This document shows, in pieces, positions 1 to 64,000 of a stretch of DNA of 64,000 bases. The first letter of the stretch is position 1; every line of letters begins with the position of its first letter. The notes below the pieces were generated by a model, which was not told the origin of the DNA, searched no databases, and worked only from the letters and a program-made list of their open reading frames with translations. The translations under genes were made by a program, and so were the position numbers. Origin of the DNA: Lebetimonas natsushimae. GTDB lineage: Bacteria > Campylobacterota > Campylobacteria > Campylobacterales > Nautiliaceae. The stretch spans positions 124,001 through 188,000 of the forward strand of contig NZ_BDME01000002.1 in assembly GCF_002335445.1 (NCBI RefSeq), read 5' to 3'.

Positions 1-2051
1 TCAATCCCGAATTTAAAAATAAAAAATTTTATTTAGTTATTGATGTTAAAGATTTTTATCAAATAAAAAGTTTCAACGAACATCTATATGAAAATGCGTT
101 GATTAACCCTTTTAAAATAAAAAAAGCAAAAAAATGGGTTATTATCGCTTCTAATAAAAAAATAATCGCCCCTGGTGATAATAACGGACTCAAGTTTTAT
201 TTTATACATTCCCCAAAACCGTATGTTGGTGCGATAGACGATAATGGAAATCCAATTGAGGAAAATAGTGAAAGTGAAGATGTAATAAAATATTTTGAAA
301 TAATAAATGCCTATAAACATCACAGAGATGTTAGTATGGAAATAGAAAATTTTATACAAAATTATCCGAATTCGGTTTTTTTACCCGATATTTTATTTTT
401 AAAATTACAGATTTTAGATAAAAAAAATGATTCAAGTGATGTTATAAGTCTGGCTAAAATCTGGATTAAAAAATTTGCGTATGATGAAAATTTGCCAAAA
501 GTATTATTATTAATGGCTAAAAATTATTCAAAAATAGGATTTTTGAGTGATGCAGCCTATTTGTATCAAAGAATAATAAATGAATATCCTAAAAGTAAAG
601 AGGCATATTTAGCCATGATATATTTGGCGGATCAGCTCTATACAACAGGTGATGATAAAAAAGCTTTTGAATTTTATAAAAAAGCTCTTTATTCCACAGA
701 TGATATTGATATAGCTTCCCTTGCTGCAAGCAGACTGGCCCAGAGATATATGGACAAAGGAAATATTAAAAAAGCAATAAAATATTATATGAAAATATAT
801 AATGCAAATAAAAAATATTTATTAAAAGACAAATATAAAGCTTACGAGCTGGCTAAAATGCTTGCAAGTCACAATGGATATGAACTGGCTGTAAAAATAG
901 GTGAGGATTTGATAAAAAAATTAAAAAAACTTGATGATTTATATGAACCGCTAGAATACAGTTTGGCAAATTGGTATTATGAAATGCAAAACTATAAAAA
1001 GGCTCTTTATTGGATAGAGAGATATTTAAACGAATTTCCTTACGGGGATTATTCTGATGCGTTGATGGCGCTTAGGGATAAAGTTATTTTTGAAGTACCG
1101 GATCATAATGTAACAAAGCAGCTTCAGGTAATTGATGAAATATTGCAGAAATACAAAGGGACTATTGCATATAAAGCTTTGTATAAAAAAGTGATGTTAC
1201 TTTATAAATTAAAAAAATATGGAGAAATTTTAAAACTTGAAGATAAAATTCGGGAAATTCCGGATAAAATCTTTAAAAATAAAAAAGAGTTTTTAAATAA
1301 AATATATAAAGAATATGCAACTACGCTTTTAAAACAGAAAAAATGTTTTGATGCAATTAATTTGATAAAGTCCAAAAAATTGGTTTTAGATAAAAAATAT
1401 GATGAGGAAATTTATAATTGTGCAATTAAAGTAAAAGCGTATAATATAGCCTCTGTTGTTTGCAATAAATATCTGGATTCCCCGGATGAGAGGCTTTTTA
1501 TAAAATGGATGAAAAGAAAAATAAAGGCTCTTGAAGGACTTAGGGATTATAAAAATTTAATTTTGGCTGTAGATGATTTGTGCAGTGTAATGAAAAAAGG
1601 ATGTTATGAGTATAAATTAAAAAAATTTTTTGCTCTTTGGAAACTTAAAAGATATAAAGAGGCTTTGGCTTTGGCAAAAGAACTTGATAAAGTAAAAGAT
1701 ATCAGAAACACAGATGCTTTTATTAAAATAATTAATTATGCCCTTAAAAACAATAATAATCTTTTGGCTGCCACATATGCTAAAAAAATTATTAATCTGC
1801 AAAACAGATTCAGGGCATATCCTTACTCTCCTTTTGTGGAATTTACTTATGCTAAATTTACTCAAAATAAAAAAGACGCTGTAAAAGTTTTAAAGGATGT
1901 ATTAAACAGGGTAAAAGGTGAAAATAAGGCAAGGGCATATTTTATGCTTGCAAATCTTACAAAAAACAAAAAATATATTGAAAAATGCCTGCAAGTTAAA
2001 GATTCAAAACTCTGGCGAGGGCTCTGCATGGATGCTAAAGACCTCTTTTAA
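1..2051 (+). CDS. TPR-repeat protein, PflA-like (5' partial)
   Basis: The frame is open to the left edge (codons from base 3), so the start lies outside the window. The visible part (about 683 residues) is almost entirely helical TPR/Sel1-like repeats (for example AYLYQRIINEYPKSKEAYLA, AFEFYKKALY), with lysine-rich linkers and no transmembrane segment. Length, repeat content and the C-terminal end (LWRGLCMDAKDLF) recall PflA, the periplasmic TPR scaffold of the epsilonproteobacterial flagellar motor that helps hold the stator ring. That name is from memory of the family. A generic outer-membrane-associated TPR protein is the alternative. It converges on miaA across a hairpin. Confidence 0.55.
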   Translation, partial: NPEFKNKKFYLVIDVKDFYQIKSFNEHLYENALINPFKIKKAKKWVIIASNKKIIAPGDNNGLKFYFIHSPKPYVGAIDDNGNPIEENSESEDVIKYFEIINAYKHHRDVSMEIENFIQNYPNSVFLPDILFLKLQILDKKNDSSDVISLAKIWIKKFAYDENLPKVLLLMAKNYSKIGFLSDAAYLYQRIINEYPKSKEAYLAMIYLADQLYTTGDDKKAFEFYKKALYSTDDIDIASLAASRLAQRYMDKGNIKKAIKYYMKIYNANKKYLLKDKYKAYELAKMLASHNGYELAVKIGEDLIKKLKKLDDLYEPLEYSLANWYYEMQNYKKALYWIERYLNEFPYGDYSDALMALRDKVIFEVPDHNVTKQLQVIDEILQKYKGTIAYKALYKKVMLLYKLKKYGEILKLEDKIREIPDKIFKNKKEFLNKIYKEYATTLLKQKKCFDAINLIKSKKLVLDKKYDEEIYNCAIKVKAYNIASVVCNKYLDSPDERLFIKWMKRKIKALEGLRDYKNLILAVDDLCSVMKKGCYEYKLKKFFALWKLKRYKEALALAKELDKVKDIRNTDAFIKIINYALKNNNNLLAATYAKKIINLQNRFRAYPYSPFVEFTYAKFTQNKKDAVKVLKDVLNRVKGENKARAYFMLANLTKNKKYIEKCLQVKDSKLWRGLCMDAKDLF

Positions 2052-2053
2052 TG

Positions 2054-2099
2054 TAGAATGGATAATTGATAATACGAATAAAAAGAATTATCCGTTCTA
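2054..2099. terminator. Bidirectional hairpin between converging genes (heptad-type repeat)
   Basis: TAGAATGGATAATT (2054-2067) pairs with AATTATCCGTTCTA (2086-2099): 14 positions with one G-U wobble and an 18-base loop. It lies just after the PflA-like stop and overlaps the last codon of miaA, so it probably terminates both transcripts. Its sequence belongs to the AATGNNN island family seen elsewhere in the window. Confidence 0.6.
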
Positions 2100-2957
2100 T
2101 ATTTTACATTTTCTGTTTAGAATAATGTTTTCAAGCTTTTTTAGTGGGGCAGAAATTTTATTTGGAAACTGGGTTTTGTTGAAAATCTGCTGTCTTTTTG
2201 CAAGTCTTGCCGTATTTGTAACAATTTTTTCATAAAGCTCTTCTTTAGAATAAATTCCGTTAAAATAATCAAGCACTTCTTTTACGCCTATGGCTTTAAG
2301 GGCGGGCAGTCTTCTGTCACGGTATTTATGTTCAAGATATGCAACTTCGTCAATAAGCCCTTTTTCCAGCATTTTTTTGGTTCTTAATTTTATTCTCTCT
2401 CTTAAAGTTTGTCTGTCAATTTCTATTTCAAAAATAGGCAGGTTTTCAATTACAGGAACCGGGGGATTTTGTTTAAAATATTCAGTAGGCGACATTTTAG
2501 TTGCAAGATAAATTTCCAATCCTTTTTGAATTCTGTATGTGTCGTTTGGTGAAATTTTTGCTGCATAAACAGGGTCTGTTTTTTGTAAATCTTGAAAACT
2601 TAGTTTTTTAGCTTCTTTTTTTATTTCTTCACTTATAAGGGGCATTTTGGAAATTCCGGAAATCATAGTTTTTAGATAAAAGCTGGTGCCTCCCACAATT
2701 ATTATATTTTTGTGAGGGATTTTTTTGTAAATTTCTATAAATTTCATTACATCAAATTTTTCATTAGGATAAATTTCATTTATTCCGTAATGTTTAACCA
2801 TTTTTAATTCTTCAATGCTCGGCTTTGCAGAAGCTATGTCTATTTCTTTGTAAATGCTTAAACTGTCAAGCGAGAGGATTTCATAATTTAATTTCTTAGC
2901 TAATTTTATCGCCAAATCGCTTTTTCCTGAAGCTGTGGGGCCAATTAAAGCAAACAA
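2097..2957 (-). CDS. miaA: tRNA dimethylallyltransferase MiaA
   Basis: 286 residues, normal to slightly short for the family. It transfers the dimethylallyl group from DMAPP to N6 of A37 in tRNAs reading UNN codons. The N-terminal P-loop is GPTASGKSDLA. The substrate Asp region SLDSLSIYKEIDIASAKPS and the IIIVGGTSFYLK motif are canonical. The start is TTG at 2957, directly before FALIGPTASGKS; no better ATG precedes the P-loop. The last residues (RKCKI) are read from sequence like the AAAATGTAAAAT heptad islands, suggesting a repeat-derived tail. It is divergent from the prenyltransferase. Confidence 0.93.
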   Translation of the reverse strand: MFALIGPTASGKSDLAIKLAKKLNYEILSLDSLSIYKEIDIASAKPSIEELKMVKHYGINEIYPNEKFDVMKFIEIYKKIPHKNIIIVGGTSFYLKTMISGISKMPLISEEIKKEAKKLSFQDLQKTDPVYAAKISPNDTYRIQKGLEIYLATKMSPTEYFKQNPPVPVIENLPIFEIEIDRQTLRERIKLRTKKMLEKGLIDEVAYLEHKYRDRRLPALKAIGVKEVLDYFNGIYSKEELYEKIVTNTARLAKRQQIFNKTQFPNKISAPLKKLENIILNRKCKI

Positions 2958-3008
2958 ATCTGTCCTTTTTTGCTACAATTATACAAAATTATATTTAATG
3001 GAGTTTTA

Positions 3009-3845
3009 ATGCTAAAAAAATATATGGAACTTGTCAAATTTCAGCATACAATTTTCAGTATTCCTTTTATATTGATTGCAATGATAGTGGCGGCTAACGG
3101 TTGGTTTGGCTGGAAACTGCTGATTTTGGGAATAATAGCCGCTGTCAGTGCAAGAAATTTTGCAATGGCTTATAACAGATTTGCGGACAGGGATATTGAT
3201 GCCAAAAATCCGAGAACCGCCAACAGACCTTCTGTTACCGGGGAGGTAAAAGAAAAAGAGATACTGTTATTTATTGTTATAAATGCCTTTGTTTTTGTAG
3301 TTACAGCTTATTTGATAAATTCTTTGGCATTTAAACTTTCAATTCCTATTTTGTTTGTTTTGGCCGGTTATTCTCATTTTAAAAGATTTAGTGAACTTGC
3401 TCATCTTATTTTGGGAATTTCACTGGGACTAGCTCCAATTGCCGGTGCCGTTGCGGTTAGCAGTTCAATTCCATGCTGGAGTGTTTTTTTGGCTCTTGGT
3501 GTTATGTTTTGGGTGGCTGGGTTTGATGTTTTGTATTCTTTGCAGGATATTGAATTTGACAAAAAAGAGCAACTTCATTCCATTCCTGCACTTGTAGGGG
3601 AAAGGGGCGCTCTTTTTATTTCAAAAATGTTTCATATTTTTGCTGTTATTTTCTGGGCTTTATTTGCCGCTTACGCCCATCTTGGTTTTTTTGGATGGGT
3701 TGCCGTAATTATTGGTGCAGCTATGCTTTATTATGAACATGTTTTAGTTAATAAAGATTTCAGGAACATTCCGAAAGCATTTTTTGATGTAAATGGATTT
3801 TTGGGAATTATCTTTTTAATTTTTATAATTTTAGATAAAGTATAA
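3009..3845 (+). CDS. mqnP: UbiA-family prenyltransferase (menaquinone pathway, MqnP type)
   Basis: 278 residues, an integral membrane prenyltransferase with about eight or nine helices. Both Mg-diphosphate motifs are present: NRFADRDIDAKNPRT (residues 57-71 or so) and QDIEFDKKE further on. The ATG at 3009 is chosen over an upstream TTG because GGAG lies at 3000-3003. Campylobacterota make menaquinone by the futalosine route, where this UbiA homologue attaches the polyprenyl tail to the naphthoate or its precursor. That role is family knowledge; 4-hydroxybenzoate polyprenyltransferase is the label it would otherwise receive. Confidence 0.85.
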   Translation: MLKKYMELVKFQHTIFSIPFILIAMIVAANGWFGWKLLILGIIAAVSARNFAMAYNRFADRDIDAKNPRTANRPSVTGEVKEKEILLFIVINAFVFVVTAYLINSLAFKLSIPILFVLAGYSHFKRFSELAHLILGISLGLAPIAGAVAVSSSIPCWSVFLALGVMFWVAGFDVLYSLQDIEFDKKEQLHSIPALVGERGALFISKMFHIFAVIFWALFAAYAHLGFFGWVAVIIGAAMLYYEHVLVNKDFRNIPKAFFDVNGFLGIIFLIFIILDKV

Positions 3846-3863
3846 AAAGACAGGAAATGAATA

Positions 3864-4382
3864 ATGGCAGATAATATCAGATTGATTCCGGCTATAATAG
3901 AATTTGAATTTGATGAATATGATGAAAAAAAACAAAAAGAGTTTGATACTCTTGGAAGTGAAACTGAAGATCCTATAGGACAGTATATAAAACTTGCAAA
4001 AGCAAGGGGAGAGACAAAAGATACAGATCCGGTTTTGCTTGAACTTTTGATAGCTCTTCATAGAAAAATAGATGAATTGACGGCAATTATCAAGAATGAA
4101 GAAAAAAATTATATACCTTTGAAATATAAAACAAATATTGTGGAGATAGGATTTGAATATTTTAAAATTGAAGATGATTTATTGGAAGAAAATAAAAAAT
4201 ATTACGGAAGAATGAAACTTCCTGTTTTTCCTCCAAGAATTGTACCTGTAATCTTTACCGGAATCAGTAAAAATATAGCAAAAATAGAATTTATGCACGA
4301 GCGTGATGAAAAGGATTACAATGCTTACATAATGGCCAGGGAAAGGGCGATTATAAGACAGATGAAGGCTGAAAATGGATAA
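3864..4382 (+). CDS. Conserved hypothetical protein, possible PilZ-like domain
   Basis: 172 residues, soluble and acidic at the N terminus. Residues 55-80 form an amphipathic helix (PVLLELLIALHRKIDELTAI). This is followed by a predicted beta-rich part with the pattern YFKIEDDLLEENKKYYGRMKLP and a C-terminal helix. The layout resembles proteins with a divergent PilZ (c-di-GMP effector) barrel, but the RxxxR and DxSxxG signatures are not obvious, so this is a weak inference. It overlaps the next gene by 8 bases, so the two are translationally coupled. Confidence 0.5.
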   Translation: MADNIRLIPAIIEFEFDEYDEKKQKEFDTLGSETEDPIGQYIKLAKARGETKDTDPVLLELLIALHRKIDELTAIIKNEEKNYIPLKYKTNIVEIGFEYFKIEDDLLEENKKYYGRMKLPVFPPRIVPVIFTGISKNIAKIEFMHERDEKDYNAYIMARERAIIRQMKAENG

Positions 4383-4842
4383 ATTGACTTTAATAATGTT
4401 TATAGGTCTTAGCGGATTTATGCTTTTTTTGTTTTTTTATATTATAAACAGGGATAAAATTACTGAAAATAAACTGGCCGGACTTGAGCTTAGTTTAGAA
4501 GAAATTAATCAGGAAATTTATAAATTAAAAAAAGAGGTTAAAAATTTAAAACAAAACAGTGGTTTAGAAGAAATTGAACCAATAATAGAGGAAGTCGTCG
4601 ATTCCATAAAAAAAGTGGAAAAAAAATATTTTATAAAATTGAATGAAATAGAAGAAAAAATAAATATTTTAGAAAATAACAGCAAGAAAAAAATATTTGA
4701 TTTTTCCAATATAAATACACAAGATGAGGAAAGAATAAAAAATCTATATAAAAATGGTTATTCCATTGAAGAAATAAGCAGGGAACTTAGAATTCCGGCG
4801 GGTGAGATAGAATTAGTACTTAAATTTTCAAATTTAAGTTGA
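4375..4842 (+). CDS. Membrane-anchored coiled-coil protein with C-terminal HTH-like motif
   Basis: 155 residues. One N-terminal transmembrane helix (residues 5-24, LTLIMFIGLSGFMLFLFFYI) is followed by a charged coiled coil (residues 30-110). A short C-terminal helical motif (DEERIKNLYKNGYSIEEISR) looks like the helix-turn-helix end of DUF2802/DUF6115-type proteins, often encoded near flagellar or chemotaxis genes in other bacteria. Function is unknown. It is co-transcribed with the preceding PilZ-like gene and ends directly at a hairpin. Confidence 0.6.
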   Translation: MDKLTLIMFIGLSGFMLFLFFYIINRDKITENKLAGLELSLEEINQEIYKLKKEVKNLKQNSGLEEIEPIIEEVVDSIKKVEKKYFIKLNEIEEKINILENNSKKKIFDFSNINTQDEERIKNLYKNGYSIEEISRELRIPAGEIELVLKFSNLS

Positions 4843-4845
4843 TTT

Positions 4846-4878
4846 AACCTTAAAAAAAACTTAAATTAAGGTTTTTTT
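4846..4878 (+). terminator. Hairpin plus T-tract downstream of the coiled-coil gene
   Basis: AACCTTAA (4846-4853) pairs with TTAAGGTT (4866-4873), followed by a run of T to 4878. The same block is also the upstream half of the rplM promoter element, so it may serve two functions. Confidence 0.5.
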
Positions 4879-4897
4879 AAGGTTTGTAGTTTAAAAT
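4849..4897 (+). promoter_or_regulatory. rplM-rpsI promoter block
   Basis: An A8-tract box (CTTAAAAAAAACTTAA from 4849) is followed by TTAAGGTT, TTTAAG (4876-4881) and the -10 hexamer TAAAAT (4892-4897). The rplU promoter at 7207-7255 carries the same three elements at the same spacing (43 bases from the first C to the -10; 16 from TTTAAG to the -10). Lack of a clear -35 with upstream AT tracts is typical of epsilonproteobacterial sigma-70 promoters. Confidence 0.65.
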
Positions 4898-4929
4898 TCT
4901 ACACCAAAAAATTCACAAAAGGTGTGATA

Positions 4930-5352
4930 ATGAAATTTACAAAATCAATTAGAGAAGAAGATGTTAAGAGAGATTGGATATTAATAGATGCTAAAGATAA
5001 AATTTTTGGTAGGGTAATAACTGAAATAGCTACATATTTAAGAGGTAAACATAAACCTTATTATACACCTCATGTAGATTGCGGAGATTACGTAGTGGTA
5101 ATTAATGCAGATAAAGTTAGATTTTCTACTAATAAAAAATTAGGTGACAAATATTACAAACATACAGGGTATTTTGGAAGTGTAAAAGAAGAAACTGTTG
5201 AAAAACTTCTAAAAAACAATCCTGAAAAATTATTTAAATTGGCAACAAGAGGTATGCTTCCAAAAACAAAACTTGGAAGAAAAATGCTTAAAAAATTAAA
5301 AGTTTATGCAGGTGAAAATCATCCTCATACAGCTCAAGTAAAGGGTAACTAA
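4930..5352 (+). CDS. rplM: 50S ribosomal protein L13
   Basis: 140 residues, the usual length. Family motifs include [35 protein letters not shown] and [23 protein letters not shown] at 4930 is preferred to GTG at 4924 because AAAGG lies at 4918-4922. It overlaps rpsI by one base (TAATG), the universal rplM-rpsI pair. A small hairpin TCACA/TGTGA (4913-4917/4923-4927) puts the Shine-Dalgarno bases in its loop, so L13 translation could be controlled there. Confidence 0.97.
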
Positions 5353-5750
5353 TGAAAATGCACGGTAAAATTTATGCAACAGGAAAAAGAAAAGAAGCAG
5401 TGGCTAAAGTTTGGTTGAAAGCGGGAAGCGGAAACATTGTGATTAACGGTAAACCTTTGGATGAGTTTTTAGGCGGGAGAGAAGCTCTTAAACTTAGGGT
5501 AAAATGGCCGTTAATGCTTACAAAACAGGAAACTTCTGTTGATATTGAAGTAAAAGTTTTTGGCGGTGGTTTTGCAGCTCAGGCTGATGCGGTAAAACAC
5601 GGTATTTCTAAAGCTTTAGTGGAATATGCTCCAGAATTTAGAGCTATTTTAAAACCGGCAGGACTTTTAACAAGGGATGCAAGAGAAGTAGAGAGAAAAA
5701 AATACGGGAAAAAGAAAGCAAGAAAATCTCCACAATTCTCAAAAAGATAA
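5352..5750 (+). CDS. rpsI: 30S ribosomal protein S9
   Basis: 132 residues with the S9 signatures [33 protein letters not shown] and the C-terminal SPQFSKR tail that reaches the P-site tRNA. The start ATG overlaps the rplM stop, with AAGGG six bases upstream, so translation is coupled. No GC-rich terminator follows; a T-rich stretch (5752-5775) may serve. Confidence 0.97.
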
Positions 5751-5784
5751 GTTTTTTCTTTTTCTTTTCTTCTTCTAATAAATA

Positions 5785-5795
5785 GTGACAGACAC
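5785..5795. repeat. Extragenic palindrome, AGTGTCAGACACT family
   Basis: GTGACAGACAC, a one-mismatch member of the recurrent short palindrome also present near 28640, 40346, 55755 and 57180. It lies between rpsI and the patatin gene, beside a heptad island. Confidence 0.45.
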
Positions 5796-5806
5796 ATAAT
5801 TAATTA

Positions 5807-5922
5807 AAAATTGATAATGGAAAATGTAAAATATTAATATATAATATCATTTATAAGAAATGTAAAATAAATTTAATAAATTAAAAATTTTTCATTCTTA
5901 ATTTTTCATTTTACATTATTTT
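5807..5922. repeat. AATGNNN heptad island in inverted orientation
   Basis: The left arm begins at 5811 with TTGATAATGGAAAATGTAAA. The right arm near 5890-5922 contains TTTTTCATTTTACATTAT, the reverse complement type. The arms could form a long imperfect hairpin between rpsI and the patatin gene. The interior is nearly all A/T and shows no other feature. Confidence 0.55.
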
Positions 5923-5933
5923 AAAGGGGTGTT

Positions 5934-6782
5934 ATGAAAATATCTTTGGTTTTAAGCGGCGGGGGTGCCAGGGGTTATACACATATAGGTGTTATCAAGG
6001 AATTAAAAAAAGAGGGGTTTAAAATAATTTCAATAGCAGGTACTTCTATGGGTGCTTTAATAGGAGCACTTGAAGCGTGCGGTAAGCTCGAAATATATGA
6101 AAACTGGGTTACAAATCTTGATGTAATGGATATGCTGCAATTTTTAAATAATCCTTTTTCTAAAAACGGGTGGCTTAACAGTGATAAAATATTTAATAAA
6201 ATAAAAGAATTGGTAGGAGATTATAAAATAGAAGATTTACCTATTAAATTTACAGCGGTTGCAACTGATCTAAATAAGAAAAAAGAAGTTTGGTTTCAAA
6301 AAGGCCCTTTGTGGGATGCTGTAAAAGCTTCCGCTTCAATTCCTGGTATTTTTTCTCCCGTAAAATTGAATAATATGTTATTGGTTGACGGAGGAGTGCT
6401 TAATCTAATGCCGGTGGCACCTGTTATGAGTGACATGAGTGATTTAATTATAGCAGTTAATTTATATGGTAGTGATAAAGATATAAAAATAAAACTTTCT
6501 AAAGAAGTTAAAAAAAAGCAGAATTTAATGGAAAATATATGGAGTAAAATTTTTAAAGAAAAACAAGACCCGGTCAATCAGTCAATTGATTTGATGATGG
6601 ATACTATTTTTAGATACAGAAGAGCGGAATATACTCCTGATATAGAAATAGAAATACCGGAAACTATTGCTAAATGGTATGAATTCCACAGAGCTATAGA
6701 ACTGATTAAAATAGGAGAGGAATTTGCTAAAGAAGCTATAAAAAATGCTAAAAACAAAGGAATAATAACATTGAAAAATTGA
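5934..6782 (+). CDS. Patatin-like phospholipase (RssA/NTE family)
   Basis: 282 residues. The oxyanion-hole motif GGGARG is at residues 9-14, the nucleophile serine is in GTSMG (about residue 40), and the catalytic aspartate is in DGG (about residue 150), so the Ser-Asp dyad is complete. A basic C-terminal helical region follows. There is no signal peptide, so it is probably a cytoplasmic or membrane-associated lipid acyl hydrolase; the substrate cannot be told. ATG at 5934 follows AAAGGGG. Its stop is followed by another short heptad island. Confidence 0.85.
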
Positions 6783-6812
6783 TAATGGAAAAAGTAAAAT
6801 TAATGATATAAT
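6778..6812 (+). promoter_or_regulatory. ridA promoter next to a heptad island
   Basis: A short island (TTGATAATGGAAAAAGTAAA from 6779) runs into a -10 hexamer TATAAT at 6807-6812. This is 20 bases upstream of the ridA GTG, leaving space for AAGGAG at 6821-6826. Confidence 0.5.
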
Positions 6813-6831
6813 TCCAAAAAAAGGAGAGAAA

Positions 6832-7203
6832 GTGGAAAAAATTCATACATCAAACGCTCCGGAAGCAATAGGACCTTATTCTCAGGCTATTAAAGTCGGA
6901 AACATGGTATTTACTTCAGGTCAGATTGCATTAACTCCAAATGGAGAATTTTTAGATAGTGATATTAAAACCCAGACAAAACAGGTTTGTGAGAATTTAA
7001 AAGCGGTTCTTGAAGCATCTGGGGCTAAAATAGAAAATGTGGTAAAAACAACCATATTTTTAAGTGACATTAATGATTTTGCTGCAGTAAACGAAGTGTA
7101 CGGTGAATATTTTTCACATAAGCCGGCAAGAAGCACAGTTGCAGTAAAAGAATTGCCAAAAGCTGCCAAAGTAGAAATAGAATGTGTTGCAATTATAGAA
7201 TAA
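6832..7203 (+). CDS. ridA: RidA family reactive enamine/imine deaminase
   Basis: 123 residues, the standard length. It matches RidA throughout ([18 protein letters not shown] at the N terminus, [34 protein letters not shown]). The Arg of the PARS motif that binds the substrate carboxylate and the C-terminal Glu of VEIECVAI are present. It hydrolyses 2-aminoacrylate and related enamines released by PLP enzymes. The start is GTG after AAGGAG. It has its own -10 box and is probably monocistronic. Confidence 0.93.
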
Positions 7204-7206
7204 ATT

Positions 7207-7255
7207 CTTAAAAAAAACTTAATTTAAGGTTAGTTTAAGAAAAAATGTGTAATAT
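7207..7255 (+). promoter_or_regulatory. rplU-rpmA promoter block
   Basis: CTTAAAAAAAACTTAA starts at 7207, TTTAAG is at 7234-7239 and the -10 TAATAT is at 7250-7255. This matches the rplM promoter at 4849-4897 in order and spacing. The predicted leader to the rplU ATG is only about 23 bases. Confidence 0.65.
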
Positions 7256-7284
7256 TTCACACTAAAAAACCAAAAAGGATAAAT

Positions 7285-7593
7285 ATGTACGCGGTTATTA
7301 AACACGGCGGTAAGCAATATAAAGTAAAAGTAGGTGACGTACTTGAACTTGATAGAATTGAAGCAGAGCCTAAAACTGATATTGAGATTAATGAAGTTTT
7401 ATTAGTAAAAGCTGATGATACAAAAATTGGTACTCCATTAGTTGAGGGTGCTAAAGTTGTTGCAGAAGTTATTAATCATGCAAGAGGAAAAAAAGTAATA
7501 ATTTTCAAAAAAAGAAGAAGAAAAGATTCTAAGAAAAAAAGAGGTTTTAGAAGAGATTTTACAAGAGTTAAAATTAAAGAAATCGTAGCTTAA
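7285..7593 (+). CDS. rplU: 50S ribosomal protein L21
   Basis: 102 residues. The start [18 protein letters not shown], the internal [20 protein letters not shown] and the [14 protein letters not shown] end are canonical for L21, a 23S rRNA-binding protein of the large subunit. AAAAGG precedes the ATG. It leads the rplU-rpmA pair. Confidence 0.97.
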
Positions 7594-7610
7594 TAATTTA
7601 AGGAGATATA

Positions 7611-7868
7611 ATGGCACACAAGAAAGGTCAAGGGTCTACTCAGAATAACAGAGATTCTGCTGGTAGAAGATTAGGCGTTAAAAAATTTGGTGGAGAATTC
7701 GTAAGAGCTGGTAATATTATTATCAGACAAAGAGGAACAAAAGTTCATCCTGGTAATAATGTTGGTATGGGAAAAGACCATACTATTTTTGCTTTAATTG
7801 ACGGTTATGTAAAATTTGAAATTAAAGACAAAAACAGAAAAAAAGTTTCAGTTTATCCTGCAAAATAA
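7611..7868 (+). CDS. rpmA: 50S ribosomal protein L27
   Basis: 85 residues with [20 protein letters not shown] at the N terminus and the [15 protein letters not shown] core. The mature N terminus starts directly at AHKKG, without the cleavable extension found in Firmicutes L27. AAGGAG lies seven bases before the ATG. It ends at an intrinsic terminator. Confidence 0.97.
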
Positions 7869-7884
7869 GGCTTTTGCCTTTTTC
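7867..7884 (+). terminator. Intrinsic terminator after rpmA
   Basis: AAGGC (7867-7871), TTTT loop, GCCTT (7876-7880), then T-rich sequence. The hairpin includes the last A residues of the rpmA stop codon. The gap that follows to obgE (7885-8137) is AT-rich. It holds a direct repeat ATAACGCAAA at 7938 and 7951 and the obgE -10 box TATAAT at 8112-8117. Confidence 0.8.
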
Positions 7885-8137
7885 TTCATTTTAATACTTA
7901 TTCTGGTTTAAGCTCAAATACTGGCAGATAAATTAAAATAACGCAAAAAAATAACGCAAATTTGGAAAATAATATTAAAATTATATTTAATTCTCCAGTT
8001 GTTTATATTTGTAATTTATGACTTTTTCTTAATGTAAAAAAATTATATTTTTACTTAGTTTTTTCAGTCAGTACCTTAAATTTAAATATCTATTTTCTAT
8101 TAAATAATTGATATAATTTCTATAAAAAAGGATTAAT

Positions 8138-9199
8138 TTGTTTGTTGATAATGTAAAATTAACCGTAAAATCTGGAAAAGGCGGTGCCGGGTGTGTAAGT
8201 TTCAGACGTGAAAAATTTATACCAAAAGGCGGACCTGACGGAGGAGACGGCGGAAAAGGCGGAGATGTAATAGTAGTATGTGATAAAAATACACATACTC
8301 TCTCGCATTTTAAAGGTAAGCGTGTTTTAAAGGCAAAAAACGGAAGACCAGGTGAAGGCAGAAAAAAACATGGGGCTGACGGAGAGGATTTAATTATTAA
8401 AGTACCGCCAGGTACTGTAATAAAAGATGCAAATACAGGCGAAATTTTGCTTGATATGAAAGAAGACGGGGAAAGAAAAGTTTTGCTTGAAGGCGGAAGA
8501 GGAGGACTTGGAAACTGGCATTTTAGAGGCCCAAGACAGCAGCTTCCAAGATACGCACAGCCGGGTGAGGAAGGAAAAGAGCTTGAAATTGTAATGGAAC
8601 TTAAATTAATTGCGGATGTCGGGCTTGTAGGTTTTCCAAATGCCGGAAAATCCACTTTAATTTCAACCCTATCAAACGCAAGACCCGAAATTGCAAACTA
8701 TGAATTTACAACTATTACCCCAAAACTCGGGGTTGTAAAGGTAGATGAATTTAGAAGTTTTGTAATGGCGGATATTCCCGGTATTATTGAAGGGGCTCAC
8801 GAAGGAAAAGGGTTAGGGTTAAAGTTTTTAAGACATATAGAAAGAACAAAAGTAATCCTTTATATGATAGATATGGCATCACACAGAGACCCTTATTATC
8901 AGTTTGAAACGTTAAAAAAAGAGCTTAAAAACTACTCCGTTAAACTTGCCAATAGAAAATATGCAATAGCCCTTACAAAGGCCGATGCGGTGGAAAAAGA
9001 AAAAATAGAAGAATTTTTTAAAAAAATGGGAATCAAACCTACAGAGCCTAAATATAAGGCAAGCCTTGATTATCCGTGTTATTTTGGAAAAGATACATTT
9101 ATTTTACCTATAAGTGCAGTAAGTAATATAAATATTGAACCGCTTAAATATGCTTTGATGAATTTGGTAGAAAGTGTAAAAGATGAGAATAGTATTTAA
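8138..9199 (+). CDS. obgE: GTPase ObgE/CgtA
   Basis: 353 residues. The N-terminal Gly-rich Obg domain (residues 1-158, for example [17 protein letters not shown]) is followed by a G domain with G1 [11 protein letters not shown]3 [17 protein letters not shown]4 TKAD and a SAVSN G5 motif. It is an essential ribosome-assembly and stress GTPase. The start is TTG at 8138 after AAAAAGG; no in-frame ATG lies near. The 3' end overlaps proB by 17 bases, so proB is coupled to it. Confidence 0.95.
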
Positions 9200-9992
9200 A
9201 GTCGGAACCGCCACCTTATATGAAAACGGCAGGTTATCCGATAGAATAGATAAAATTGTTGAATTGTTATCCGAACTTAATAAAAATCATGAAATTATTT
9301 TAGTCTCTTCCGGGGCAGTGGGAGCCGGATATACCAAATGCCCTTTGGATAAAACAAAACTTGAAAACAAACAGGCCCTAGCGGCAATAGGGCAGCCCCT
9401 TTTAATGAGAGAGTATAAAGAGAGGTTTCACAAATATGATATTACAGTGGCTCAGGTTTTAGTCACCGCTGCAGATTTTGATAGCAGAAAAAGAAGTGAA
9501 AATGCTAAAAAAATGATAAATGTTTTACTTGAAAATAATGTAATTCCCATTATTAATGAAAATGACTCGGTTTCAGTTGAAGAGATAATTTTTGGGGATA
9601 ACGACCAGCTTAGTGCCTATGTGACATATTATTTTGATGCCGGTTTGCTTATAATGCTTAGTGACATAGACGCTTTTTATGATGACAATCCTAAAAAAAA
9701 TAAAAATGCAAAACCTATAAAAAAGGTAACCAAAATTAAAGATGAATGGTTGAATGCCGAATGCGACCCAAATGATAAATTTGCAACAGGCGGAATTGTT
9801 ACAAAACTCAAAGCCGCTAAATTTTTAATGGATAAGAATATTCCAATGTATTTAACTAACGGAAACGATTTAAACAGTGTAAGGGAATTTTTAAAAGGTA
9901 ATCATACAAAAGGGACACTTTTTTTTAATGGAGAATTAAAAATGGATAATGGAGAATTAAAGGAAAAAAATGAAAGTGGTTGCAACCAATAG
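9183..9992 (+). CDS. proB: Glutamate 5-kinase (ProB) without PUA domain
   Basis: 269 residues, against about 367 for the two-domain enzyme of E. coli: only the amino-acid-kinase domain is present, as is common in Campylobacterota. Motifs: [53 protein letters not shown]. It makes glutamyl 5-phosphate, the first step to proline. The last 20 or so residues ([14 protein letters not shown] and on) are encoded by an AATGNNN island and look non-native. They repeat NGELK with a seven-residue period and run into smpB (23-base overlap). Confidence 0.93.
9927..9963 (+). repeat. Heptad island inside the proB 3' end
   Basis: AATGGAGAATTAAA occurs twice exactly (9927-9940 and 9948-9961), 21 bases apart (three heptads, seven codons). 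It encodes the C-terminal tail of ProB, and its GGAG/AAAGG bases lie where the smpB Shine-Dalgarno should be. Confidence 0.75.
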
Positions 9993-10425
9993 AAAAGCTT
10001 ATCATGATTATGATATTTTTGATAAATATGAAGCCGGTATTGAGCTAAAAGGCAGTGAAGTTAAAGCCCTCAGAGAAGGAAGAGTAAATTTAAAAGACTC
10101 GTTTGTAAAAATAAAAGACGGTGAAGCGTGGTGGGTCCAGGGGCATATAAGTAATCTTGATACCACTTATAAATCATTCAGGCATGATGAAAAGCGTCCT
10201 AGAAAACTTCTTCTTCATAAAAGCGAAATAGCAAAACTTGCCGGATATACAAGCGAAAAAGGATATACATTAGTTCCTCTTCGAATTTATTTTAACAACA
10301 GAAACAGGGCAAAACTTGAAATAGCGGTTGCCAAAGGTAGAAAACTGCATGATAAAAGAAGGGTAATGAAAGAAAAAGAACTTGCTAAAGAAGCAAGAGC
10401 TGCTATGAAAAGATACGGATTTTAA
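9970..10425 (+). CDS. smpB: SsrA-binding protein SmpB
   Basis: 151 residues with the SmpB pattern: [50 protein letters not shown], and the basic tail [16 protein letters not shown] that enters the mRNA channel. It delivers tmRNA to stalled ribosomes. It begins inside proB, with its ribosome-binding region furnished by repeat-type sequence (GGAG and AAAGG at 9951-9963). The tmRNA gene itself is not in this window. Confidence 0.95.
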
Positions 10426-10461
10426 GAAAAAATTTTAATAAATTGAAAAAAAAAGAAGAAA

Positions 10462-12411
10462 TTAAAGTCCGCAACTATTAACTATTGCGATAATTTCTTC
10501 TACAACCTGAGGATTTTCGAGAGTTGAAGTATCCTGAGTAATTTCTTCACCTTTTGCAATTGCTCTTAGAATTCTTCTCATAACTTTACCACTTCTTGTT
10601 TTTGGAAGTCCCGGTACAAATGCAAAGTTGTCAACTTTGGCGATTGCCCCGATTTCCTTTTTAATTATTTCATTCACTTCTTTTATAAATTCAAGCTCTT
10701 GGGCGATATTTTCCGGATTTTTAAGAACAATATATGCAAATACACTTTCACCTTTAATTTCATCCGGTTTTCCAACAACTGCAACTTCCGCAACTTCCGG
10801 ATGGTATTTGATAGCATCTTCAATTTCGGCAGTTCCGAGTCTGTGACCTGAAACATTAATAACATCATCAACCCTACCTGTAATCCAGATATATCCGTCT
10901 TCATCATAAATTGCACCGTCACCTGAGAAATATACAGGTTTTCCGTTCTTTTTGGCTGTAGAGAAATAACTCTTTACAAACCTCTCTGGATCACCCCAAA
11001 TAGTTCTAATCATACTTGGCCATGGTTTTGTAATGCAAAGAAGACCTTTTTCCTGTGCGGGCATTTTGTTGCCGTTTTCATCAATAACTTCTGCAAAAAT
11101 TCCTGGAAGTGGAAATGTCGCACTGCCCGGTTTGAATGGAGTTGCTGCTGGGAGCGGGCTTATCATATGTCCGCCTGTTTCTGTTTGCCACCATGTATCT
11201 ACGATTGAACATCTACCATTTCCTACTACATCATAATACCATTTCCAAGCTGCTGGGTCGATAGGTTCACCAACAGTACCAAGAATTCTAAGTGAACTTA
11301 AATCATATTTTTTAGGCTCATCAGCTCCAATTTTATGAAGTAATCTAATTGCAGTCGGAGCAGTATAGAATTGGTTGATTTTATAATTTTCAATCATTTT
11401 CCAAGCTCTTCCCGCATCAGGATAAGTAGGAACACCTTCAAACATAACGGTTGTGGCACCCGCTGCAAGTGGTCCGTAAACTATGTAAGTATGTCCTGTT
11501 ATCCAACCGATATCCGCTGTACACCAGAAAGTATCGTTATCTTTTATATCAAATACCCATTCCATTGTAAGCTGGGCCCATAGAATATATCCTGCCTGTG
11601 AGTGTTGAACCCCTTTTGGTTTTCCTGTTGAACCTGATGTGTAAAGTAAGAATAGAGGGTCTTCACTGTCCATTATTTCAGGAGTGCATTCATCAGGTTG
11701 GTTTTGAATTAATTCATTGTAGCTTACATCTCTATGTGTCCATTCAATATCTTGGTTGTTTCTCTCAACCACGATTACTTTTTCTACAAAATCAATTTCT
11801 TCAAGTGCTTTGTCAACTGTTGGTTTTAGCATATAAGGTGCACCTTTTCTAAAAGCACCATCAGCAGTAATAACCACTTTTGCTTTTGCATCAATTATTC
11901 TATCTTTCAAAGCTTCTGCTGAGAAACCACCAAATACAACGCTGTGAATTGCACCAATTCTAGCACAGGCAAGCATTGCAAAAGCAGCTTCCGGAATCAT
12001 TGGCATATAAATAACAACCCTGTCTCCCTTTTTGACTCCAAGACTTTTTAATAAATTTGCAAATTTATTTACTTCTCTGTAAAGTTCAAGATATGTAATA
12101 GTTTTGTTTTCCCCGTTATCCCCTTCCCAGATAATTGCAGCTTTATTTTTTTTGCTTTCAAGATGTCTGTCAATACATTGATATGTTACATTTAATTTTC
12201 CGCCGACAAACCATTTGTAAAAAGGAGCATTGCTCTCATCAAGTGTCTGTTTAAAATCTTCAAACCATGTAATTTTTTCCCTTGCAAGCTTTGCCCAGGT
12301 TCCCTCATAATCTTTTTCGAATTCTTCCACCATTTCCTTGTATTCGCACATATTTTTGAATACCGGGTTTTTAAATAACTCTTTATGTGGATAATAAACT
12401 TCGCCAGTCAT
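10462..12411 (-). CDS. acs: Acetyl-CoA synthetase (AMP-forming)
   Basis: 649 residues, full length for Acs. It contains the AMP-binding P-loop [16 protein letters not shown], the [10 protein letters not shown] motif, the hinge region [13 protein letters not shown] and the acetylation-target lysine region [14 protein letters not shown] near the C terminus. It activates acetate to acetyl-CoA. In an autotroph it can scavenge acetate into the reductive TCA cycle (inference). ATG at 12411 follows GGAG on the minus strand, and a TAAAAT -10 candidate lies about 20 bases further upstream. It converges on smpB. Confidence 0.95.
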
Positions 12412-12522
12412 AAAAACTCCTTTTTTTTATCTATTTTATTCCAAAAAAATAATAGCGGATTAAAAAGAGAGAAAAAAATAGATAAATCAATAAAAAATTG
12501 TGAAAAAAAGTAACAAGAAAAA

Positions 12523-12981
12523 TTAAGAATTTTGATTTTTAATTATTTCTTTTAAATCTTCCAACACTTTAGCTGCATGTCCCTTGGCTTTAACTTTTTT
12601 ATATTCTTTTACAATTTTTCCCTCAGGATTTATTATAAAAGTGGAACGGATAACCCCTTCATACTCTTTTCCGTACATTTTCTTTTTACCCCATGCTCCG
12701 AATTCTTTTAAAACTTTTTTTTCTTCATCACTTAAAAGAGTAATTTTTAATTCATGTTTTTCTATAAAATTACAGTGTCTTTTGGGAGAATCTGGACTAA
12801 CACCTATAACTACGGCATTTAATTTTTCAAATTCGTCAAGGAGTTCACTAAATTCTTTTGCTTCGGTTGTGCATCCGGGAGTATTGTCTTTTGGATAAAA
12901 ATAAAGAATTACCCATTTACCTTTTAAGTCTTTTAAACAGATTTCAACTCCATCCTGATTCGGCAGGCAAAAATTTTTCAT
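12523..12981 (-). CDS. bcp: Thiol peroxidase/peroxiredoxin of the Bcp (PrxQ) family
   Basis: 152 residues. The thioredoxin-fold start with YFYPKDNTPGCTTEAKEF carries the peroxidatic cysteine (GCT). The residue five further on is Glu-Phe rather than a second Cys, so it looks like a 1-Cys Bcp type or one with a distant resolving cysteine. KRHCNFIEKHE supplies another Cys. It detoxifies peroxides in the cytoplasm. It reads toward acs with a 111-base gap and is divergent from the chemoreceptor gene, the two promoters overlapping around 12985-13010. Confidence 0.88.
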   Translation of the reverse strand: MKNFCLPNQDGVEICLKDLKGKWVILYFYPKDNTPGCTTEAKEFSELLDEFEKLNAVVIGVSPDSPKRHCNFIEKHELKITLLSDEEKKVLKEFGAWGKKKMYGKEYEGVIRSTFIINPEGKIVKEYKKVKAKGHAAKVLEDLKEIIKNQNS

Positions 12982-13035
12982 AAAATTCCTTTTTTTTTAT
13001 TGTATAATAATATCAAATAATTAAAAAGGAAAAGA

Positions 13036-15015
13036 ATGTTAAATAAATTAAGTTTACGTGCCTCTATGATAATTATTGTCGTATTGGCATCTGTTTTTTT
13101 AACCTATTATAATGTAAAAGATTTTATTATTTGGCACAATGAAGTTTCTGTAAAAAAAGAACTTTCATATTTAGTAAATTTAAGTAAAAGTCTGAGTACT
13201 TTAATTCATGAAACTCAAAAAGAAAGAGGTGCCAGTGCAGGATATTTAGGAAGTAAAGGAAAAAAATTTAAAAATATCCTTTTAAAACAGAGAAAATTAA
13301 CCGATGAGAAAATTAAAAAATATTATAATGTGTTAAATTCAATTGATAAATCGATTTTAGACAATGAAATAAAAATATATATAAATAAATTAAATAATTA
13401 TCTATCAAATATTAATAATATTAGAAAAAAAGTGGATAATTTTGAAATCGGTTTAAAAGATGAAGTAGCATGGTATACCAATATGAATGCCATTATTTTA
13501 AATATTATTGGATATACAGCAAAACTTTCTCCAAATTCAAAAATCGCAATGGAGCTTGCCGCTTACACCAGTTTTTTGAAGGCAAAAGAGAGGGCTGGAG
13601 TTGAAAGGGCTGTTTTATCAGCTACATTTGGGGCGGATAAATTTTTAGACGGAATGTATACGAAATTTATTACACTGGTTGCCCAGCAACAAGCATTTTT
13701 GGATGATTTTTTAACATTTGCAGATAATAAAATTAAAAGAATATATTTTGAGATAATTAAAGATCCGTCATTTGCGGAAGTTCAAAAATTAAGAAATATC
13801 GCAGTTTCAAAACATAATGAAGGGCATTTTGGAGTTGATGCGGAATATTGGTTTAAGACTATTACCAAAAAAATTAATAAATTGAAAGAAACAGATGATA
13901 AATTAATTGGTATTATTAATAAAAATGTGGAAAATATTTCTCCTTATAAAGAATTGGTAGCATTTATATTGGGAGTATTAGCAAATTTATTTATGATAAT
14001 TCTTGGAATAAATAGTGTAAGAAATCTTGAAATGAAGATAAATTCATTAAAATCATTAATTTTAATGATTGCAAAAAACAAAGATTTATCTATTGATATA
14101 AGAATTTATGAAAACGATGAATTTGGAGTTATCAGGAAAAGCTTAAAAGAATTTGTGGAAAGTTTAAAAGAAGTTTTATCGTCTGCTTATGTTAGTTCTA
14201 ATCAAAATAAAAATGTTGCCTTAAAATTAAAAAAAGATTTTGAACTCATAGAAAGCAATATAGCTGAAGAAAACAATATTATTATTTCCACTGCTGAAGA
14301 ATCAAAGAAAATAGAAGAAAATTTAACTATTGAAACCGAAAATTCCAATTATATTAAAGATTTGATTCTTAATGCCAATAATTCATTGCAAATTACAATT
14401 AAATCAATTGAAAAAGTAATAAGAGAAATACAAGAAAATGCTCAAAATGAAAATGATTTGGCAATGAAGATGAATGAACTTGTCAGTAATGCAGAAGGTG
14501 TAAAGAGTGTTTTATCTGTAATTAAAGAAATTGCGGATCAGACTAATCTTTTGGCATTAAATGCCGCAATTGAAGCGGCAAGGGCAGGAGAGCACGGAAG
14601 AGGATTTGCCGTTGTTGCAGATGAGGTTAGAAAACTTGCCGAAAGAACCCAAAAAAGTTTAAGTGAAATTGATGCCACAATAAATATAATTGTCCAAGGT
14701 ATAAATTCTGCAAATGAAGAAATGAATCAAAATGTTGAAAAAGTTAATCAGATAGCAAATATTGCCGGAGATGTTCAAGGTGATATAAAAAATGTATCAA
14801 CCCAAATGGAAAATGTTGTGGAAAAAGTGGAGATTAATGTTAAATCAATTTCTGATATTTTAAATAAAATGCAAGAGTTTATTAAACATATGAATACTAT
14901 TTTAACCCTTTCTGATAAAAATGAAAAATATATTGAAAATAATTCCAAAACAATAGAGAATATTCATAAATTGGCAGATGAATTATTAAAAGAATTATCC
15001 CAATTTAAAATATAA
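13036..15015 (+). CDS. Methyl-accepting chemotaxis protein with NIT sensor domain
   Basis: 659 residues. TM1 is at residues 10-27. A periplasmic helical NIT-type domain follows (residues 30-300; signature [19 protein letters not shown]), then TM2 about residues 305-325 and a HAMP-like linker. The conserved signalling hairpin [20 protein letters not shown] with [16 protein letters not shown] comes last. NIT domains sense nitrate or nitrite in characterised proteins, which would suit a nitrate-respiring vent bacterium; the ligand here is inferred. TATAAT at 13003-13008 is its -10. It ends at a clear hairpin terminator. Confidence 0.9.
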
Positions 15016-15040
15016 ACAGAACCGGCTTTTTCTGTTTTAT
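15014..15040 (+). terminator. Intrinsic terminator after the chemoreceptor gene
   Basis: AAACAGAA (15014-15021) pairs perfectly with TTCTGTTT (15030-15037), followed by T and A-rich sequence. The rest of the gap to amt (15041-15245) is AT-rich. It holds two copies of TTTTAAGTG near 15197 and 15208 with no other recognisable element. Confidence 0.75.
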
Positions 15041-15245
15041 AAGAATATAATTTTAAAATAATTTTTATTTTTTAAGTTTTTCTTTTTAAAGTATTAAACT
15101 GTTTAATGATAATAATAGAATTTAAAATGTATTTTTAATCATTTGGACGGTTAAATTTATATAATTAACGGACTTCTTAAATTTTTATGGATTTATTTTA
15201 AGTGTATTTTAAGTGAGAAAGAAAAAAAGTATAAAATAATTTATT

Positions 15246-16412
15246 TTAAAAAGTTCTTTTAAATTCCGGATATGCTTCAATACCGCATTCAGTAACATCA
15301 AGACCTTCGATTTCTTCCTCTTCTTCAGCCCTAAACGGAATAAATTTATTAATTATGAAAATGATAATATATGAAATAACAAATGTAAAAATGCCAATTT
15401 CAATAATTCCTTTTATTTGGGAAAATAAATCAGCTTTTCCGAATAATCCTACAGCCAGTGTTCCCCAGATACCGTTTACCAAATGAACTGATAATGCACC
15501 GACAGGGTCGTCAAGTTTTAATTTGTCAAAAAAAGGTACTGCATAAAATACCAAGATTCCGCCGATTAAACCAACTGTTAAAGATTCCACAGGAGTCAAT
15601 ACATCAGCACCCGCTGTAATTGCCACAAGTCCTCCAAGTGCCCCGTTTAAGACCATTGTAATATCAAATTTTTTATATGTTAAATAACTTAAAATAAATA
15701 CTATAAGTCCTCCGACAAGTCCTGCATTGTTTGTATTCATAACTACAAATGCTACCGTATCGGCCGCATTTTTGCTTGAAATGCTTCCCACACTTCCTCC
15801 GTTAAATCCAAACCATCCAATCCATAAAAGTAATGCCCCAAGAACTACAAGGGGAATATTACTTGCGGGAATTACTTTTATTCCTCTTTTTGTATATTTC
15901 CCTTTTCTGCTTCCTATAATTAAAATCGCAGCTAAAAGAGCCCATCCTCCGGTTGAGTGAATAACTGTTGAACCGGCTAAATCATGCATATTTGAAATAT
16001 CAAAAATTGTGTCTTTAAGTAAATCAGCTCCCCATGTTAGATTTACTACAAGCGGATATATAAACCCTGCCATAAATATTGTAAAAATAGAAAGCGGAAT
16101 CACTCTTGTCCTTTCGCTCACCCCTCCGCTCATAATGTTTACAGTTTTTCCTACAAATGCCATTTGAAATAAAAAAGCGGCGTATTTACTCATACTGCTG
16201 CCATCCCAACCCCCAAATGCCAGTTTATATCCTATAAAGAAAAAAGTAAGACTTGCTACAATATAAATCATTGTATTTATTGTCAAAACTGCCGTTACGT
16301 TTTTTGTCCTGACAAGTCCGGCTTCAAGCATTGCAAAACCGGGAACCATTAAAATAATAAGCGTAAATGAAAAAAGGGTAAATAAAGTGTCTAACACCCA
16401 AGCCATATCCAT
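15246..16412 (-). CDS. amt: Ammonium transporter Amt
   Basis: 388 residues, about eleven transmembrane helices. The pore histidines sit in VIHSTGGWALLA and VHLVNGIWGTLAVG (the twin-His pair), and the signature LEAGLVRTKNVTAV is near the N terminus. The cytoplasmic C-terminal tail that contacts PII is present and acidic. It lies downstream of glnK in the same orientation, the usual glnK-amtB pair, and is separated from it by a heptad-repeat hairpin. Confidence 0.94.
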   Translation of the reverse strand: MDMAWVLDTLFTLFSFTLIILMVPGFAMLEAGLVRTKNVTAVLTINTMIYIVASLTFFFIGYKLAFGGWDGSSMSKYAAFLFQMAFVGKTVNIMSGGVSERTRVIPLSIFTIFMAGFIYPLVVNLTWGADLLKDTIFDISNMHDLAGSTVIHSTGGWALLAAILIIGSRKGKYTKRGIKVIPASNIPLVVLGALLLWIGWFGFNGGSVGSISSKNAADTVAFVVMNTNNAGLVGGLIVFILSYLTYKKFDITMVLNGALGGLVAITAGADVLTPVESLTVGLIGGILVFYAVPFFDKLKLDDPVGALSVHLVNGIWGTLAVGLFGKADLFSQIKGIIEIGIFTFVISYIIIFIINKFIPFRAEEEEEIEGLDVTECGIEAYPEFKRTF

Positions 16413-16437
16413 ATTATCTCCTTAATGCAGAATTGAA

Positions 16438-16495
16438 AATGGAGAATGTAAAATTAAATATGAGTTTATAAATTATCCATTTTACATTGTCCATT
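16438..16495. repeat. Heptad-island hairpin between glnK and amt
   Basis: AATGGAGAATGTAAAAT (16438-16454) pairs with ATTTTACATTGTCCATT (16479-16495), 16 of 17 positions, with a 24-base loop. As part of the glnK-amt transcript it could attenuate amt or set its stability relative to glnK. Confidence 0.7.
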
Positions 16496-16504
16496 ATCCA
16501 TTAA

Positions 16505-16909
<405 letters not shown>

Positions 16910-18079
16910 TTAATCAATCGAAACTTTAGAAATAAGAAGTTTGGCTCTTTCGAGTGCATCTTTTGAAGTTTTGTCACTCACAAGAAGTACTCCCATTCTT
17001 CTGCCAGGATGACTTTCCGGTTTTCCAAAAACCACAAATCTTGAAGTTTGGCTGAAAACCTCATGTGCAATATTAAATGAAGGCGTATAAGTCGTTTTGT
17101 CGGCCTTAAATGCGGCGCTTGCTCCGGGAGTTAAAAACTCAAATCCGAGAGGTAGATTAAGTACGGCCCTTATATGAAGGGCAAATTCGCTCTGCGTTTG
17201 TGTAATTAAAGTGACAAGCCCTGTGTCGTGAGGACGAGGTGAAACTTCACTAAAATATACTTCATCCCCCTTTATAAACATTTCAACGCCAAATATTCCT
17301 CTGCCGCCGAGTCCCTCAACAATTGTTTTAGCAATATGCTGGGCTTTTTGTAAGGCAGTTTCGCTCATTTCCATTTCCTGCCAGGAGAAAATATAATCCC
17401 CGCCTTTTTGGATATGACCAATCGGTGGACAGAAAACTATTTCGCTGTCGTTTTTGGCAGTGAGCAGAGTTATTTCATAATCAAAATCGATAAATTCCTC
17501 CACTATTAATTCATCCGCACTTCCCCTTGCATCACTTTTTGCAAATTCCCAGGCTGTTATTACCTCTTCGGGGGATTTCACTATACTTTGACCATGTCCA
17601 GAGCTGCTCATTATAGGTTTTACAACAGCGGGATATCCCAGTTCATCACAGGCGTTTTTTAAATCTTCATAGGTTGATACGAATTTATATTTACTAGTTT
17701 TTAATCCAAGGGATTCGGCAGCAAATTTTCTTATGTTTTTCCTGTTCATTGTTTTGTTTACAGCCTCTGCATTTGGAATAATGTGAATTCCCTCATTTTC
17801 TGCCTCAAAAAGTGCTTCAATATTTATTGCCTCAATTTCAGGTAAAACAAAATCAGGTTTTTCCCTTCTTATAACATCAAGTACCTGTTCTTTATTTTTC
17901 ATATTGATTACATAACTCCTATGGGCTACAAGCATAGCCGGGGCATTTGGGTATCTGTCTACTGCTATCACTTCGCATCCAAGTCTGTTTGCTTCAATTG
18001 CCACTTCTTTGCCAAGTTCACCACTTCCAAGAAGCATTATTTTAATTGAATTTGATTTTAAAGGGGTTGAGAGTCTCAT
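16910..18079 (-). CDS. purT: Formate-dependent GAR transformylase PurT
   Basis: 389 residues, full length. The N-terminal Rossmann-like [20 protein letters not shown] and the ATP-grasp core ([50 protein letters not shown]) are canonical. It uses formate and ATP instead of formyl-tetrahydrofolate for the third purine step, a natural choice for a formate-metabolising organism. It is divergent from feoA; the shared 100-base gap holds a Fur box and a second palindrome. Confidence 0.95.
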
Positions 18080-18108
18080 TTTTATCCTTTTTTGCTTAAA
18101 TTATACCA

Positions 18109-18130
18109 TTTATTGATATATGTCAATAAA
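18109..18130. promoter_or_regulatory. Perfect inverted repeat between purT and feoA
   Basis: TTTATTGA (18109-18116) and TCAATAAA (18123-18130) are an exact 8-base inverted repeat with a six-base centre. It lies 15 bases upstream of the Fur box and just upstream of purT. It could be an operator for purT or part of an extended Fur site. An eight-T run follows on the plus strand, but no plus-strand gene precedes it, so a terminator role is unlikely. Confidence 0.45.
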
Positions 18131-18145
18131 TTTTTTTTAACTAAA

Positions 18146-18160
18146 TGATAATATTTATCA
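18146..18160. promoter_or_regulatory. Fur box over the feoAB promoter
   Basis: TGATAATATTTATCA is a perfect palindrome matching the GATAAT-type Fur consensus. GATAAT at 18147-18152 can double as the -10 hexamer, so iron-bound Fur would block polymerase directly. It lies 22 bases upstream of the feoA start. Confidence 0.75.
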
Positions 18161-18181
18161 AAGTCTTTTAAAGGAGCAGAA

Positions 18182-18418
18182 TTGAAACTCAATGAATTAA
18201 AAATGGGGGAGAGCGGGATAATTACAAAAATTCTTGCAAAAGACCCATTAAAAAGCAGGCTTTTATCTATGGGGTTTGCAAGGGGTGAGAGGGTAAAAGT
18301 TTTAAAACACACTCTTGCAAAAAATACCTATGAAGTTGAGGTAAATCGTATACCAATAGCCCTGCGCGAGGAAGAAGCGGCCCAAATTGAAGTGAGGAGA
18401 GAAAATGAAGGAGATTAA
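18182..18418 (+). CDS. feoA: Ferrous iron transport protein A
   Basis: 78 residues, an SH3-like FeoA domain: LNELKMGESGIITKI, LLSMGFARGERVKVL and the closing IPIALREEEAAQIEV. It is an accessory regulator of FeoB. The start is TTG at 18182 after AAAGGAG. It overlaps feoB by 14 bases, so the two are coupled. The upstream Fur box makes it iron-repressed. Confidence 0.93.
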   Translation: MKLNELKMGESGIITKILAKDPLKSRLLSMGFARGERVKVLKHTLAKNTYEVEVNRIPIALREEEAAQIEVRRENEGD

Positions 18419-20474
18419 AGTTGCATTAGTGGGCCAGCCAAACGTTGGAAAAAGCCATTTAATCAATTCCATTTCAGGGGCAACGCTGCATGTCGGGAAT
18501 TTTTCCGGAGTTACGGTTGAGAAAAAAGAAGTTGAATTTAGTAGGGGAGAATATAAAATTAAATTAATTGACCTGCCGGGTACTTATTCTTTTCATACAT
18601 ATACCCCTGAAGAGGAAGTTACAAAAAATTTTTTATTAAATGAAGAATATGATTTGATTTTAAATGTCATTGATTCAAATCAGCTTGAGAAAAATTTGAT
18701 TTTTTCTTTTCAAATAGCAGATATAGGCAAGCCTGTGGTTATTGCTTTTAACATGTATGATGAATATTCAAGACAGGGCGGAGAGATTGATACGGAAAAG
18801 TTTTTTAAACTGACAAACATTAGAGCGGAAAATGTGTCTGCAAAAGAAAAATTCGGGCTTGAGGAATTGTTTGCTAAAGTTATTAAAACTTATGAAGAAA
18901 AAAACACTCCAAAAGTTTATTATTCAGAAATTGTGGAAGAGCAGATTGAAAATTTAAAACCTTTTATTAAAGAATGCAAATTTTCAAAAAGATTTGTTGC
19001 AATAAGACTTCTTGAAGATGATGAGAATATTTATAAAATAGTTCATGAAAAACCTTGGTTTAGTGATTTAATGCCAAGACTTAAAGACGCAAAAGATATT
19101 TTAAGAGGAGAATATTCTGAAGATGATACAAAAACAATCCTTTTTGAAGAAAGACTGGCCCTTGCAAAAGGAATTGTTACTCAAATAGCTAAAAAAGCAA
19201 GACGTGAGACCCTTACAGAAAAGATAGATAAAATTTTAATCCATCCGGTTTTAGGACTTCCTATATTTTTATTTATTATGTGGGCCATTTTTCAATTAAC
19301 ATTTGATATCGGTGCTATTCCAATGGACTGGATTGATGCGGGATTTAGCGCTTTTGGAGACTGGATTGGAAATACAATGCCGGATTCTATGATAAAAGAT
19401 GCATTGGTAGATGGAGTGATTCCGGCAGTTGGAGCTGTTGTTATGTTTTTGCCGAATATCCTGATTTTATTTTTAGGTTTGAATCTCTTAGAACAGACCG
19501 GTTATATGGCAAGGGCTGCGTATGTAATGGATGGGGTTCTTAAAAGATTTGGACTTCAGGGAAGAGCATTTATTCCGTTAGTTAGCGGATTTGGATGTTC
19601 AGTTCCAGCTTATATGGCGGCAAGAACCCTTAAAAATCCAAAAGACAGACTAATAACAATGCTTGTTATCGGATTTATGAGCTGTGGTGCAAGACTTCCT
19701 ATTTATGTGCTTTTAGTCAGTGCGTTTTTTGCACCGAGTATGCAGGGTAATGTTATGTTTGCAATATATATCGGCGGAGCACTCACAGGGCTTATAGTTG
19801 CTAAAATTTTAAGGGTTGTTTTATTTAAAGGTGAACCCGAACCGTTTGTAATGGAACTTCCAAAGTACAGATTTCCGAAAATTAAAGCAGTTCTTTTTGA
19901 TTTGTGGGTAAAAACAAAACTATATATAAGAAAAGCGGGGGTATTTATCGGTCTTACAGCATTTGCTTTATGGTTTTTAAGTTCATATCCAAGAGCTGAT
20001 ATTGTAAAAAAATATGAGCCTTTAATTGAAAAAGCCATGCCGGTCCAAAAAGAAGTGATAAAGCAGAAAATGAATCAGGAAATTCTTGAAAATTCTTATA
20101 TTGCAAAGGTTGGGAAATTAATGGCTCCGATTACCAAACCCCTTGATCTGGGATGGAAGGAAGATGTAAGCCTGCTTGTAGGACTTGCCGCAAAAGAGGC
20201 TGTGGTTGGATCTATGGCTACTCTTTATGGTGTAGGTGATGCGGATGAAACTAGTAAGGCGTTAATAGAAGAAATAAGAAATGCAATGCCGTTTACCGCT
20301 GCGGTTGCAATGATTATAATTGTTATGTTTTATTCTCCTTGTATTGCGGCGATGAGTACATTTTATGCAGAAGTTCCACAGTGGGCATGGAGAGTATTTT
20401 ATACAGTCTATCCAAATGTATTTGCCTATATTGCGGCATTAATAGCGGTTGGCTTAATTAAACTTTTCTCTTAA
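18405..20474 (+). CDS. feoB: Ferrous iron transporter FeoB
   Basis: 689 residues. The N-terminal G domain carries G1 GQPNVGKSHL (His where most FeoB have Thr or Ser-Thr), G3 DLPGTYS and NMYDE in the G4 region. The membrane part has the paired Gate motifs: TGYMARAAYVMD, SGFGCSVPAYMAARTL and SCGARLPIYVLL, with the conserved cysteines. It imports Fe(II), suiting anoxic reduced vent fluid. It is the second gene of feoAB; no FeoC follows. Confidence 0.95.
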   Translation: MKEIKVALVGQPNVGKSHLINSISGATLHVGNFSGVTVEKKEVEFSRGEYKIKLIDLPGTYSFHTYTPEEEVTKNFLLNEEYDLILNVIDSNQLEKNLIFSFQIADIGKPVVIAFNMYDEYSRQGGEIDTEKFFKLTNIRAENVSAKEKFGLEELFAKVIKTYEEKNTPKVYYSEIVEEQIENLKPFIKECKFSKRFVAIRLLEDDENIYKIVHEKPWFSDLMPRLKDAKDILRGEYSEDDTKTILFEERLALAKGIVTQIAKKARRETLTEKIDKILIHPVLGLPIFLFIMWAIFQLTFDIGAIPMDWIDAGFSAFGDWIGNTMPDSMIKDALVDGVIPAVGAVVMFLPNILILFLGLNLLEQTGYMARAAYVMDGVLKRFGLQGRAFIPLVSGFGCSVPAYMAARTLKNPKDRLITMLVIGFMSCGARLPIYVLLVSAFFAPSMQGNVMFAIYIGGALTGLIVAKILRVVLFKGEPEPFVMELPKYRFPKIKAVLFDLWVKTKLYIRKAGVFIGLTAFALWFLSSYPRADIVKKYEPLIEKAMPVQKEVIKQKMNQEILENSYIAKVGKLMAPITKPLDLGWKEDVSLLVGLAAKEAVVGSMATLYGVGDADETSKALIEEIRNAMPFTAAVAMIIIVMFYSPCIAAMSTFYAEVPQWAWRVFYTVYPNVFAYIAALIAVGLIKLFS

Positions 20475-20569
20475 TTTTTTCTTTCTTTTTTTATTTATCT
20501 CTTTTTAAGTTTTTTTTGTTATTATTCCTTTTAGACTTCATAAACTTTTCTATCAAACAAAGGAGAATA

Positions 20570-23011
20570 ATGTATTCAGGAATTACTGTTATTAAAAGAA
20601 ACGGCAGAAGAGAATTACTTGATATTTCTAAAATTAGAAAATATACTATGGCTGCATGCCAAGGCCTTGAAGGCGTTGATTATAGCGAACTTGAGCTTGA
20701 TGCGAAACTTCAATTTAGAGACGGAATTACAACTGAGGAGATACAACAAACTCTTATAAAAACCGCAGTTGATAAAATAGATATAGACAGGCCTAATTGG
20801 AACTACGTAGCGGCAAGATTGTTTCTATATGACTTATATCATAAAGTTACAGGGTTTACTGGATATAATCATTTAAGGGAATATTTTGAAAAAGGTGAAG
20901 AAGCCGGAAGAATACTTCCCGGACTCAAGGAAAAATATGATTTGGATGAGTTAAATGACTATCTTAAACCCGAGAGGGATCTGCAGTTTACATATCTTGG
21001 AATAAAAACACTTTATGACAGATATATTATTAAAGACAGGGACAATAATCCAATAGAGCTTCCTCAGCAGCTTTTTATGGGTGTTGCTATGTTTTTAGCT
21101 CAAAATGAAACAAATCCTGAGAGTATTCCTCAAGAAGATAGGGATAAAATAGACTTAAACGACCCTAAATCAATAAGAGGATATTGGGCTAAAAAGTTTT
21201 ATGATGTAATTTCAAAATTTGAGGTAATGGTTGCTACCCCAACTCTTTCTAATGCAAGAACTACAAGGCATCAGCTAAGCTCTTGTTATGTTGGAAGTAT
21301 GAATGATAATATCGAGGGAATTTTTGATGATTTTAAAGAAATGGCACTTCTGAGTAAATATGGTGGAGGAATTGGCTGGGATGTAAGTAAAATTAGAGCC
21401 CTTGGAAGTTTTATAGACAATCACAAAAATGCAGCCGGAGGTGTAATTCCTTGGCTTAAAATTACAAATGATATTGCAATTGCAGTGGACCAGCTTGGGA
21501 CCAGAAAAGGAGCGATTGCCGTATATCTTGAACCCTGGCATATGGATATAATGGACTTTTTGGATTTAAAGAAAAATTCAGGGGAAGAAAGACGCAGGGC
21601 TCACGATTTATTCCCGGCTTTATGGATTCCCGATTTGTTTATGAAAAGAGTTTTAAATGATGAACTCTGGACTCTTTTTGATCCGTATGAGACAAAAGAT
21701 TTAACGGATTTATACGGGGAAGAGTTTGAAAAAAAATATATCGAATATGAAAACGACCCAAACATTACAAAAGAAAAAATAAAAGCAAAAGAACTTTGGA
21801 AAAAAATACTTCTTGAATATTATGAAACAGGAAATCCTTTTCTTTGCTTTAAAGACAATGCAAACAGACGCAATCAAAATTCTCATACGGGAATTATAAG
21901 AAGTAGTAATCTTTGTACTGAAATTTTCCAAAATACCGAGCCAAACCATTATAAAGTAAAAGTTACATTTGAAGATGACAGTTTTATATTTTTTGAAGAA
22001 GAGGAAGAAGTAAAAGTTGAAAGCGGGGGAGTAGAAGTAATTAAAAAAGCTAAAAAAATAACATCTCTTGATTCAATAGACGGTAAAAGGGTTTATATTG
22101 TAGAAAAAGTGGCAGTTGGCGGGAAAACAGCTGTTTGTAACCTTGCAAGTGTTAATTTAAGTAAAGTAAACACTCCGGAAAAAATAGCTGAAGTTATCCC
22201 TATTGCCATTAGAATGCTTGATAATGTAATTGATTTAAATTATTATCCTGTCAGAAAAACAAAAGATACAAACCTTAAAAACAGAGCAATAGGGCTTGGG
22301 GCTATGGGTGAAGCCCAAATGCTGGCGGAAAAACAGATTTTCTGGGGAAGCGACAAGCATTTAAAACTTATAGATGAAATATTTGAAGGAATAAGCTATC
22401 ATGCAATTAATGCAAGCTGTGACTTGGCAAGGGAAAAAGGAACTTATCCTGAGTTTGAGGGCAGCAGATGGTCAAAAGGAATACTTCCAATTGATACGGC
22501 TAATGAAGAAGCAAAGAGACTGGTTGAGAGAGATTTGTTCTCAGCTATGCAGTATGATTGGGAAGGACTAAGGGAAAAAGTAAAAAAAGGAATTAGAAAC
22601 GGATATTTAATGGCAATTGCACCGACAAGTTCAATTTCTATTCTTACAGGTACCACTCAGACAATAGAGCCGGTTTATAAAAGAAAATGGTATGAGGAAA
22701 ATCTAAGCGGGCTTATTCCTGTGGTTGTACCTAATTTAAGTGCCGATACATATATGTTTTATACACCGGCTTATGAGCTTGACCAAAGAGTTTTGGTAAA
22801 AGCCGCAGCAATCAGACAAAAATGGATAGACCAGGGTCAAAGTCTGAATATTTTCATTACAACAGATAAAGCAAGCGGAAAATATCTGCATGAAATATAT
22901 ACTCTTGGATGGAAACTTGGAATTAAAAGTTTTTATTATTTAAGAAGCCAGTCTCCTGAAATCAAAGAAGATGTAATGGATAGAAGTATTGAATGTTTTG
23001 GATGCCAGTAA
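20570..23011 (+). CDS. nrdA: Ribonucleoside-diphosphate reductase alpha subunit (class Ia)
   Basis: 813 residues from ATG 20570 (AAAGGAG upstream); the open frame continues to a TTG at 20516 but lacks a ribosome site there. An ATP-cone is at residues 1-90. Active-site cysteines are in HQLSSCYVG, the radical-cysteine motif SSNLCTEI and TAVCNLASVNLS. The C-terminal CFGC pair is the reductant shuttle. About 60 residues (from NHYKVKVTFEDD to VEKVAVGGK) are inserted between the radical cysteine and the AVCNLAS cysteine. Similar inserts are, from memory, found in other Campylobacterota NrdA. It makes deoxynucleotides with NrdB. Confidence 0.95.
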   Translation: MYSGITVIKRNGRRELLDISKIRKYTMAACQGLEGVDYSELELDAKLQFRDGITTEEIQQTLIKTAVDKIDIDRPNWNYVAARLFLYDLYHKVTGFTGYNHLREYFEKGEEAGRILPGLKEKYDLDELNDYLKPERDLQFTYLGIKTLYDRYIIKDRDNNPIELPQQLFMGVAMFLAQNETNPESIPQEDRDKIDLNDPKSIRGYWAKKFYDVISKFEVMVATPTLSNARTTRHQLSSCYVGSMNDNIEGIFDDFKEMALLSKYGGGIGWDVSKIRALGSFIDNHKNAAGGVIPWLKITNDIAIAVDQLGTRKGAIAVYLEPWHMDIMDFLDLKKNSGEERRRAHDLFPALWIPDLFMKRVLNDELWTLFDPYETKDLTDLYGEEFEKKYIEYENDPNITKEKIKAKELWKKILLEYYETGNPFLCFKDNANRRNQNSHTGIIRSSNLCTEIFQNTEPNHYKVKVTFEDDSFIFFEEEEEVKVESGGVEVIKKAKKITSLDSIDGKRVYIVEKVAVGGKTAVCNLASVNLSKVNTPEKIAEVIPIAIRMLDNVIDLNYYPVRKTKDTNLKNRAIGLGAMGEAQMLAEKQIFWGSDKHLKLIDEIFEGISYHAINASCDLAREKGTYPEFEGSRWSKGILPIDTANEEAKRLVERDLFSAMQYDWEGLREKVKKGIRNGYLMAIAPTSSISILTGTTQTIEPVYKRKWYEENLSGLIPVVVPNLSADTYMFYTPAYELDQRVLVKAAAIRQKWIDQGQSLNIFITTDKASGKYLHEIYTLGWKLGIKSFYYLRSQSPEIKEDVMDRSIECFGCQ

Positions 23012-23012
23012 T

Positions 23013-23050
23013 AATTAAAAATTGAAAATGGATAATGAAAAATGAAAAAC
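23013..23050 (+). repeat. Heptad island between nrdA and nrdB
   Basis: Just after the nrdA stop, AATGGAT AATGAAA AATGAAA runs in register. The rest of the 131-base gap is AT-rich and carries the nrdB Shine-Dalgarno AAGGAG near 23131. Confidence 0.6.
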
Positions 23051-23142
23051 AAAAAAATTATTTTTTATCTTGGTAAAATATATTTAAAAATATTAGGATT
23101 TTTTATTTTTGAAATAAAAGACCTTGAAATAAGGAGAAAAAA

Positions 23143-24183
23143 ATGAAAATAAAAAAACTTTACAATTACAACTGTCCGTTGCACAGAGGGTCAACTACTT
23201 CTATAATCAACGGCTGTACCGAAGGTATGATTAACCTTAATAAACTATCTTATCCTTGGGCATATAATTTGTGGGAAATGATGCTTGCCAATACATGGTT
23301 TCCAAGGGAAGTTGATTTGACCGAAGATGCAAGACAATACAGAAATTTATTACCCGCTGAAAAGAGAATGTATGATAAAGCTTTAGCACAGCTTATTTTT
23401 ATGGATTCGATTCAGACAAACAATACACCAGATCACGTAAATCCATGGATTACAGCTCCGGAAGTTAATATGTGTATTGTTCGTCAAGCTTTTGAAGAAG
23501 CTCTTCATTCTCAAAGTTATGCGGTAATGGTTGACAGTATTTCGCTTAATACTGATGAAATTTATGAAATGTGGAGAACGGACGAGAATTTGAGAAAGAA
23601 AAATGAATTTATAGGTGATGTTTATGAAAATTGGGGTAAAAAAGCGCTCGAAGGGGATGATGAGGCTAAAGTTTATATGATAGTAGCAAATCAGTGTTTA
23701 GAAGGAATTTATTTTTATAACGGATTTGCCGCTTTTTATGTATTGGCAAGAGCCGGAAAAATGATTGGTTCAGCTCAGATGATTAGATTTATTCAAAGGG
23801 ATGAGGTAACACATACCACTCTTTTTGCAAATATTTTTAAAGAAATAAAAAAAGAATTTCCAGAACTTTTTACCCCTGAGGTTATAAGAAATATTAAAGA
23901 TATGCTTTTTGCCGCTTATGAACTTGAGAGAGATTGGGGATGGTATATTACACAAGATCAAATTCTTGGAATGAGCAGGGAACTTATTGACAGATTTACA
24001 AAATATCTGGCAAATAAAAGAGCAAACGCTATGGGTGTTGAACTGTTATTTCCAGAAATCGGACTTAAAAATCCAATTACTTGGTTTGACAGTTTTAGCA
24101 GTTTTAATGAGCAAAAAACAAACTTTTTTGAAGGAAATGTTGTAAATTATTCTAAAGGAAGCTTGAGTTTTGATGATTTTTAG
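23143..24183 (+). CDS. nrdB: Ribonucleoside-diphosphate reductase beta subunit
   Basis: 346 residues. The metal ligands and radical tyrosine are recognisable: the first Asp region after TWFPREVDLTEDARQY, FEEALHSQSYAVMV (Glu, His and the following Tyr), NQCLEGIYFYNGFAAF (Glu) and IQRDEVTHTTLF (Glu, His). It is therefore a canonical tyrosyl-radical class Ia beta subunit rather than a Tyr-less Ic type. The C-terminal FSFDDF-like tail (SLSFDDF) docks NrdA. It ends overlapping yjbQ. Confidence 0.95.
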   Translation: MKIKKLYNYNCPLHRGSTTSIINGCTEGMINLNKLSYPWAYNLWEMMLANTWFPREVDLTEDARQYRNLLPAEKRMYDKALAQLIFMDSIQTNNTPDHVNPWITAPEVNMCIVRQAFEEALHSQSYAVMVDSISLNTDEIYEMWRTDENLRKKNEFIGDVYENWGKKALEGDDEAKVYMIVANQCLEGIYFYNGFAAFYVLARAGKMIGSAQMIRFIQRDEVTHTTLFANIFKEIKKEFPELFTPEVIRNIKDMLFAAYELERDWGWYITQDQILGMSRELIDRFTKYLANKRANAMGVELLFPEIGLKNPITWFDSFSSFNEQKTNFFEGNVVNYSKGSLSFDDF

Positions 24184-24589
24184 ACAAAAAGAAGTTGAAA
24201 TTAAAGCTCCTAAAAGGGGCTTTTTTATTGTGACTGATAAAATAGTCAGTGCAATTGAATTTGGCGATATTAAAATTGGAATGATGAATATTTTTTTAAA
24301 ACACACTTCGGCATCTCTTACAATTAATGAGAATGTTTCCCCTGATGTGAGAGTGGATATGGAGGAAATTTCAGACTCTTTGGTTCCGGACGGATATGAT
24401 TACAATCATTCTTTAGAAGGTCCTGATGATATGCCTGCGCATTTCAAAAGTTCAATGTTTGGAGTGAGTTTAAACATTCCTATTACAAATGGAAGATTAA
24501 ATCTTGGTACATGGCAGGGGATTTATTTAAACGAACACAGAAATCATCCAGGTTTACGAAAAATAGTGATTACAGTGTGGGGAGTTTAA
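24173..24589 (+). CDS. YjbQ/UPF0047 family protein
   Basis: 138 residues from ATG 24173, which overlaps the nrdB stop region by 11 bases. It carries the family signatures HTSASLTINENVSPDV, the Asp-Asp rich middle (GPDDMPAHFKSSMFG) and GTWQGIYLNEHRNHPGLRKI with conserved His residues. Some homologues complement thiamine-phosphate synthase mutants, but the native reaction is unsettled. It converges on the next gene with four shared bases. Confidence 0.9.
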   Translation: MIFRQKEVEIKAPKRGFFIVTDKIVSAIEFGDIKIGMMNIFLKHTSASLTINENVSPDVRVDMEEISDSLVPDGYDYNHSLEGPDDMPAHFKSSMFGVSLNIPITNGRLNLGTWQGIYLNEHRNHPGLRKIVITVWGV

Positions 24590-25200
24590 AAACAGATTAT
24601 TCTGTAAAATATGGTTAAACTTTCTTTTTTATTTTCTTTGGGTGAAGGCAGGGAATTTAGAGTTTTAAATAAAGGTCTTGGTTTTATAATATTTTGATTG
24701 ATTGAAATGTTTGTGGTAAAGCATTTTAAATTCAATTTTTTTGAAATATTTTTGGCATCATTTATTGCAAAAGAATATGCTTTGGCTTTTAAATTGTTTA
24801 TTAATTTAATTTTTTCTTTTTTGTCTAAATCTAAATAAATGGATGATAATGTTTTTTCTCCTGTCAAATTTGTAAAAATATTTGAAAAATTTTTAATTTT
24901 ATCGGTTTTAAATTGACAGTTTAAATCCATATTGGCTATATATCCGATAAATTGTTTTTTATTTTTGTTATAAATATATTCCGGAAAAATTGTATAATCA
25001 ATTTTTTGACAAAGATTTGCTTTTTTGATGTTAAAATTTATTTTTTGAATTAATTTTTCTAAATTACTATTTTTAATTTTTATGTTTAGTTTTGTTTTGT
25101 AAATATTTGGGGTGTATTTTATTTCAAATGTTTTTTGATTGGTTATTTCATAGGAAAATAAAAAATTTAATACAAATATCAAATAAAATATTTTTTTCAT
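24586..25200 (-). CDS. Exported SIMPL-domain (DUF541) protein
   Basis: 204 residues. There is a signal peptide at residues 1-16 (MKKIFYLIFVLNFLFS), then a divergent SIMPL fold: FIGYIANMDLNCQFKTDKIK corresponds to the family GYxAxxxLxV strand, and the helix AKAYSFAINDAKNISKKLNL to the AxxxAxxxAxxLA helix. The protein is periplasmic and of unknown function; family members occur near envelope or outer-membrane genes. It is more AT-rich in composition than its neighbours. Confidence 0.65.
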   Translation of the reverse strand: MKKIFYLIFVLNFLFSYEITNQKTFEIKYTPNIYKTKLNIKIKNSNLEKLIQKINFNIKKANLCQKIDYTIFPEYIYNKNKKQFIGYIANMDLNCQFKTDKIKNFSNIFTNLTGEKTLSSIYLDLDKKEKIKLINNLKAKAYSFAINDAKNISKKLNLKCFTTNISINQNIIKPRPLFKTLNSLPSPKENKKESLTIFYRIICF

Positions 25201-25253
25201 AACCTGCCTTTAAGATATAATACTATTTATATTATATATCAAAAAGGATATAA

Positions 25254-25823
25254 ATGCAAATTATAAATTTTAATGAAATAGAAAGTACTCAAAGATATAA
25301 ATTGATGTCTGGTAATATTGTTCCTCGTCCCGTTGCCTGGATAGTTACTGAAAATAACAGATTTATAAATTTAGCTCCTTTTAGTTATTTTACCGGGATA
25401 TCAAGCGTGCCTCCACTTTTGATGGTAAGTATAGGCAGGAATAAAAAGGGTCTTAACGAACCCAAAGATACTTTTAAAAACATCAAAGAAACCAAAAAAG
25501 CGACTGTCTGTTTAGTGCCTGTTGAACTTGCTGAAAAAATGGACAGAACCGGTGAAGTTTTACCTTATGGTGAAAGTGAAGCTGAGAGATTTGAAATTGA
25601 ACTTGAGAGGATTGATGAAAATTTTCCTCCAATAGTTAAAGGATGCAAAAGGGCTTTTTTAACTACTTTATACGGAACTTTTGAAAAAGATGAAATGGCT
25701 ACAATCCCGTTTTTTTTGAAAATTGAAAAAATGTATATTGGAGGTGATTTTGAACCTGTTGCACGGGTCGGCAAAGGGTATGCAAGGCTTTGTGAAATGG
25801 AGAATGAAAAATGGAAAATGTAA
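25254..25823 (+). CDS. Flavin reductase-like FMN-binding protein
   Basis: 189 residues, split-barrel flavin-binding fold: MSGNIVPRPVAWIVT, NLAPFSYFTGISSVPPLLMV, GRNKKGLNEPKDTFKNI, and CKRAFLTTLYGTF. It is close to flavoredoxin/NADH-FMN reductase proteins; partner and substrate are unknown. The last residues (MENEKWKM) are encoded by perfect AATGNNN heptads, which also provide the stop codon. It overlaps the FAH gene by 13 bases. Confidence 0.85.
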   Translation: MQIINFNEIESTQRYKLMSGNIVPRPVAWIVTENNRFINLAPFSYFTGISSVPPLLMVSIGRNKKGLNEPKDTFKNIKETKKATVCLVPVELAEKMDRTGEVLPYGESEAERFEIELERIDENFPPIVKGCKRAFLTTLYGTFEKDEMATIPFFLKIEKMYIGGDFEPVARVGKGYARLCEMENEKWKM

Positions 25824-25826
25824 AAT
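25796..25826 (+). repeat. Perfect AATGNNN heptad island at a gene junction
   Basis: Four heptads in register, AATGGAG, AATGAAA, AATGGAA and AATGTAA, then AAT. They encode the tail and stop of the flavin reductase. They also provide GGAG (25799-25802) as Shine-Dalgarno and the ATG (25811) of the FAH-family gene. Confidence 0.8.
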
Positions 25827-26434
25827 TTAGAACGCTTAAATTTGAAAATAGAAAAATAATTCCCTGTAAAATTGTATGTGTAGGCAGAAATTACGTAGCA
25901 CATATTGAAGAGCTGAATAATGAATTACCGAGTGAACCGGTTTATTTTATAAAATCTAACAGTGCAATCGGGGATGAATTAAAAATTGTTGATTATTCTC
26001 CTACCCATTATGAGGGTGAAATTTGTTTTTTGATTGAAAATAAGCAAATTGTAGGGGTCGGATTTGGGTTTGATTTGACACTGAGGGAGATTCAAAGCAG
26101 ATTAAAGCAAAAAGGGCTTCCCTGGGAGAGGGCAAAAGCGTTTAAAAATTCAGTAGTTTTCAGTGAATTTATATCAATTGATGATATAGATGATTTAGGT
26201 ATTGAAGTATATAAAAACGGGGAGCTTGTTCAAAAAGGTGATGTTTCTTTGATGATTTATAAACCTGAATTTTTAGTTAAAGATATTGATAAAATTTTCG
26301 GGCTTGATGACGGGGATATTATAATGAGCGGAACTCCCAAAGGTGTTGGAGTTATAAACAAAGGCGATAAATTTATAGGCAAAATTTTAAAAAATAAAGA
26401 GGTTTTAATTGAAAAAGAATTTGTATGTAGTTGA
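25811..26434 (+). CDS. Fumarylacetoacetate hydrolase family protein
   Basis: 207 residues, one FAH domain: CVGRNYVAHIEEL, the metal-binding acidic residues in YEGEICFLIE and later GFDLTLREIQSRLKQKG, and GDIIMSGTPKGVGVI. Related enzymes hydrolyse acylpyruvates or decarboxylate oxaloacetate, so a housekeeping role on oxaloacetate tautomers is plausible. Start and ribosome site come from the heptad island. It overlaps queE by 26 bases. Confidence 0.88.
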   Translation: MENVKFRTLKFENRKIIPCKIVCVGRNYVAHIEELNNELPSEPVYFIKSNSAIGDELKIVDYSPTHYEGEICFLIENKQIVGVGFGFDLTLREIQSRLKQKGLPWERAKAFKNSVVFSEFISIDDIDDLGIEVYKNGELVQKGDVSLMIYKPEFLVKDIDKIFGLDDGDIIMSGTPKGVGVINKGDKFIGKILKNKEVLIEKEFVCS

Positions 26435-27116
26435 AATATTCCGTTCAATTCAGGGCGAAGGCAAATATGCTGGAAGGATAAGTGTTTTTTTAAGACTTGG
26501 AGGATGTAATCTCAGGTGTCCCGGATTCGGTGAAAAAGGGTGTGACAGTTATTATGCAGTTGACAAAAAGTACAAGAATGAATGGGAAAAATTGAATATT
26601 GATGAAATTATAAAAAGAATTGAATCTTTAAAACAGAAAAACGAAGATTTGGTAATTACAGGTGGAGAGCCGACTCTTTATTACAGAGAAATTTATCCTT
26701 TAATTGAGAGTTATTCCGGGCAAATAACCATTGAAACAAATGCTACTATTGATATAAATTTTAAAAAATATCCAAAATATAAAGATGTAATATTTGCTAT
26801 GAGTGTGAAACTCTCAAACAGTGGTGAAGAATATAAAAAAAGGGTTAAAAAAGAGGTTATTAAAAATATTGCAAAAAATGCAGAAAAAAGCTTTTTTAAA
26901 TTTGTTATTAATAAAGAAAATTTAAATTTGCAATTAAAAGAGATTTTGGATATAACTACTGGAATTGATTTGGATATCTATTGTATGCCAATGGGTGAAA
27001 GTCCTGAAAAATTAGAGGAAAATGCAAAAAGTGTGTTTAATTTTTGTTTAGAAAACAGTTTTTGTTATTCTGATAGAATTCATATCAGGATTTTTGGAAA
27101 GAAAAAAGGGATTTAA
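26409..27116 (+). CDS. queE: 7-carboxy-7-deazaguanine synthase QueE
   Basis: 235 residues, radical SAM enzyme. FRSIQGEGKYAGRISVFLRL and GGCNLRCPGFGEKGCDSYYA hold the cluster cysteines. The spacing is CX3CX7C, not the standard CX3CX2C. VITGGEPTLY is the GGE motif. It makes the deazaguanine core of queuosine from carboxytetrahydropterin. The start is TTG at 26409 after AGAGG, inside the previous gene; a one-base overlap with queD follows, so the pathway pair is coupled. Confidence 0.9.
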   Translation: MKKNLYVVEIFRSIQGEGKYAGRISVFLRLGGCNLRCPGFGEKGCDSYYAVDKKYKNEWEKLNIDEIIKRIESLKQKNEDLVITGGEPTLYYREIYPLIESYSGQITIETNATIDINFKKYPKYKDVIFAMSVKLSNSGEEYKKRVKKEVIKNIAKNAEKSFFKFVINKENLNLQLKEILDITTGIDLDIYCMPMGESPEKLEENAKSVFNFCLENSFCYSDRIHIRIFGKKKGI

Positions 27117-27700
27117 TGATAATAAGAAAACTTTTTAAGTTCGAAAACGCCCATATTGTAAGAAATTGTACGAGCAGGAGATGCAGCCGCTCAATTCACG
27201 GGCACAGTTATAAAATTGAAATATTGCTTGAATCAAATTTTTTGGATAACGGGCAGATGGTATATGATTTTGGACTTATGAAAACTACTATTAAAGAACT
27301 GATAGACAGTTTTGACCACGCCATTACTTTGTGGAGTGAGGATAATTCTGAATATTTGGAATTTGCAAAAAAATTCAGTGAAAGATGGGTGATGTTGCCG
27401 GTAAATCCAAGTGCAGAGCAATTTAGCAGGGTGTTTTTTTTAATGGTTGAGAGAGTTTTAAATTTAACTGTTTTTCAAAACAATGAAAAAAATATAAAAG
27501 TAAATTCTGTAATAGTCCATGAGACAGACACCGGATATGCTCAATGTTTTAGGGAAGATGCATATAATTTTGAGAATATGGGTAAAATTGAATTAAAAAA
27601 TATAATTTTTAGCGAGCAAATCAAAAGAGAATGGAGTGATTATAATATGTGGGATAAAATATTAAATGGTGAAAGGTTTATAAATCCAAAATCTTTATAA
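27116..27700 (+). CDS. queD: 6-carboxytetrahydropterin synthase QueD
   Basis: 194 residues, longer than the 120-residue minimal enzyme. The zinc histidines appear in FENAHIVRNC and SIHGHSYKIE, the catalytic cysteine in the RNCTSRRCSRSIHGH segment, and the conserved SFDHAITLW and HETDTGYAQCF at the end. It converts dihydroneopterin triphosphate to the QueE substrate. Extra length lies in the middle (residues 95-150). Confidence 0.92.
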   Translation: MIIRKLFKFENAHIVRNCTSRRCSRSIHGHSYKIEILLESNFLDNGQMVYDFGLMKTTIKELIDSFDHAITLWSEDNSEYLEFAKKFSERWVMLPVNPSAEQFSRVFFLMVERVLNLTVFQNNEKNIKVNSVIVHETDTGYAQCFREDAYNFENMGKIELKNIIFSEQIKREWSDYNMWDKILNGERFINPKSL

Positions 27701-27730
27701 TAGAAACTAAAAAAATAAAAAGGAGAAAAA

Positions 27731-28105
27731 ATGAAAGTAGCAGTGCCAGTGGAAGGCGAAAATTTAAAAATAGCACAAAGAACAGGCAGAGCGCCTTATT
27801 TTGCAATATTTGAGTATGACGGAAATGATTTTAAATTGCTTTCTTTAAATGAAAATACCCATGCAGGTGAACATGATCACGAAGAAGGACATCAGGAAGA
27901 ACACAGTAAAAATGAGGTTGCCCATCATCATAAACATGTAAAGGCTTCAAAACTCGAAGGTTGTGATTATATAATTGTAAGAGGACTTGGACCTAATATG
28001 AAAGATGCGCTTGAAATGGAAGGTATAAAAATTATTAAAGTTAGAAAAGATGCAGGGGAAAATGCATTAGAAATTTTAGAAAATATAAAAGGGGAGTTAA
28101 AATGA
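27731..28105 (+). CDS. NifX/NifB-type FeMo-cofactor-binding domain protein with His-rich loop
   Basis: 124 residues. The fold starts MKVAVPVEGENLKIAQRTGR and ends with GCDYIIVRGLGPNMKDALE and the usual small C-terminal helix. Between them a loop at residues 44-69 has nine His and several Glu (GEHDHEEGHQEEH and HHHKH), which suggests metal binding. Relatives bind Fe-Mo or Mo-Cu clusters. No nif genes are visible, so a general metal-cofactor role is more likely. It is coupled to the next, homologous gene by a 4-base overlap. Confidence 0.85.
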   Translation: MKVAVPVEGENLKIAQRTGRAPYFAIFEYDGNDFKLLSLNENTHAGEHDHEEGHQEEHSKNEVAHHHKHVKASKLEGCDYIIVRGLGPNMKDALEMEGIKIIKVRKDAGENALEILENIKGELK

Positions 28106-28470
28106 GAGTGGTAATTCCTACAAATACGCCTGACGGACTTATGGCAAAAAGAGGAGCGCATTTTGGAAAAGCACCTTTTTATGTAATTGTTGATATTGAA
28201 AATGGTGAAATTAAAGATGTAAGTTTTACTGAAAATCCGGGACACAGCGGAGGGGCTTGTGGAAGTGCAGTAATGAATATTAAAAATTTAGGAGCTGATG
28301 CTTTAATTGTCTCAGGAATTGGACCAAATCCTCTTATGGGATTTAAACAAGAGGGGATTAAGGTATATTTTGATGATTCTGCTACTGTTGAAGAATCAGT
28401 TAAAAAATTAATTGATGGAAAACTGCAAGAACTTGATGTAAATCACGCGTGTTCACATCATAAATATTAA
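28102..28470 (+). CDS. NifX/NifB-type cofactor-binding domain protein
   Basis: 122 residues, same family as the preceding gene: MRVVIPTNTPDGLMAKRGAH, HSGGACGSAVMNIKNLGADA, LIVSGIGPNPLMGFKQEGIK. It has a GGACGS segment and a C-terminal NHACSHHKY cluster that could bind metal. Together the two look like a tandem duplication that has diverged. It is followed by the tRNA-Ser promoter. Confidence 0.85.
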   Translation: MRVVIPTNTPDGLMAKRGAHFGKAPFYVIVDIENGEIKDVSFTENPGHSGGACGSAVMNIKNLGADALIVSGIGPNPLMGFKQEGIKVYFDDSATVEESVKKLIDGKLQELDVNHACSHHKY

Positions 28471-28508
28471 TTTTTTCTTTTTTCCCTTGCAAATTGAAAA
28501 TTTTTTGG

Positions 28509-28514
28509 TATAAT
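28509..28514 (+). promoter_or_regulatory. -10 box of tRNA-Ser
   Basis: TATAAT, with its last base 15 bases before the mature 5' end of the tRNA. Confidence 0.7.
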
Positions 28515-28528
28515 TTTATTCCACAAAT

Positions 28529-28619
<91 letters not shown>

Positions 28620-28637
28620 TTTAGTCAACAAAAAACT

Positions 28638-28650
28638 CTCTGACACTTTC
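28638..28650. repeat. Extragenic palindrome, half-site of AGTGTCAGACACT family
   Basis: CTCTGACACTTTC reads AAGTGTCAGAG on the other strand. It lies 20 bases after the tRNA. Confidence 0.4.
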
Positions 28651-28763
28651 TGTAGTCTTTTTTATATAAAGCTAATTTTTAAAATATTTAGTTGTTTCTC
28701 TTAATTATGTTTTCTGTTTATGTTATAATTTTTTGTGAGTCATATTATGTCAAAGGGTGTGGG

Positions 28764-31700
28764 GTGAATATATATCAAAAATTCTTCAAATATTATATTT
28801 TTTTTGTATTTATAGTAATTGTATTGTTGATTGGAAATTTTTATCTGTTTCATTTTAATTTATTAAATAATTTTTTAAACGAATATTCCAATAAACAAAA
28901 GTCTCAAATTGATTTTATTATAAAAAAGGAAAAACAGCATTTAAAAGAAATAGCATATGACTGGGCTAAATGGAACGATTCATACAATTTTGTAAAAACA
29001 AAAAATAAAAAATTTATATTTTCTAATTTTGGTGGGGGAAATACACTATTAAATCTCGGAATTCAAGGCATGGTGTTTTTGGATGACAATTGTAATTTGA
29101 TTTACGGTAGATATTTAGAGAACAATAAAGAAAAAATTATAAAAAAACTCCCTCCTTTTGATTATGATAAAAACGGATTTCATATTTTTTTATTAAACAA
29201 TAAAATTTATTTGGTATATGTTACCGATGTCACAACTACCAAAATGGATAAAAAATATGGAAAATTGGTTGTTTATAAAATTTTAAATAATAAACTTTTT
29301 GAACAAAGCGGATTAAAATTAATTAAGTTTATTCATAATAAAAAATATAAAAGCTATTATAAGATAAAAGGTGACAAGCTTATTCTTTATTATCCTTTAA
29401 AAAACATTACTTTGGTATTTGAGAAAGATATTAAGAGTAAATTGTTGTTTTTTGAAAAATATAATTTGATAATTTTAGTATATGATATTTTTATATTGAT
29501 TTTATTGTTTTTATTGGGTGTATATTTTATTAGAAAACTTACTAAGGATATTGATTTTATTTTTGAAACTTTAACGGTTGGAGTAAAGAAAACAGAATAT
29601 ATAAAAAAATTAATTAATTATAACTATTATTTGAGTGAATTTGAAAAATTGGCACAGGTGTTTCAAATCATATATGAAAAATTATTCAATTATGAAAAAA
29701 TTTATAATATTTTAGAAGAAGTCCCGTTTGCTGTAATGATTTATAAAGATAATATATTATATGCAAATAAATTTGTTTTCAAATGGTTAAATACAACACA
29801 AGATGAAATTAAGAAACTAAATCCATTGGATTTTTTGGATGAACCTTTAAAAGAAAAAGTTTTGGAAGTTAATAAAAAAAGAGAAAATGGCGAAAATATT
29901 ATCTTAAAATATAAAACATTCATAAATTATCGTGATAAAGAAATTTATGTTTTTATCGTTTCATTTCCTGTGATTTATAATAATATTAAAGCCAATATGG
30001 TATTTATTATTGATTTAACCAAAGAATATGAAATAGAGGAATTATTGAAAAAAATATTGGATAATTCTCCTTTTGTCATATTTGAAATTAAGAATTGTAA
30101 AAATAAAATTGTAAATATTTCAAAAAATATTGAGAAATATATAGGGGTTAAAACCAATGAAATAAATGATGATTGGTGGGGAAAACATTTACATCCTAAA
30201 GATAAAGAAAAATTTTTAAAAGATCAGATATTATTAAAAGAAAAAGGAAAAGTAGAGCATATTTACAGACTTAGAAAAAAAGATAATTCATATATATGGG
30301 TTTGGGAACATGTTTTTTATCAAAAACAGAGGTGTGAAAATGTTTTCGGTTTTTGGATAAATTATACGAAAGAAGAAATTTTAAAAAGACTAAATATAAC
30401 ATTGGGAAATATAAATAAATTTTTAATATCAGTTAAAAGTGAAAAAGAAATAATTGAATATGTTTGTGAAGAATTAATTAAAAGTGAAGTATTTAAATTT
30501 GCATGGATAGGTAAAATAAAAGAAAATATGGTTATTCCGGTTAGGCATTTTGGTGAAGGGAAAGAATATTTAGATGATTTAATTATTAAAATCAATAATG
30601 GTGTTTTATCGAAAGGACCTACAGGCCAAGCATTGGATAACAATAATATTATCGGAATAAATCCCAATACTTTTACTAATGAAAAAATTATTCCATGGAG
30701 AGAAAATCAGTTAAAAAATGGATTTTATTCTTCCATTGCCATTAAATTGATTGATGATTTGACAATTAATTTATATTCGGAATATACTGATTTTTATACA
30801 AAAGAGGTGATAGATCTTATTTTATCCATCAGATCATCCGTTATTATGGCTTTTGAAAAAAACAACTATATAAAAACTTTGAAACATTTAACTTTTTTTG
30901 ATGATATTACAGGTCTTGGAAATTTAAATAAATTTAAAAAAGATTTAAATGAATATAACAAACGGTTTATTTTATGTTTAATAAATATAAAAGATTTTAC
31001 TTCAATAAATGCTAATTTTGGATTTGAATATGGGAATTTGGTATTAAAAAAAGTAGGTGAAAAATTAAAAAAACATATTAAAAAAGATGATGAAATTTAT
31101 AGAATATACAATGACAGGTTTTTACTGTTTTTAAAAACAGATAAATGGAATTTAGAAGTAATAAAAAGTGTAACAGACAGAATTCATCATGTATTTTCAA
31201 ATGAGGGGATATCGATTGATGATAACAGGATTTATTTAGAAATGAATGGAAGTATAATCAGTTCACAAGACATAGAAAAAGAAAAAGTTTTTGAAGGGCT
31301 TATATATGCGTATGTTTTTGCAAAAAATTCAGTTAATAAATTTGTAATATATGAACCTTGGATGCATAAAGAAGTAAAAGAAAGAATATATTTGAAAGAA
31401 CTGTTATTTAAAGCTATAAGGGAAAAATTATTTGAAGTTTATTTTCAACCGATAGTTGATATCAACACTTATAAAGTTGTTCAGTTTGAAGCTCTTTTAA
31501 GATTAAAAGACAAGGACAGATTTATAAATATGGAAAAATTTATAAATATTGCCAATGAACTTCAGTTGGTACCTGAAATTACAAAAATAGTAGTTGAAAA
31601 AGTAATCGAATATATTAAAATTTTTAAAAATGTAAAAGAAAATATTGGAATTTCTATAAATATCTCAAAATTTGATATGAATAAAAATTTTTTAGAATTT

Positions 31701-32138
31701 TTTAAAAAAAGTATTCTTAATAACAAGTTAGAATTTAAACATTTTTCTATGGAGATTACTGAAAGGGAATCAGTTGAAGATACAGAATTAACTAAAAATT
31801 TTGTAAAAGAATTAAAAGAAGTCGGAGTTAAACTAGAGATTGATGATTTTGGTATTGCTTATTCAAATTTTAAAGAAACAGTGGATATTGACTTTGATAT
31901 TCTAAAAATCGATAAAAGTTTTGTAGATAAAATTTTTAAAGAAAGAATCCAAATTGCTGTCAGATCAATTATATTTTTGGCCAAATCTTTTAATGCTAAA
32001 ACAATTGCAGAGGGTGTAGAAACAAAAGAACAATTGGAAAAATTAAAAGAATTAGGAGTTGATTATATTCAAGGATATTATTTTGCAAAACCAATGCCTT
32101 TTAGCGAAGCAATTGAATATTTAAAAACAAATGCGTAA
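28764..32138 (+). CDS. CHASE4-PAS-GAF-GGDEF-EAL membrane sensor, predicted c-di-GMP phosphodiesterase
   Basis: 1124 residues from GTG 28764. An upstream TTG (28692) is open but a -10 TATAAT at 28721-28726 lies inside that extension. TM1 is near residues 8-28. A periplasmic CHASE4-like domain follows (signature AYDWAKWNDSYNFV), then TM2 near 235-255 and two PAS regions (about 310-420 and 425-540; the second has HPKDKEKF). A GAF-like region (555-700), GGDEF (705-860) and EAL (870-1115) complete it. The GGDEF signature is YNDRF, so the cyclase is probably dead. The EAL site is intact: FEALLRL, SINIS, MEITERE, DDFG, LKIDKSF, AEGVET, QGYYFAKP. Confidence 0.88.
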   Translation: MNIYQKFFKYYIFFVFIVIVLLIGNFYLFHFNLLNNFLNEYSNKQKSQIDFIIKKEKQHLKEIAYDWAKWNDSYNFVKTKNKKFIFSNFGGGNTLLNLGIQGMVFLDDNCNLIYGRYLENNKEKIIKKLPPFDYDKNGFHIFLLNNKIYLVYVTDVTTTKMDKKYGKLVVYKILNNKLFEQSGLKLIKFIHNKKYKSYYKIKGDKLILYYPLKNITLVFEKDIKSKLLFFEKYNLIILVYDIFILILLFLLGVYFIRKLTKDIDFIFETLTVGVKKTEYIKKLINYNYYLSEFEKLAQVFQIIYEKLFNYEKIYNILEEVPFAVMIYKDNILYANKFVFKWLNTTQDEIKKLNPLDFLDEPLKEKVLEVNKKRENGENIILKYKTFINYRDKEIYVFIVSFPVIYNNIKANMVFIIDLTKEYEIEELLKKILDNSPFVIFEIKNCKNKIVNISKNIEKYIGVKTNEINDDWWGKHLHPKDKEKFLKDQILLKEKGKVEHIYRLRKKDNSYIWVWEHVFYQKQRCENVFGFWINYTKEEILKRLNITLGNINKFLISVKSEKEIIEYVCEELIKSEVFKFAWIGKIKENMVIPVRHFGEGKEYLDDLIIKINNGVLSKGPTGQALDNNNIIGINPNTFTNEKIIPWRENQLKNGFYSSIAIKLIDDLTINLYSEYTDFYTKEVIDLILSIRSSVIMAFEKNNYIKTLKHLTFFDDITGLGNLNKFKKDLNEYNKRFILCLINIKDFTSINANFGFEYGNLVLKKVGEKLKKHIKKDDEIYRIYNDRFLLFLKTDKWNLEVIKSVTDRIHHVFSNEGISIDDNRIYLEMNGSIISSQDIEKEKVFEGLIYAYVFAKNSVNKFVIYEPWMHKEVKERIYLKELLFKAIREKLFEVYFQPIVDINTYKVVQFEALLRLKDKDRFINMEKFINIANELQLVPEITKIVVEKVIEYIKIFKNVKENIGISINISKFDMNKNFLEFFKKSILNNKLEFKHFSMEITERESVEDTELTKNFVKELKEVGVKLEIDDFGIAYSNFKETVDIDFDILKIDKSFVDKIFKERIQIAVRSIIFLAKSFNAKTIAEGVETKEQLEKLKELGVDYIQGYYFAKPMPFSEAIEYLKTNA

Positions 32139-32183
32139 TTTGTCCTATTTTTAAGGAAAACAAAGATTAAAAAAATTTTTTAC

Positions 32184-32216
32184 TGTCATTTTCTTGTCAT
32201 TTTAATAATATATAAT
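32184..32216 (+). promoter_or_regulatory. OmpA-like gene promoter with direct repeats
   Basis: TGTCATTTT occurs at 32184-32192 and 32195-32203, start to start 11 bases (one helical turn), just upstream of -10 TATAAT at 32211-32216. The repeats occupy the -35 zone, a typical activator site layout for an OmpR-type regulator. Confidence 0.5.
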
Positions 32217-32244
32217 TTTTATAAATTAAGTAAAAAGGACAAAT

Positions 32245-33369
32245 ATGAAAAAATTTATTGCTATTTCTGCAATTGCAGTGTCATTATTTGCAGTAGATTA
32301 TCAAGTGGGAACAGGATTTGGAAGAGCTCATACAGATAAATATAGCGGAAAATACAATTTCTTAAATTTGAGAATAGGAACTTTTTTGTCAAAATTTAAC
32401 CTGTTAAGATTAGAAGTTGAAAGAAGTACAAATTATGATTTCGATAATTCAAAAAACAATTTAACAAGAGCTTTGTTAAATCTGGAACATGAGATTGACA
32501 TAAATTCAAAAATTACTCCTTATATATTTATTGGAACCGGATATCAATGGGTAAGTAATAATGATCAAAATGCAATGGTTATAGATGCTGGTATAGGTGC
32601 TAAATATAATGTAATTAAAAATTTAGATTTATTTGTAGAAACCAGAGCTTTAAGAGATTTTGGCATTGAAAAAAATCATTTAAGTTTATTGGGGGGACTT
32701 GTCTATAATTTTGGAGGTGAAGAAGAACCTGAGGCGGCTCCTCTAAAAGAAGAGCCGAAAGTTATTGATAGTGATGAAGACGGAGTTTCCGATAATTTAG
32801 ATAAATGCCCAAATACTCCTGTAGGAGTAAAAGTGGATAAAAGAGGATGCCCAATAGACAGCGATGAAGACGGTGTTCCTGATTATCTGGATAAATGTCC
32901 ACACACACCTGCTAATGTAAAGGTGGATAAAAACGGATGTGCATTAGATAGTGATGGTGACGGAGTTGCCGATTATTTGGACAAATGCCCTAATACTCCA
33001 AAAGGTATGAAAGTAGATAAAAGCGGATGTGCTGTTTCCTTTAATTTTGAAATAAATTTTGATACAAATAGCGCTAAGATAAAATCTCAATATATGGAAA
33101 AAATAAAAAAATTTGCTGAGTTTTTAAAACAACATCCTGATATTAAAGCTGAAATTCAGGGATATACTGATAATAAAGGAAATTATAAATATAACATTGT
33201 GCTTTCTGAAAAAAGAGCAAAAGCTGTTTATGAAGCATTGTTAAAACTCGGAGTTGATAAAAATCAAATTACATGGGCAGGATATGGACCAAATAATCCT
33301 ATAGCTTCAAACGATACAGCTGAAGGAAGGGCAAAAAACAGAAGAGTGATAGCTAAAATTATCTACTGA
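32245..33369 (+). CDS. OmpA/OprF-like outer membrane protein with TSP3 repeats
   Basis: 374 residues. There is a signal peptide (residues 1-17, ending SLFA) and an eight-strand barrel about residues 20-155 ending VYNFGGEEE. A Pro/Glu linker and three calcium-binding thrombospondin type-3 repeats follow (DSDEDGVSDNLDKCPNTP, DSDEDGVPDYLDKCPHTP, DSDGDGVADYLDKCPNTP). Last is an OmpA C-terminal peptidoglycan-binding domain (NFDTNSAKIK, GYTDNKGNYKYN, SEKRAKAV, GRAKNRRV). It anchors the outer membrane to the wall. Confidence 0.93.
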   Translation: MKKFIAISAIAVSLFAVDYQVGTGFGRAHTDKYSGKYNFLNLRIGTFLSKFNLLRLEVERSTNYDFDNSKNNLTRALLNLEHEIDINSKITPYIFIGTGYQWVSNNDQNAMVIDAGIGAKYNVIKNLDLFVETRALRDFGIEKNHLSLLGGLVYNFGGEEEPEAAPLKEEPKVIDSDEDGVSDNLDKCPNTPVGVKVDKRGCPIDSDEDGVPDYLDKCPHTPANVKVDKNGCALDSDGDGVADYLDKCPNTPKGMKVDKSGCAVSFNFEINFDTNSAKIKSQYMEKIKKFAEFLKQHPDIKAEIQGYTDNKGNYKYNIVLSEKRAKAVYEALLKLGVDKNQITWAGYGPNNPIASNDTAEGRAKNRRVIAKIIY

Positions 33370-33407
33370 TTCTTCCTTTTTTTGTATAATTATCAAAAAG
33401 GTAATAA

Positions 33408-34025
33408 ATGTTAAAAACTATCCTTTTTGATACTATTTCGTTAATTACTATTTTAAATCCAATAGCTGCCGCTGCGATTATGGTGTCTCTTGTAAAATAT
33501 TCTGATATCCCATCTGTTTCCAAAACAACATCTTTAACAGTTTTAATAGCTTCTGTTATTACAATGATTGCAGGTGGTTGGGTATTAAAAATTTTTGGGA
33601 TTAATTTGCCTTCCATTAAAGCAATTGGGGGAGTGGTTCTTTTAATAATTGCACTCAACATGGTACAAGGTAAAGAAATGGCTCCAACTAATGCTACAAA
33701 AGATGAACACGAAGCAGCTCAGGAAAAAGATAATATCGCTGTAATTCCCCTTGCTATTCCAATTTTATTTGGTCCCGGTGTTATAACAACAATTATTGTT
33801 TTAAGTGAAAAAAGTAAAAAATTAATAGATAAGGGAGCTTTATCTATTTCTATTGTCATTTCAGTGTTTATAGTTTATATAATTTTAAAAAATGCAACTT
33901 ATATTTCAAAATTATTGGGAATTAACGGGCTTAAAATAGTTACTAGACTTATGGGATTAATAATAGGTGCTATTTCATTTTTATTTTTAATAGGAGGAAT
34001 TAAAGCATTATGGTTAATGTCTTAA
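33408..34025 (+). CDS. MarC family integral membrane protein
   Basis: 205 residues, six transmembrane helices: LITILNPIAAAAIMVSLV near the N terminus and AIPILFGPGVITTIIVLSE in the middle are MarC/UPF0056 signatures. Function is unknown despite the name; it is not involved in multiple antibiotic resistance. It overlaps clc by 16 bases and so begins a four-gene envelope operon. Confidence 0.9.
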   Translation: MLKTILFDTISLITILNPIAAAAIMVSLVKYSDIPSVSKTTSLTVLIASVITMIAGGWVLKIFGINLPSIKAIGGVVLLIIALNMVQGKEMAPTNATKDEHEAAQEKDNIAVIPLAIPILFGPGVITTIIVLSEKSKKLIDKGALSISIVISVFIVYIILKNATYISKLLGINGLKIVTRLMGLIIGAISFLFLIGGIKALWLMS

Positions 34026-35269
34026 ATTTAATTGTTTTTTCATTAACAGTGGGAATTGTTACAGGCGTTTTTATAGTAATTTACGGGCTTTTAACAGAAT
34101 TTTTAAAATATATACTTTTTTTAGGCGATCCATTTGAAACAATAAATCATTTACCTGTTTGGTATCTTTATTTAATACCTACTGTCGCTATTTTGATTGT
34201 TAATTATTTAATTAAAATAGATGAAAATGTAAGGGAATACGGAGTTTTGGAAATTGCAAAAGCGGTTGAGGAGAATAAATTTTTTGTTAGTTGGAAGAGT
34301 CTGTTTTTAAAGATTATTGCTTCATCTATTTCTCTTGCAAGCGGTTTTGCCGTGGGAAACGAAGGTCCATCGGCTGCAATTGGAGCAATGATTGCAAATA
34401 AGTTTCATTTTCTTTTTAAACTTCCAAAGAATTTATTAAAAGTAGCTTTAAGTATAGGTTCAAGTAGCGGGATTGCTGCAATATTTGTATCTCCTATTAC
34501 AGGTATAATGTTTGCAATTGAAAATATAGCTTATGAATTTATAAGAAATTTTGCAGGATTTTTAATATTTGCAAGTCTGATAGCATTTACAATTGCGATT
34601 AATTTTTTGGAACCTATTATTTTTAATTATTCAGCAGGTAAATTTTTGGAATACAAATATATAATCAGTGGAATTTTGTTTATTCCGTTTATTGCATTTT
34701 TTAATTTTTTATATTTATCTTTAAAAGATAAAATGTTATATTTTTTTGATAATTTATTAAATAGTTATTTTTTTGTTTATAAAAACTGGATACTTGCCAT
34801 AATAGGCGGTTTTACAATAGGTACAATTTTATTAATTTCCCCATATGCAGCTTTTAGTGGACATGAACTTGTAACGATGCTCATTAATAACAATTTGCAT
34901 ATTCCTTTAATATTACTTTTTTTGATAATCTTTTTAAGAATTATCAATATTAGTGTTTCAGTTTATGCAAATGCTGTTGGCGGGATATTTATGGCTTTAA
35001 TGAGTTTAGGTGCATTAATCGGATACGGATATGCGGAAGTTATAAACCATTTTACAACTTTAAAAATAGAGCCTTTTTATTTTGCAGCCATTGGCGGGGC
35101 TATATTTATGGGAGTAAATATGAGACTGCCTTTGACAGCTCTTGTAATGTCACTTGAAATTACATATGATTATAATGTAATAGTGCCTACCGGAATAATA
35201 TATGTTTTAGTTGCCTTTTTAATGAATTTAAAATTTGATATTAAAAAAATGCACTTAAGGAAAAAATAA
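34010..35269 (+). CDS. ClC family chloride channel or Cl-/H+ antiporter
   Basis: 419 residues, about ten to twelve helices. The selectivity motif GNEGPSAAIG holds the gating glutamate, GSSSGIAAIFVSPITGIMFA corresponds to the family GxFxP-type region, and the late GGAIFMGVNMRLPLTALVM is the usual third motif. The gating Glu argues for H+-coupled exchange or voltage/pH gating. No CBS domains follow, so it is a compact type. Stop and next start share one base (TAATG). Confidence 0.9.
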   Translation: MVNVLNLIVFSLTVGIVTGVFIVIYGLLTEFLKYILFLGDPFETINHLPVWYLYLIPTVAILIVNYLIKIDENVREYGVLEIAKAVEENKFFVSWKSLFLKIIASSISLASGFAVGNEGPSAAIGAMIANKFHFLFKLPKNLLKVALSIGSSSGIAAIFVSPITGIMFAIENIAYEFIRNFAGFLIFASLIAFTIAINFLEPIIFNYSAGKFLEYKYIISGILFIPFIAFFNFLYLSLKDKMLYFFDNLLNSYFFVYKNWILAIIGGFTIGTILLISPYAAFSGHELVTMLINNNLHIPLILLFLIIFLRIINISVSVYANAVGGIFMALMSLGALIGYGYAEVINHFTTLKIEPFYFAAIGGAIFMGVNMRLPLTALVMSLEITYDYNVIVPTGIIYVLVAFLMNLKFDIKKMHLRKK

Positions 35270-36963
35270 TGAGATTTTTTTTTATTTTTTTCATTTTTAT
35301 TAATTTATTCGGAGCAAATCTGGATGAACTTGTTAAACAGATAAATAAAAATTCTCCAGATTATACTTTAGATATTACATTGGTTAAAAAAATAAAGGAA
35401 TTAAATTATGTAAATCCCTTTTTATTGGTTGAGAAAATAAAAACCGAAGAAGATTATTTGAATTTGTTTTTTAAATTAGGAAATTTAAAAAAAGAATATG
35501 ATAATTTACCTATTTTAATTAAAGAAACGAATAAAAAAATAGATATTCTTTCATCAAATAATGATATAACATCAAAACTTCAAACTCTTTACTATCAAAA
35601 GCTTGTTGAGATTTATAATAAAAAATATGAATTTTTAGATAAAAATTTTAAAACTTTTGAAAAAAAAGTTTATAAAAAACTTTTTGATGTTAAATTCAAT
35701 CCTGAAGATGCTGAAAAGAATATAGATTATTGGAATAATTTGTTAAAAGAAAAACAAAAAGAATTTGAAAAATTGAATATTAATCTTCAAAAATGGCAAA
35801 TTTTAAATAATGAGGAAAATATAAAGAAAATTCAGCAATTTATAAATATAAATATTCAAAAACAGAAAAAAATTTATAAAAATTTAATAAAAAATTATCT
35901 TGTTTTATTTTTTGATGCACTTCAGCATAAAGATAAAAAAGCTTTTAGTATAGCTGAAAAAATAGAATTTTTTTCAAAAAAAACAAATTTAACTGAAATA
36001 AATGATATTTTAAACGATTTTGAAACATTTACATTTGGGACAAAAGCAATAATTTACAATTCAAAAACAGAGTTAAAAAATACATTAGATAAAATGATTT
36101 CTTTAATTAAATATCCTATTTTTAAAATAGGGAATAATTTTATTACCCCCCTTGATTTAGTTTTATTTGGTATTATTTTATTTTTTGGATGGTTTATAGG
36201 TAAATATTATAAAAAACTGATTTATTCTTTGAGAAAAAAATACAACATTTCTTATTCGAATGCCACATTACTTGCTAATATGGGCTATTATACTATTTTG
36301 GCCATTTCTTTTATATTTTCATTAAAAATGGTGGGTATTGATTTAAGCTCTCTTGCGATAATAGCAGGGGCTTTATCTGTAGGTATTGGTTTTGGACTTC
36401 AAAATATAGTCAGCAACTTTGTAAGCGGACTAATTTTGATGTTTGAAAAATCAATAAAAGTTGATGATTATATTCAAATAGATGAAAATACAAGAGGAAA
36501 AGTTATAGATATTCATATGCGCTCAACCGTTATAAGAACAAATGACAATATAGATATTATTGTTCCAAATCAGGATTTTATACAAAACAGGGTAATAAAC
36601 TGGACTCTTGGTGATGAAATTGTCAGATTTAGAATACCTTTTGGAGTGGCATACGGAGTTGATATAAAAAAAGTTGAAAAAGTGGTGCTTGAAGCAATAT
36701 ATAAATCAAATCTGCCGTTTTTAAGAAAACCGCAATATAAATCTCAGCTGATTTTTATTGAAATGGCAGATAGTAGTTTGAATTTTGAACTTTTTGTTTG
36801 GGTTAAAGGTGAATATGCTATGCGTCCAAGAGGTACAAAAAGTGAATTTTTAAAAGTAATTTATGAGGCATTGAATAAAGCCGGAATTGAGATACCTTTC
36901 CCTCAACATGATTTACATATTAGGGATTCAGTGCCTTTTGAAGTTAAAATAAAAAAGGATTGA
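35269..36963 (+). CDS. MscS-family mechanosensitive channel with long periplasmic domain
   Basis: 564 residues. A signal peptide (residues 1-17) precedes about 260 residues of Lys/Glu-rich coiled coil. Then come transmembrane helices and the pore helix with LAIIAGALSVGIGFGLQNIV and SNFVSGLILMFEKSIKVDDY, followed by the MscS beta domain (RSTVIRTNDNIDIIVPNQDF) and an alpha/beta C terminus. The coiled-coil extension resembles MscK/YjeP-like or MscM types. It protects against hypo-osmotic shock. Confidence 0.9.
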   Translation: MRFFFIFFIFINLFGANLDELVKQINKNSPDYTLDITLVKKIKELNYVNPFLLVEKIKTEEDYLNLFFKLGNLKKEYDNLPILIKETNKKIDILSSNNDITSKLQTLYYQKLVEIYNKKYEFLDKNFKTFEKKVYKKLFDVKFNPEDAEKNIDYWNNLLKEKQKEFEKLNINLQKWQILNNEENIKKIQQFININIQKQKKIYKNLIKNYLVLFFDALQHKDKKAFSIAEKIEFFSKKTNLTEINDILNDFETFTFGTKAIIYNSKTELKNTLDKMISLIKYPIFKIGNNFITPLDLVLFGIILFFGWFIGKYYKKLIYSLRKKYNISYSNATLLANMGYYTILAISFIFSLKMVGIDLSSLAIIAGALSVGIGFGLQNIVSNFVSGLILMFEKSIKVDDYIQIDENTRGKVIDIHMRSTVIRTNDNIDIIVPNQDFIQNRVINWTLGDEIVRFRIPFGVAYGVDIKKVEKVVLEAIYKSNLPFLRKPQYKSQLIFIEMADSSLNFELFVWVKGEYAMRPRGTKSEFLKVIYEALNKAGIEIPFPQHDLHIRDSVPFEVKIKKD

Positions 36964-36964
36964 C

Positions 36965-37858
36965 ATGGAATTTATTTATTCAATAAGTGAGGCTTTCAGT
37001 GATTTAAAAAATGTAAAAATACAAAAATTATCTGTTACATTAGGCAGTGTTTTGGCTGCTTTATGGATAATAGTTGCTATTTGGTTTTGGAAGGATGGAC
37101 TTAAGGTTACTAATTTTTTAATTTCTTTTATGCCTTTTAAATTTTTGCAAAATGCAGGAAGTCAGTTTATTATAATGATTGTCTGGATTCAGCTTATTTT
37201 GGCAACTCTTGGAATTGTTTATTCTCTTTTTGGGAAATTTTTGAAAAATATTTTTGCTTCAATTTCAATTGTCAGTATGATTGCTCTTTTTTGGAGTTTT
37301 ATATTTTTGACATTTCACAGTGAAATTAGCGGATATATAAAAAATCTGCTTAGGATTTTTCCTTTTCAGAGCATTGAGGAGGTTGTTTCAAATATTTTGC
37401 TCGGATTTATATTTTATTCTTTTTATATTGCAAGTTTTTATTTCAGTTTTGTAGTTTTCAGTACTAAAGTTTTAGAAGAGTTAAAAGAAGAGGAATATCC
37501 GGAAGTTGAAACAAAAAAAGAATTTAATATAATAAAAATAGTTTTAATTAATTTAAGGGATTTTATAATTTTTTTAGTGGGGATGATAGTTTTATATCCT
37601 TTAATGTTTGTACCTTTTGTAAATATTTTAATAATTGTATTTTTATGGGCTGTATTAATTAAAGAATCACTTCTTCAAACTGTTTTTATGCTTTTTGGAA
37701 AAGAAGAAATTGACAGGAAAAAAATCTGGGCTTTTTGTATTATTAGCGTAGTGTTTAACTTTATTCCCGTACTTAATTTTTATGCACCGGCTTTTGGGAT
37801 ACTCAGTATTTTTCATTATGTAATGGAAAAAAAAGAGGACAGGCTTAATTTAGCTTAA
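36965..37858 (+). CDS. EI24/CysZ-like membrane protein
   Basis: 297 residues, about seven hydrophobic helices. The C-terminal pattern FNFIPVLNFYAPAFGILSIF matches the EI24 domain signature (P-x-x-N-x-x-A-P). Relatives include CysZ sulfate permease and various uncharacterised membrane proteins; substrate unknown. It begins two bases after the mscS stop with AAAGG upstream, so it completes the marC-clc-mscS operon. It abuts the next gene tail to tail without a gap. Confidence 0.7.
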   Translation: MEFIYSISEAFSDLKNVKIQKLSVTLGSVLAALWIIVAIWFWKDGLKVTNFLISFMPFKFLQNAGSQFIIMIVWIQLILATLGIVYSLFGKFLKNIFASISIVSMIALFWSFIFLTFHSEISGYIKNLLRIFPFQSIEEVVSNILLGFIFYSFYIASFYFSFVVFSTKVLEELKEEEYPEVETKKEFNIIKIVLINLRDFIIFLVGMIVLYPLMFVPFVNILIIVFLWAVLIKESLLQTVFMLFGKEEIDRKKIWAFCIISVVFNFIPVLNFYAPAFGILSIFHYVMEKKEDRLNLA

Positions 37859-40045
37859 TTATCTTTTTGTTTTTCTTTTTACGGCTATTATGAATTGGTA
37901 GATAAAAAATGATAAAAGTATAGTATATAGTAAATATAAAAATTTGTATCCTATAATAATGTGTTTGTTAGAAGATAATTGTTTTTTTACATTAAAGATA
38001 TTTGCTATATCATCAAAGATGTTCCATTTTCTTTGTTCGTAAATAGCAAAAGTAAATCCTAAAATAAATAAAATATTTGTTATAACAAATAATAAGTTTT
38101 TAAATTTTCCTTTTTCATTTGAATTTACATTTATAAATATTAAAAATATTATGGCAGGTATTAATGGAAAAATTTCTTTAAAAGTAAATTGCAATAAATT
38201 TTGCCAATTTTTAAATAAACTTAAATAAGTAATTGTTAAAGTAGAAATAAATATCCATATTAAAGGTTTAATCCAATTTTGTCCAAAGTCTGATGTCCAT
38301 TTGTTAATTGTAAATATAATTTTATCTTGCCAATTATTCCATTTTAAAGATTTCCCATAAGCTTTCATTTCAAGTGAGAAAAATTCGTTTGCATTTATAT
38401 GGTCTTTTTGATTATCAAGTGCATATTTTAATTGTCTATAAGTTTCTCTTGCTTTTTTAGGTTTTTCTTCAAATAAAGCAGGACATATTCTTTTTTCTGA
38501 AATTTTTCCCCATTCTGTATTTATGAATTTTACTTCCGTAAGGTCTGAATCTTCTATATGTATATTTTTAGCATTTGAAAAATCACAGTTTATAAATTTC
38601 ATTTTATTAAGATGAGAATTTACTATAGAGATATTTGATTTTAAATTCTTGATGAAATTTTTATCTATTGGGAAATTGTTCTTATTTAAATAATTTTTAT
38701 ATTCTTCTAAATTTATAATTTTAGTATTATAAAAGAAAAAATTATCAGTAGAATTATTAATTTCTTCAATAATTAAATTCACAGTTTTTAAATTTCTAAT
38801 TATAATTTTATTTTCTTCTTTTAGTTCTGTATTTTTTAATGTAAAATTATAATTATAATTACAATTACATTTTTTGTTTTCTTTAAAATCAAGAAATACT
38901 TTTTGTTTAAAGATATTATTTTCAAATATAATTGAGTTAAATGAATTAATTTCGAGATAAATTAGGTCATAAAATTTTGTGTTTTTAAAATTAATTGTTT
39001 GGTGAATAGTAGATTTAATAAAAAAAATTTTTTTCTCAAATTTTGTACTTTTAAAACTGATTATGTTGCAAGTTAAATTTATAAATTGAGTATCATACTT
39101 AAATAATGTATATTGAAAATTAATAATATTAGCGAGATTTATGTTATTAAAAGTAAAACTACCATTCAATATCATTTCTGTAAAATAAGCATCCTTGTTA
39201 AAAATTGTATTTGATATATTTATCGTATTATTAATAGTAATTTTTGAAAAGTTACAATTATCTTTAAATATAGTATTATGAATATTAATTTTATTATTCA
39301 GTTCCCATTTTTCATTAGAATAAAAGAAATTGATATTTTTTTCGTGATAATTTTTATTAAAATAATAAAAAAAGAATTTAGGAAAAATAATATTTTGAAA
39401 TGCATATTCTTTTGATTTGTTTGATAAGTTTTCAAAATTAAATAAAATTAATTCTTTATTTTTTTTTAATTCATCTAATGATGGAACAAATTCTTTATTT
39501 TTTAAATTTTTTAAAAAATTATTCCAATATTTTTGTACATTTTCTTCGTATTTTTCATGATTTTTTTCAAATTTTAATAAGTTGGTTTCTTTTTCCCATA
39601 ATTCAATATAATCGACAGCAAACCTATAAGCCCTTATTCTTTTCCAAAATTCTGCTACTAAAAATTCATTCCATTTTATTTCAAAATTTTCATTAAATGA
39701 TTCTTTTTTACTTATTATTTCATCTCTTCTTTTTGCATATTCTTCATAACCGTCATTAAAGTTTTCCATCCATATTTCATTTTCTTTTTCACAATGAAAT
39801 ATACAAGTAGCGAAATTTTTAGAATTTTTTTTATACCATTTTGTATTTTTATAAAGATTTTCTAACTCTTTTTGAAGTTTTTCTTCTGATAAAATTTTAA
39901 ATTTTTCTTTATATTCATTTTCTTTTTCTTTAGGAACAAAAACAGCTACGGGTTCTATAACGTTTCTCTTAATTTTTTTACAAACTTCACATTCTTTAAA
40001 TGGAAGACCGTTGGTACCATCTAAGTATATAACAGAATAACTCAA
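37859..40045 (-). CDS. Large pentapeptide-repeat-like protein with C-terminal membrane domain
   Basis: 728 residues, not recognised as a named protein. N-terminal region (1-240): CEVCKKIKR and ATCIFHCEKE could bind zinc, then helical, very Lys/Glu/Phe-rich. Middle (250-540): irregular pentapeptide-like strands (NNTINISNTIF, NCDFSNAKNIHIEDSDLTEV) predicted to form a right-handed beta helix. The linker ARETYRQLKYALDNQKDHIN, then about 130 residues with four helices, is the usual end of membrane-anchored pentapeptide proteins. Unusually rich in Asn, Lys, Ile and Phe, so possibly acquired. It ends directly against the EI24 gene. Confidence 0.7.
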   Translation of the reverse strand: MSYSVIYLDGTNGLPFKECEVCKKIKRNVIEPVAVFVPKEKENEYKEKFKILSEEKLQKELENLYKNTKWYKKNSKNFATCIFHCEKENEIWMENFNDGYEEYAKRRDEIISKKESFNENFEIKWNEFLVAEFWKRIRAYRFAVDYIELWEKETNLLKFEKNHEKYEENVQKYWNNFLKNLKNKEFVPSLDELKKNKELILFNFENLSNKSKEYAFQNIIFPKFFFYYFNKNYHEKNINFFYSNEKWELNNKINIHNTIFKDNCNFSKITINNTINISNTIFNKDAYFTEMILNGSFTFNNINLANIINFQYTLFKYDTQFINLTCNIISFKSTKFEKKIFFIKSTIHQTINFKNTKFYDLIYLEINSFNSIIFENNIFKQKVFLDFKENKKCNCNYNYNFTLKNTELKEENKIIIRNLKTVNLIIEEINNSTDNFFFYNTKIINLEEYKNYLNKNNFPIDKNFIKNLKSNISIVNSHLNKMKFINCDFSNAKNIHIEDSDLTEVKFINTEWGKISEKRICPALFEEKPKKARETYRQLKYALDNQKDHINANEFFSLEMKAYGKSLKWNNWQDKIIFTINKWTSDFGQNWIKPLIWIFISTLTITYLSLFKNWQNLLQFTFKEIFPLIPAIIFLIFINVNSNEKGKFKNLLFVITNILFILGFTFAIYEQRKWNIFDDIANIFNVKKQLSSNKHIIIGYKFLYLLYTILLSFFIYQFIIAVKRKTKR

Positions 40046-40187
40046 TCAATCTCCTAAAAATTTTTAATTATTATATTGCTATTTCTATTAGCAGTCAATA
40101 TTAAAGAGGTATAATTTAAAATCTTATTAAACTTATTAAAAAAGTAATAATTTAGGTGAAATTAATAAAATTCTTAATAATTTATGA

Positions 40188-40193
40188 TATAAT
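40188..40193 (+). promoter_or_regulatory. -10 box of SRP RNA gene
   Basis: TATAAT, seven bases before the predicted 5' end of the RNA at about 40201. AT-rich tract upstream, no clear -35. Confidence 0.7.
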
Positions 40194-40200
40194 TCCATCG

Positions 40201-40294
40201 TCCCAGCCCTGTGCAAGGGGTGTAAGAGGCAACGCTTCAGGCCCGGAAGGGAGCAGAGCACCTCTTATGCCCCTGTGCCGCAGGTTCCTGGGGC
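40201..40294 (+). ncRNA. ffs: Signal recognition particle RNA (4.5S)
   Basis: About 94 bases. The Ffh-binding apical hairpin contains CAGGCCCGGAAGGGAGCAG with the GGAA-type tetraloop region and symmetric/asymmetric loops. Flanks (AAGGGGTGTAAGAGG with CCTCTTATGCCCCTG, and TCCCAG with CTGGGG) close a single rod, so this is the small bacterial type without an Alu domain. Ends are approximate. Confidence 0.93.
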
Positions 40295-40692
40295 ACCTAA
40301 AGAAAAATGATTAATTAAAATGTAAAATACGGGTTTTTTATAAAAAGTGTTTGACACTATATAATGTAAAATGATGGTTTTATAATTTTTATTAACGAAA
40401 TAAAAACAGTTTTTAGTTTAATGTTTTATAAAATTAAGATTTTGACTAAAATAATATAAAATACCACAGCTTGGTAATTCATTGTGTTAAAGCGTCAAAA
40501 TTTTATTAAAAATTGCAAACGGCTGTGCGGTATGGTAGATTAAATGCAAATTTTTTAATGCAAAAATTTTTTAAATTCCTCAATGCGTAATATTTTTTTA
40601 TTTAATTGGTTTCAGTCATAATTAAAATAAAATAATAGAATATTTATGTTGTTGGTGTCAGGGATTTTTTTAAAATTAACAGAGAAAAGGAA
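40295..40692. other. Longest gene-free stretch (398 bases)
   Basis: No open frame of note. Contents seen: a heptad-like AAAATGTAAAAT at 40317; the perfect palindrome AGTGT-TTG-ACACT at 40346-40358 followed by TATAAT; a possible stem joining ATACCACAGC (40461-40470) to GCTGTGCGGTAT (40522-40533); twin ATGCAAA/TTTTTT blocks at 40543-40575; and a half palindrome GGTGTCAGGG at 40653. The higher local GC at 40460-40535 suggests a structured RNA or a relic, not identified. Confidence 0.4.
40346..40358. repeat. Perfect extragenic palindrome AGTGT-TTG-ACACT
   Basis: Five-base arms around TTG. Member of the family with consensus near AGTGTCAGACACT. Confidence 0.55.
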
Positions 40693-41154
40693 TTAAAGAG
40701 AAACTTCGTTTTCCCAAATTCCATGAATGTTGCATCCTGCAACAGCTTTTACTTTTTTGGCTCCGTCTAATTTTACATTAAATGCAGCGTAACCCATTGC
40801 TTTGCCCGGTTCGAACACAACAATATCTATTTTTTTGCCGTCAACATACAATTCGATAAAATCAATCCAGTGGTTCTCAGTTGAAGGATGAATGATTCCT
40901 TTTTGTCCAAGTGTAATTTCAATTAAAGTATAACCTTTTACGTTTTTCGCACCTATTTTAATCTCAGGTGTGTGTTTAAGTTCACCTTTGGTAGGATGAG
41001 CCGGGTTTTTAATATGCATTTTTGTTCTGTTTTTAATTTCAGGTCTGTAGAATTTGTAAACATTACAAAATCCTTCTTCATTTGCAAATACCGGTGTAGT
41101 GGCTGCCAAAACCCCAAGTCCTGCAAGTGCTTTTAGTGCGTTTCTTCTTTTCAT
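40693..41154 (-). CDS. Exported superoxide reductase (class II, neelaredoxin type)
   Basis: 153 residues. The N terminus (MKRRNALKALAGLGVLAATT) looks like a Tat signal with twin Arg, cleaved near VFA. The SOR domain holds all iron ligands: His in LKHTPEI, two His in IIHPSTENHWIDFIEL, Cys and His in GCNIHGIWENEV. In the active-site loop, GE-KH of typical enzymes is GELKH here, so the catalytic Glu is shifted or replaced while the Lys stays. It reduces superoxide to peroxide in the periplasm without making O2, fitting an anaerobe. Confidence 0.88.
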   Translation of the reverse strand: MKRRNALKALAGLGVLAATTPVFANEEGFCNVYKFYRPEIKNRTKMHIKNPAHPTKGELKHTPEIKIGAKNVKGYTLIEITLGQKGIIHPSTENHWIDFIELYVDGKKIDIVVFEPGKAMGYAAFNVKLDGAKKVKAVAGCNIHGIWENEVSL

Positions 41155-41183
41155 AATTAATCCTTTAAGAGTATTTTTATCCT

Positions 41184-41212
41184 ATTTTAACAAATAAAAA
41201 TAATTAAGTCAA
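41184..41212 (-). promoter_or_regulatory. Sigma-70 promoter of the superoxide reductase gene
   Basis: On the minus strand, -35 TTGACT (41207-41212) and -10 TAAAAT (41184-41189) are separated by 17 bases. It lies between luxS and the reductase gene, giving the latter its own promoter. Confidence 0.75.
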
Positions 41213-41218
41213 GGAATA

Positions 41219-41752
41219 TTAAATTCCTAAAACTTTAACTTCATCAGGATTTACATTACAAATATTTGGTATGTTTTCAGGATTCAGTGCCAATTCTTTA
41301 TTATCCATTATTACAATATTATTCTCTAAAATATGTTTTGCAACTTTTTTGGCACCTTCAAGTGAGTGCATATAACAGCTGCCGCATTGGTATATATTGG
41401 CTTCAGGGATTGTATCTGTATCAAGAATATTCTGCATAGATTTTCTCCAGGCCTCAATCACCTCTTCATCTTTTGGAGTTCCGATTATACTCATATAAAA
41501 GCCGGTTCTGCATCCCATAGGTGAAATGTCAATTATATCGTATTCAGGTAAATTGTCTCTCATATATCCTGCAAAAAGATGTTCAAGTGTATGCATTGCT
41601 TTTTCGTCAATTATTTCTTTGTTTGGTTTTGCAAATCTTACATCATAAACGGTGATAATATCACCTTTTGGAGTTTTCATATGTTTTGCCACTCTAAGTC
41701 CAGGTGAGGGCATTTTAACGTGATCAACCAAAAAGCTGTCAAGCATTGGCAT
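41219..41752 (-). CDS. luxS: S-ribosylhomocysteine lyase LuxS
   Basis: 177 residues. Metal site HTLEH (in [13 protein letters not shown]) with the third His in the C-terminal part, and the catalytic Cys in [11 protein letters not shown]. It cleaves S-ribosylhomocysteine to homocysteine and the AI-2 precursor, so it serves methyl-cycle recycling and possibly signalling. A -10 TATAAT lies on the minus strand at 41775-41780, head to head with the rpsB promoter. Confidence 0.95.
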
Positions 41753-41792
41753 AATTCATCCTTTTTTTGTTGCAATTATACATAAACTTTGA

Positions 41793-41798
41793 TAAAAT
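41793..41798 (+). promoter_or_regulatory. -10 box of the rpsB operon
   Basis: TAAAAT (within GATAAAATTT). A start near 41805 would leave a leader of about 105 bases containing a structured element. Confidence 0.55.
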
Positions 41799-41813
41799 TT
41801 CATTTCTAGTTCT

Positions 41814-41879
41814 CACCTCTCAATCCTTGGTCGGGTTGGAGCGTATGCTCTTAATGGGGAGGGAGGCTAAACCCAGCCA
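41814..41879 (+). promoter_or_regulatory. rpsB leader RNA, predicted H-type pseudoknot
   Basis: Three stems can be drawn. P1: 41816-41821 and 41824-41827 with 41857-41866 (ten pairs, two-A bulge). P2: 41829-41837 with 41870-41878 (eight pairs, one C-A mismatch). P3: GAGC-GTAT-GCTC at 41839-41850, extended by a wobble. The 3' strand of P1 lies inside P2, so the fold is a pseudoknot. Likely an S2-responsive autoregulatory leader (inference). It lies 22 bases upstream of the GGAG of rpsB. Confidence 0.6.
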
Positions 41880-41909
41880 AAAAATAAAAAAATAATTCAA
41901 GGAGAAAAA

Positions 41910-42734
41910 ATGGCGTGTAATGTTACAATGAAAGATTTATTAGAATGCGGTGTTCATTTCGGGCATCAAAAAAGAAGATGGAATCCAAAAATGAAAAAAT
42001 ATATTTTTGGAGTTAGAAAAAATATTTATATTATTGACTTACAAAAAACATTAAGATTTTTCAAATATGCTTGTAATGTGGTAAGAGATGCGGCAGCTGA
42101 AGGAAAAACAATTCTTTTTGTAGGAACTAAAAAACAGGCAGTAGAAGCTGTAAAAACTCATGCCGAAAGAGCTGGAATGCCATATGTAAACCACAGATGG
42201 CTTGGTGGTATGCTTACAAACTTCCCTACAATTCAAAAATCAATCAGAAAACTTGAAATAATTGAAAAAATGGAAGAAACCGGACAAATTAATCTTTTAA
42301 CTAAAAAAGAAAGATTAATTCTTGCTAGAAGAAAAGCAAAACTAGAAAGGGTTCTTGGCGGTATCAGACATATGAAAAAACTTCCTGATATGCTATTTAT
42401 AATTGATACAGTAAAAGAAAAAATTGCAGTTGGTGAAGCTAATAAACTTGGTATTCCAATTGTGGCTCCACTTGATACAAACTGTGACCCGGATGTTGTT
42501 GATTATCCAATCCCAGGAAATGACGATGCAATAAGAAGTGTAAATCTTTTCTGTGAGAAAATAGCCGATGCAATAATTGAGGGCAAAGAAATGGCTGAGA
42601 GCGCAGGGGAAGAAACTAGGGAGATTACAGAAGAAGAAATGAATCAGGAAATCAAAGAAGTAAAAGAAGAAGCAGCTAACGAAACAAAAACAGAAGAAGA
42701 AATAAAAGAAGAAATTGAAAAAGAGGAGGCATAA
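41910..42734 (+). CDS. rpsB: 30S ribosomal protein S2
   Basis: 274 residues. The body is canonical: [65 protein letters not shown]. After about residue 225 there is an acidic, helical tail of roughly 45 residues (many Glu and Lys) absent from E. coli S2 (241 residues). GGAG precedes the ATG. It leads rpsB-tsf. Confidence 0.96.
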
Positions 42735-42735
42735 T

Positions 42736-43662
42736 ATGGCAGCTAAAATAAGCGCAGCTCAAGTAAAAGCACTAAGGGAAAAAACCGGTGCTGGAATGAT
42801 GGATTGTAAAAAAGCACTAGTAGAAGCAAACGGAGATGAAGAAAAAGCGGTTGAAATATTAAGAAAAAAAGGTCTTGCAAAAGCTGCTAAAAAAGCAGAC
42901 AGAAACGCGGCTGAGGGAAGAGTTGAAATTTACATTACACCTGATTACAAAAAAGGAAGTATTGTAGAAATAAACTGTGAAACAGACTTTGTTGCCAAAA
43001 CCGATGAATTTGTAGAATTTGTAAGCGAAACTGTAAAAACAATCAATACCGAAAATATTGAAAATGTTGAAAGCCTAAACAAAGCAAAATTTGGAAACGG
43101 AACTTTTGAAGAAGAACTTAAAGTTAAAATTGCAAAAATTGGTGAAAATATTGTTGTTAGAAGAATGGCTACAATTAAAGCCCCAGAAAACGGAATTGTA
43201 AACGGATATATCCATGCAGGCGGAAAAGTTGGTGTATTAGTTGCAGCTGAGTGTGACAAACCTGAAACTTGCGATGCAATTAAAGACACTCTAAAAGATA
43301 TTGCAATGCATATTGCAGCAATGAAACCGTCTTTTCTAAATCCTGAAAGTGTTCCAGCTGATGTAATTGAAAAAGAAAAAGAAATTGCAAAAGCACAACT
43401 TCTAAAAGAAGGTAAACCGGAAAACGTAATTGAAAAAATTATCCCTGGTAAAATTAAAAAATTCTATGAAGAAAGCTGTTTAACTGAGCAGGAATATGTA
43501 AAAGCTGAGAAAAAAGAAAATGTTGCTAAAGCTCTTGAAAATGCGGCCAAAAAAGCAGGCGGAAGTGCAAAACTTGTTGATTTTGTAAGATTTGAAGTAG
43601 GTGAAGGGCTAGTTAAAAACGGATGCACTTTGGCTGATGAAGTTGCAGCAGCCCTTCAATAA
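42736..43662 (+). CDS. tsf: Elongation factor Ts
   Basis: 308 residues. N-terminal UBA-like domain with ALREKTGAGMMDCKKALVEA, core motif INCETDFVAKTDEF and MHIAAMKPSFLNPE. It is the nucleotide exchange factor for EF-Tu. ATG 42736 follows GAGGAGG; a TTG at 42715 in frame is less likely and would overlap rpsB more. It ends at a terminator. Confidence 0.96.
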   Translation: MAAKISAAQVKALREKTGAGMMDCKKALVEANGDEEKAVEILRKKGLAKAAKKADRNAAEGRVEIYITPDYKKGSIVEINCETDFVAKTDEFVEFVSETVKTINTENIENVESLNKAKFGNGTFEEELKVKIAKIGENIVVRRMATIKAPENGIVNGYIHAGGKVGVLVAAECDKPETCDAIKDTLKDIAMHIAAMKPSFLNPESVPADVIEKEKEIAKAQLLKEGKPENVIEKIIPGKIKKFYEESCLTEQEYVKAEKKENVAKALENAAKKAGGSAKLVDFVRFEVGEGLVKNGCTLADEVAAALQ

Positions 43663-43686
43663 AAAGAGTTTAACTCTTTTTTTTCT
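43661..43686 (+). terminator. Intrinsic terminator after tsf
   Basis: AAAAAGAG, five-base loop TTTAA, CTCTTTTT followed by more T. It starts inside the tsf stop codon. Confidence 0.75.
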
Positions 43687-43702
43687 TTTTTAAGAAAAAC
43701 TT

Positions 43703-44344
43703 ATGCTAAAAGCAGTAAATCTTAAACATTCATTTGATTATCTTCTATTTTCCGATGTTAATTTAGAAGTAAAGCCAAAAGAAAAAATTGCAATAATTGG
43801 CACGAGCGGCAGTGGAAAATCTACACTGCTTCATATTCTTTCATCTTTTTTAAAACCAAATACAGGAAAAGTTTTTATCGATAATAAAGAAATTTATAAA
43901 TTAAAAGAAAAAGATTTGATTGAATTTCGTAAAAATAAAATAGGTATCATTTTTCAGTTTCACTATCTTTTCAATACTTTTACAGCGCTTGAAAATATCC
44001 AGGCAGCTGCAATTTTAAGTAACAGAGAAGTTGATTATGATTTGCTTGAGAGACTTAAAATAAAAGATGTTATAAATCAAAATATCCAAACCTTAAGCGG
44101 AGGTCAGCAGCAGAGGGTCAGTATTGCAAGGGTTCTGACTAAAAAACCTAAAATTATATTTGCAGATGAACCTACCGGGAATTTAGACAGTGTTAATGCC
44201 AATGAGGTAATAGATATTTTAAAAGAATATGCCGATGAAAACTGTGCATCAATTATAACAGTAACTCATGATATAGAAATTGCAAAAAAATTTGATAAAA
44301 TTTATGAGTTGAAAAATAAAAAACTAACACTTTTTAATGGGTAA
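43703..44344 (+). CDS. ABC transporter ATP-binding protein (LolD/FtsE-like)
   Basis: 213 residues, one nucleotide-binding domain: Walker A GTSGSGKST, Q-loop FQFHYLF, signature LSGGQQQR, Walker B IIFADEPTGN, switch THD. It is closest by eye to LolD/MacB-type ATPases, whose permease would be elsewhere; none is adjacent. From memory the same gene sits between tsf and fliR in C. jejuni (Cj1180c). The last codons (FNG) run into a heptad island that supplies the stop. Confidence 0.88.
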   Translation: MLKAVNLKHSFDYLLFSDVNLEVKPKEKIAIIGTSGSGKSTLLHILSSFLKPNTGKVFIDNKEIYKLKEKDLIEFRKNKIGIIFQFHYLFNTFTALENIQAAAILSNREVDYDLLERLKIKDVINQNIQTLSGGQQQRVSIARVLTKKPKIIFADEPTGNLDSVNANEVIDILKEYADENCASIITVTHDIEIAKKFDKIYELKNKKLTLFNG

Positions 44345-44452
44345 TGGAGAATGGATAATGGAGAATAAAAAATATAAAATTGAAAATAGGAAATTGTGTT
44401 ATAAATTTTTTAAATTAATTAATTTTCCATTTTTCATTATCCATTTTCCATT
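44343..44452. repeat. Long heptad-island hairpin between ABC gene and fliR
   Basis: Arm 44343-44366 (AATGGAG AATGGAT AATGGAG AAT) pairs with arm 44429-44452 at about 21 of 24 positions, with an AT-rich loop of 62 bases. This is the largest member of the family in the window. It fills nearly the whole gap and probably ends the ABC transcript or insulates fliR. Confidence 0.75.
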
Positions 44453-44461
44453 GGTTTAAAA

Positions 44462-45229
44462 GTGGAGTTAATTAATTATTTAACACCTGTAAATACAGTA
44501 ACTTTTCTACTTTTGTTTATAAGAATAGCCTCATTTTTGTCATTTATGCCTTTTTTTTCATATCCCACAATTCCTATGAGCGCAAAAGCGGCTTTTGCCC
44601 TGTGGCTTAGCATTTTACTTTTTCCACTGACCCCTAAAATAACATTTGAAATTAATTTTATAAATATTTTTTTGGCTGTATTATTTGAAAGTGCTTTGGC
44701 TTTTTTTGTGGGTATTGCTCTGAATTTAATTTTTGACATTTTAAAATATGCGGCAGAGCAAATCAGTTTTGTTATGGGATTTACTCTGGCAAACGTAATT
44801 GACCCAAATTCAGGAATAAATACCAATATTATAGGACAGTTTTTTACATGGGTTGCCATTTTGGTGTTTTTTTCATTTGGAGGAGATCATTTAGAAATAG
44901 TTTTGATGAGTAAAACATTAAATTCCTTATCACTGGGGGCGGTTTTTAATATTCACTCTTTTTATGAATTTTTTGTTGTTTATATGTTTAAATATTTTCT
45001 GTTCGGTATGGCTATGGCTTTTCCTGTTTTGGCAGTATCGATTTTAAGCGATATTATTTTTGGAATGATAATGAAAACAATGCCCCAGTTTAATTTGTTG
45101 GTAGTTGGGTTTCCTATAAAAATAGGGCTTTCTTTTTTAATTTTAATTGCTATAATCGGCTCTCTTATGCACGTATTTAGCAATAAATTTATAGAGGCTT
45201 TTAATTATATTGTTCAGATTATCGGCTGA
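44462..45229 (+). CDS. fliR: Flagellar export protein FliR
   Basis: 255 residues, six helices. SFLSFMPFFSYPTIPMSAKA near the N terminus, SALAFFVGIALNLIFDILK and ADIIFG-like DIIFGMIMKTMPQFNLLVVG with GFPIKIGLSFLIL are FliR family signatures. It forms part of the fT3SS export gate with FliP and FliQ. The start is GTG 44462 (the GGAG nearby is in the coding frame). It overlaps the next, opposite gene by 11 bases. Confidence 0.92.
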   Translation: MELINYLTPVNTVTFLLLFIRIASFLSFMPFFSYPTIPMSAKAAFALWLSILLFPLTPKITFEINFINIFLAVLFESALAFFVGIALNLIFDILKYAAEQISFVMGFTLANVIDPNSGINTNIIGQFFTWVAILVFFSFGGDHLEIVLMSKTLNSLSLGAVFNIHSFYEFFVVYMFKYFLFGMAMAFPVLAVSILSDIIFGMIMKTMPQFNLLVVGFPIKIGLSFLILIAIIGSLMHVFSNKFIEAFNYIVQIIG

Positions 45230-45737
45230 GTCTGTAAGGCTTTGCAAGTGATTTAAGTTTATAAAAAAAATAATTAAATTTATGTATTAATTCTTTATCT
45301 TTTGTGATTAAAATATATTCATAATTTTTAAAAAATGCACTGTATGAATAATTTGCACTTCCGATAATTAAATATTTATTATCAACAATGGACATTTTAA
45401 CGTGCATTTTGGCTTTTTCACCGTCTTTGTAAGGTTTGCCGCTTAAAAGATAGACATTAAAGTTTCTGATTGCTGCAAGATTTGGAATGACTGAACGGGA
45501 ATATTTTGCTTCTTTTTTATCTGCCACAATATATATTTTAGTATGAATTGCGGCTTTTTTCAGGGCTTTTGCCAAAGTTTTGTTTGTAAAGGTATAAATT
45601 GCTATTTTTATTTCTTTGTGTGCGTGTGAAAAAATATAAGATAATTCTTTCTGGGCTTTATATCCGTCAAAAGGTAAAAAATAAATTTTATCTGCATTTA
45701 AAAGCAAAAAGATAAAAATTAAAATGAATTTTTTCAA
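45219..45737 (-). CDS. Exported phospholipase-D-family nuclease (Nuc-like)
   Basis: 172 residues. A signal peptide (residues 1-15) precedes one PLD domain with HKD motif HVKMSIVDNKYLIIGSANYS. Such single-HKD proteins dimerise to form one active site and act as periplasmic or secreted endonucleases. It is inserted, in reverse, between fliR and the acidic-protein gene that adjoin in C. jejuni. DNA uptake, scavenging or defence are possible roles. Confidence 0.85.
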   Translation of the reverse strand: MKKFILIFIFLLLNADKIYFLPFDGYKAQKELSYIFSHAHKEIKIAIYTFTNKTLAKALKKAAIHTKIYIVADKKEAKYSRSVIPNLAAIRNFNVYLLSGKPYKDGEKAKMHVKMSIVDNKYLIIGSANYSYSAFFKNYEYILITKDKELIHKFNYFFYKLKSLAKPYRLSR

Positions 45738-45784
45738 ATTATCCCTTTTTTTAATATAATTATAATAAAAAAACGAGGTTAGCT

Positions 45785-47095
45785 ATGAAAATTTTACTAA
45801 TATCTTCAAATCCCACTGTTGAAAAGCTTTTTACGTTAAGTGCGGAGAAAAAAGGTGATGATGTTATAATAGGTACAAAAGATTTTGTACCTGAAGAGGA
45901 TTTTGAAGCCGTATTTATAGATAAAGATGATTATGATGAATCTTTTTTCAATGAATTAAAAGAAAAATTCAGCAGTGCTAAATTTGTTTTGATTTTATCT
46001 AAAAAAGATGCCAAATTACCCGGTTTTGATGAATATATTACAAAACCGTTTTTGCCGACTGATTTAATAAATCTTATTGAGAAATTGCCGGAACTTAACA
46101 ATAGTGAAAAAGAAAAAAATGATTTTAATATAGAAAATTTTGATGATGAGTTAAATCTTGAAGAAGAAAATTTTGAATTAGAAAATTTAGAAAAAGAAGG
46201 AATTGATGATTTTGCACTCGATGATTTGGATCAAGTAATACAGAGTGATGATGAAAAAGAGGATTTGGGAGATATTGAAGAATTGGAAGATTTGACAGAT
46301 GATGTTTTAATCACAGAAGACGAGCTTCTGGAAGAGGCTCCCGATTCAGACATAGAAGACACTGTATCCGTAAGTGAAGAGGAATTGTTGGAGGATGAAG
46401 ATTTAGTTGAACCTTTAGAAGCAGAAATTGCTGAAGAAAATAATCAAAATGAGCAATTAGAGGAAGTTGAAAATAGTGATTTGGAAAATATTGAAAGCGG
46501 TGAAGAAAAAACAGAAGAGAATGAAATTGAAAATAATGAAGAATTGTTAAATGATTTGGAAATCAATGAAGAAGAACATGAAGAAAATGCGGAAGAATTA
46601 GAGAAAGAAGGTTTTGCAGGTATGGAAAATACCCCAGAAGAAAAATCAGAAAAAGAAGAAAATGAAATAAATATTGAAAAAGAAGAATTGGAAGAGAATA
46701 ATAAAAAAACAGATAATTTAGAAGAATCCGATGAAAATAAACCTGTTACAGAAGAAGAGGTTGAGAGAGAAAACGGAGAATTAGAACTTCCTGAGGTAGT
46801 AAATGAAGCTGAAAAAGAAGTACAAAAAGGTGAAACTATGGAAGATTTGGAATTAGAAAACATTAATGAGGATGAACTTGCCAAAGCTTTGGGTGAAGAA
46901 ATAGAAAATAAAAATGAAGAAGAATCCGAAAAAATTGCAAGTGTTGAAGAAATAAAAGAACCTGAAGAAAAAATTATGGAAAAAGCAGAAAATGATATAC
47001 AATCAAAAACACTTGGAAGTATTTTAAATATTAATTGGGAAGAACTTAAAAAAGCAAAAGCAAAAGTTACCATAACCATTGATTTTGGAGATTGA
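45785..47095 (+). CDS. Highly acidic protein with receiver-like N terminus
   Basis: 436 residues. Residues 1-105 look like a degenerate receiver (MKILLISSNPTVEKLF, FEAVFIDKDDYDE, FVLILSKKDAKLPGFDEYIT KPF where TKPF matches the receiver KP). From about 110 to 400 the protein is dominated by Glu, Asp, Asn and Leu. It ends in a conserved-looking tail (SILNINWEELKKAKAKVTIT). From memory an acidic protein lies at the same place in C. jejuni (Cj1178c). Function unknown. Confidence 0.75.
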   Translation: MKILLISSNPTVEKLFTLSAEKKGDDVIIGTKDFVPEEDFEAVFIDKDDYDESFFNELKEKFSSAKFVLILSKKDAKLPGFDEYITKPFLPTDLINLIEKLPELNNSEKEKNDFNIENFDDELNLEEENFELENLEKEGIDDFALDDLDQVIQSDDEKEDLGDIEELEDLTDDVLITEDELLEEAPDSDIEDTVSVSEEELLEDEDLVEPLEAEIAEENNQNEQLEEVENSDLENIESGEEKTEENEIENNEELLNDLEINEEEHEENAEELEKEGFAGMENTPEEKSEKEENEINIEKEELEENNKKTDNLEESDENKPVTEEEVERENGELELPEVVNEAEKEVQKGETMEDLELENINEDELAKALGEEIENKNEEESEKIASVEEIKEPEEKIMEKAENDIQSKTLGSILNINWEELKKAKAKVTITIDFGD

Positions 47096-47096
47096 A

Positions 47097-47714
47097 ATGA
47101 AGGGAAGTATTTTAGTGGTATCGGGTCCTAGCGGAAGCGGAAAAACAAGTTTGGCAAGAAGTGTTTGTGAAGAACTGGGGGATAGGGCGTATTTTAGTAT
47201 TTCTTCTACAACAAGACCAATGCGTGAGGGGGAAAAAGAGGGGGTTGATTATTTTTTTGTAAGTAAAGAAGAATTTTTAAAAGATATAGAAGAAGGTTAT
47301 TTTCTTGAGTGGGCGGAAGTTCACGGTAATTTTTACGGCACTAGTAAAAGACAGATAGATAAGGCTTTGAATGAAGGTAAAATTGTATTTTTGGATATTG
47401 ACGTTCAAGGACATGAGAATGTAAGAAAAGCATATCCGAATATTACCACAAGTGTGTTTGTGACTACCAAAAATGAAAAAATACTTATTGAAAGACTTAA
47501 AAAAAGAGGAACTGAAACTGAAGAGAGCCTAAAAATAAGACTTATAAATGCTTATAATGAAATGAAAAAGATTGATGAATATGATTTTTTACTTATAAAT
47601 GATGATTTTGAAGAGGCAAAAGAATATTTAAGAGCGGTTGCAATTGCATCACTTATTAAAAGAAGTAAATATGATGTAAATAAATTTATAAACAAATGGA
47701 AAGGAAATGAATGA
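47097..47714 (+). CDS. gmk: Guanylate kinase
   Basis: 205 residues from ATG 47097 (GGAG at 47085); in-frame TTG 47079 lies within the acidic-protein gene and is less likely. P-loop [14 protein letters not shown]-binding [18 protein letters not shown], and [15 protein letters not shown] are canonical. It converts GMP to GDP. ATGA overlap with argS. tatA, which I recall between gmk and argS in C. jejuni, is absent here. Confidence 0.96.
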
Positions 47715-49309
47715 AAAAAAGAGTTGCCGATATTTTTAAAGAGCATTTGAAAGAACATCCTCCGATTAACAAACCAAAACAGAAGGATTTCGGACATTTT
47801 GCAGTACCTGTTTTTAAATATGCAAAAGAAAATAAAATGAACCCTGTGGAATTTGCAAAAAATTTATGTGAAAAACTAAGTGGTTGCGAAGAATTTGAAA
47901 ATGTCGAAGCCCTAAGCGGATTTGTAAACATTAAACTCAGCGATAAGTTTTTAGATGAATTTGCAAATAAAGTATTAAATGAAAAAGAAAATTTTGGCAA
48001 AAGTGAAAGAAAAGAAAAAATTTTGCTTGAATATATTTCCGCAAATCCAACAGGCCCTCTTCATATCGGCCATGCAAGGGGGGCTATTTACGGGGATTCA
48101 ATAGCTAGGATTGGAAGACATGTAGGATATAAAATAGATACTGAATATTATGTAAATGATGCAGGCCGACAAATTATGCTTCTTGGACTTTCAGTGTATC
48201 TGGCCGCAAGGGAAATTTTGGGACTTGATGTAAACTGGCCGCAAGAATATTACAGAGGTGAATATATTAAAGACTTAGCGGGTGAAGCTATAAAAGAATT
48301 TGGAGAAGATTATTTTAAAAAAGAGATTGATATTAATAATTTCAACGATGAAACACTTATGATGTGGGCAAAAGAGAAGATGTTAGATGAAATAAAAAAA
48401 GATATTAAGGCCCTTAATGTAACTCCTTTTGATAACTGGGTAAGTGAAAAAGAATTATATAAATACTGGGATGAGGTAAGAGAAATTTTAGAAAAAAACG
48501 GTGCACTTTATGAAAAAGACGGTAAAGTATGGATAAAATCGTCTGAATTTAAAGATGAAAAAGACAGGGTTGTGGTAAGGGAGGACGGAAGACCTACATA
48601 TTTAGCAGGTGATATTATTTATCACTGGGATAAATTCAAAAGAAATTATGACAGATATATCAATATCTGGGGGGCGGACCATCACGGATATATTGCAAGG
48701 GTAAAAGCAGCTATTAAATTTTTGGGGTTTGACCCGGATAAATTGGAAATACTTCTTTCTCAAATGGTAAAACTTCTAAAAGGCGGAGAGCCTTATAAAA
48801 TGAGTAAAAGGGCGGGTAATTTTATTTTGGTCAGGGATGTGGTTGAAGATGTCGGAGCTGATGCCCTGCGTTTTATTTTTTTAACAAAAAGGGCGGATAC
48901 ACACCTTGAATTTGACGTGGATGATTTAAAAAAAGAAGATTCTTCAAATCCGAGTTTTTATGTGAATTATGCACATGCAAGAATACGTTCTATATTTAGA
49001 AATAAAAATATGGATTATGATGATGTAAAAAATGTGGAACTTAAAAATTTGGAAGATGATGAAAAAGAGTTATTGTTTTTTGCACTCACACTTCCATATG
49101 TATTAGAAGATGCATTTATAAACAGGGAACCTCACAGGCTTACAAACTATCTGATAGATTTGGCAAGTGAATTTCATAGGTTTTACAATAAAAATAAAGT
49201 TATCGGAAGTGAGAGGGAAGAAGTCAGACTTAAAATTTTGGCGGTTGTCGGAATAATTATAAAACTTGGACTAAATTTACTTGGAATAAATGCAAAAGAA
49301 AAAATGTAA
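47711..49309 (+). CDS. argS: Arginyl-tRNA synthetase
   Basis: 532 residues, class I. HIGH-type motif [15 protein letters not shown], and [11 protein letters not shown] as KMSKS. An N-terminal Add1 domain and a C-terminal anticodon-binding helical domain (from about 415) are present. ATG overlaps the gmk stop. Near the stop the AAAATGTAAT resembles a heptad unit. Confidence 0.96.
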
Positions 49310-49310
49310 T

Positions 49311-49739
49311 ATGAAAAAAAAGGCAATGATTAGCAAATGTATGCTGGGATTTCCCTGCAGGTATGACGGAAAATCAAAGCCGCTTGAAAAAGAGAAACTT
49401 GATAAATTAAAAAAAGAATATGAACTTATCCCTTTTTGTCCCGAGGCTTTTGCTCTTCCGACCCCAAGACCGGCTGCCAGATTTATAGGGGATAGAATTA
49501 TTGATATAAACGGGGTTGATAAAACAGATGCATTTTTGAAAGGGGCAAAAGAGGCTCTCAGGATTTGCAAGGAAGAAGGGATTAAAATTTTTATAGGTAA
49601 AGAAAAATCCCCTAGCTGCGGAATTAAAAAAACAAGTGCTTATATAAACGGTTGTGAGTGTAAGTGTGATGCATTCGGGCTTACAAGTAAAATTTTAAAA
49701 GAAAATGGACTAAAGCTTATCAGCGAATGGGAAATATAG
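49311..49739 (+). CDS. DUF523 family protein
   Basis: 142 residues from ATG 49311. Conserved cysteines in ISKCMLGFPCRYDG, PFCPEAFALPTPR, SPSCGIKKT and GCECKCDAFG suggest a metal or Fe-S site. Some DUF523 members are fused to DUF1722 or lie in sulfur-related operons. Overlaps nadD by 13 bases, so coupled. Function unknown. Confidence 0.88.
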   Translation: MKKKAMISKCMLGFPCRYDGKSKPLEKEKLDKLKKEYELIPFCPEAFALPTPRPAARFIGDRIIDINGVDKTDAFLKGAKEALRICKEEGIKIFIGKEKSPSCGIKKTSAYINGCECKCDAFGLTSKILKENGLKLISEWEI

Positions 49740-50269
49740 CGATTTTCGGAGGCAGTTTTGACCCTCCCCATTTAGGACATGTGGAAATTGTAAATAAAGC
49801 TCTTGAACAGCTTGATATAGATAAACTGATAATAATGCCAAATTACTTAAATCCTCTAAAAAAAACATTTCACGCCCCGGCTGAACTTAGGCTTAAGTGG
49901 TTAAAAAAAATTTTTAAAGATAATCCAAAAGTTGAAGTAAGTGATTTTGAAATAAAACAAAACAGACCCGTTTATTCAATAGAGACTATTAAAAAATTTA
50001 GACCGAAATATTTTATTATCGGAAGTGACAATTTAAAAACGCTTGACAAATGGAAAAATATTGATGAGATTTTAAAATTGACAGAACTTGTAGTGGCAAC
50101 AAGAGGACAAGTTGATTTAGATTTGCTTAAGAAGTATAATATTAAAAAAGTTTTGAGAGTTAATATTCCCATTAGTTCCACAGAAATCAGAAATTGTAAT
50201 TTTAAATATTTACCAAAACAAATAGAAAAAGAAATAAAGGAGTTTTATGGACAGAATTGCAAAAATTAA
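49727..50269 (+). CDS. nadD: Nicotinate-nucleotide adenylyltransferase
   Basis: 180 residues. Nucleotidyltransferase motif FGGSFDPPHLGHVEI, with PNYLNPLKKTFHAPAELRLK and the C-terminal ISSTEIRNC motif. It makes deamido-NAD. The 23-base overlap with rsfS gives the usual nadD-rsfS pair. Confidence 0.95.
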   Translation: MGNIAIFGGSFDPPHLGHVEIVNKALEQLDIDKLIIMPNYLNPLKKTFHAPAELRLKWLKKIFKDNPKVEVSDFEIKQNRPVYSIETIKKFRPKYFIIGSDNLKTLDKWKNIDEILKLTELVVATRGQVDLDLLKKYNIKKVLRVNIPISSTEIRNCNFKYLPKQIEKEIKEFYGQNCKN

Positions 50270-50573
50270 AGAGCTTCTCGATGAAAAAAAAGCTCTTGAT
50301 ATAATGGATTATGATTTAAGGGATAAAGATTATTTTGTGGATTACGTAATAGTGGCAACCACTATGGCCGATAAACACGGTGCGGCACTGCTTGATCATC
50401 TGAAAAAAACATTAAAACCGATGGGTGAGACTTTTTTGGGAATTGATGAAAGTGAAGACTGGATTGTAATAGATTTGGGTGATATTCTAATACATTTAAT
50501 GAGCGAAGAATACAGGGCAAAATATCAAATGGATAAGTTTCTTGAAGAAATAAAATCAAGAATAAGGCCGTAA
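50247..50573 (+). CDS. rsfS: Ribosome silencing factor RsfS
   Basis: 108 residues, Iojap family: KKALDIMDYDLRDKDYFVDY, DWIVIDLGDILIHLMSEEYR with the L14-binding surface. It blocks subunit joining in starvation. Stop is immediately followed by the gap start codon (TAAATG at 50571). Confidence 0.94.
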   Translation: MDRIAKIKELLDEKKALDIMDYDLRDKDYFVDYVIVATTMADKHGAALLDHLKKTLKPMGETFLGIDESEDWIVIDLGDILIHLMSEEYRAKYQMDKFLEEIKSRIRP

Positions 50574-51557
50574 ATGAAGATTGCTATTAATGGAATAGGA
50601 AGAATTGGAAGAAGTATTTTAAGGGTGGCGCTTAAAAAAAATATAGAAATAGTGGCAATAAATGATTTAATGGATATAAAAAGCGCCGCATATTTAATTA
50701 AATATGACACAACCCGCGGAATTTTAAACGAAGAAGTTGAAATAATTGATAAAAATACTTTAAAAGTGGGAGAAAATTTTATTAATTATTCTCAAAAAAC
50801 CATTCCTGCCGAAATACCTTTTGGTGAAGCTGATATAGTTCTTGAGTGTACCGGTAAGTTTTTAAGCAGCGATTTAGCCAAAGGACATTTAAAAGGAAAT
50901 GTAAAAAAAGTTATTCTCTCTGCTCCCGCAAATGATGATACTCCTACATATGTACTTGGTGTTAATCATAAAGATTATAAAGGTGAGAGCATAATTTCAA
51001 ATGCATCATGTACCACAAACTGTCTTGGACCTGTGGCAAAAATAATTGATGAAAAATTTGGAATTGTAAAAGGTTTTATGAGCACAATTCATTCATATAC
51101 AATGGACCAAAAACTTCTTGATGCTCCAAATAATAGGGATATAAGGCGTTCCCGTGCGGCGGCTGAAAATATAATACCGACTTTTACCGGGGCTGCAAAA
51201 GCAATTTATAAGGTGCTTCCTAATTTAAAAGGAAGGCTTGACGGTGTAAGTATAAGAGTGCCTGTTGCAAATGTTTCCCTTATGGATTTAACACTTGAAC
51301 TTGAAAAAGATACTACAAAAGAAGAGATAAATGAGCTGATTAAATTTCATTCAATGACTGATTTAAAAGGTATTTTAGAAGTTGATGAAGAATTTAAAGT
51401 AAGCAGTGATATTAATTCAAATCCCGCAAGTAGCATAGTTGCGCCTGATCTTACAAAAGTAAATAAAAATCTTGTTAAAATTTTCAGCTGGTATGATAAC
51501 GAGTGGGGTTATTCAAACAGAATGATTGAAATGGCGGAATATATTTATAAAATGTAA
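50574..51557 (+). CDS. gap: Glyceraldehyde-3-phosphate dehydrogenase, type I
   Basis: 327 residues. Rossmann start NGIGRIGRSILRVAL, catalytic SNASCTTNCLGP, and NEWGYSNRM at the end. Residues of the phosphate sites are present. In autotrophs it probably works toward gluconeogenesis. The final codons AAAATGTAA are followed by AATGAAAAAT, again heptad-like, and the spacer to pgk is 39 bases. Together nadD-rsfS-gap-pgk-tpiA-fabI resembles C. jejuni order (Cj1404-Cj1400c, from memory). Confidence 0.96.
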   Translation: MKIAINGIGRIGRSILRVALKKNIEIVAINDLMDIKSAAYLIKYDTTRGILNEEVEIIDKNTLKVGENFINYSQKTIPAEIPFGEADIVLECTGKFLSSDLAKGHLKGNVKKVILSAPANDDTPTYVLGVNHKDYKGESIISNASCTTNCLGPVAKIIDEKFGIVKGFMSTIHSYTMDQKLLDAPNNRDIRRSRAAAENIIPTFTGAAKAIYKVLPNLKGRLDGVSIRVPVANVSLMDLTLELEKDTTKEEINELIKFHSMTDLKGILEVDEEFKVSSDINSNPASSIVAPDLTKVNKNLVKIFSWYDNEWGYSNRMIEMAEYIYKM

Positions 51558-51596
51558 AATGAAAAATAAATAATTAAATTAAATGAAAGGAGTGAT

Positions 51597-52789
51597 ATGA
51601 ATTTAAACTCGCCGAAAGATTTGGAACTTAAAGAGGGAAACAGTGTATTTTTAAGATGTGATTTTAATGTGCCTTTGGATGAGTTTGGAAATATTACGGA
51701 TGACAGAAGAATCAGAATGGCGCTTCCTACCATCAGGTATTTAATAGACCACGGGTGTAAAATTGTAATAGGCTCTCACTTAGGAAGACCAAAAGGGGAA
51801 TTTAATGAAAAATATTCACTAAAACCTGTTGCAAAAAGACTTTCAAAACTTTTAAATCAGGATGTGATTATGGCAGATGATGTTGTCGGTCCTGATGCAA
51901 AAAGCAAAGCGGTTAATTTACAAAACGGGGAAGTTTTACTGCTTGAAAATTTAAGATTTGACCCGAGAGAGACAAAAAACGATGAGGGATTTGCAAAAGA
52001 ATTATCTGATTATGGGGAGTTTTATATAAATGACGCTTTTGGAGTAAGCCACAGGGCTCATGCAAGTGTGGAGGCAATTACAAGATTTTACGATGACAGA
52101 CACAAAGCGGCTGGATTTTTACTGCTTAAGGAAATAAATTTCTTTTATAAACTTCTTCAAAAACCGGTTAGACCTTTTGTGGCTGTTGTCGGCGGCAGTA
52201 AGGTAAGCGGAAAACTTCAGGCATTAATGAATCTGCTTGATAAAGTGGATAAAATGATTATCGGCGGCGGTATGGCTTTTACATTTTTAAAGGCTATGGG
52301 GTATAATGTAGGTAAAAGTCTGGTGGAAGATGATTTGATTGATGAGGCATTAAAAATTATGGCCGAGGCTAAGAGGCTTGGTGTTAAATTTTATCTGCCG
52401 GTTGATATAGTGGTTGCTGACAGGTTTGCAGAAGATGCAATGGTAAAATATGTACCGTCCCAAGAAATTCCGGATGATTGGATGGGGCTTGATATAGGAC
52501 CTGCAAGTGTTAGGCTTTTTGGGGAAGTTTTATGGGATGCGCAGACAATTCTTTGGAACGGCCCAATGGGGGTTTATGAAATGGATAAGTTTAGCAGGGG
52601 GACATTTAAAATTTCCCATGAAATTGCAAGAAGCCACGGAATTAAAGTGGTAGGCGGGGGAGATACGGCCGATGCGGTTCAAAGAGCCGGGGATGACGAA
52701 GAGATGACATTCATATCAACCGGCGGCGGTGCAAGCCTGGAACTGCTTGAAGGTAAAAAACTTCCTGCAATTGCGGCATTGGAGATAAA

Positions 52790-52793
<4 letters not shown>
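51597..52793 (+). CDS. pgk: Phosphoglycerate kinase
   Basis: 398 residues. [61 protein letters not shown] and the C-terminal [13 protein letters not shown] with [13 protein letters not shown] are all canonical, including the nucleotide site [18 protein letters not shown] precedes the ATG. Four-base overlap with tpiA. Confidence 0.97.
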
Positions 52794-54255
<1,462 letters not shown>

Positions 54256-54360
54256 GGTAAAAATATATAATGAATATATGGAAAATTGAGAATGAACGAG
54301 AAAATTATTAATAAATTATTAACAACTTTGGAAAATTTTGCAAAAAATTATAAAAAACAT

Positions 54361-54389
54361 TTGATTTTTTTTGAATTTGACGATATAAT
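54361..54389 (+). promoter_or_regulatory. Strong sigma-70 promoter of the first porin
   Basis: TTGATT (54361-54366), 17-base spacer, TATAAT (54384-54389). A leader of about 32 bases carries AAAGGAGAGAG before the ATG. Confidence 0.75.
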
Positions 54390-54427
54390 TGTGAGACAAA
54401 ATTAAATTTAAACAAAGGAGAGAGAAG

Positions 54428-55717
54428 ATGCTAAAAAAATTATCTTTAGCGGCTTTAGTAGCAATGGGTTCAATGAGTGTTGCAAGTGCAACTCCTCTAA
54501 CAGACGCAATTAAAGGTGTAAGTCTTAACGGATTTTTGAGAATCAGATATTATTATGATAAATTTGATGCAAATCAAGATAGTGGTGATTTAAGCTATAA
54601 CAGATGGAGAACAAATGCTAAATTGGTATTTGGTGTTCCGGTTGCTGAAAATATGAAAATAGTTTGGAGAGTTCATGCTCAAACCAATGTATATGATAAA
54701 GCTACAACTGGTGTAAGCAATGGATCATATGTAATTACTGGAGTTGATGCAGGAACTAATACATTAACTGGTAAAAAAACAAATGTAGCAAAAACTGGAC
54801 TAAGTGATAGCTTATTTTTCTTAAATTATGCAAATAATGGATTAATTGTTAATGTTGGTGTTGTTCCTCTTGGTAAATTGCCATTTGCTTCAAGTGATCC
54901 ATTTACAACTGGTCACGGTGCAGGTGTAGTTGCTATGTATAATGCAGGTAACGGATTAACTGTAGCTGGTGGATGGGTTGATCATTTGTTTAATGCTGAC
55001 GGAACACTTGATCAAGGAAATTTAGATTATCCTGTTTCTGCAGCAATTAATGGCGGTGCAAAAGATGTTTATACTGCAGGTGTTATTTATTCAAATGATG
55101 CATTTGGAAGTGTTCAGGCTTGGGATTACCATGTAACAGATGCAGTTAAAAATGCGTTTATGGTTATGGCGAATTTAAATCTTTTAAAAGACTATGGAGT
55201 AGGAATTAAAGCTGATTTTGCTACTTCAAAACTTGATGATAAAGCGTTAGGATTAACTGATGTAGACAATCATAATTATTACAGAGTAGCACTTACTGCA
55301 AATGTTGCTGGTGTTGATGCGGAACTTGGATATGCGGGAACTAACGATAAAGCGGGTGTGATTGCTACAAGTGATGATGCAGTAATTGGTCAAATTCCTA
55401 TGGAATTGAGATATAATGTTGCAAATATGACTGATGTTGATGTATGGTATGGAAAACTTGGATACAACATTGACGAAAAAACAAACATTTGGGCTTCTTA
55501 TGCAAGCATTGACCAAAGCAGTGGTAAAAACGCAGGAACAATAAACGCTACTAACAATATTGACAGTGATGAATTTGATATCGGTGCTGGATATAAATTT
55601 AACAAAAAATTCGGTGCTAATATCTACTATGCAAGCTTAGATTACAATAACGATGCAGAAAATGCAGGAAATCAAGATACTCAAGAAGTGAGAGCAGAAT
55701 TAAGATATAACTTCTAA
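54428..55717 (+). CDS. Major outer membrane porin (MOMP-like)
   Basis: 429 residues. Signal peptide (1-21, ending SVASA), N-terminal helix-like PLTDAIKGVSLNGFLRIRYY, then alternating strands of a beta barrel with a terminal aromatic residue (ELRYNF). The pattern resembles Campylobacter MOMP/Sulfurimonas-type porins. Acidic, strongly expressed by promoter and leader. Terminator follows. The next gene is its paralogue. Confidence 0.9.
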   Translation: MLKKLSLAALVAMGSMSVASATPLTDAIKGVSLNGFLRIRYYYDKFDANQDSGDLSYNRWRTNAKLVFGVPVAENMKIVWRVHAQTNVYDKATTGVSNGSYVITGVDAGTNTLTGKKTNVAKTGLSDSLFFLNYANNGLIVNVGVVPLGKLPFASSDPFTTGHGAGVVAMYNAGNGLTVAGGWVDHLFNADGTLDQGNLDYPVSAAINGGAKDVYTAGVIYSNDAFGSVQAWDYHVTDAVKNAFMVMANLNLLKDYGVGIKADFATSKLDDKALGLTDVDNHNYYRVALTANVAGVDAELGYAGTNDKAGVIATSDDAVIGQIPMELRYNVANMTDVDVWYGKLGYNIDEKTNIWASYASIDQSSGKNAGTINATNNIDSDEFDIGAGYKFNKKFGANIYYASLDYNNDAENAGNQDTQEVRAELRYNF

Positions 55718-55727
55718 TTTCTTCTTT

Positions 55728-55745
55728 GCCCTTTCGGGCTTTATT
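55728..55745 (+). terminator. Intrinsic terminator after porin 1
   Basis: GCCC-TTTC-GGGC (55728-55739) followed by TTTATTTT. Short GC-rich stem. Confidence 0.7.
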
Positions 55746-55754
55746 TTAAATAAA

Positions 55755-55771
55755 AAGTGTCAGATACTTTA
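55755..55771. repeat. Extragenic palindrome AAAGTGTCAGATACTTT
   Basis: Imperfect palindrome, arms AAAGTnTC and GAnACTTT. Directly after the porin terminator; another member is at 57180, beyond the second porin. Confidence 0.5.
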
Positions 55772-55822
55772 TTGTTAAGATTTTTGTTATTACAATAATG
55801 ATTTTTTATTTAATATATTATA

Positions 55823-55828
55823 TATAAT
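55823..55828 (+). promoter_or_regulatory. -10 box of the second porin
   Basis: TATAAT in an AT run; no clear -35, in contrast to the first porin. Confidence 0.5.
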
Positions 55829-55861
55829 AACGAATAATTTTTAAAAGTTAAAAGGAAGACG

Positions 55862-57046
55862 ATGTTTTTTAAAAGATTTTCTTTTGCAATACTGTTGTCA
55901 ATGGGAATTATAAATGTTGCAAACGCTACTCCTTTAACAGAAGCAATTAAATGTATAAATGTTAACGGTGCTTTGAGAATCAGATATTATTATTTTGATT
56001 TTGATGATAATGCTAATAAAACAAAAGGTGATATTTCTTATAACAGATGGAGAACAGACGCTAAATTGATTTTTAAAGTACCTGTTGCTGAAAATATGAA
56101 AATTATTTGGAGTGTTAATTCTGAAAGAAATATATATGATAAAGCCACAAGTAATAATCCTAAAATTCCTGCAAATAATGGTGGAAATTTGGAAAATGAT
56201 TTATTTTATTTAAATTATGCAGATGATAAATTCGTAGTTAATGTAGGTACTATGCCTCTTGATTCATTGCCTTTTATTTCTAGTGAAAAATTTACTTATG
56301 GTTATGGTACTGGTGTTATGGGTAGATATAATATAAACGATAAATTAAAAATAACAGGCGGATGGATTGATCATTTATTTAATATCGATCATGCAAAACC
56401 TGATAATGTCAAATCTAATAAAGATATTTCTAATGATTTATATATTTTAGGGTTAAATTATTCAGATAGTTATTTTGGTTCGGTTAAAATGTTGGATTAT
56501 CAAATAACAGATTTAATTGATAATGCATTTATAATTATGACAAATCTTAATTTCTTAAAAAATTATGGAATAGGTATTAATGCTGATTTTGCCACTTCAA
56601 AACTTAATGATTCCGTAATGTCAAATGCCGATAATCATAATTTTTATAACTTAGAGTTAAGTGCAGATGTTTATAATATTGATACAGAACTCGGATATGC
56701 CAAAACCGATAGTAACCCAGGGATAATTTCTACAAGTATTGATGCGAAGATTGGGCATATTCCTGTTCATATAAAAAAGAATGTGGCTAATTTAACTGAT
56801 TCCGATATCTATTATGGTAAACTGGGTTATAAAATTGATAAAAAAACCAAATTTTATGTGTCTTATGCCAAAATTGACCAAGACAAAAACAGCGGTGATA
56901 ATGATTCACAAGAATATACCGTTACTGGGAAATGTAAATTTAATAAAAAATTCAGTTTTACGGCATATTATGCTTATTTAAATTATAATAATGATACAAG
57001 CAATGATGAAGAAAAAATAAAAGCTGAGTTTTTATACAATTTTTAA
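55862..57046 (+). CDS. Second MOMP-like porin, diverged paralogue
   Basis: 394 residues. Aligned by eye it follows porin 1 along its whole length (signal peptide, PLTEAIKCINVNGALRIRYY, SYNRWRTDAKLIFKVPVAEN, terminal FLYNF) but is about 35 residues shorter in the loops. It is richer in Asn, Ile, Lys and poorer in Ala and Gly. A Cys replaces Gly in the early KCINVNG. The weaker promoter and drifted composition suggest lower or conditional expression. Confidence 0.88.
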   Translation: MFFKRFSFAILLSMGIINVANATPLTEAIKCINVNGALRIRYYYFDFDDNANKTKGDISYNRWRTDAKLIFKVPVAENMKIIWSVNSERNIYDKATSNNPKIPANNGGNLENDLFYLNYADDKFVVNVGTMPLDSLPFISSEKFTYGYGTGVMGRYNINDKLKITGGWIDHLFNIDHAKPDNVKSNKDISNDLYILGLNYSDSYFGSVKMLDYQITDLIDNAFIIMTNLNFLKNYGIGINADFATSKLNDSVMSNADNHNFYNLELSADVYNIDTELGYAKTDSNPGIISTSIDAKIGHIPVHIKKNVANLTDSDIYYGKLGYKIDKKTKFYVSYAKIDQDKNSGDNDSQEYTVTGKCKFNKKFSFTAYYAYLNYNNDTSNDEEKIKAEFLYNF

Positions 57047-57178
57047 TTTTTTTCCTCTTTTATATTTAAGAGTATCAGTAAGTTTTTAGTAAAAATGATG
57101 AAAAACAGTGTATCTGATTTCAAATTTATAATTTTATTGGTTTTAATTTTTCATTGTTATTTTATATGCTCATTAATA

Positions 57179-57192
57179 TAGTGCCAGACACA
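57179..57192. repeat. Extragenic palindrome, GTGCCAGACAC
   Basis: Member of the AGTGTCAGACACT family, one mismatch. In the 194-base gap before the methyltransferase, which otherwise holds AT-rich sequence only. Confidence 0.45.
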
Positions 57193-57240
57193 TTGAAATA
57201 TTTTACTTATTTTGTTACAATTCAATAAAAAAGAGTAATC

Positions 57241-57909
57241 GTGACGGTATATGGAAAAAGGGTGGTTGAATATATAATAAATAAACATCCTGAAATTGTA
57301 AAAGAAATTTTAATAAGTAAAAAATTAAGTAAATTTGAATTAAAAAAATTAAAAAATTTTAAAGTTAATTTTATAGACAATAAAACAGCTCAAAAAATCT
57401 CCCATAATCAAAACCATCAGGGTTATTTTGCAAAAATTGATTTTACCCCTGTAGAATATGAAATAATCGGTGAAAAAATTATTGTTTTAGATAATATAAC
57501 AGATATGGGAAATATTGGAAATATAGTTCGTACTTCTTATGCTTTAGGTATAGATTTAATTATTGTAACAGGCATAAAAGAACTTAAATGGCCTCAATTA
57601 ATCCGCACAAGTGCAGGGGCTGCCATTGATATGAAAATAATTTCTTTTTTTAACATTCTTGAACTTGTCAATATTTTAAAAACAAAAGGATATAAATTAA
57701 TCGGTGCTGATATGAACGGTAAATGCAAAGTGGATACTACTTTTAAAACAGCATTGATTTTGGGAAGCGAAGGTGAAGGGTTAAATAAAAGGGTAAAAGA
57801 AAAATTAGATGATATAATTACAATTGAAATGAAAAGAGATTTTGATTCGCTGAATGTATCAAGTGCCGCTGCAATTTTAATAGATAGGATTACAAATGAA
57901 TGCAGATGA
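57241..57909 (+). CDS. SpoU-family rRNA methyltransferase (RlmB-like)
   Basis: 222 residues. N-terminal substrate-binding domain (VYGKRVVEYIINKHPEIVKE), and SPOUT knot motifs DNITDMGNIGNIVRTSYALG, LILGSEGEGLNKR, DSLNVSSAAAILI. Likely 2'-O-methylation of 23S rRNA G2251 (family knowledge). GTG start. Four-gene string with the next three, in the order I recall from C. jejuni Cj0153c-Cj0149c. Confidence 0.9.
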   Translation: MTVYGKRVVEYIINKHPEIVKEILISKKLSKFELKKLKNFKVNFIDNKTAQKISHNQNHQGYFAKIDFTPVEYEIIGEKIIVLDNITDMGNIGNIVRTSYALGIDLIIVTGIKELKWPQLIRTSAGAAIDMKIISFFNILELVNILKTKGYKLIGADMNGKCKVDTTFKTALILGSEGEGLNKRVKEKLDDIITIEMKRDFDSLNVSSAAAILIDRITNECR

Positions 57910-58729
57910 TTTTTTTGAACTACATTCAATAGAAGAAATAAATAAAAAAACGAAAATTTCACCTATATCACTCAGATTTATTAAAAACAAAGAATTTGAT
58001 AAATTACCAAGGGTAAAATTTGTCGGATTTATCAGACTTATAGAAAAAAAATATAAAGTTGATTTAAATGAATTAATTAAGGAATATGAAGGGTATTTTC
58101 ATCATAGCGATGACAAAAACAATAAAAAATCAGACAACATTCAAAAAAATAAAAGTGATAAAATAAAAGAAAAAAGAAGTTGTTTATGGATTTTAATTTT
58201 AATTATATTTGTTTTGACTTCATTTTTGTATTTTAAATTTTTTAACAAAAATAATACAAAAGATGAATTAATTGTTGAAGCAAATAAAACAACGGTTGTA
58301 AATAACGTGACTGAAAATGGATCAGAAAAAAACAACAGTGAAAATAATAATAAAACAAATGAAAATATTGTAGGCGGTATTAACAGTTCCATTGTAAATA
58401 ATGAGACAAATATTTCTAATACTATAAAGTATAATACATCTTCAGTTAAAATAGAAAAAAATATTATAAAAGAATACAATATAACAATATTACCAAATGA
58501 AATGGTGTGGTTTAGGGCGTTAAATATAGATAATAACAAATCGGTTGAATATCTAACAAGTAAACCCAAAATATTAAAAGGAAATTATTATATAAAATTT
58601 GGTCACGGAAATATTACTGTTTTATATGATGATAAAAACATTACTCCAAATACAAAAAAAATTGTAAGAATACTGTTTAAAAACGGAAAATACGAATATT
58701 TAAAAAAACCGAACGAGTATGAAAAATGA
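57896..58729 (+). CDS. RodZ-like HTH membrane protein
   Basis: 277 residues. Residues 1-65 form a helix-turn-helix-like domain (SIEEINKKTKISPISLRFIK); one TM helix near 98-117 (CLWILILIIFVLTSFLYFKF); then a low-complexity Asn/Thr/Lys periplasmic linker (125-190) and a small C-terminal beta domain (about 195-270). This layout is that of RodZ, the MreB anchor. mreB is not in the window, so the role is inferred. Fourteen-base overlap upstream and four downstream. Confidence 0.65.
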   Translation: MNADDFFELHSIEEINKKTKISPISLRFIKNKEFDKLPRVKFVGFIRLIEKKYKVDLNELIKEYEGYFHHSDDKNNKKSDNIQKNKSDKIKEKRSCLWILILIIFVLTSFLYFKFFNKNNTKDELIVEANKTTVVNNVTENGSEKNNSENNNKTNENIVGGINSSIVNNETNISNTIKYNTSSVKIEKNIIKEYNITILPNEMVWFRALNIDNNKSVEYLTSKPKILKGNYYIKFGHGNITVLYDDKNITPNTKKIVRILFKNGKYEYLKKPNEYEK

Positions 58730-59484
58730 AAAAATTAATAATATTTTTGGGAATATTTCTTTTTGCAAACAACTATGTTATTAATCTAATCGGTAAACAA
58801 GAATATGAAAATTATGCTCCGTTATTGAAATTTGATAACAATTTAACTCTTAAAGAAAGTGTAAAAAAATTAGAAAATTTAGGTCTTATAAATCTTTTTT
58901 TTGATAAACCGCAAATTATAAACACCGAATTTGTTTTTGAAAATAACAACCCAATACTTGAAGCTAAAATTTTATACAAAACTTTGAATTTAATGGGATA
59001 TTATTATTTTTATCCTTCAAAATTAATTTATCAAAACAATAAATATACGGTAGATATTGAAATGAAAACAAATCATTATATAAATCCTTTAATTTTGATA
59101 AATACAATTGAAAATTACGGTTGCAGAGTTGTAAATATAATAAAAAAAGATAAGTATTATTATTTTATAGACGCTCAAAACGCTAAACTTCCCGCAATTA
59201 AGTTAAATAAGGAAGAAAAAAAATATATTAATGCTAAAGGTGAATATTGGGTGACACCTAATGGATTCAAAAAAATGAGTATTGTTTCTTCGAAACTTGA
59301 CAATTGGTATCCTTATATTGTTTTTTATGATAAAAATTTAAATATTTTGAATATAATTGCATATAAAAAAGTGTGTAGATTTTTAAGTTTAAATATTCCG
59401 GAATACACTGTATATATAAAAATAAAAGACAATTTTTCAAAAATAAATTTTAAAAGAGGTATTTTAATTAAAGGACTAAAATGA
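58726..59484 (+). CDS. Exported protein of unknown function
   Basis: 252 residues. Signal peptide (1-14, [14 protein letters not shown]), then a soluble alpha/beta region with no recognised motif and an abundance of Tyr, Asn and Lys. The order (methyltransferase, HTH membrane protein, this, aminotransferase, hom) is that I recall in C. jejuni (Cj0153c to Cj0149c), so it is a conserved periplasmic component, probably paired with the RodZ-like protein. Confidence 0.6.
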
Positions 59485-60692
59485 ATCATTTTGAAAGAAT
59501 AGAAAGACTTCCCAATTATATTTTTGCAGTAATAAATGAGCTTAAACTTCAGGCAAGAAGGGCTGGTGAAGATATTATAGATTTTTCTATGGGAAATCCG
59601 GACGGTCCTACTCCAAAACCGATAGTTGATAAATTGATAGAAGCTGCAAGAAAACCAAAAAATCACAGATATTCAGTCAGTAAGGGTATTTATAAGCTTA
59701 GAGAAGCGATTTGCAACTGGTATGCAAGAAGATATAACGTCTCCCTTAATCCGGAAACAGAAGCTGTTGTAACAATGGGTAGCAAAGAAGGATATGTTCA
59801 TTTAACACAGGCTATTACAAATGTAGGGGATGTGGCAATTGTTCCGGATCCTACATATCCAATCCATTCATACGCTTTTATGCTGGCCGGAGCTAGTGTC
59901 AGAAAGATTAAACTTACATATAATGAACAATATGAATTGGATGAAGATGATTTTTTCGCTCAGTTGAAACTTGCTATGATTGAATCAGTGCCAAAACCGA
60001 AATTTTTGGTTTTAAATTTCCCACATAATCCTACAACTGTTACTGTTAATAAAGATTTTTGGCAAAAAGCGGTTGATTTTGCAAAGGAAGAGGGGCTTTA
60101 TATTATAAGTGATATTGCGTATGCTGATATTACATTTGACGGATACAAAACACCGTCCATTTTTGAAGCTAAAGGGGCTAAAGAAGTTGCGGTTGAGAGT
60201 TTTACATTATCCAAAAGTTATAATATGGCAGGTTGGAGAGTCGGATTTATGGTAGGAAATCCTGTATTAATCGGAGCTCTTCAAAAATATAAATCCTGGA
60301 TAGATTACGGAATGTTTACCCCTATTCAGGTAGCCGCAACAGTGGCGCTTAGGGATTATACCCATTTGGTAAAAGATGTTGTTGAAACTTATGAAAAAAG
60401 AAGGGATGTTTTGATTGAAAGTTTTGCAAATGCCGGCTGGGAAATAGAAAAACCGAAAGCCACAATGTTTGTATGGGCAAAAATTCCTGAAGTCGCAAGA
60501 CATCTTGGAAGTTTGGAATTTTCAAAAAGGCTGCTTACGGAAGCTCATATTGCGGTAAGTCCTGGAATTGGATTTGGTGCATACGGGGATGATTATGTAA
60601 GAATTGCTTTAATTGAAAATGAAAAAAGAATCCGTCAGGCTGCTAAAAATGTAAAATATTTTCTTAAGAGTTTAAAGGAAAATAATGGTTAA
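59481..60692 (+). CDS. PLP aminotransferase (aspartate/LL-DAP type)
   Basis: 403 residues, class I fold. [35 protein letters not shown] and the PLP lysine in [18 protein letters not shown]. Close to LL-diaminopimelate or aspartate/alanine transaminases (AlaC/DapL-like). Placement before hom hints at aspartate-family synthesis. Overlaps hom by 8 bases. Confidence 0.88.
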
Positions 60693-61938
60693 GATTGGAA
60701 TAGTGGGTCTTGGCACGGTTGGCACAAGCGTTGTAAAAGTTTTACAGAAAAACAGAGACATAATTACTTCAAGGGCCGGAAAGGAAATAATGCCTGTTAG
60801 GGCTGTTGTTAAAAACTTAAATAAAAAAAGAGATGTTGATATAGAACTTACCGATGATTATAAAAAAGTAACAAGAGACAGTGAAATTGATATAGTAGTA
60901 GAACTTATGGGAGGGGTTGAAGAAGCGTATAAGGTTGTAAGTGATGCGCTCAAACATGGAAAAGCCGTAGTTACAGCAAATAAGGCCCTTCTTGCATATC
61001 ATAGATTCGAACTTCAAAAACTGGCAAAAACCCCTTTTGAATACGAAGCTAGCGTTGCAGGGGGTATTCCTGTAATTAAGGCACTGAGAGATGGGCTAAG
61101 TGCAAATCACATTGAAGAAATTCAGGGGATTATAAACGGAACGTGTAATTATATTTTAAGCGAAATGAAAAAGGGAAGAGATTATTCTGACGTTTTGAAA
61201 GAAGCACAGGTTCTTGGATATGCGGAAGCTGACCCGACTTTTGATGTGGGGGGATTTGATGCTGCCCACAAACTGCTTATTTTGGCAAGTATTGCGTATA
61301 ATATTGATGCAAAGCCAGAGGATATTTTAATTGAGGGAATTGAAAATATTAATTTGGTAGATATTGAGTTTGCAAAAGAGTTTGGTTATGAAATTAAACT
61401 TCTCGGAATTGCCAAAAAAGATAACAATAAAATAGAACTTCGTGTACATCCTACATTAATTCCACAAAGTAAAATGATTGCAAAAGTTGAAGGTGTTATG
61501 AATGCCGTAAGTGTTATCGGCGATGTTGTGGGTGAGACTATGTATTACGGACCCGGGGCCGGGGGAGATGCAACTGCCAGCGCTGTAATAAGTGATATTA
61601 TCGAAATTGCAAGAGGTCAAAACAAACCGATGCTAGGATATAAAAAACCTCTTGAAATTGAAAAACTGACTTTAAAAACTCCAGATGAAATTGAAACAAA
61701 ATATTATTTAAGAATTGCCGTTAATGATGAAATTGGCGTGCTTGAAAAAATTGCGCATATTTTGGCAAAAAATGATATTTCAATCGAAAGTTTCCTGCAA
61801 AAACCAAGAGACGGATTTGTAAAACTTCTTTTTGCAACCCATAAATCAATTGAAAAAAATGTTAAAAATGCAATAAAAGAAATAGAAAAAGAAAAATTTG
61901 TAATTAAGCCAATTAATTATATTAGAATAGAAGAATGA
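60685..61938 (+). CDS. hom: Homoserine dehydrogenase
   Basis: 417 residues. NAD(P) site [16 protein letters not shown], the catalytic region [20 protein letters not shown] and [14 protein letters not shown], and a C-terminal ACT domain ([20 protein letters not shown]). It makes homoserine for Thr and Met, and the ACT domain gives threonine feedback. It shares ATGA with the next gene. Confidence 0.95.
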
Positions 61939-62591
61939 TAGATAAACTAAGACGAATTTTTCTTTTTTTTAATATTTCAGATGAGCTTTTAAGTGAAATT
62001 GCCTCTTTTTCTAAATTAAAAACTTATCATAAAGATGAAATAATTTTTTATGAAGGTGAAAAAAAAGATAAATTTTATGGTATTGTAAGAGGTAATGTTT
62101 TAATGTATGATTCTGACGAAAAAGGTGAAATTATTCCAAAAAACCAGTTTGGATGCGGTGATATTTTCGGACTAATTTCTCAGATTCAAAACAGGCCTTA
62201 CTGCCTTAGTGCAGTGAGTATTAATGAATCGGAAATTATTGAGATTGATTATAATAAGTTTGCAAAATACATCTCACATCCTCCGTTTAGCGATAGAATT
62301 ATAAAAATGCTCAGTAACCAGATTTTACAGGAGATGGAATTTAACAAACTTCAAAAATATGATGCTACAAAAAGGGTTGTTTTTACTCTTTTAAATTTTC
62401 CTCAAAAATTTGTAAAAAGAAAAAAATATATGCTAGCAAAAGAGCTGGGTATGAGCCCGGAAACCCTCAGCAGAATTTTAAGCAGGTTAAAAAATGAAGA
62501 AATTATCTGTTATTGTGAAAAGTCTATAAAAATTTTGGATAAAGAAAAATTAAAAGGTTTGATAAATGGTTCTTTTTCATATTCACAGTGA
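61935..62591 (+). CDS. Crp/Fnr family transcription regulator
   Basis: 218 residues. Cyclic-nucleotide-type beta roll (residues 15-115; GEKKDKFYGIVRGNVLMYD, FGCGDIFGLISQ), dimer helix, and winged HTH with MLAKELGMSPETLSRILSRL. There is no N-terminal Cys cluster, so not an oxygen-sensing Fnr. The recognition helix resembles NssR/Dnr-type regulators. Signal unknown. It overlaps dnaE by 26 bases. Confidence 0.88.
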   Translation: MIDKLRRIFLFFNISDELLSEIASFSKLKTYHKDEIIFYEGEKKDKFYGIVRGNVLMYDSDEKGEIIPKNQFGCGDIFGLISQIQNRPYCLSAVSINESEIIEIDYNKFAKYISHPPFSDRIIKMLSNQILQEMEFNKLQKYDATKRVVFTLLNFPQKFVKRKKYMLAKELGMSPETLSRILSRLKNEEIICYCEKSIKILDKEKLKGLINGSFSYSQ

Positions 62592-64000
62592 TTATTCACT
62601 GCTTCATTCAACTATCAGAATAAAAGATCTGGTAAAAAAGGCAAATGAATACGGATATAATGCACTTGGAATAACCGAACTTGATAATATGTTTAGTGCA
62701 ATTGAATTTTATGAAACATGTAAGAAAAATGAAATTAAGCCGATTATCGGAAGTGAAATTATCATAAACAGAAATGATTTTCTCTCAAGAGTGATAATCT
62801 TAGCTAAAAATAAAAAAGGTTATGATAATTTAATGTATTTAAGTTCGGTGAGTTATCTGGATTTTTATAAAAAAGTGCCTCAGATTCCTTTTGAAAAATT
62901 GCTTGAAAATCAGGACGGATTAATTGTGATTTTACCTATGCTTGAGAGCGAAGTCGGGTTTCATTTAAATATATTTGATGAAGAAAATGTTTTAAAAGGT
63001 GCAGGGGGAATAGAAAGAGCAAAAGAAATTTTAAATGATTATAAAAAGTTTAATGAACTTTTTTTGGAGATAAGAAGGGATAATGAAAAAGAGACTTTAA
63101 TTGAAAATGATTTAATTGCCTTAAGCCATGAATTTGATATTCCTCTGCTTGCAAGCAGCAATGTTTTTTATCTTGAAAAAGGCGATTATATTTATAAAGA
63201 AGCGCTTGAGTGCATAGAAAACAATAAACTTTTTGATGATTTACATAGAAAAATAGAAGTTGGAAAAAATTATTTTAAATCAATTGATGAGATGAATGAA
63301 ATTTTTGCCGATTTGCCCGAGGCTGTTGCAAATACGGATAAACTCTCTGCAAGTGTGAATCTTGAAATTCCTCTTGGAAACCCTACTCCTCCTACTTTTA
63401 AATTTACAAAAGAGTATGCGGCGGCTGAAGGGCTTGAAATTGAGAGCGATGTGGAATATTTTGAATATAAATGCCGTGAGGGGCTTAAAGAGAGGCTTAA
63501 AAACATTCCGGAAGATTTGCATAAAACTTACTGGGACAGACTTGAATATGAAATAGATATTATAAAAAGAATGAAATTCCCAGGATATATGCTGATAGTC
63601 TGGGATTTTGTAAGGGAGGCAAAAAAAAGAAAAATTCCTGTAGGACCCGGAAGGGGTAGTGCAGCAGGAAGTTTGGTTGCATATTCTCTTAAAATTACAA
63701 ACCTTGATCCCATAAGATATCATCTGCTATTTGAGAGGTTTTTAAACCCTGAGAGGGTTTCAATGCCAGATATTGATATGGACTTTTGTCAGGAGCGAAG
63801 AGGGGAAATAATTGAATATGTAAGAAACAAATACGGTAAAGTAAACGTGGCACAGGTTATTACATTCGGTTCTTTGCTTGCAAAAGGGGTTTTAAGGGAT
63901 GTTGCAAGAATTTTTGGAATAAAATATGACGAAGCCGACAAATTTGTAAAACTGATTCCGGACCAGCTTGGAATTACCCTCCAAAAAGCTCTTGAAATGG
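62566..64000 (+). CDS. dnaE: DNA polymerase III alpha subunit DnaE (3' partial)
   Basis: Runs off the right edge; 478 codons visible from ATG 62566 (AAAAGG at 62553-62558). PHP domain (residues 1-250) starts VLFHIHSDYSLLHSTIRIKD. In place of the usual TDHGNM it has TELDNMFS, so a PHP metal ligand is lost, as in E. coli. Polymerase motif VGPGRGSAAGSLVAYSLKI and the catalytic aspartates in MPDIDMDFC. Essential replicative polymerase. Confidence 0.95.
   Translation, partial: MVLFHIHSDYSLLHSTIRIKDLVKKANEYGYNALGITELDNMFSAIEFYETCKKNEIKPIIGSEIIINRNDFLSRVIILAKNKKGYDNLMYLSSVSYLDFYKKVPQIPFEKLLENQDGLIVILPMLESEVGFHLNIFDEENVLKGAGGIERAKEILNDYKKFNELFLEIRRDNEKETLIENDLIALSHEFDIPLLASSNVFYLEKGDYIYKEALECIENNKLFDDLHRKIEVGKNYFKSIDEMNEIFADLPEAVANTDKLSASVNLEIPLGNPTPPTFKFTKEYAAAEGLEIESDVEYFEYKCREGLKERLKNIPEDLHKTYWDRLEYEIDIIKRMKFPGYMLIVWDFVREAKKRKIPVGPGRGSAAGSLVAYSLKITNLDPIRYHLLFERFLNPERVSMPDIDMDFCQERRGEIIEYVRNKYGKVNVAQVITFGSLLAKGVLRDVARIFGIKYDEADKFVKLIPDQLGITLQKALEM

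Follow-up and report, generated by a model that had tools for sequence, protein, structure and literature searches.

Palindromic elements of Rickettsia are dispersed repeats that sit in frame within housekeeping genes. In Nostoc, small dispersed repeats are reportedly nested in heptameric repeats, as Elhai is said to have described in 2008. Many bacteria have an excess of heptanucleotide repeats. Heptads dispersed over gene junctions have been described before (PMC4679880, PMC4692102). TAACTGA heptamer repeats are described in Beggiatoaceae, Cyanobacteria, and Bacteroidetes (MacGregor, 2015, PMC4679880). In two related species, the heptamers of Xanthomonas and Nostoc are mostly flanked by the same genes but vary extensively in length and sequence (PMC4692102).

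The window analysed here is a 64,000 nt stretch of the Lebetimonas natsushimae genome (1.64 Mb, 30% GC). It displays islands of tandem heptads, mostly at gene junctions (Table 1), which offer a natural case for repeat spread and rewriting. The window and 400 kb of contig C1 together represent 28% of the genome. The relatives are sampled over 1.2 Mb (G001, same genus), 0.8 Mb (G008), and 0.4 Mb (G005). Genes were called by a simple longest-ORF scheme, with uncertain start positions.

Frequency and arrangement of the arrays

Runs of at least four units of the form AAT[GT]NNN are found nine times in the window; a fifth-order Markov model gives an expectation of 0.07 (sd 0.25). In the entire genome, three consecutive AATKDAN units yield 300 matches (187 forward, 113 reverse) and the reversed pattern yields 0. 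Period 7 is displayed by 19 regions in the 400 kb of contig C1 and other periods from 3 to 15 by 0–3. The initial annotation gave the unit as AATGNNN, which is corrected here to AATKDAN, but the 7-base pattern itself is, as supposed, far above chance. For the bacterial family the consensus is ARTKDAN, with 3–6 units. The L. natsushimae lexicon, in order of frequency, is AATGGAA > AATGGAT > AATGAAA, AATGTAA > AATTAAA > AATGGAG > AATTGAA. There are 63 arrays in 464 kb (contig C1 sample plus window), which extrapolates to about 220 in the genome, or roughly 200 places.

The L. natsushimae arrays are of the AATGGAN type. Arrays carry 3–6 units, with few exceptions. Over the five samples (L. natsushimae, G001, G008, G005), 195 of 251 arrays are situated outside genes and 56 inside open reading frames. 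Of these 195, gene 3′ ends account for 126 in sense and 14 in antisense orientation. Among the former, 68 include the stop codon and 43 have it no more than 14 nt ahead. The sense to antisense ratio is 141:26 between tandem genes and 48:8 inside genes. Neighbouring arrays on opposite strands are in +− (hairpin) order 18 times and in −+ order once. Thus the repeat family proposed from the window is indeed one of gene ends, but its "settling" there is possibly tolerance and not targeting.

Islands of the window

Table 1. Heptad islands and other features. Positions refer to the window, except in the last row.
Feature	Position	Strand	Context
Hairpin island	2050–2110	+	Between convergent ORFs; array 2050–2070 (AATGTAG AATGGAT AATTGAT) and an inverted, degenerate arm (to 2110); stop ending at 2051 overlapped by first base; 18-bp stem, z = −5.89
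Hairpin island, + arm	5802–5829	+	3′ of ribosomal protein S9 gene (stop 5750)
Hairpin island, − arm, pairs with 5802–5829	5876–5917	−	5′ of patatin-like ORF (start 5934)
Island	6777–6804	+	Over stop of patatin-like ORF (6782); one imperfect unit
Island, in frame	9927–9975	+	C-terminus of glutamate 5-kinase-like ORF (9183–9992); codes 17 residues
Hairpin island, + arm	16424–16458	+	Between two − strand ORFs; z = −3.70
Hairpin island, − arm, pairs with 16424–16458	16468–16502	−	Sense to − strand ORF ending 16505; begins just past its stop
Island	23013–23047	+	Directly 3′ of stop at 23011
Island, five units	25796–25830	+	Junction of flavin reductase and FAA hydrolase (FAH)
Small SRP RNA, bacterial (Rfam RF00169, 63 bits)	40200–40297	+	Within long non-coding stretch
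Hairpin island, + arm	44336–44363	+	Over stop of ABC transporter ORF (44344); MFE −35.4 kcal/mol, z = −5.25
Hairpin island, − arm, pairs with 44336–44363	44418–44452	−	
Island	51551–51578	+	Over stop of glyceraldehyde-3-phosphate dehydrogenase ORF (51557)
Weak, out-of-register remnant	54267–54302	+	Called as array by no scan
G001 palindromic element ATGAGCAAAGCGAATTACGCTCATCTGGCTGCTTGAAAAGCGGCCATGATG, examples	C1 750594, 796023, 932272		Loci L092, L094, L141

The island at the flavin reductase/FAH junction consists of five heptads in register, AATGGAG AATGAAA AATGGAA AATGTAA AATTTAG; perfect register had been noted for 25793–25832. The upstream protein is flavin-reductase-like (Pfam PF01613) and its C-terminus (EMENEKWKM), together with the stop codon (25821–25823), is coded by the island. 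Both the GGAG (25799–25802) and the ATG (25811) of the downstream FAA-hydrolase-like ORF (PF01557) fall inside the same five units. This ATG is the first possible start; from the in-frame stop before it up to the conserved region, the ORF has no other standard start. The features ascribed to the island in the initial annotation are confirmed. In RNA folding the island is unstructured. G008 and G005 show heptads with other units at this junction.

The glutamate 5-kinase-like protein (ProB) ends in KGTLFF plus 21 residues in L. natsushimae, and the ORF that follows starts at 9970, inside the island. The G001 protein ends in KGTLFISE, with a GTGARTN array at the site that terminates it at ISE; the repeat-coded residues are not shared with this orthologue. 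A pseudopilin-like gene has its start region altered after a clean 32-nt insertion. Together with the FAH start, these cases uphold the use of arrays as gene termini and start sites.

The other islands listed initially are real (e.g. 9927–9961 at ProB), the one exception being 54267–54302, which is weakly periodic. However, several are inverted pairs that fold as hairpins: three of the four pairs in the window fold far better than shuffles (z values in Table 1) and the fourth moderately (z = −1.90). The G001 site that matches 2050–2110 is without an array and the G008 site of 44336–44452 is nearly empty. At 23013–23047, G001 has GTGARTN-type units and G008 AATGGAN units. At the glyceraldehyde-3-phosphate dehydrogenase stop, G001 carries AATGTAA/AATGAAA units. 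At the site of 16424–16502, G008 displays a period-8 array (TTAAGTAG-like); the same type occurs in G005, at a position orthologous to G008 C1:272923. At both sites a relative has heptads.

Different words at shared sites

At 71% of 48 aligned L. natsushimae sites, G001 has a period-7 array as well; random stretches give 3%, and periods that are not multiples of 7 give 6% or less. When the same junctions are compared among relatives, presence and absence vary, sites are commonly shared, and the words are often different. The dialects of relatives at shared sites are AGTGAAA, GTGARTN, CAAGTTN, and AATTGAG. For example, G001 units are AGTGAAA-type at the RNase HII, QueH, MurE, and GalE sites and CAAGTTN at the ThiE and RimM sites. 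The closest pair, G005 and G008, have 81% DNA identity. At one site shared by this pair there are four AATGGAA units in G008 and four AATGGAG units in G005, and at others AGTGAAA is swapped for AATTGAG.

The unit GTGARTN matches 124 times in G001 and is absent from 21 other genomes, among them L. natsushimae. Comparable GTGARTN loci fall on L. natsushimae AATGGAN arrays in 6 of 17 cases; at array-free control intergenic sites of G001, L. natsushimae has an array in 3 of 62 (p = 0.002). At others of the comparable loci L. natsushimae is without an array, and some are clean insertions. Inserts in filled/empty comparisons are ~24–85 nt and show no consistent target duplication. The word is private to G001 yet present at dozens of loci, and it has therefore spread between loci. 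Since relatives have sites but not words in common, insertion, rewriting, and slippage can be separated site by site.

In-frame arrays in enzymes

About ten housekeeping genes carry in-frame arrays in 400 kb of the L. natsushimae genome. These are RNase HII and ThiE-like, QueH-, MurE-, PglB/STT3-, DegT-, GalE-, Dxr-, FolC-, TrxB-, and RimM-like genes, the names being the author's reading save for those with PDB matches. KWKMDNGKLKIKNEK is an example of the heptad-coded peptides in these enzymes. PDB homologues show gaps of 18 (RNase HII), 11 (GalE), and 8 (Dxr) residues at such peptides; with TrxB and MurE the comparison yields a replacement or no clear net insertion. The unit lexicon of arrays inside genes is approximately that of the 3′-end arrays. 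Because the period is 7, a uniform array reads one cyclic peptide in all three frames. In the annotated proteins of these bacteria, peptides such as KWKMENGKWK or KVKSEKLKVK probably derive from repeats. The arrays provide examples of non-coding repeats that turn into start signals, into the ends of proteins, or into in-frame parts of essential enzymes.

In G003, four AATTGAG units (C15:3171–3197, − strand) are found antisense inside dxr (C15:2698–3822, + strand), near the position of the sense array of L. natsushimae. These units may form the − arm of a hairpin.

Distribution

Matches are distributed in patches within the family: next to the L. natsushimae total, there are 127–205 in G001, G002, G005, and G008 and 3–6 in G009, G012, and G014. 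Within the phylum, 15 of 397 genomes contain four AATKGAN units, and these are chiefly genomes of this family and one other. Five AATKGAN units are found, among the matches listed, in Bacteroidota, Cyanobacteria, Clostridia, Acidobacteria, Planctomycetes, Chlorobi, Ignavibacteria, and Deltaproteobacteria, in contigs that, again among the matches listed, have a GC content of 30–65%. The skeleton AANKGAN is common to AATTGAN, AATGGAN, AAGTGAN, and AACTGAN (the last being TAACTGA, PMC4679880), and by their sequence the four may form one family. The initial annotation was incomplete in that it missed this spread far beyond the order, as well as the housekeeping arrays, the other words of relatives, and the species-private word.

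Unit order

A slippage signal was not found in L. natsushimae, where 20 adjacent units are identical and 20.8 are expected from random drawing; unit strings are not copied between loci either (7 shared three-unit strings, 9 expected). The order looks random. G005 and G008 arrays are homogeneous, with near-identical units inside an array: identical neighbours number 22 against 7.7 expected and 88 against 29.8, the latter figure inflated by one 51-unit array. This homogeneity shows local expansion.

The 51-unit array is a perfect AATTGAG array of 357 bp in G008 (C1:725819–726175, L131), situated between GTGTCAGGCA and TGCCAGACAC. It adjoins a gene that, read on the complementary strand, seems to be rich in glycine/arginine codons.

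Origin of the arrays

The arrays are probably dispersed degenerate heptanucleotide repeats of the STRR/TAACTGA kind, newly inserted and rewritten into lineage dialects. What is observed includes insertion where a relative is empty, a private dialect at many loci, differing dialects at one site, additions to enzymes, and stop-anchored sense orientation. New arrays would be inserted at many sites and existing arrays rewritten, so that a lineage-specific dialect would come to occupy many, often long-used, sites. Arrays would survive where insertion is cheap, i.e. after the stop between tandem genes, in protein loops, and in hairpins. The purine-rich sense strand could supply SD-like GGAG/GGA, ATG, and TAA/TGA and would encode a hydrophilic K/E/N/M/W peptide; arrays could thereby come to serve as the ends of genes and as signals for their start. 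Selection may underlie the sense bias.

The favoured guess for copying combines local slippage with short template switches from array to array, the arrays offering 7-nt microhomology in every register. The random unit order of L. natsushimae is not predicted by this guess unless tracts are 1–2 units. Copying machinery was not found among the candidates looked at (reverse transcriptase, RAYT-like transposase), and no master element explains the spread. The reverse transcriptase domain RVT_1 has no match in the array-rich G001, G003, G005, G007, and G008, and array writing from a template RNA by such an enzyme is rejected.

Between G005 and G008, unit positions 1, 3, and 6 are changed in 10 of 318 cells, where ~8% is expected after allowing for array choice (p = 0.0002, a rough value since the two comparison directions overlap); flanks differ by 16% and other unit positions by 18%. 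A core divergence below that of the flanks means either selection on the motif or renewal from a fixed lexicon. It hints at the former, and to that extent counts against insertion and rewriting as the preferred view, which does not fully account for the conserved core and the random unit order of L. natsushimae. The conserved core favours an alternative, on the whole unlikely, in which heptads are protein binding sites, probably on mRNA, between cistrons, with dialects that track changes in the protein. Candidates would be CsrA/S1/Csp-like proteins (proposed by MacGregor) or a TRAP-like ring that recognises a periodic motif. The strong sense bias between tandem genes and the presence of ANGGA within AATGGA agree with such sites, but arrays in frame within unrelated enzymes, several dialects in a single genome, nearly empty genomes in the same family, and some clearly decayed arrays do not.

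It is quite unlikely that several phyla share an array-writing process, in which AANKGAN heptads in a lineage dialect would favour tandem-gene stops and old sites, each unit being drawn independently. That such a process would replace the dialect while position, orientation, and frame are kept is equally doubtful. If true, independent drawing of units would be explained by neither slippage nor transposition.

Mobilisation by a transposase is improbable, whether of a MITE or of a REP moved by a RAYT-like Y1 transposase, the heptads forming the body of the element. The inverted +− pairs do fold strongly, a RAYT-like gene is present, the 51-unit G008 array has its two flanking sequences, and palindromic elements are nested within G001 arrays. 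However, most arrays are single and unstructured, and filled/empty comparisons show no consistent duplication of the target site, as a MITE with terminal inverted repeats would have. The GTGNCNGNCAC motif lies close to an array in just 9 of 77 cases, and G009 has Y1 genes despite its 3 array matches. RAYT/REP is rejected as the array carrier: the gene is common among the genomes examined, yet arrays seldom have its apparent motif nearby.

The RAYT-like Y1 transposase ORF (252 aa) of L. natsushimae is found at C1:310132–310890 (L046:10132–10890), just 3′ of a GTGACAGACAC motif. Motifs of the GTGACAGACAC/GTGCCAGACAC type occur twice in the window (5785–5795, 57181–57191) and recur in relatives, and therefore form a candidate REP system of this family. 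The palindromic element ATGAGCAAAGCGAATTACGCTCATCTGGCTGCTTGAAAAGCGGCCATGATG of G001 has 14 strict matches in 1.2 Mb, usually nested in heptad arrays.

Local polymerase slippage at a favoured 7-nt step, independent at each site, is highly improbable as the source of the arrays. Slippage has been proposed as the cause of the heptameric SSRs over-represented in bacteria (cited in PMC4692102), and the homogeneous G005/G008 arrays point the same way, but it cannot account for the recurrence of a few words at hundreds of unlinked sites, for a genome-private word, or for the random unit order of L. natsushimae. Unit order and GTGARTN speak against both slippage alone and master-copy transposition as full accounts. 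Chance or AT-rich composition, to which the low GC of this genome might point, can be dismissed in view of the run counts, the reversed control, the period-7 excess, and the arrays in contigs of 58–65% GC.

Comparison with known systems

Replacement of words at shared sites, invasion of one genome by a private word, and in-frame additions to housekeeping enzymes appear new in combination; they were not found together in the literature searched, a limited search in which the array words gave no match either.

In-frame insertion in conserved genes is a trait held in common with the Rickettsia elements. The latter are longer palindromes; the arrays are single, with only some in hairpin pairs. The palindromic elements inside G001 heptad arrays resemble the nested repeats of Nostoc in arrangement.

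Like the arrays, the cyanobacterial STRRs and the GGGNATC and GGGGA(T/C)T heptamers known in Xanthomonas and Nostoc (PMC4692102) are tandem heptads between genes with convergent inverted pairs. The Xanthomonas/Nostoc repeats are G-rich and quadruplex-forming, whereas the islands are AT-rich, change whole words at shared sites, and include many coding insertions. Tandem 7-nt units in many dispersed, mainly intergenic copies are typical of STRRs and are found here as well, and the STRR parallel, initially called loose, is closer than that.

TAACTGA repeats are closer still. They differ in having one fixed word situated just 5′ of start codons, and in being mostly intergenic; neither site-by-site dialect replacement nor a set of in-frame housekeeping additions is reported in the part of PMC4679880 consulted. 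The direct repeats of L. natsushimae are of AATKDAN and not of TAACTGA, and only the AANKGAN skeleton is common to both. TAACTGA repeats are dispersed heptads (2–6 copies), in sense orientation at gene junctions as found here, often overlapping translation signals and patchy among lineages. Read as AACTGAN, TAACTGA has the AANKGAN form of the AATKGAN arrays described here.

Follow-up and report, generated by a model that had tools for sequence, protein, structure and literature searches.

The closest described systems are the leader RNAs of rpsB that are controlled by ribosomal protein S2. In Escherichia coli, free uS2, aided by bS1, represses rpsB-tsf at the level of translation; the ribosome-binding site lies outside the S2 operator, and the route of autorepression has been described as unclear on this account (accessible text of PMC10931766). 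The rpsB motif, as delineated in the accessible sections of Meyer et al. (2009; PMC2704228), is built on a stem P1 that ends in a junction bearing P2 and P3; either of these two can be missing, and a pseudoknot links the P2-P3 junction to a 3' extension following P1. The hosts named there are Alpha- and Gammaproteobacteria, some Cyanobacteria and Firmicutes, and a few Epsilonproteobacteria. The S2 leader class, the topology of the rpsB motif and a small number of epsilonproteobacterial members are, to the extent covered by these sections, already known. Within the accessible text of the open-licence literature, no paper on the rpsB leader of Campylobacterota was found, apart from the one mention in PMC2704228. 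The present analysis concerns a 64,000-nt stretch of the Lebetimonas natsushimae genome (the window), in which a pseudoknotted leader RNA had been predicted from the sequence at 41814-41879, upstream of rpsB.

Architecture of the leader and its operon

The genes rpsB and tsf are preceded by a 157-nt gap, on the far side of which lies a divergent ORF (41219-41752, minus strand) that we take to be luxS-like. The presumed controlled gene, rpsB (ribosomal protein S2), is an ORF at 41910..42734 on the plus strand, and its homologues in relatives are accompanied by the leader. The second gene of the operon (42736..43662, plus strand; listed as an ORF from an upstream TTG, with an ATG at 42736) is presumably tsf (EF-Ts), judging from its sequence and its place in the operon. 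The conserved element begins around 41812 (CUCAC), and the leader core, delimited by covariation and conservation, occupies 41812..41874 as an H-type pseudoknot with an inserted hairpin. All of its parts lie on the plus strand, in the order P1 5', P2 5', P3, P1 3' and P2 3'. The two strands of P1 (41816..41821 and 41857..41862) form the pairs CG, CG, UA, CG, UG and CG, and the pseudoknot helix P2 joins GGGUU (41833..41837) to AACCC (41870..41874) through the pairs GC, GC, GC, UA and UA. The P3 hairpin (41839..41850; stem 41839-41842/41847-41850) is separated from the P1 3' strand by a 6-nt joint. The three stems of the original prediction can thus be formed, and the 3' strand of P1 does lie between the two strands of P2. 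The accompanying claim that the knot has almost no unpaired linker fails: L1 (AAUCCUUGGUC, 41822..41832), between the P1 and P2 5' strands, is 11 nt long, and a conserved 7-nt linker, GAGGCUA (41863..41869), lies between the P1 and P2 3' strands in the alignments. Both segments contain some of the best conserved letters of the leader.

The leader had also been singled out for its GC content, said to exceed that of any other intergenic sequence except tRNA and SRP RNA. The 56% measured at 41814-41879 (the window as a whole has 30%) agrees with this, as equally GC-rich 66-nt stretches occur at six other places, namely a tRNA (28.5 kb), the SRP RNA (40.2 kb) and four sites inside long ORFs. Two ORFs contain stretches (52624-52753 and 61499-61596) in which GC content is 56% or higher and peaks at 61-64%; these ORFs are presumably a pgk-like and a homoserine-dehydrogenase-like gene.

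A consensus scan located a promoter-like site, TTGCAA-17-TAAAAT (41770..41798, plus strand), from which the 5' end of the RNA is placed near 41805. With this site just upstream, the knot would form the 5' end of the mRNA. Where upstream sequence sufficed (107 of 161 leaders), a TATAAT-like site, allowing one mismatch, precedes L1 in 99 relatives, compared with 69.7 in shuffles, and in 56 of the 99 it lies 21-26 nt before L1. Promoter-like sites overlap on both strands between the luxS-like gene and rpsB (41775-41803 and 41770-41798).

Small H-type pseudoknots include riboswitches, and the presence of a luxS-like neighbour in the window would suit a metabolite riboswitch, for example one tied to that divergent gene. 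Such an identity is highly improbable, given that riboswitch families are absent from the Rfam matches up to E 10 and that the element remains linked to rpsB in genomes whose more distant upstream sequence differs.

Covariation and distribution across the order

When folded alone and without pseudoknots, the leader yields -23.8 kcal/mol, an unremarkable value (z -1.32). Single-sequence energy is therefore no proof of the fold, and the proof is supplied by comparison across relatives. An rpsB search was successful in 59 of 60 genomes, the source genome included, and the upstream region was readable in 57 of these, the other two holding only a C-terminal piece of rpsB. A strict leader pattern fits 52 of the 57 upstream regions and a slightly looser one fits 53; the 53 leaders obtained with the looser pattern were aligned with MAFFT. 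In this alignment 98.7% of P1 cells and 94.6% of P3 cells are paired. Paired cells amount to 97.1%, against 62.5% after shuffling, and the covariation score of P1 and P3 is 1.011 against 0.320, neither value being attained in any of 500 shuffles; sliding the strands against each other abolishes the P1/P3 signal. An ordinary single-sequence fold would be expected if the element were conserved base by base without structure, or if its pairs had arisen by chance. The pairing counts and their collapse on sliding leave this reading, which had been named beforehand as one that would overturn the prediction, a negligible probability, and on the covariation counts it was ruled out.

A covariance model (R1) was built from the 53-leader alignment without the pseudoknot pairs. 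At E <= 0.01 it matches 322 of the 398 genomes of the order, and 280 of the 343 good-quality genomes. The N-terminus of rpsB was recognised by a loose motif at 96 of 100 loci found by R1; three of the remaining four are 211-nt stretches, and the aligned sequence of the fourth (L189) is identical to that of L103, which was obtained via rpsB itself. In an alignment of 100 sources (99 distinct), which was fitted to R1 instead of being made by MAFFT and is biased towards structure, 96.5% of cells are paired (P1 97.5%, P3 95.1%) and covariation reaches 1.083, against 0.339 after shuffling and no more than 0.203 after sliding.

Since R1 lacks the pseudoknot pairs, the test of the pseudoknot helix is independent of it. 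A GGUU core is present in 86 of the 100 leaders, 82 of which have AACC downstream. Of the 14 variants departing from GGUU, ten are matched by the fitting complement in the same leader, where windows taken from other genomes would lead one to expect 2.1: AGUU with AACU (5/5), GCUU with AAGC (3/3), GGCU with AGCC (1/1) and UUUA (1/1), the last being probably a mis-registered core. CGGU (0/2), UGUU (0/1) and AGGU (0/1) are uncompensated. Aligning the rpsB upstream regions of relatives, which had been proposed as a check, has thus brought out compensatory changes, and the predicted pseudoknotted leader RNA, down to its H-type topology with an inserted hairpin, is borne out: P1 and P3 covary, and the pseudoknot variants are mostly compensated. 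On this comparative evidence, the pseudoknotted fold upstream of rpsB is real and conserved across the order, including Campylobacter and Helicobacter.

Kinship with the S2 leader class

With the rpsB motif (Meyer et al., 2009; partly RF01815) the leader shares P1, P3, the pseudoknot between J2-3 and the 3' extension, and the dispensability of P2. As the motif is defined in the accessible text of PMC2704228, the leader shows its position 5' of rpsB, its P1 with a junction and its pseudoknot between the P2-P3 junction and a 3' extension; it differs from the motif in that its P1 is short and the motif-type P2 is missing. Likeness to t44 of Gammaproteobacteria (RF00127) extends to the site before rpsB, the strand order, GGU(U)G before P3, the GGAGG linker and the AACC 3' strand, and CACAC, the GGU core, GGAGG and AACC are common to the leaders here and the E. 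coli t44. In contrast, the alignments show no counterpart of the inner stem that t44 forms, with nine pairs, between P1 and the pseudoknot strand, and L1 carries UCCUUG, unlike t44.

Rfam searches gave matches below the cut-offs. No family reached its cut-off at the leader in the window. On 20 relatives, t44 matched in place in nine, at 22.7-31.2 bits against a cut-off of 44, and RF01815 (cut-off 40) produced a single match of 23.6 bits, with none on the window. A t44 scan of 60 genomes returned three matches at the rpsB site and a fourth, weak one elsewhere (G032); the gathering score of 44 bits was reached in 0 of the 60, and the E. coli control scored 83.5 bits. In the reverse direction, R1 was used at E <= 10 to search E. 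coli together with 80 rpsB loci from GTDB genomes. The 29 matches comprise 12 of 15 Campylobacterota loci, 15 of 65 others, E. coli and one placed elsewhere (L108); all except L108 sit right before rpsB, and the E. coli match covers t44.

The original prediction had not recognised the shape as the known S2 family of gammaproteobacteria. This stands in so far as the Rfam search gave no relevant match on the window and only sub-threshold t44 matches in relatives; it does not stand as regards kinship, the rpsB-motif topology being shared and t44 matches being obtained both ways. From these sequence comparisons, the leader is a diverged, compact member of the S2 leader class (rpsB motif/t44) of about 63 nt. 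It is assigned to that class and not to RF00127 as curated, because it lacks the nine-pair inner stem and scores below the cut-off. The same missing stem, together with t44 scores that all fall below the cut-off, could also be taken to mean that the rpsB leader of Campylobacterota evolved separately, as an S2-binding RNA non-homologous to t44. This is unlikely in view of the strand order, pseudoknot and conserved letters common to t44 and the rpsB motif, and of the finding that R1 recovers the E. coli t44 and leaders outside Campylobacterota right before rpsB.

At eight loci (L142, L121, L136, L161, L163, L145, L173 and L120), clear S2-type leaders were also noticed some 20-100 nt ahead of rpsB; these loci belong to Clostridia, Bacillaceae, Geobacter, Desulfuromonas and Nitrospirae. 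Among these eight, Rfam at E <= 0.1 matched L136 alone (t44, 28.3 bits, below the cut-off).

R1 found no match in 76 of the 398 genomes, and 17 of these were covered by an rpsB search, the remaining 59 lying outside the check. The 17 comprise four in which no rpsB was found, nine of group f16, three of group f23 and one with a partial rpsB; family names for these groups were inferred from likeness to named loci. The f16 leaders resemble those at L105-L107, loci named as Sulfurimonas and Sulfuricurvum. In the 12 leaders of this type (nine f16 and three named), different letters permit a knot with the same topology. All six pseudoknot pairs form in 10 of the 12, where shuffled windows average 2.8 of 12 with a maximum of 6; with Watson-Crick pairs only, 8 of 12 own windows succeed against 3 of 124 windows of other members. 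For P1, which provides a weak test, the counts are 9 of 10 own against 47 of 76 cross. An Rfam scan of five f16-type loci gave nothing relevant, and the UCCUU loop is absent from Sulfurimonas-type leaders. Upstream of rpsB at L106, L107, L244, L247-L250 and L252-L254, a knot is formable where neither R1 nor Rfam matches. Examples of this type have P1 as AUGUC/GACAU, the pseudoknot as GUCGGU/ACCGAC and a GUGC motif, and by eye a short hairpin stands just before the Shine-Dalgarno sequence in many of them.

Mode of control and complementarity of L1 to the Shine-Dalgarno sequence

Transcription attenuation was considered and rejected, as no terminator-like site occurs in 41700-41950; control is for this reason likelier to be translational. 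The leader is probably the 5'-UTR operator of rpsB-tsf, as a compact and diverged member of the S2 leader class. By analogy with E. coli, free uS2 in excess over the 30S subunit, probably together with bS1, would bind and stabilise the knot, and the stabilised knot would lower the translation of rpsB and, through rpsB, that of tsf. A leader answering bS1 or EF-Ts instead of uS2 would be in keeping with tsf in the operon and with the assistance that bS1 gives to repression in E. coli; S2, by contrast, is the known repressor at the homologous E. coli leader, which makes either of these regulators very unlikely (both points from the accessible text of PMC10931766).

For an operator of uS2, the loop L1 suggests a direct path to the ribosome-binding site. 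Its UCCUUG (41824-41829, plus strand) is complementary to CAAGGA of the rpsB Shine-Dalgarno sequence (CAAGGAG, 41898..41904, plus strand). At least five consecutive L1-SD pairs are found in 147 of 161 distinct leaders with rpsB, and at least six in 99; the 14 leaders with fewer than five include L311, which is probably misread. C precedes AAGGA in 106 of 161 rpsB SDs (a leader set with at least four misread leaders) against one of 28 SD-like sites in the window, that of rpsB itself; the window's SD-like sites serve for this comparison, tsf SDs being confounded by lying in the end of the rpsB coding region. UCCUA occurs with UAGGA in five leaders and UUCUC with GAGGA in one, and A stands opposite A in nine.

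Shuffles across 100 leaders, which ignore relatedness, give P 0.014 at position 5 and P <0.001 at position 6, and a pair excess is absent at positions 7 and beyond. Phylogenetically independent pairs provide no covariation support at x6/y6 (1.6 changing the same way, 1.3 the other way and 9.1 without difference). A Pagel-type test of correlated evolution, run on the leader set with at least four misread leaders, returns p 0.0001 at position 6, p 0.0002 for a control pair and p 0.12 at position 5. The complementarity between L1 and the Shine-Dalgarno sequence is itself a fact, and its role in regulation is hypothetical.

Loss of the t44 inner stem leaves the L1 loop free for pairing with the Shine-Dalgarno sequence, and direct masking by L1 is plausible. 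As a weaker extension of the mechanism, the folded state with UCCUUG paired to CAAGGA might mask the ribosome-binding site directly. Masking of this kind would depart from E. coli, whose S2 operator excludes the ribosome-binding site. A fuller scenario can be offered tentatively: the S2 operator of Campylobacterota may have been stripped down, so that the freed loop acts as an anti-SD and the S2-bound knot closes the ribosome-binding site, with the letters rewritten and the topology kept in the Sulfurimonas type.

Possible novelties are the order-wide extent of the leader, its lack of the inner stem, its anti-SD-like loop and the version with rewritten letters in the Sulfurimonas type. A leader of about 63 nt that is present across the order and missed by Rfam cut-offs offers a small object for structural work on uS2 and bS1, and it suggests a testable route of control, in which the Shine-Dalgarno sequence would be masked by loop L1. 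Furthermore, the covariance model would allow the leader to be annotated in Campylobacter, Helicobacter, Arcobacter and their relatives.
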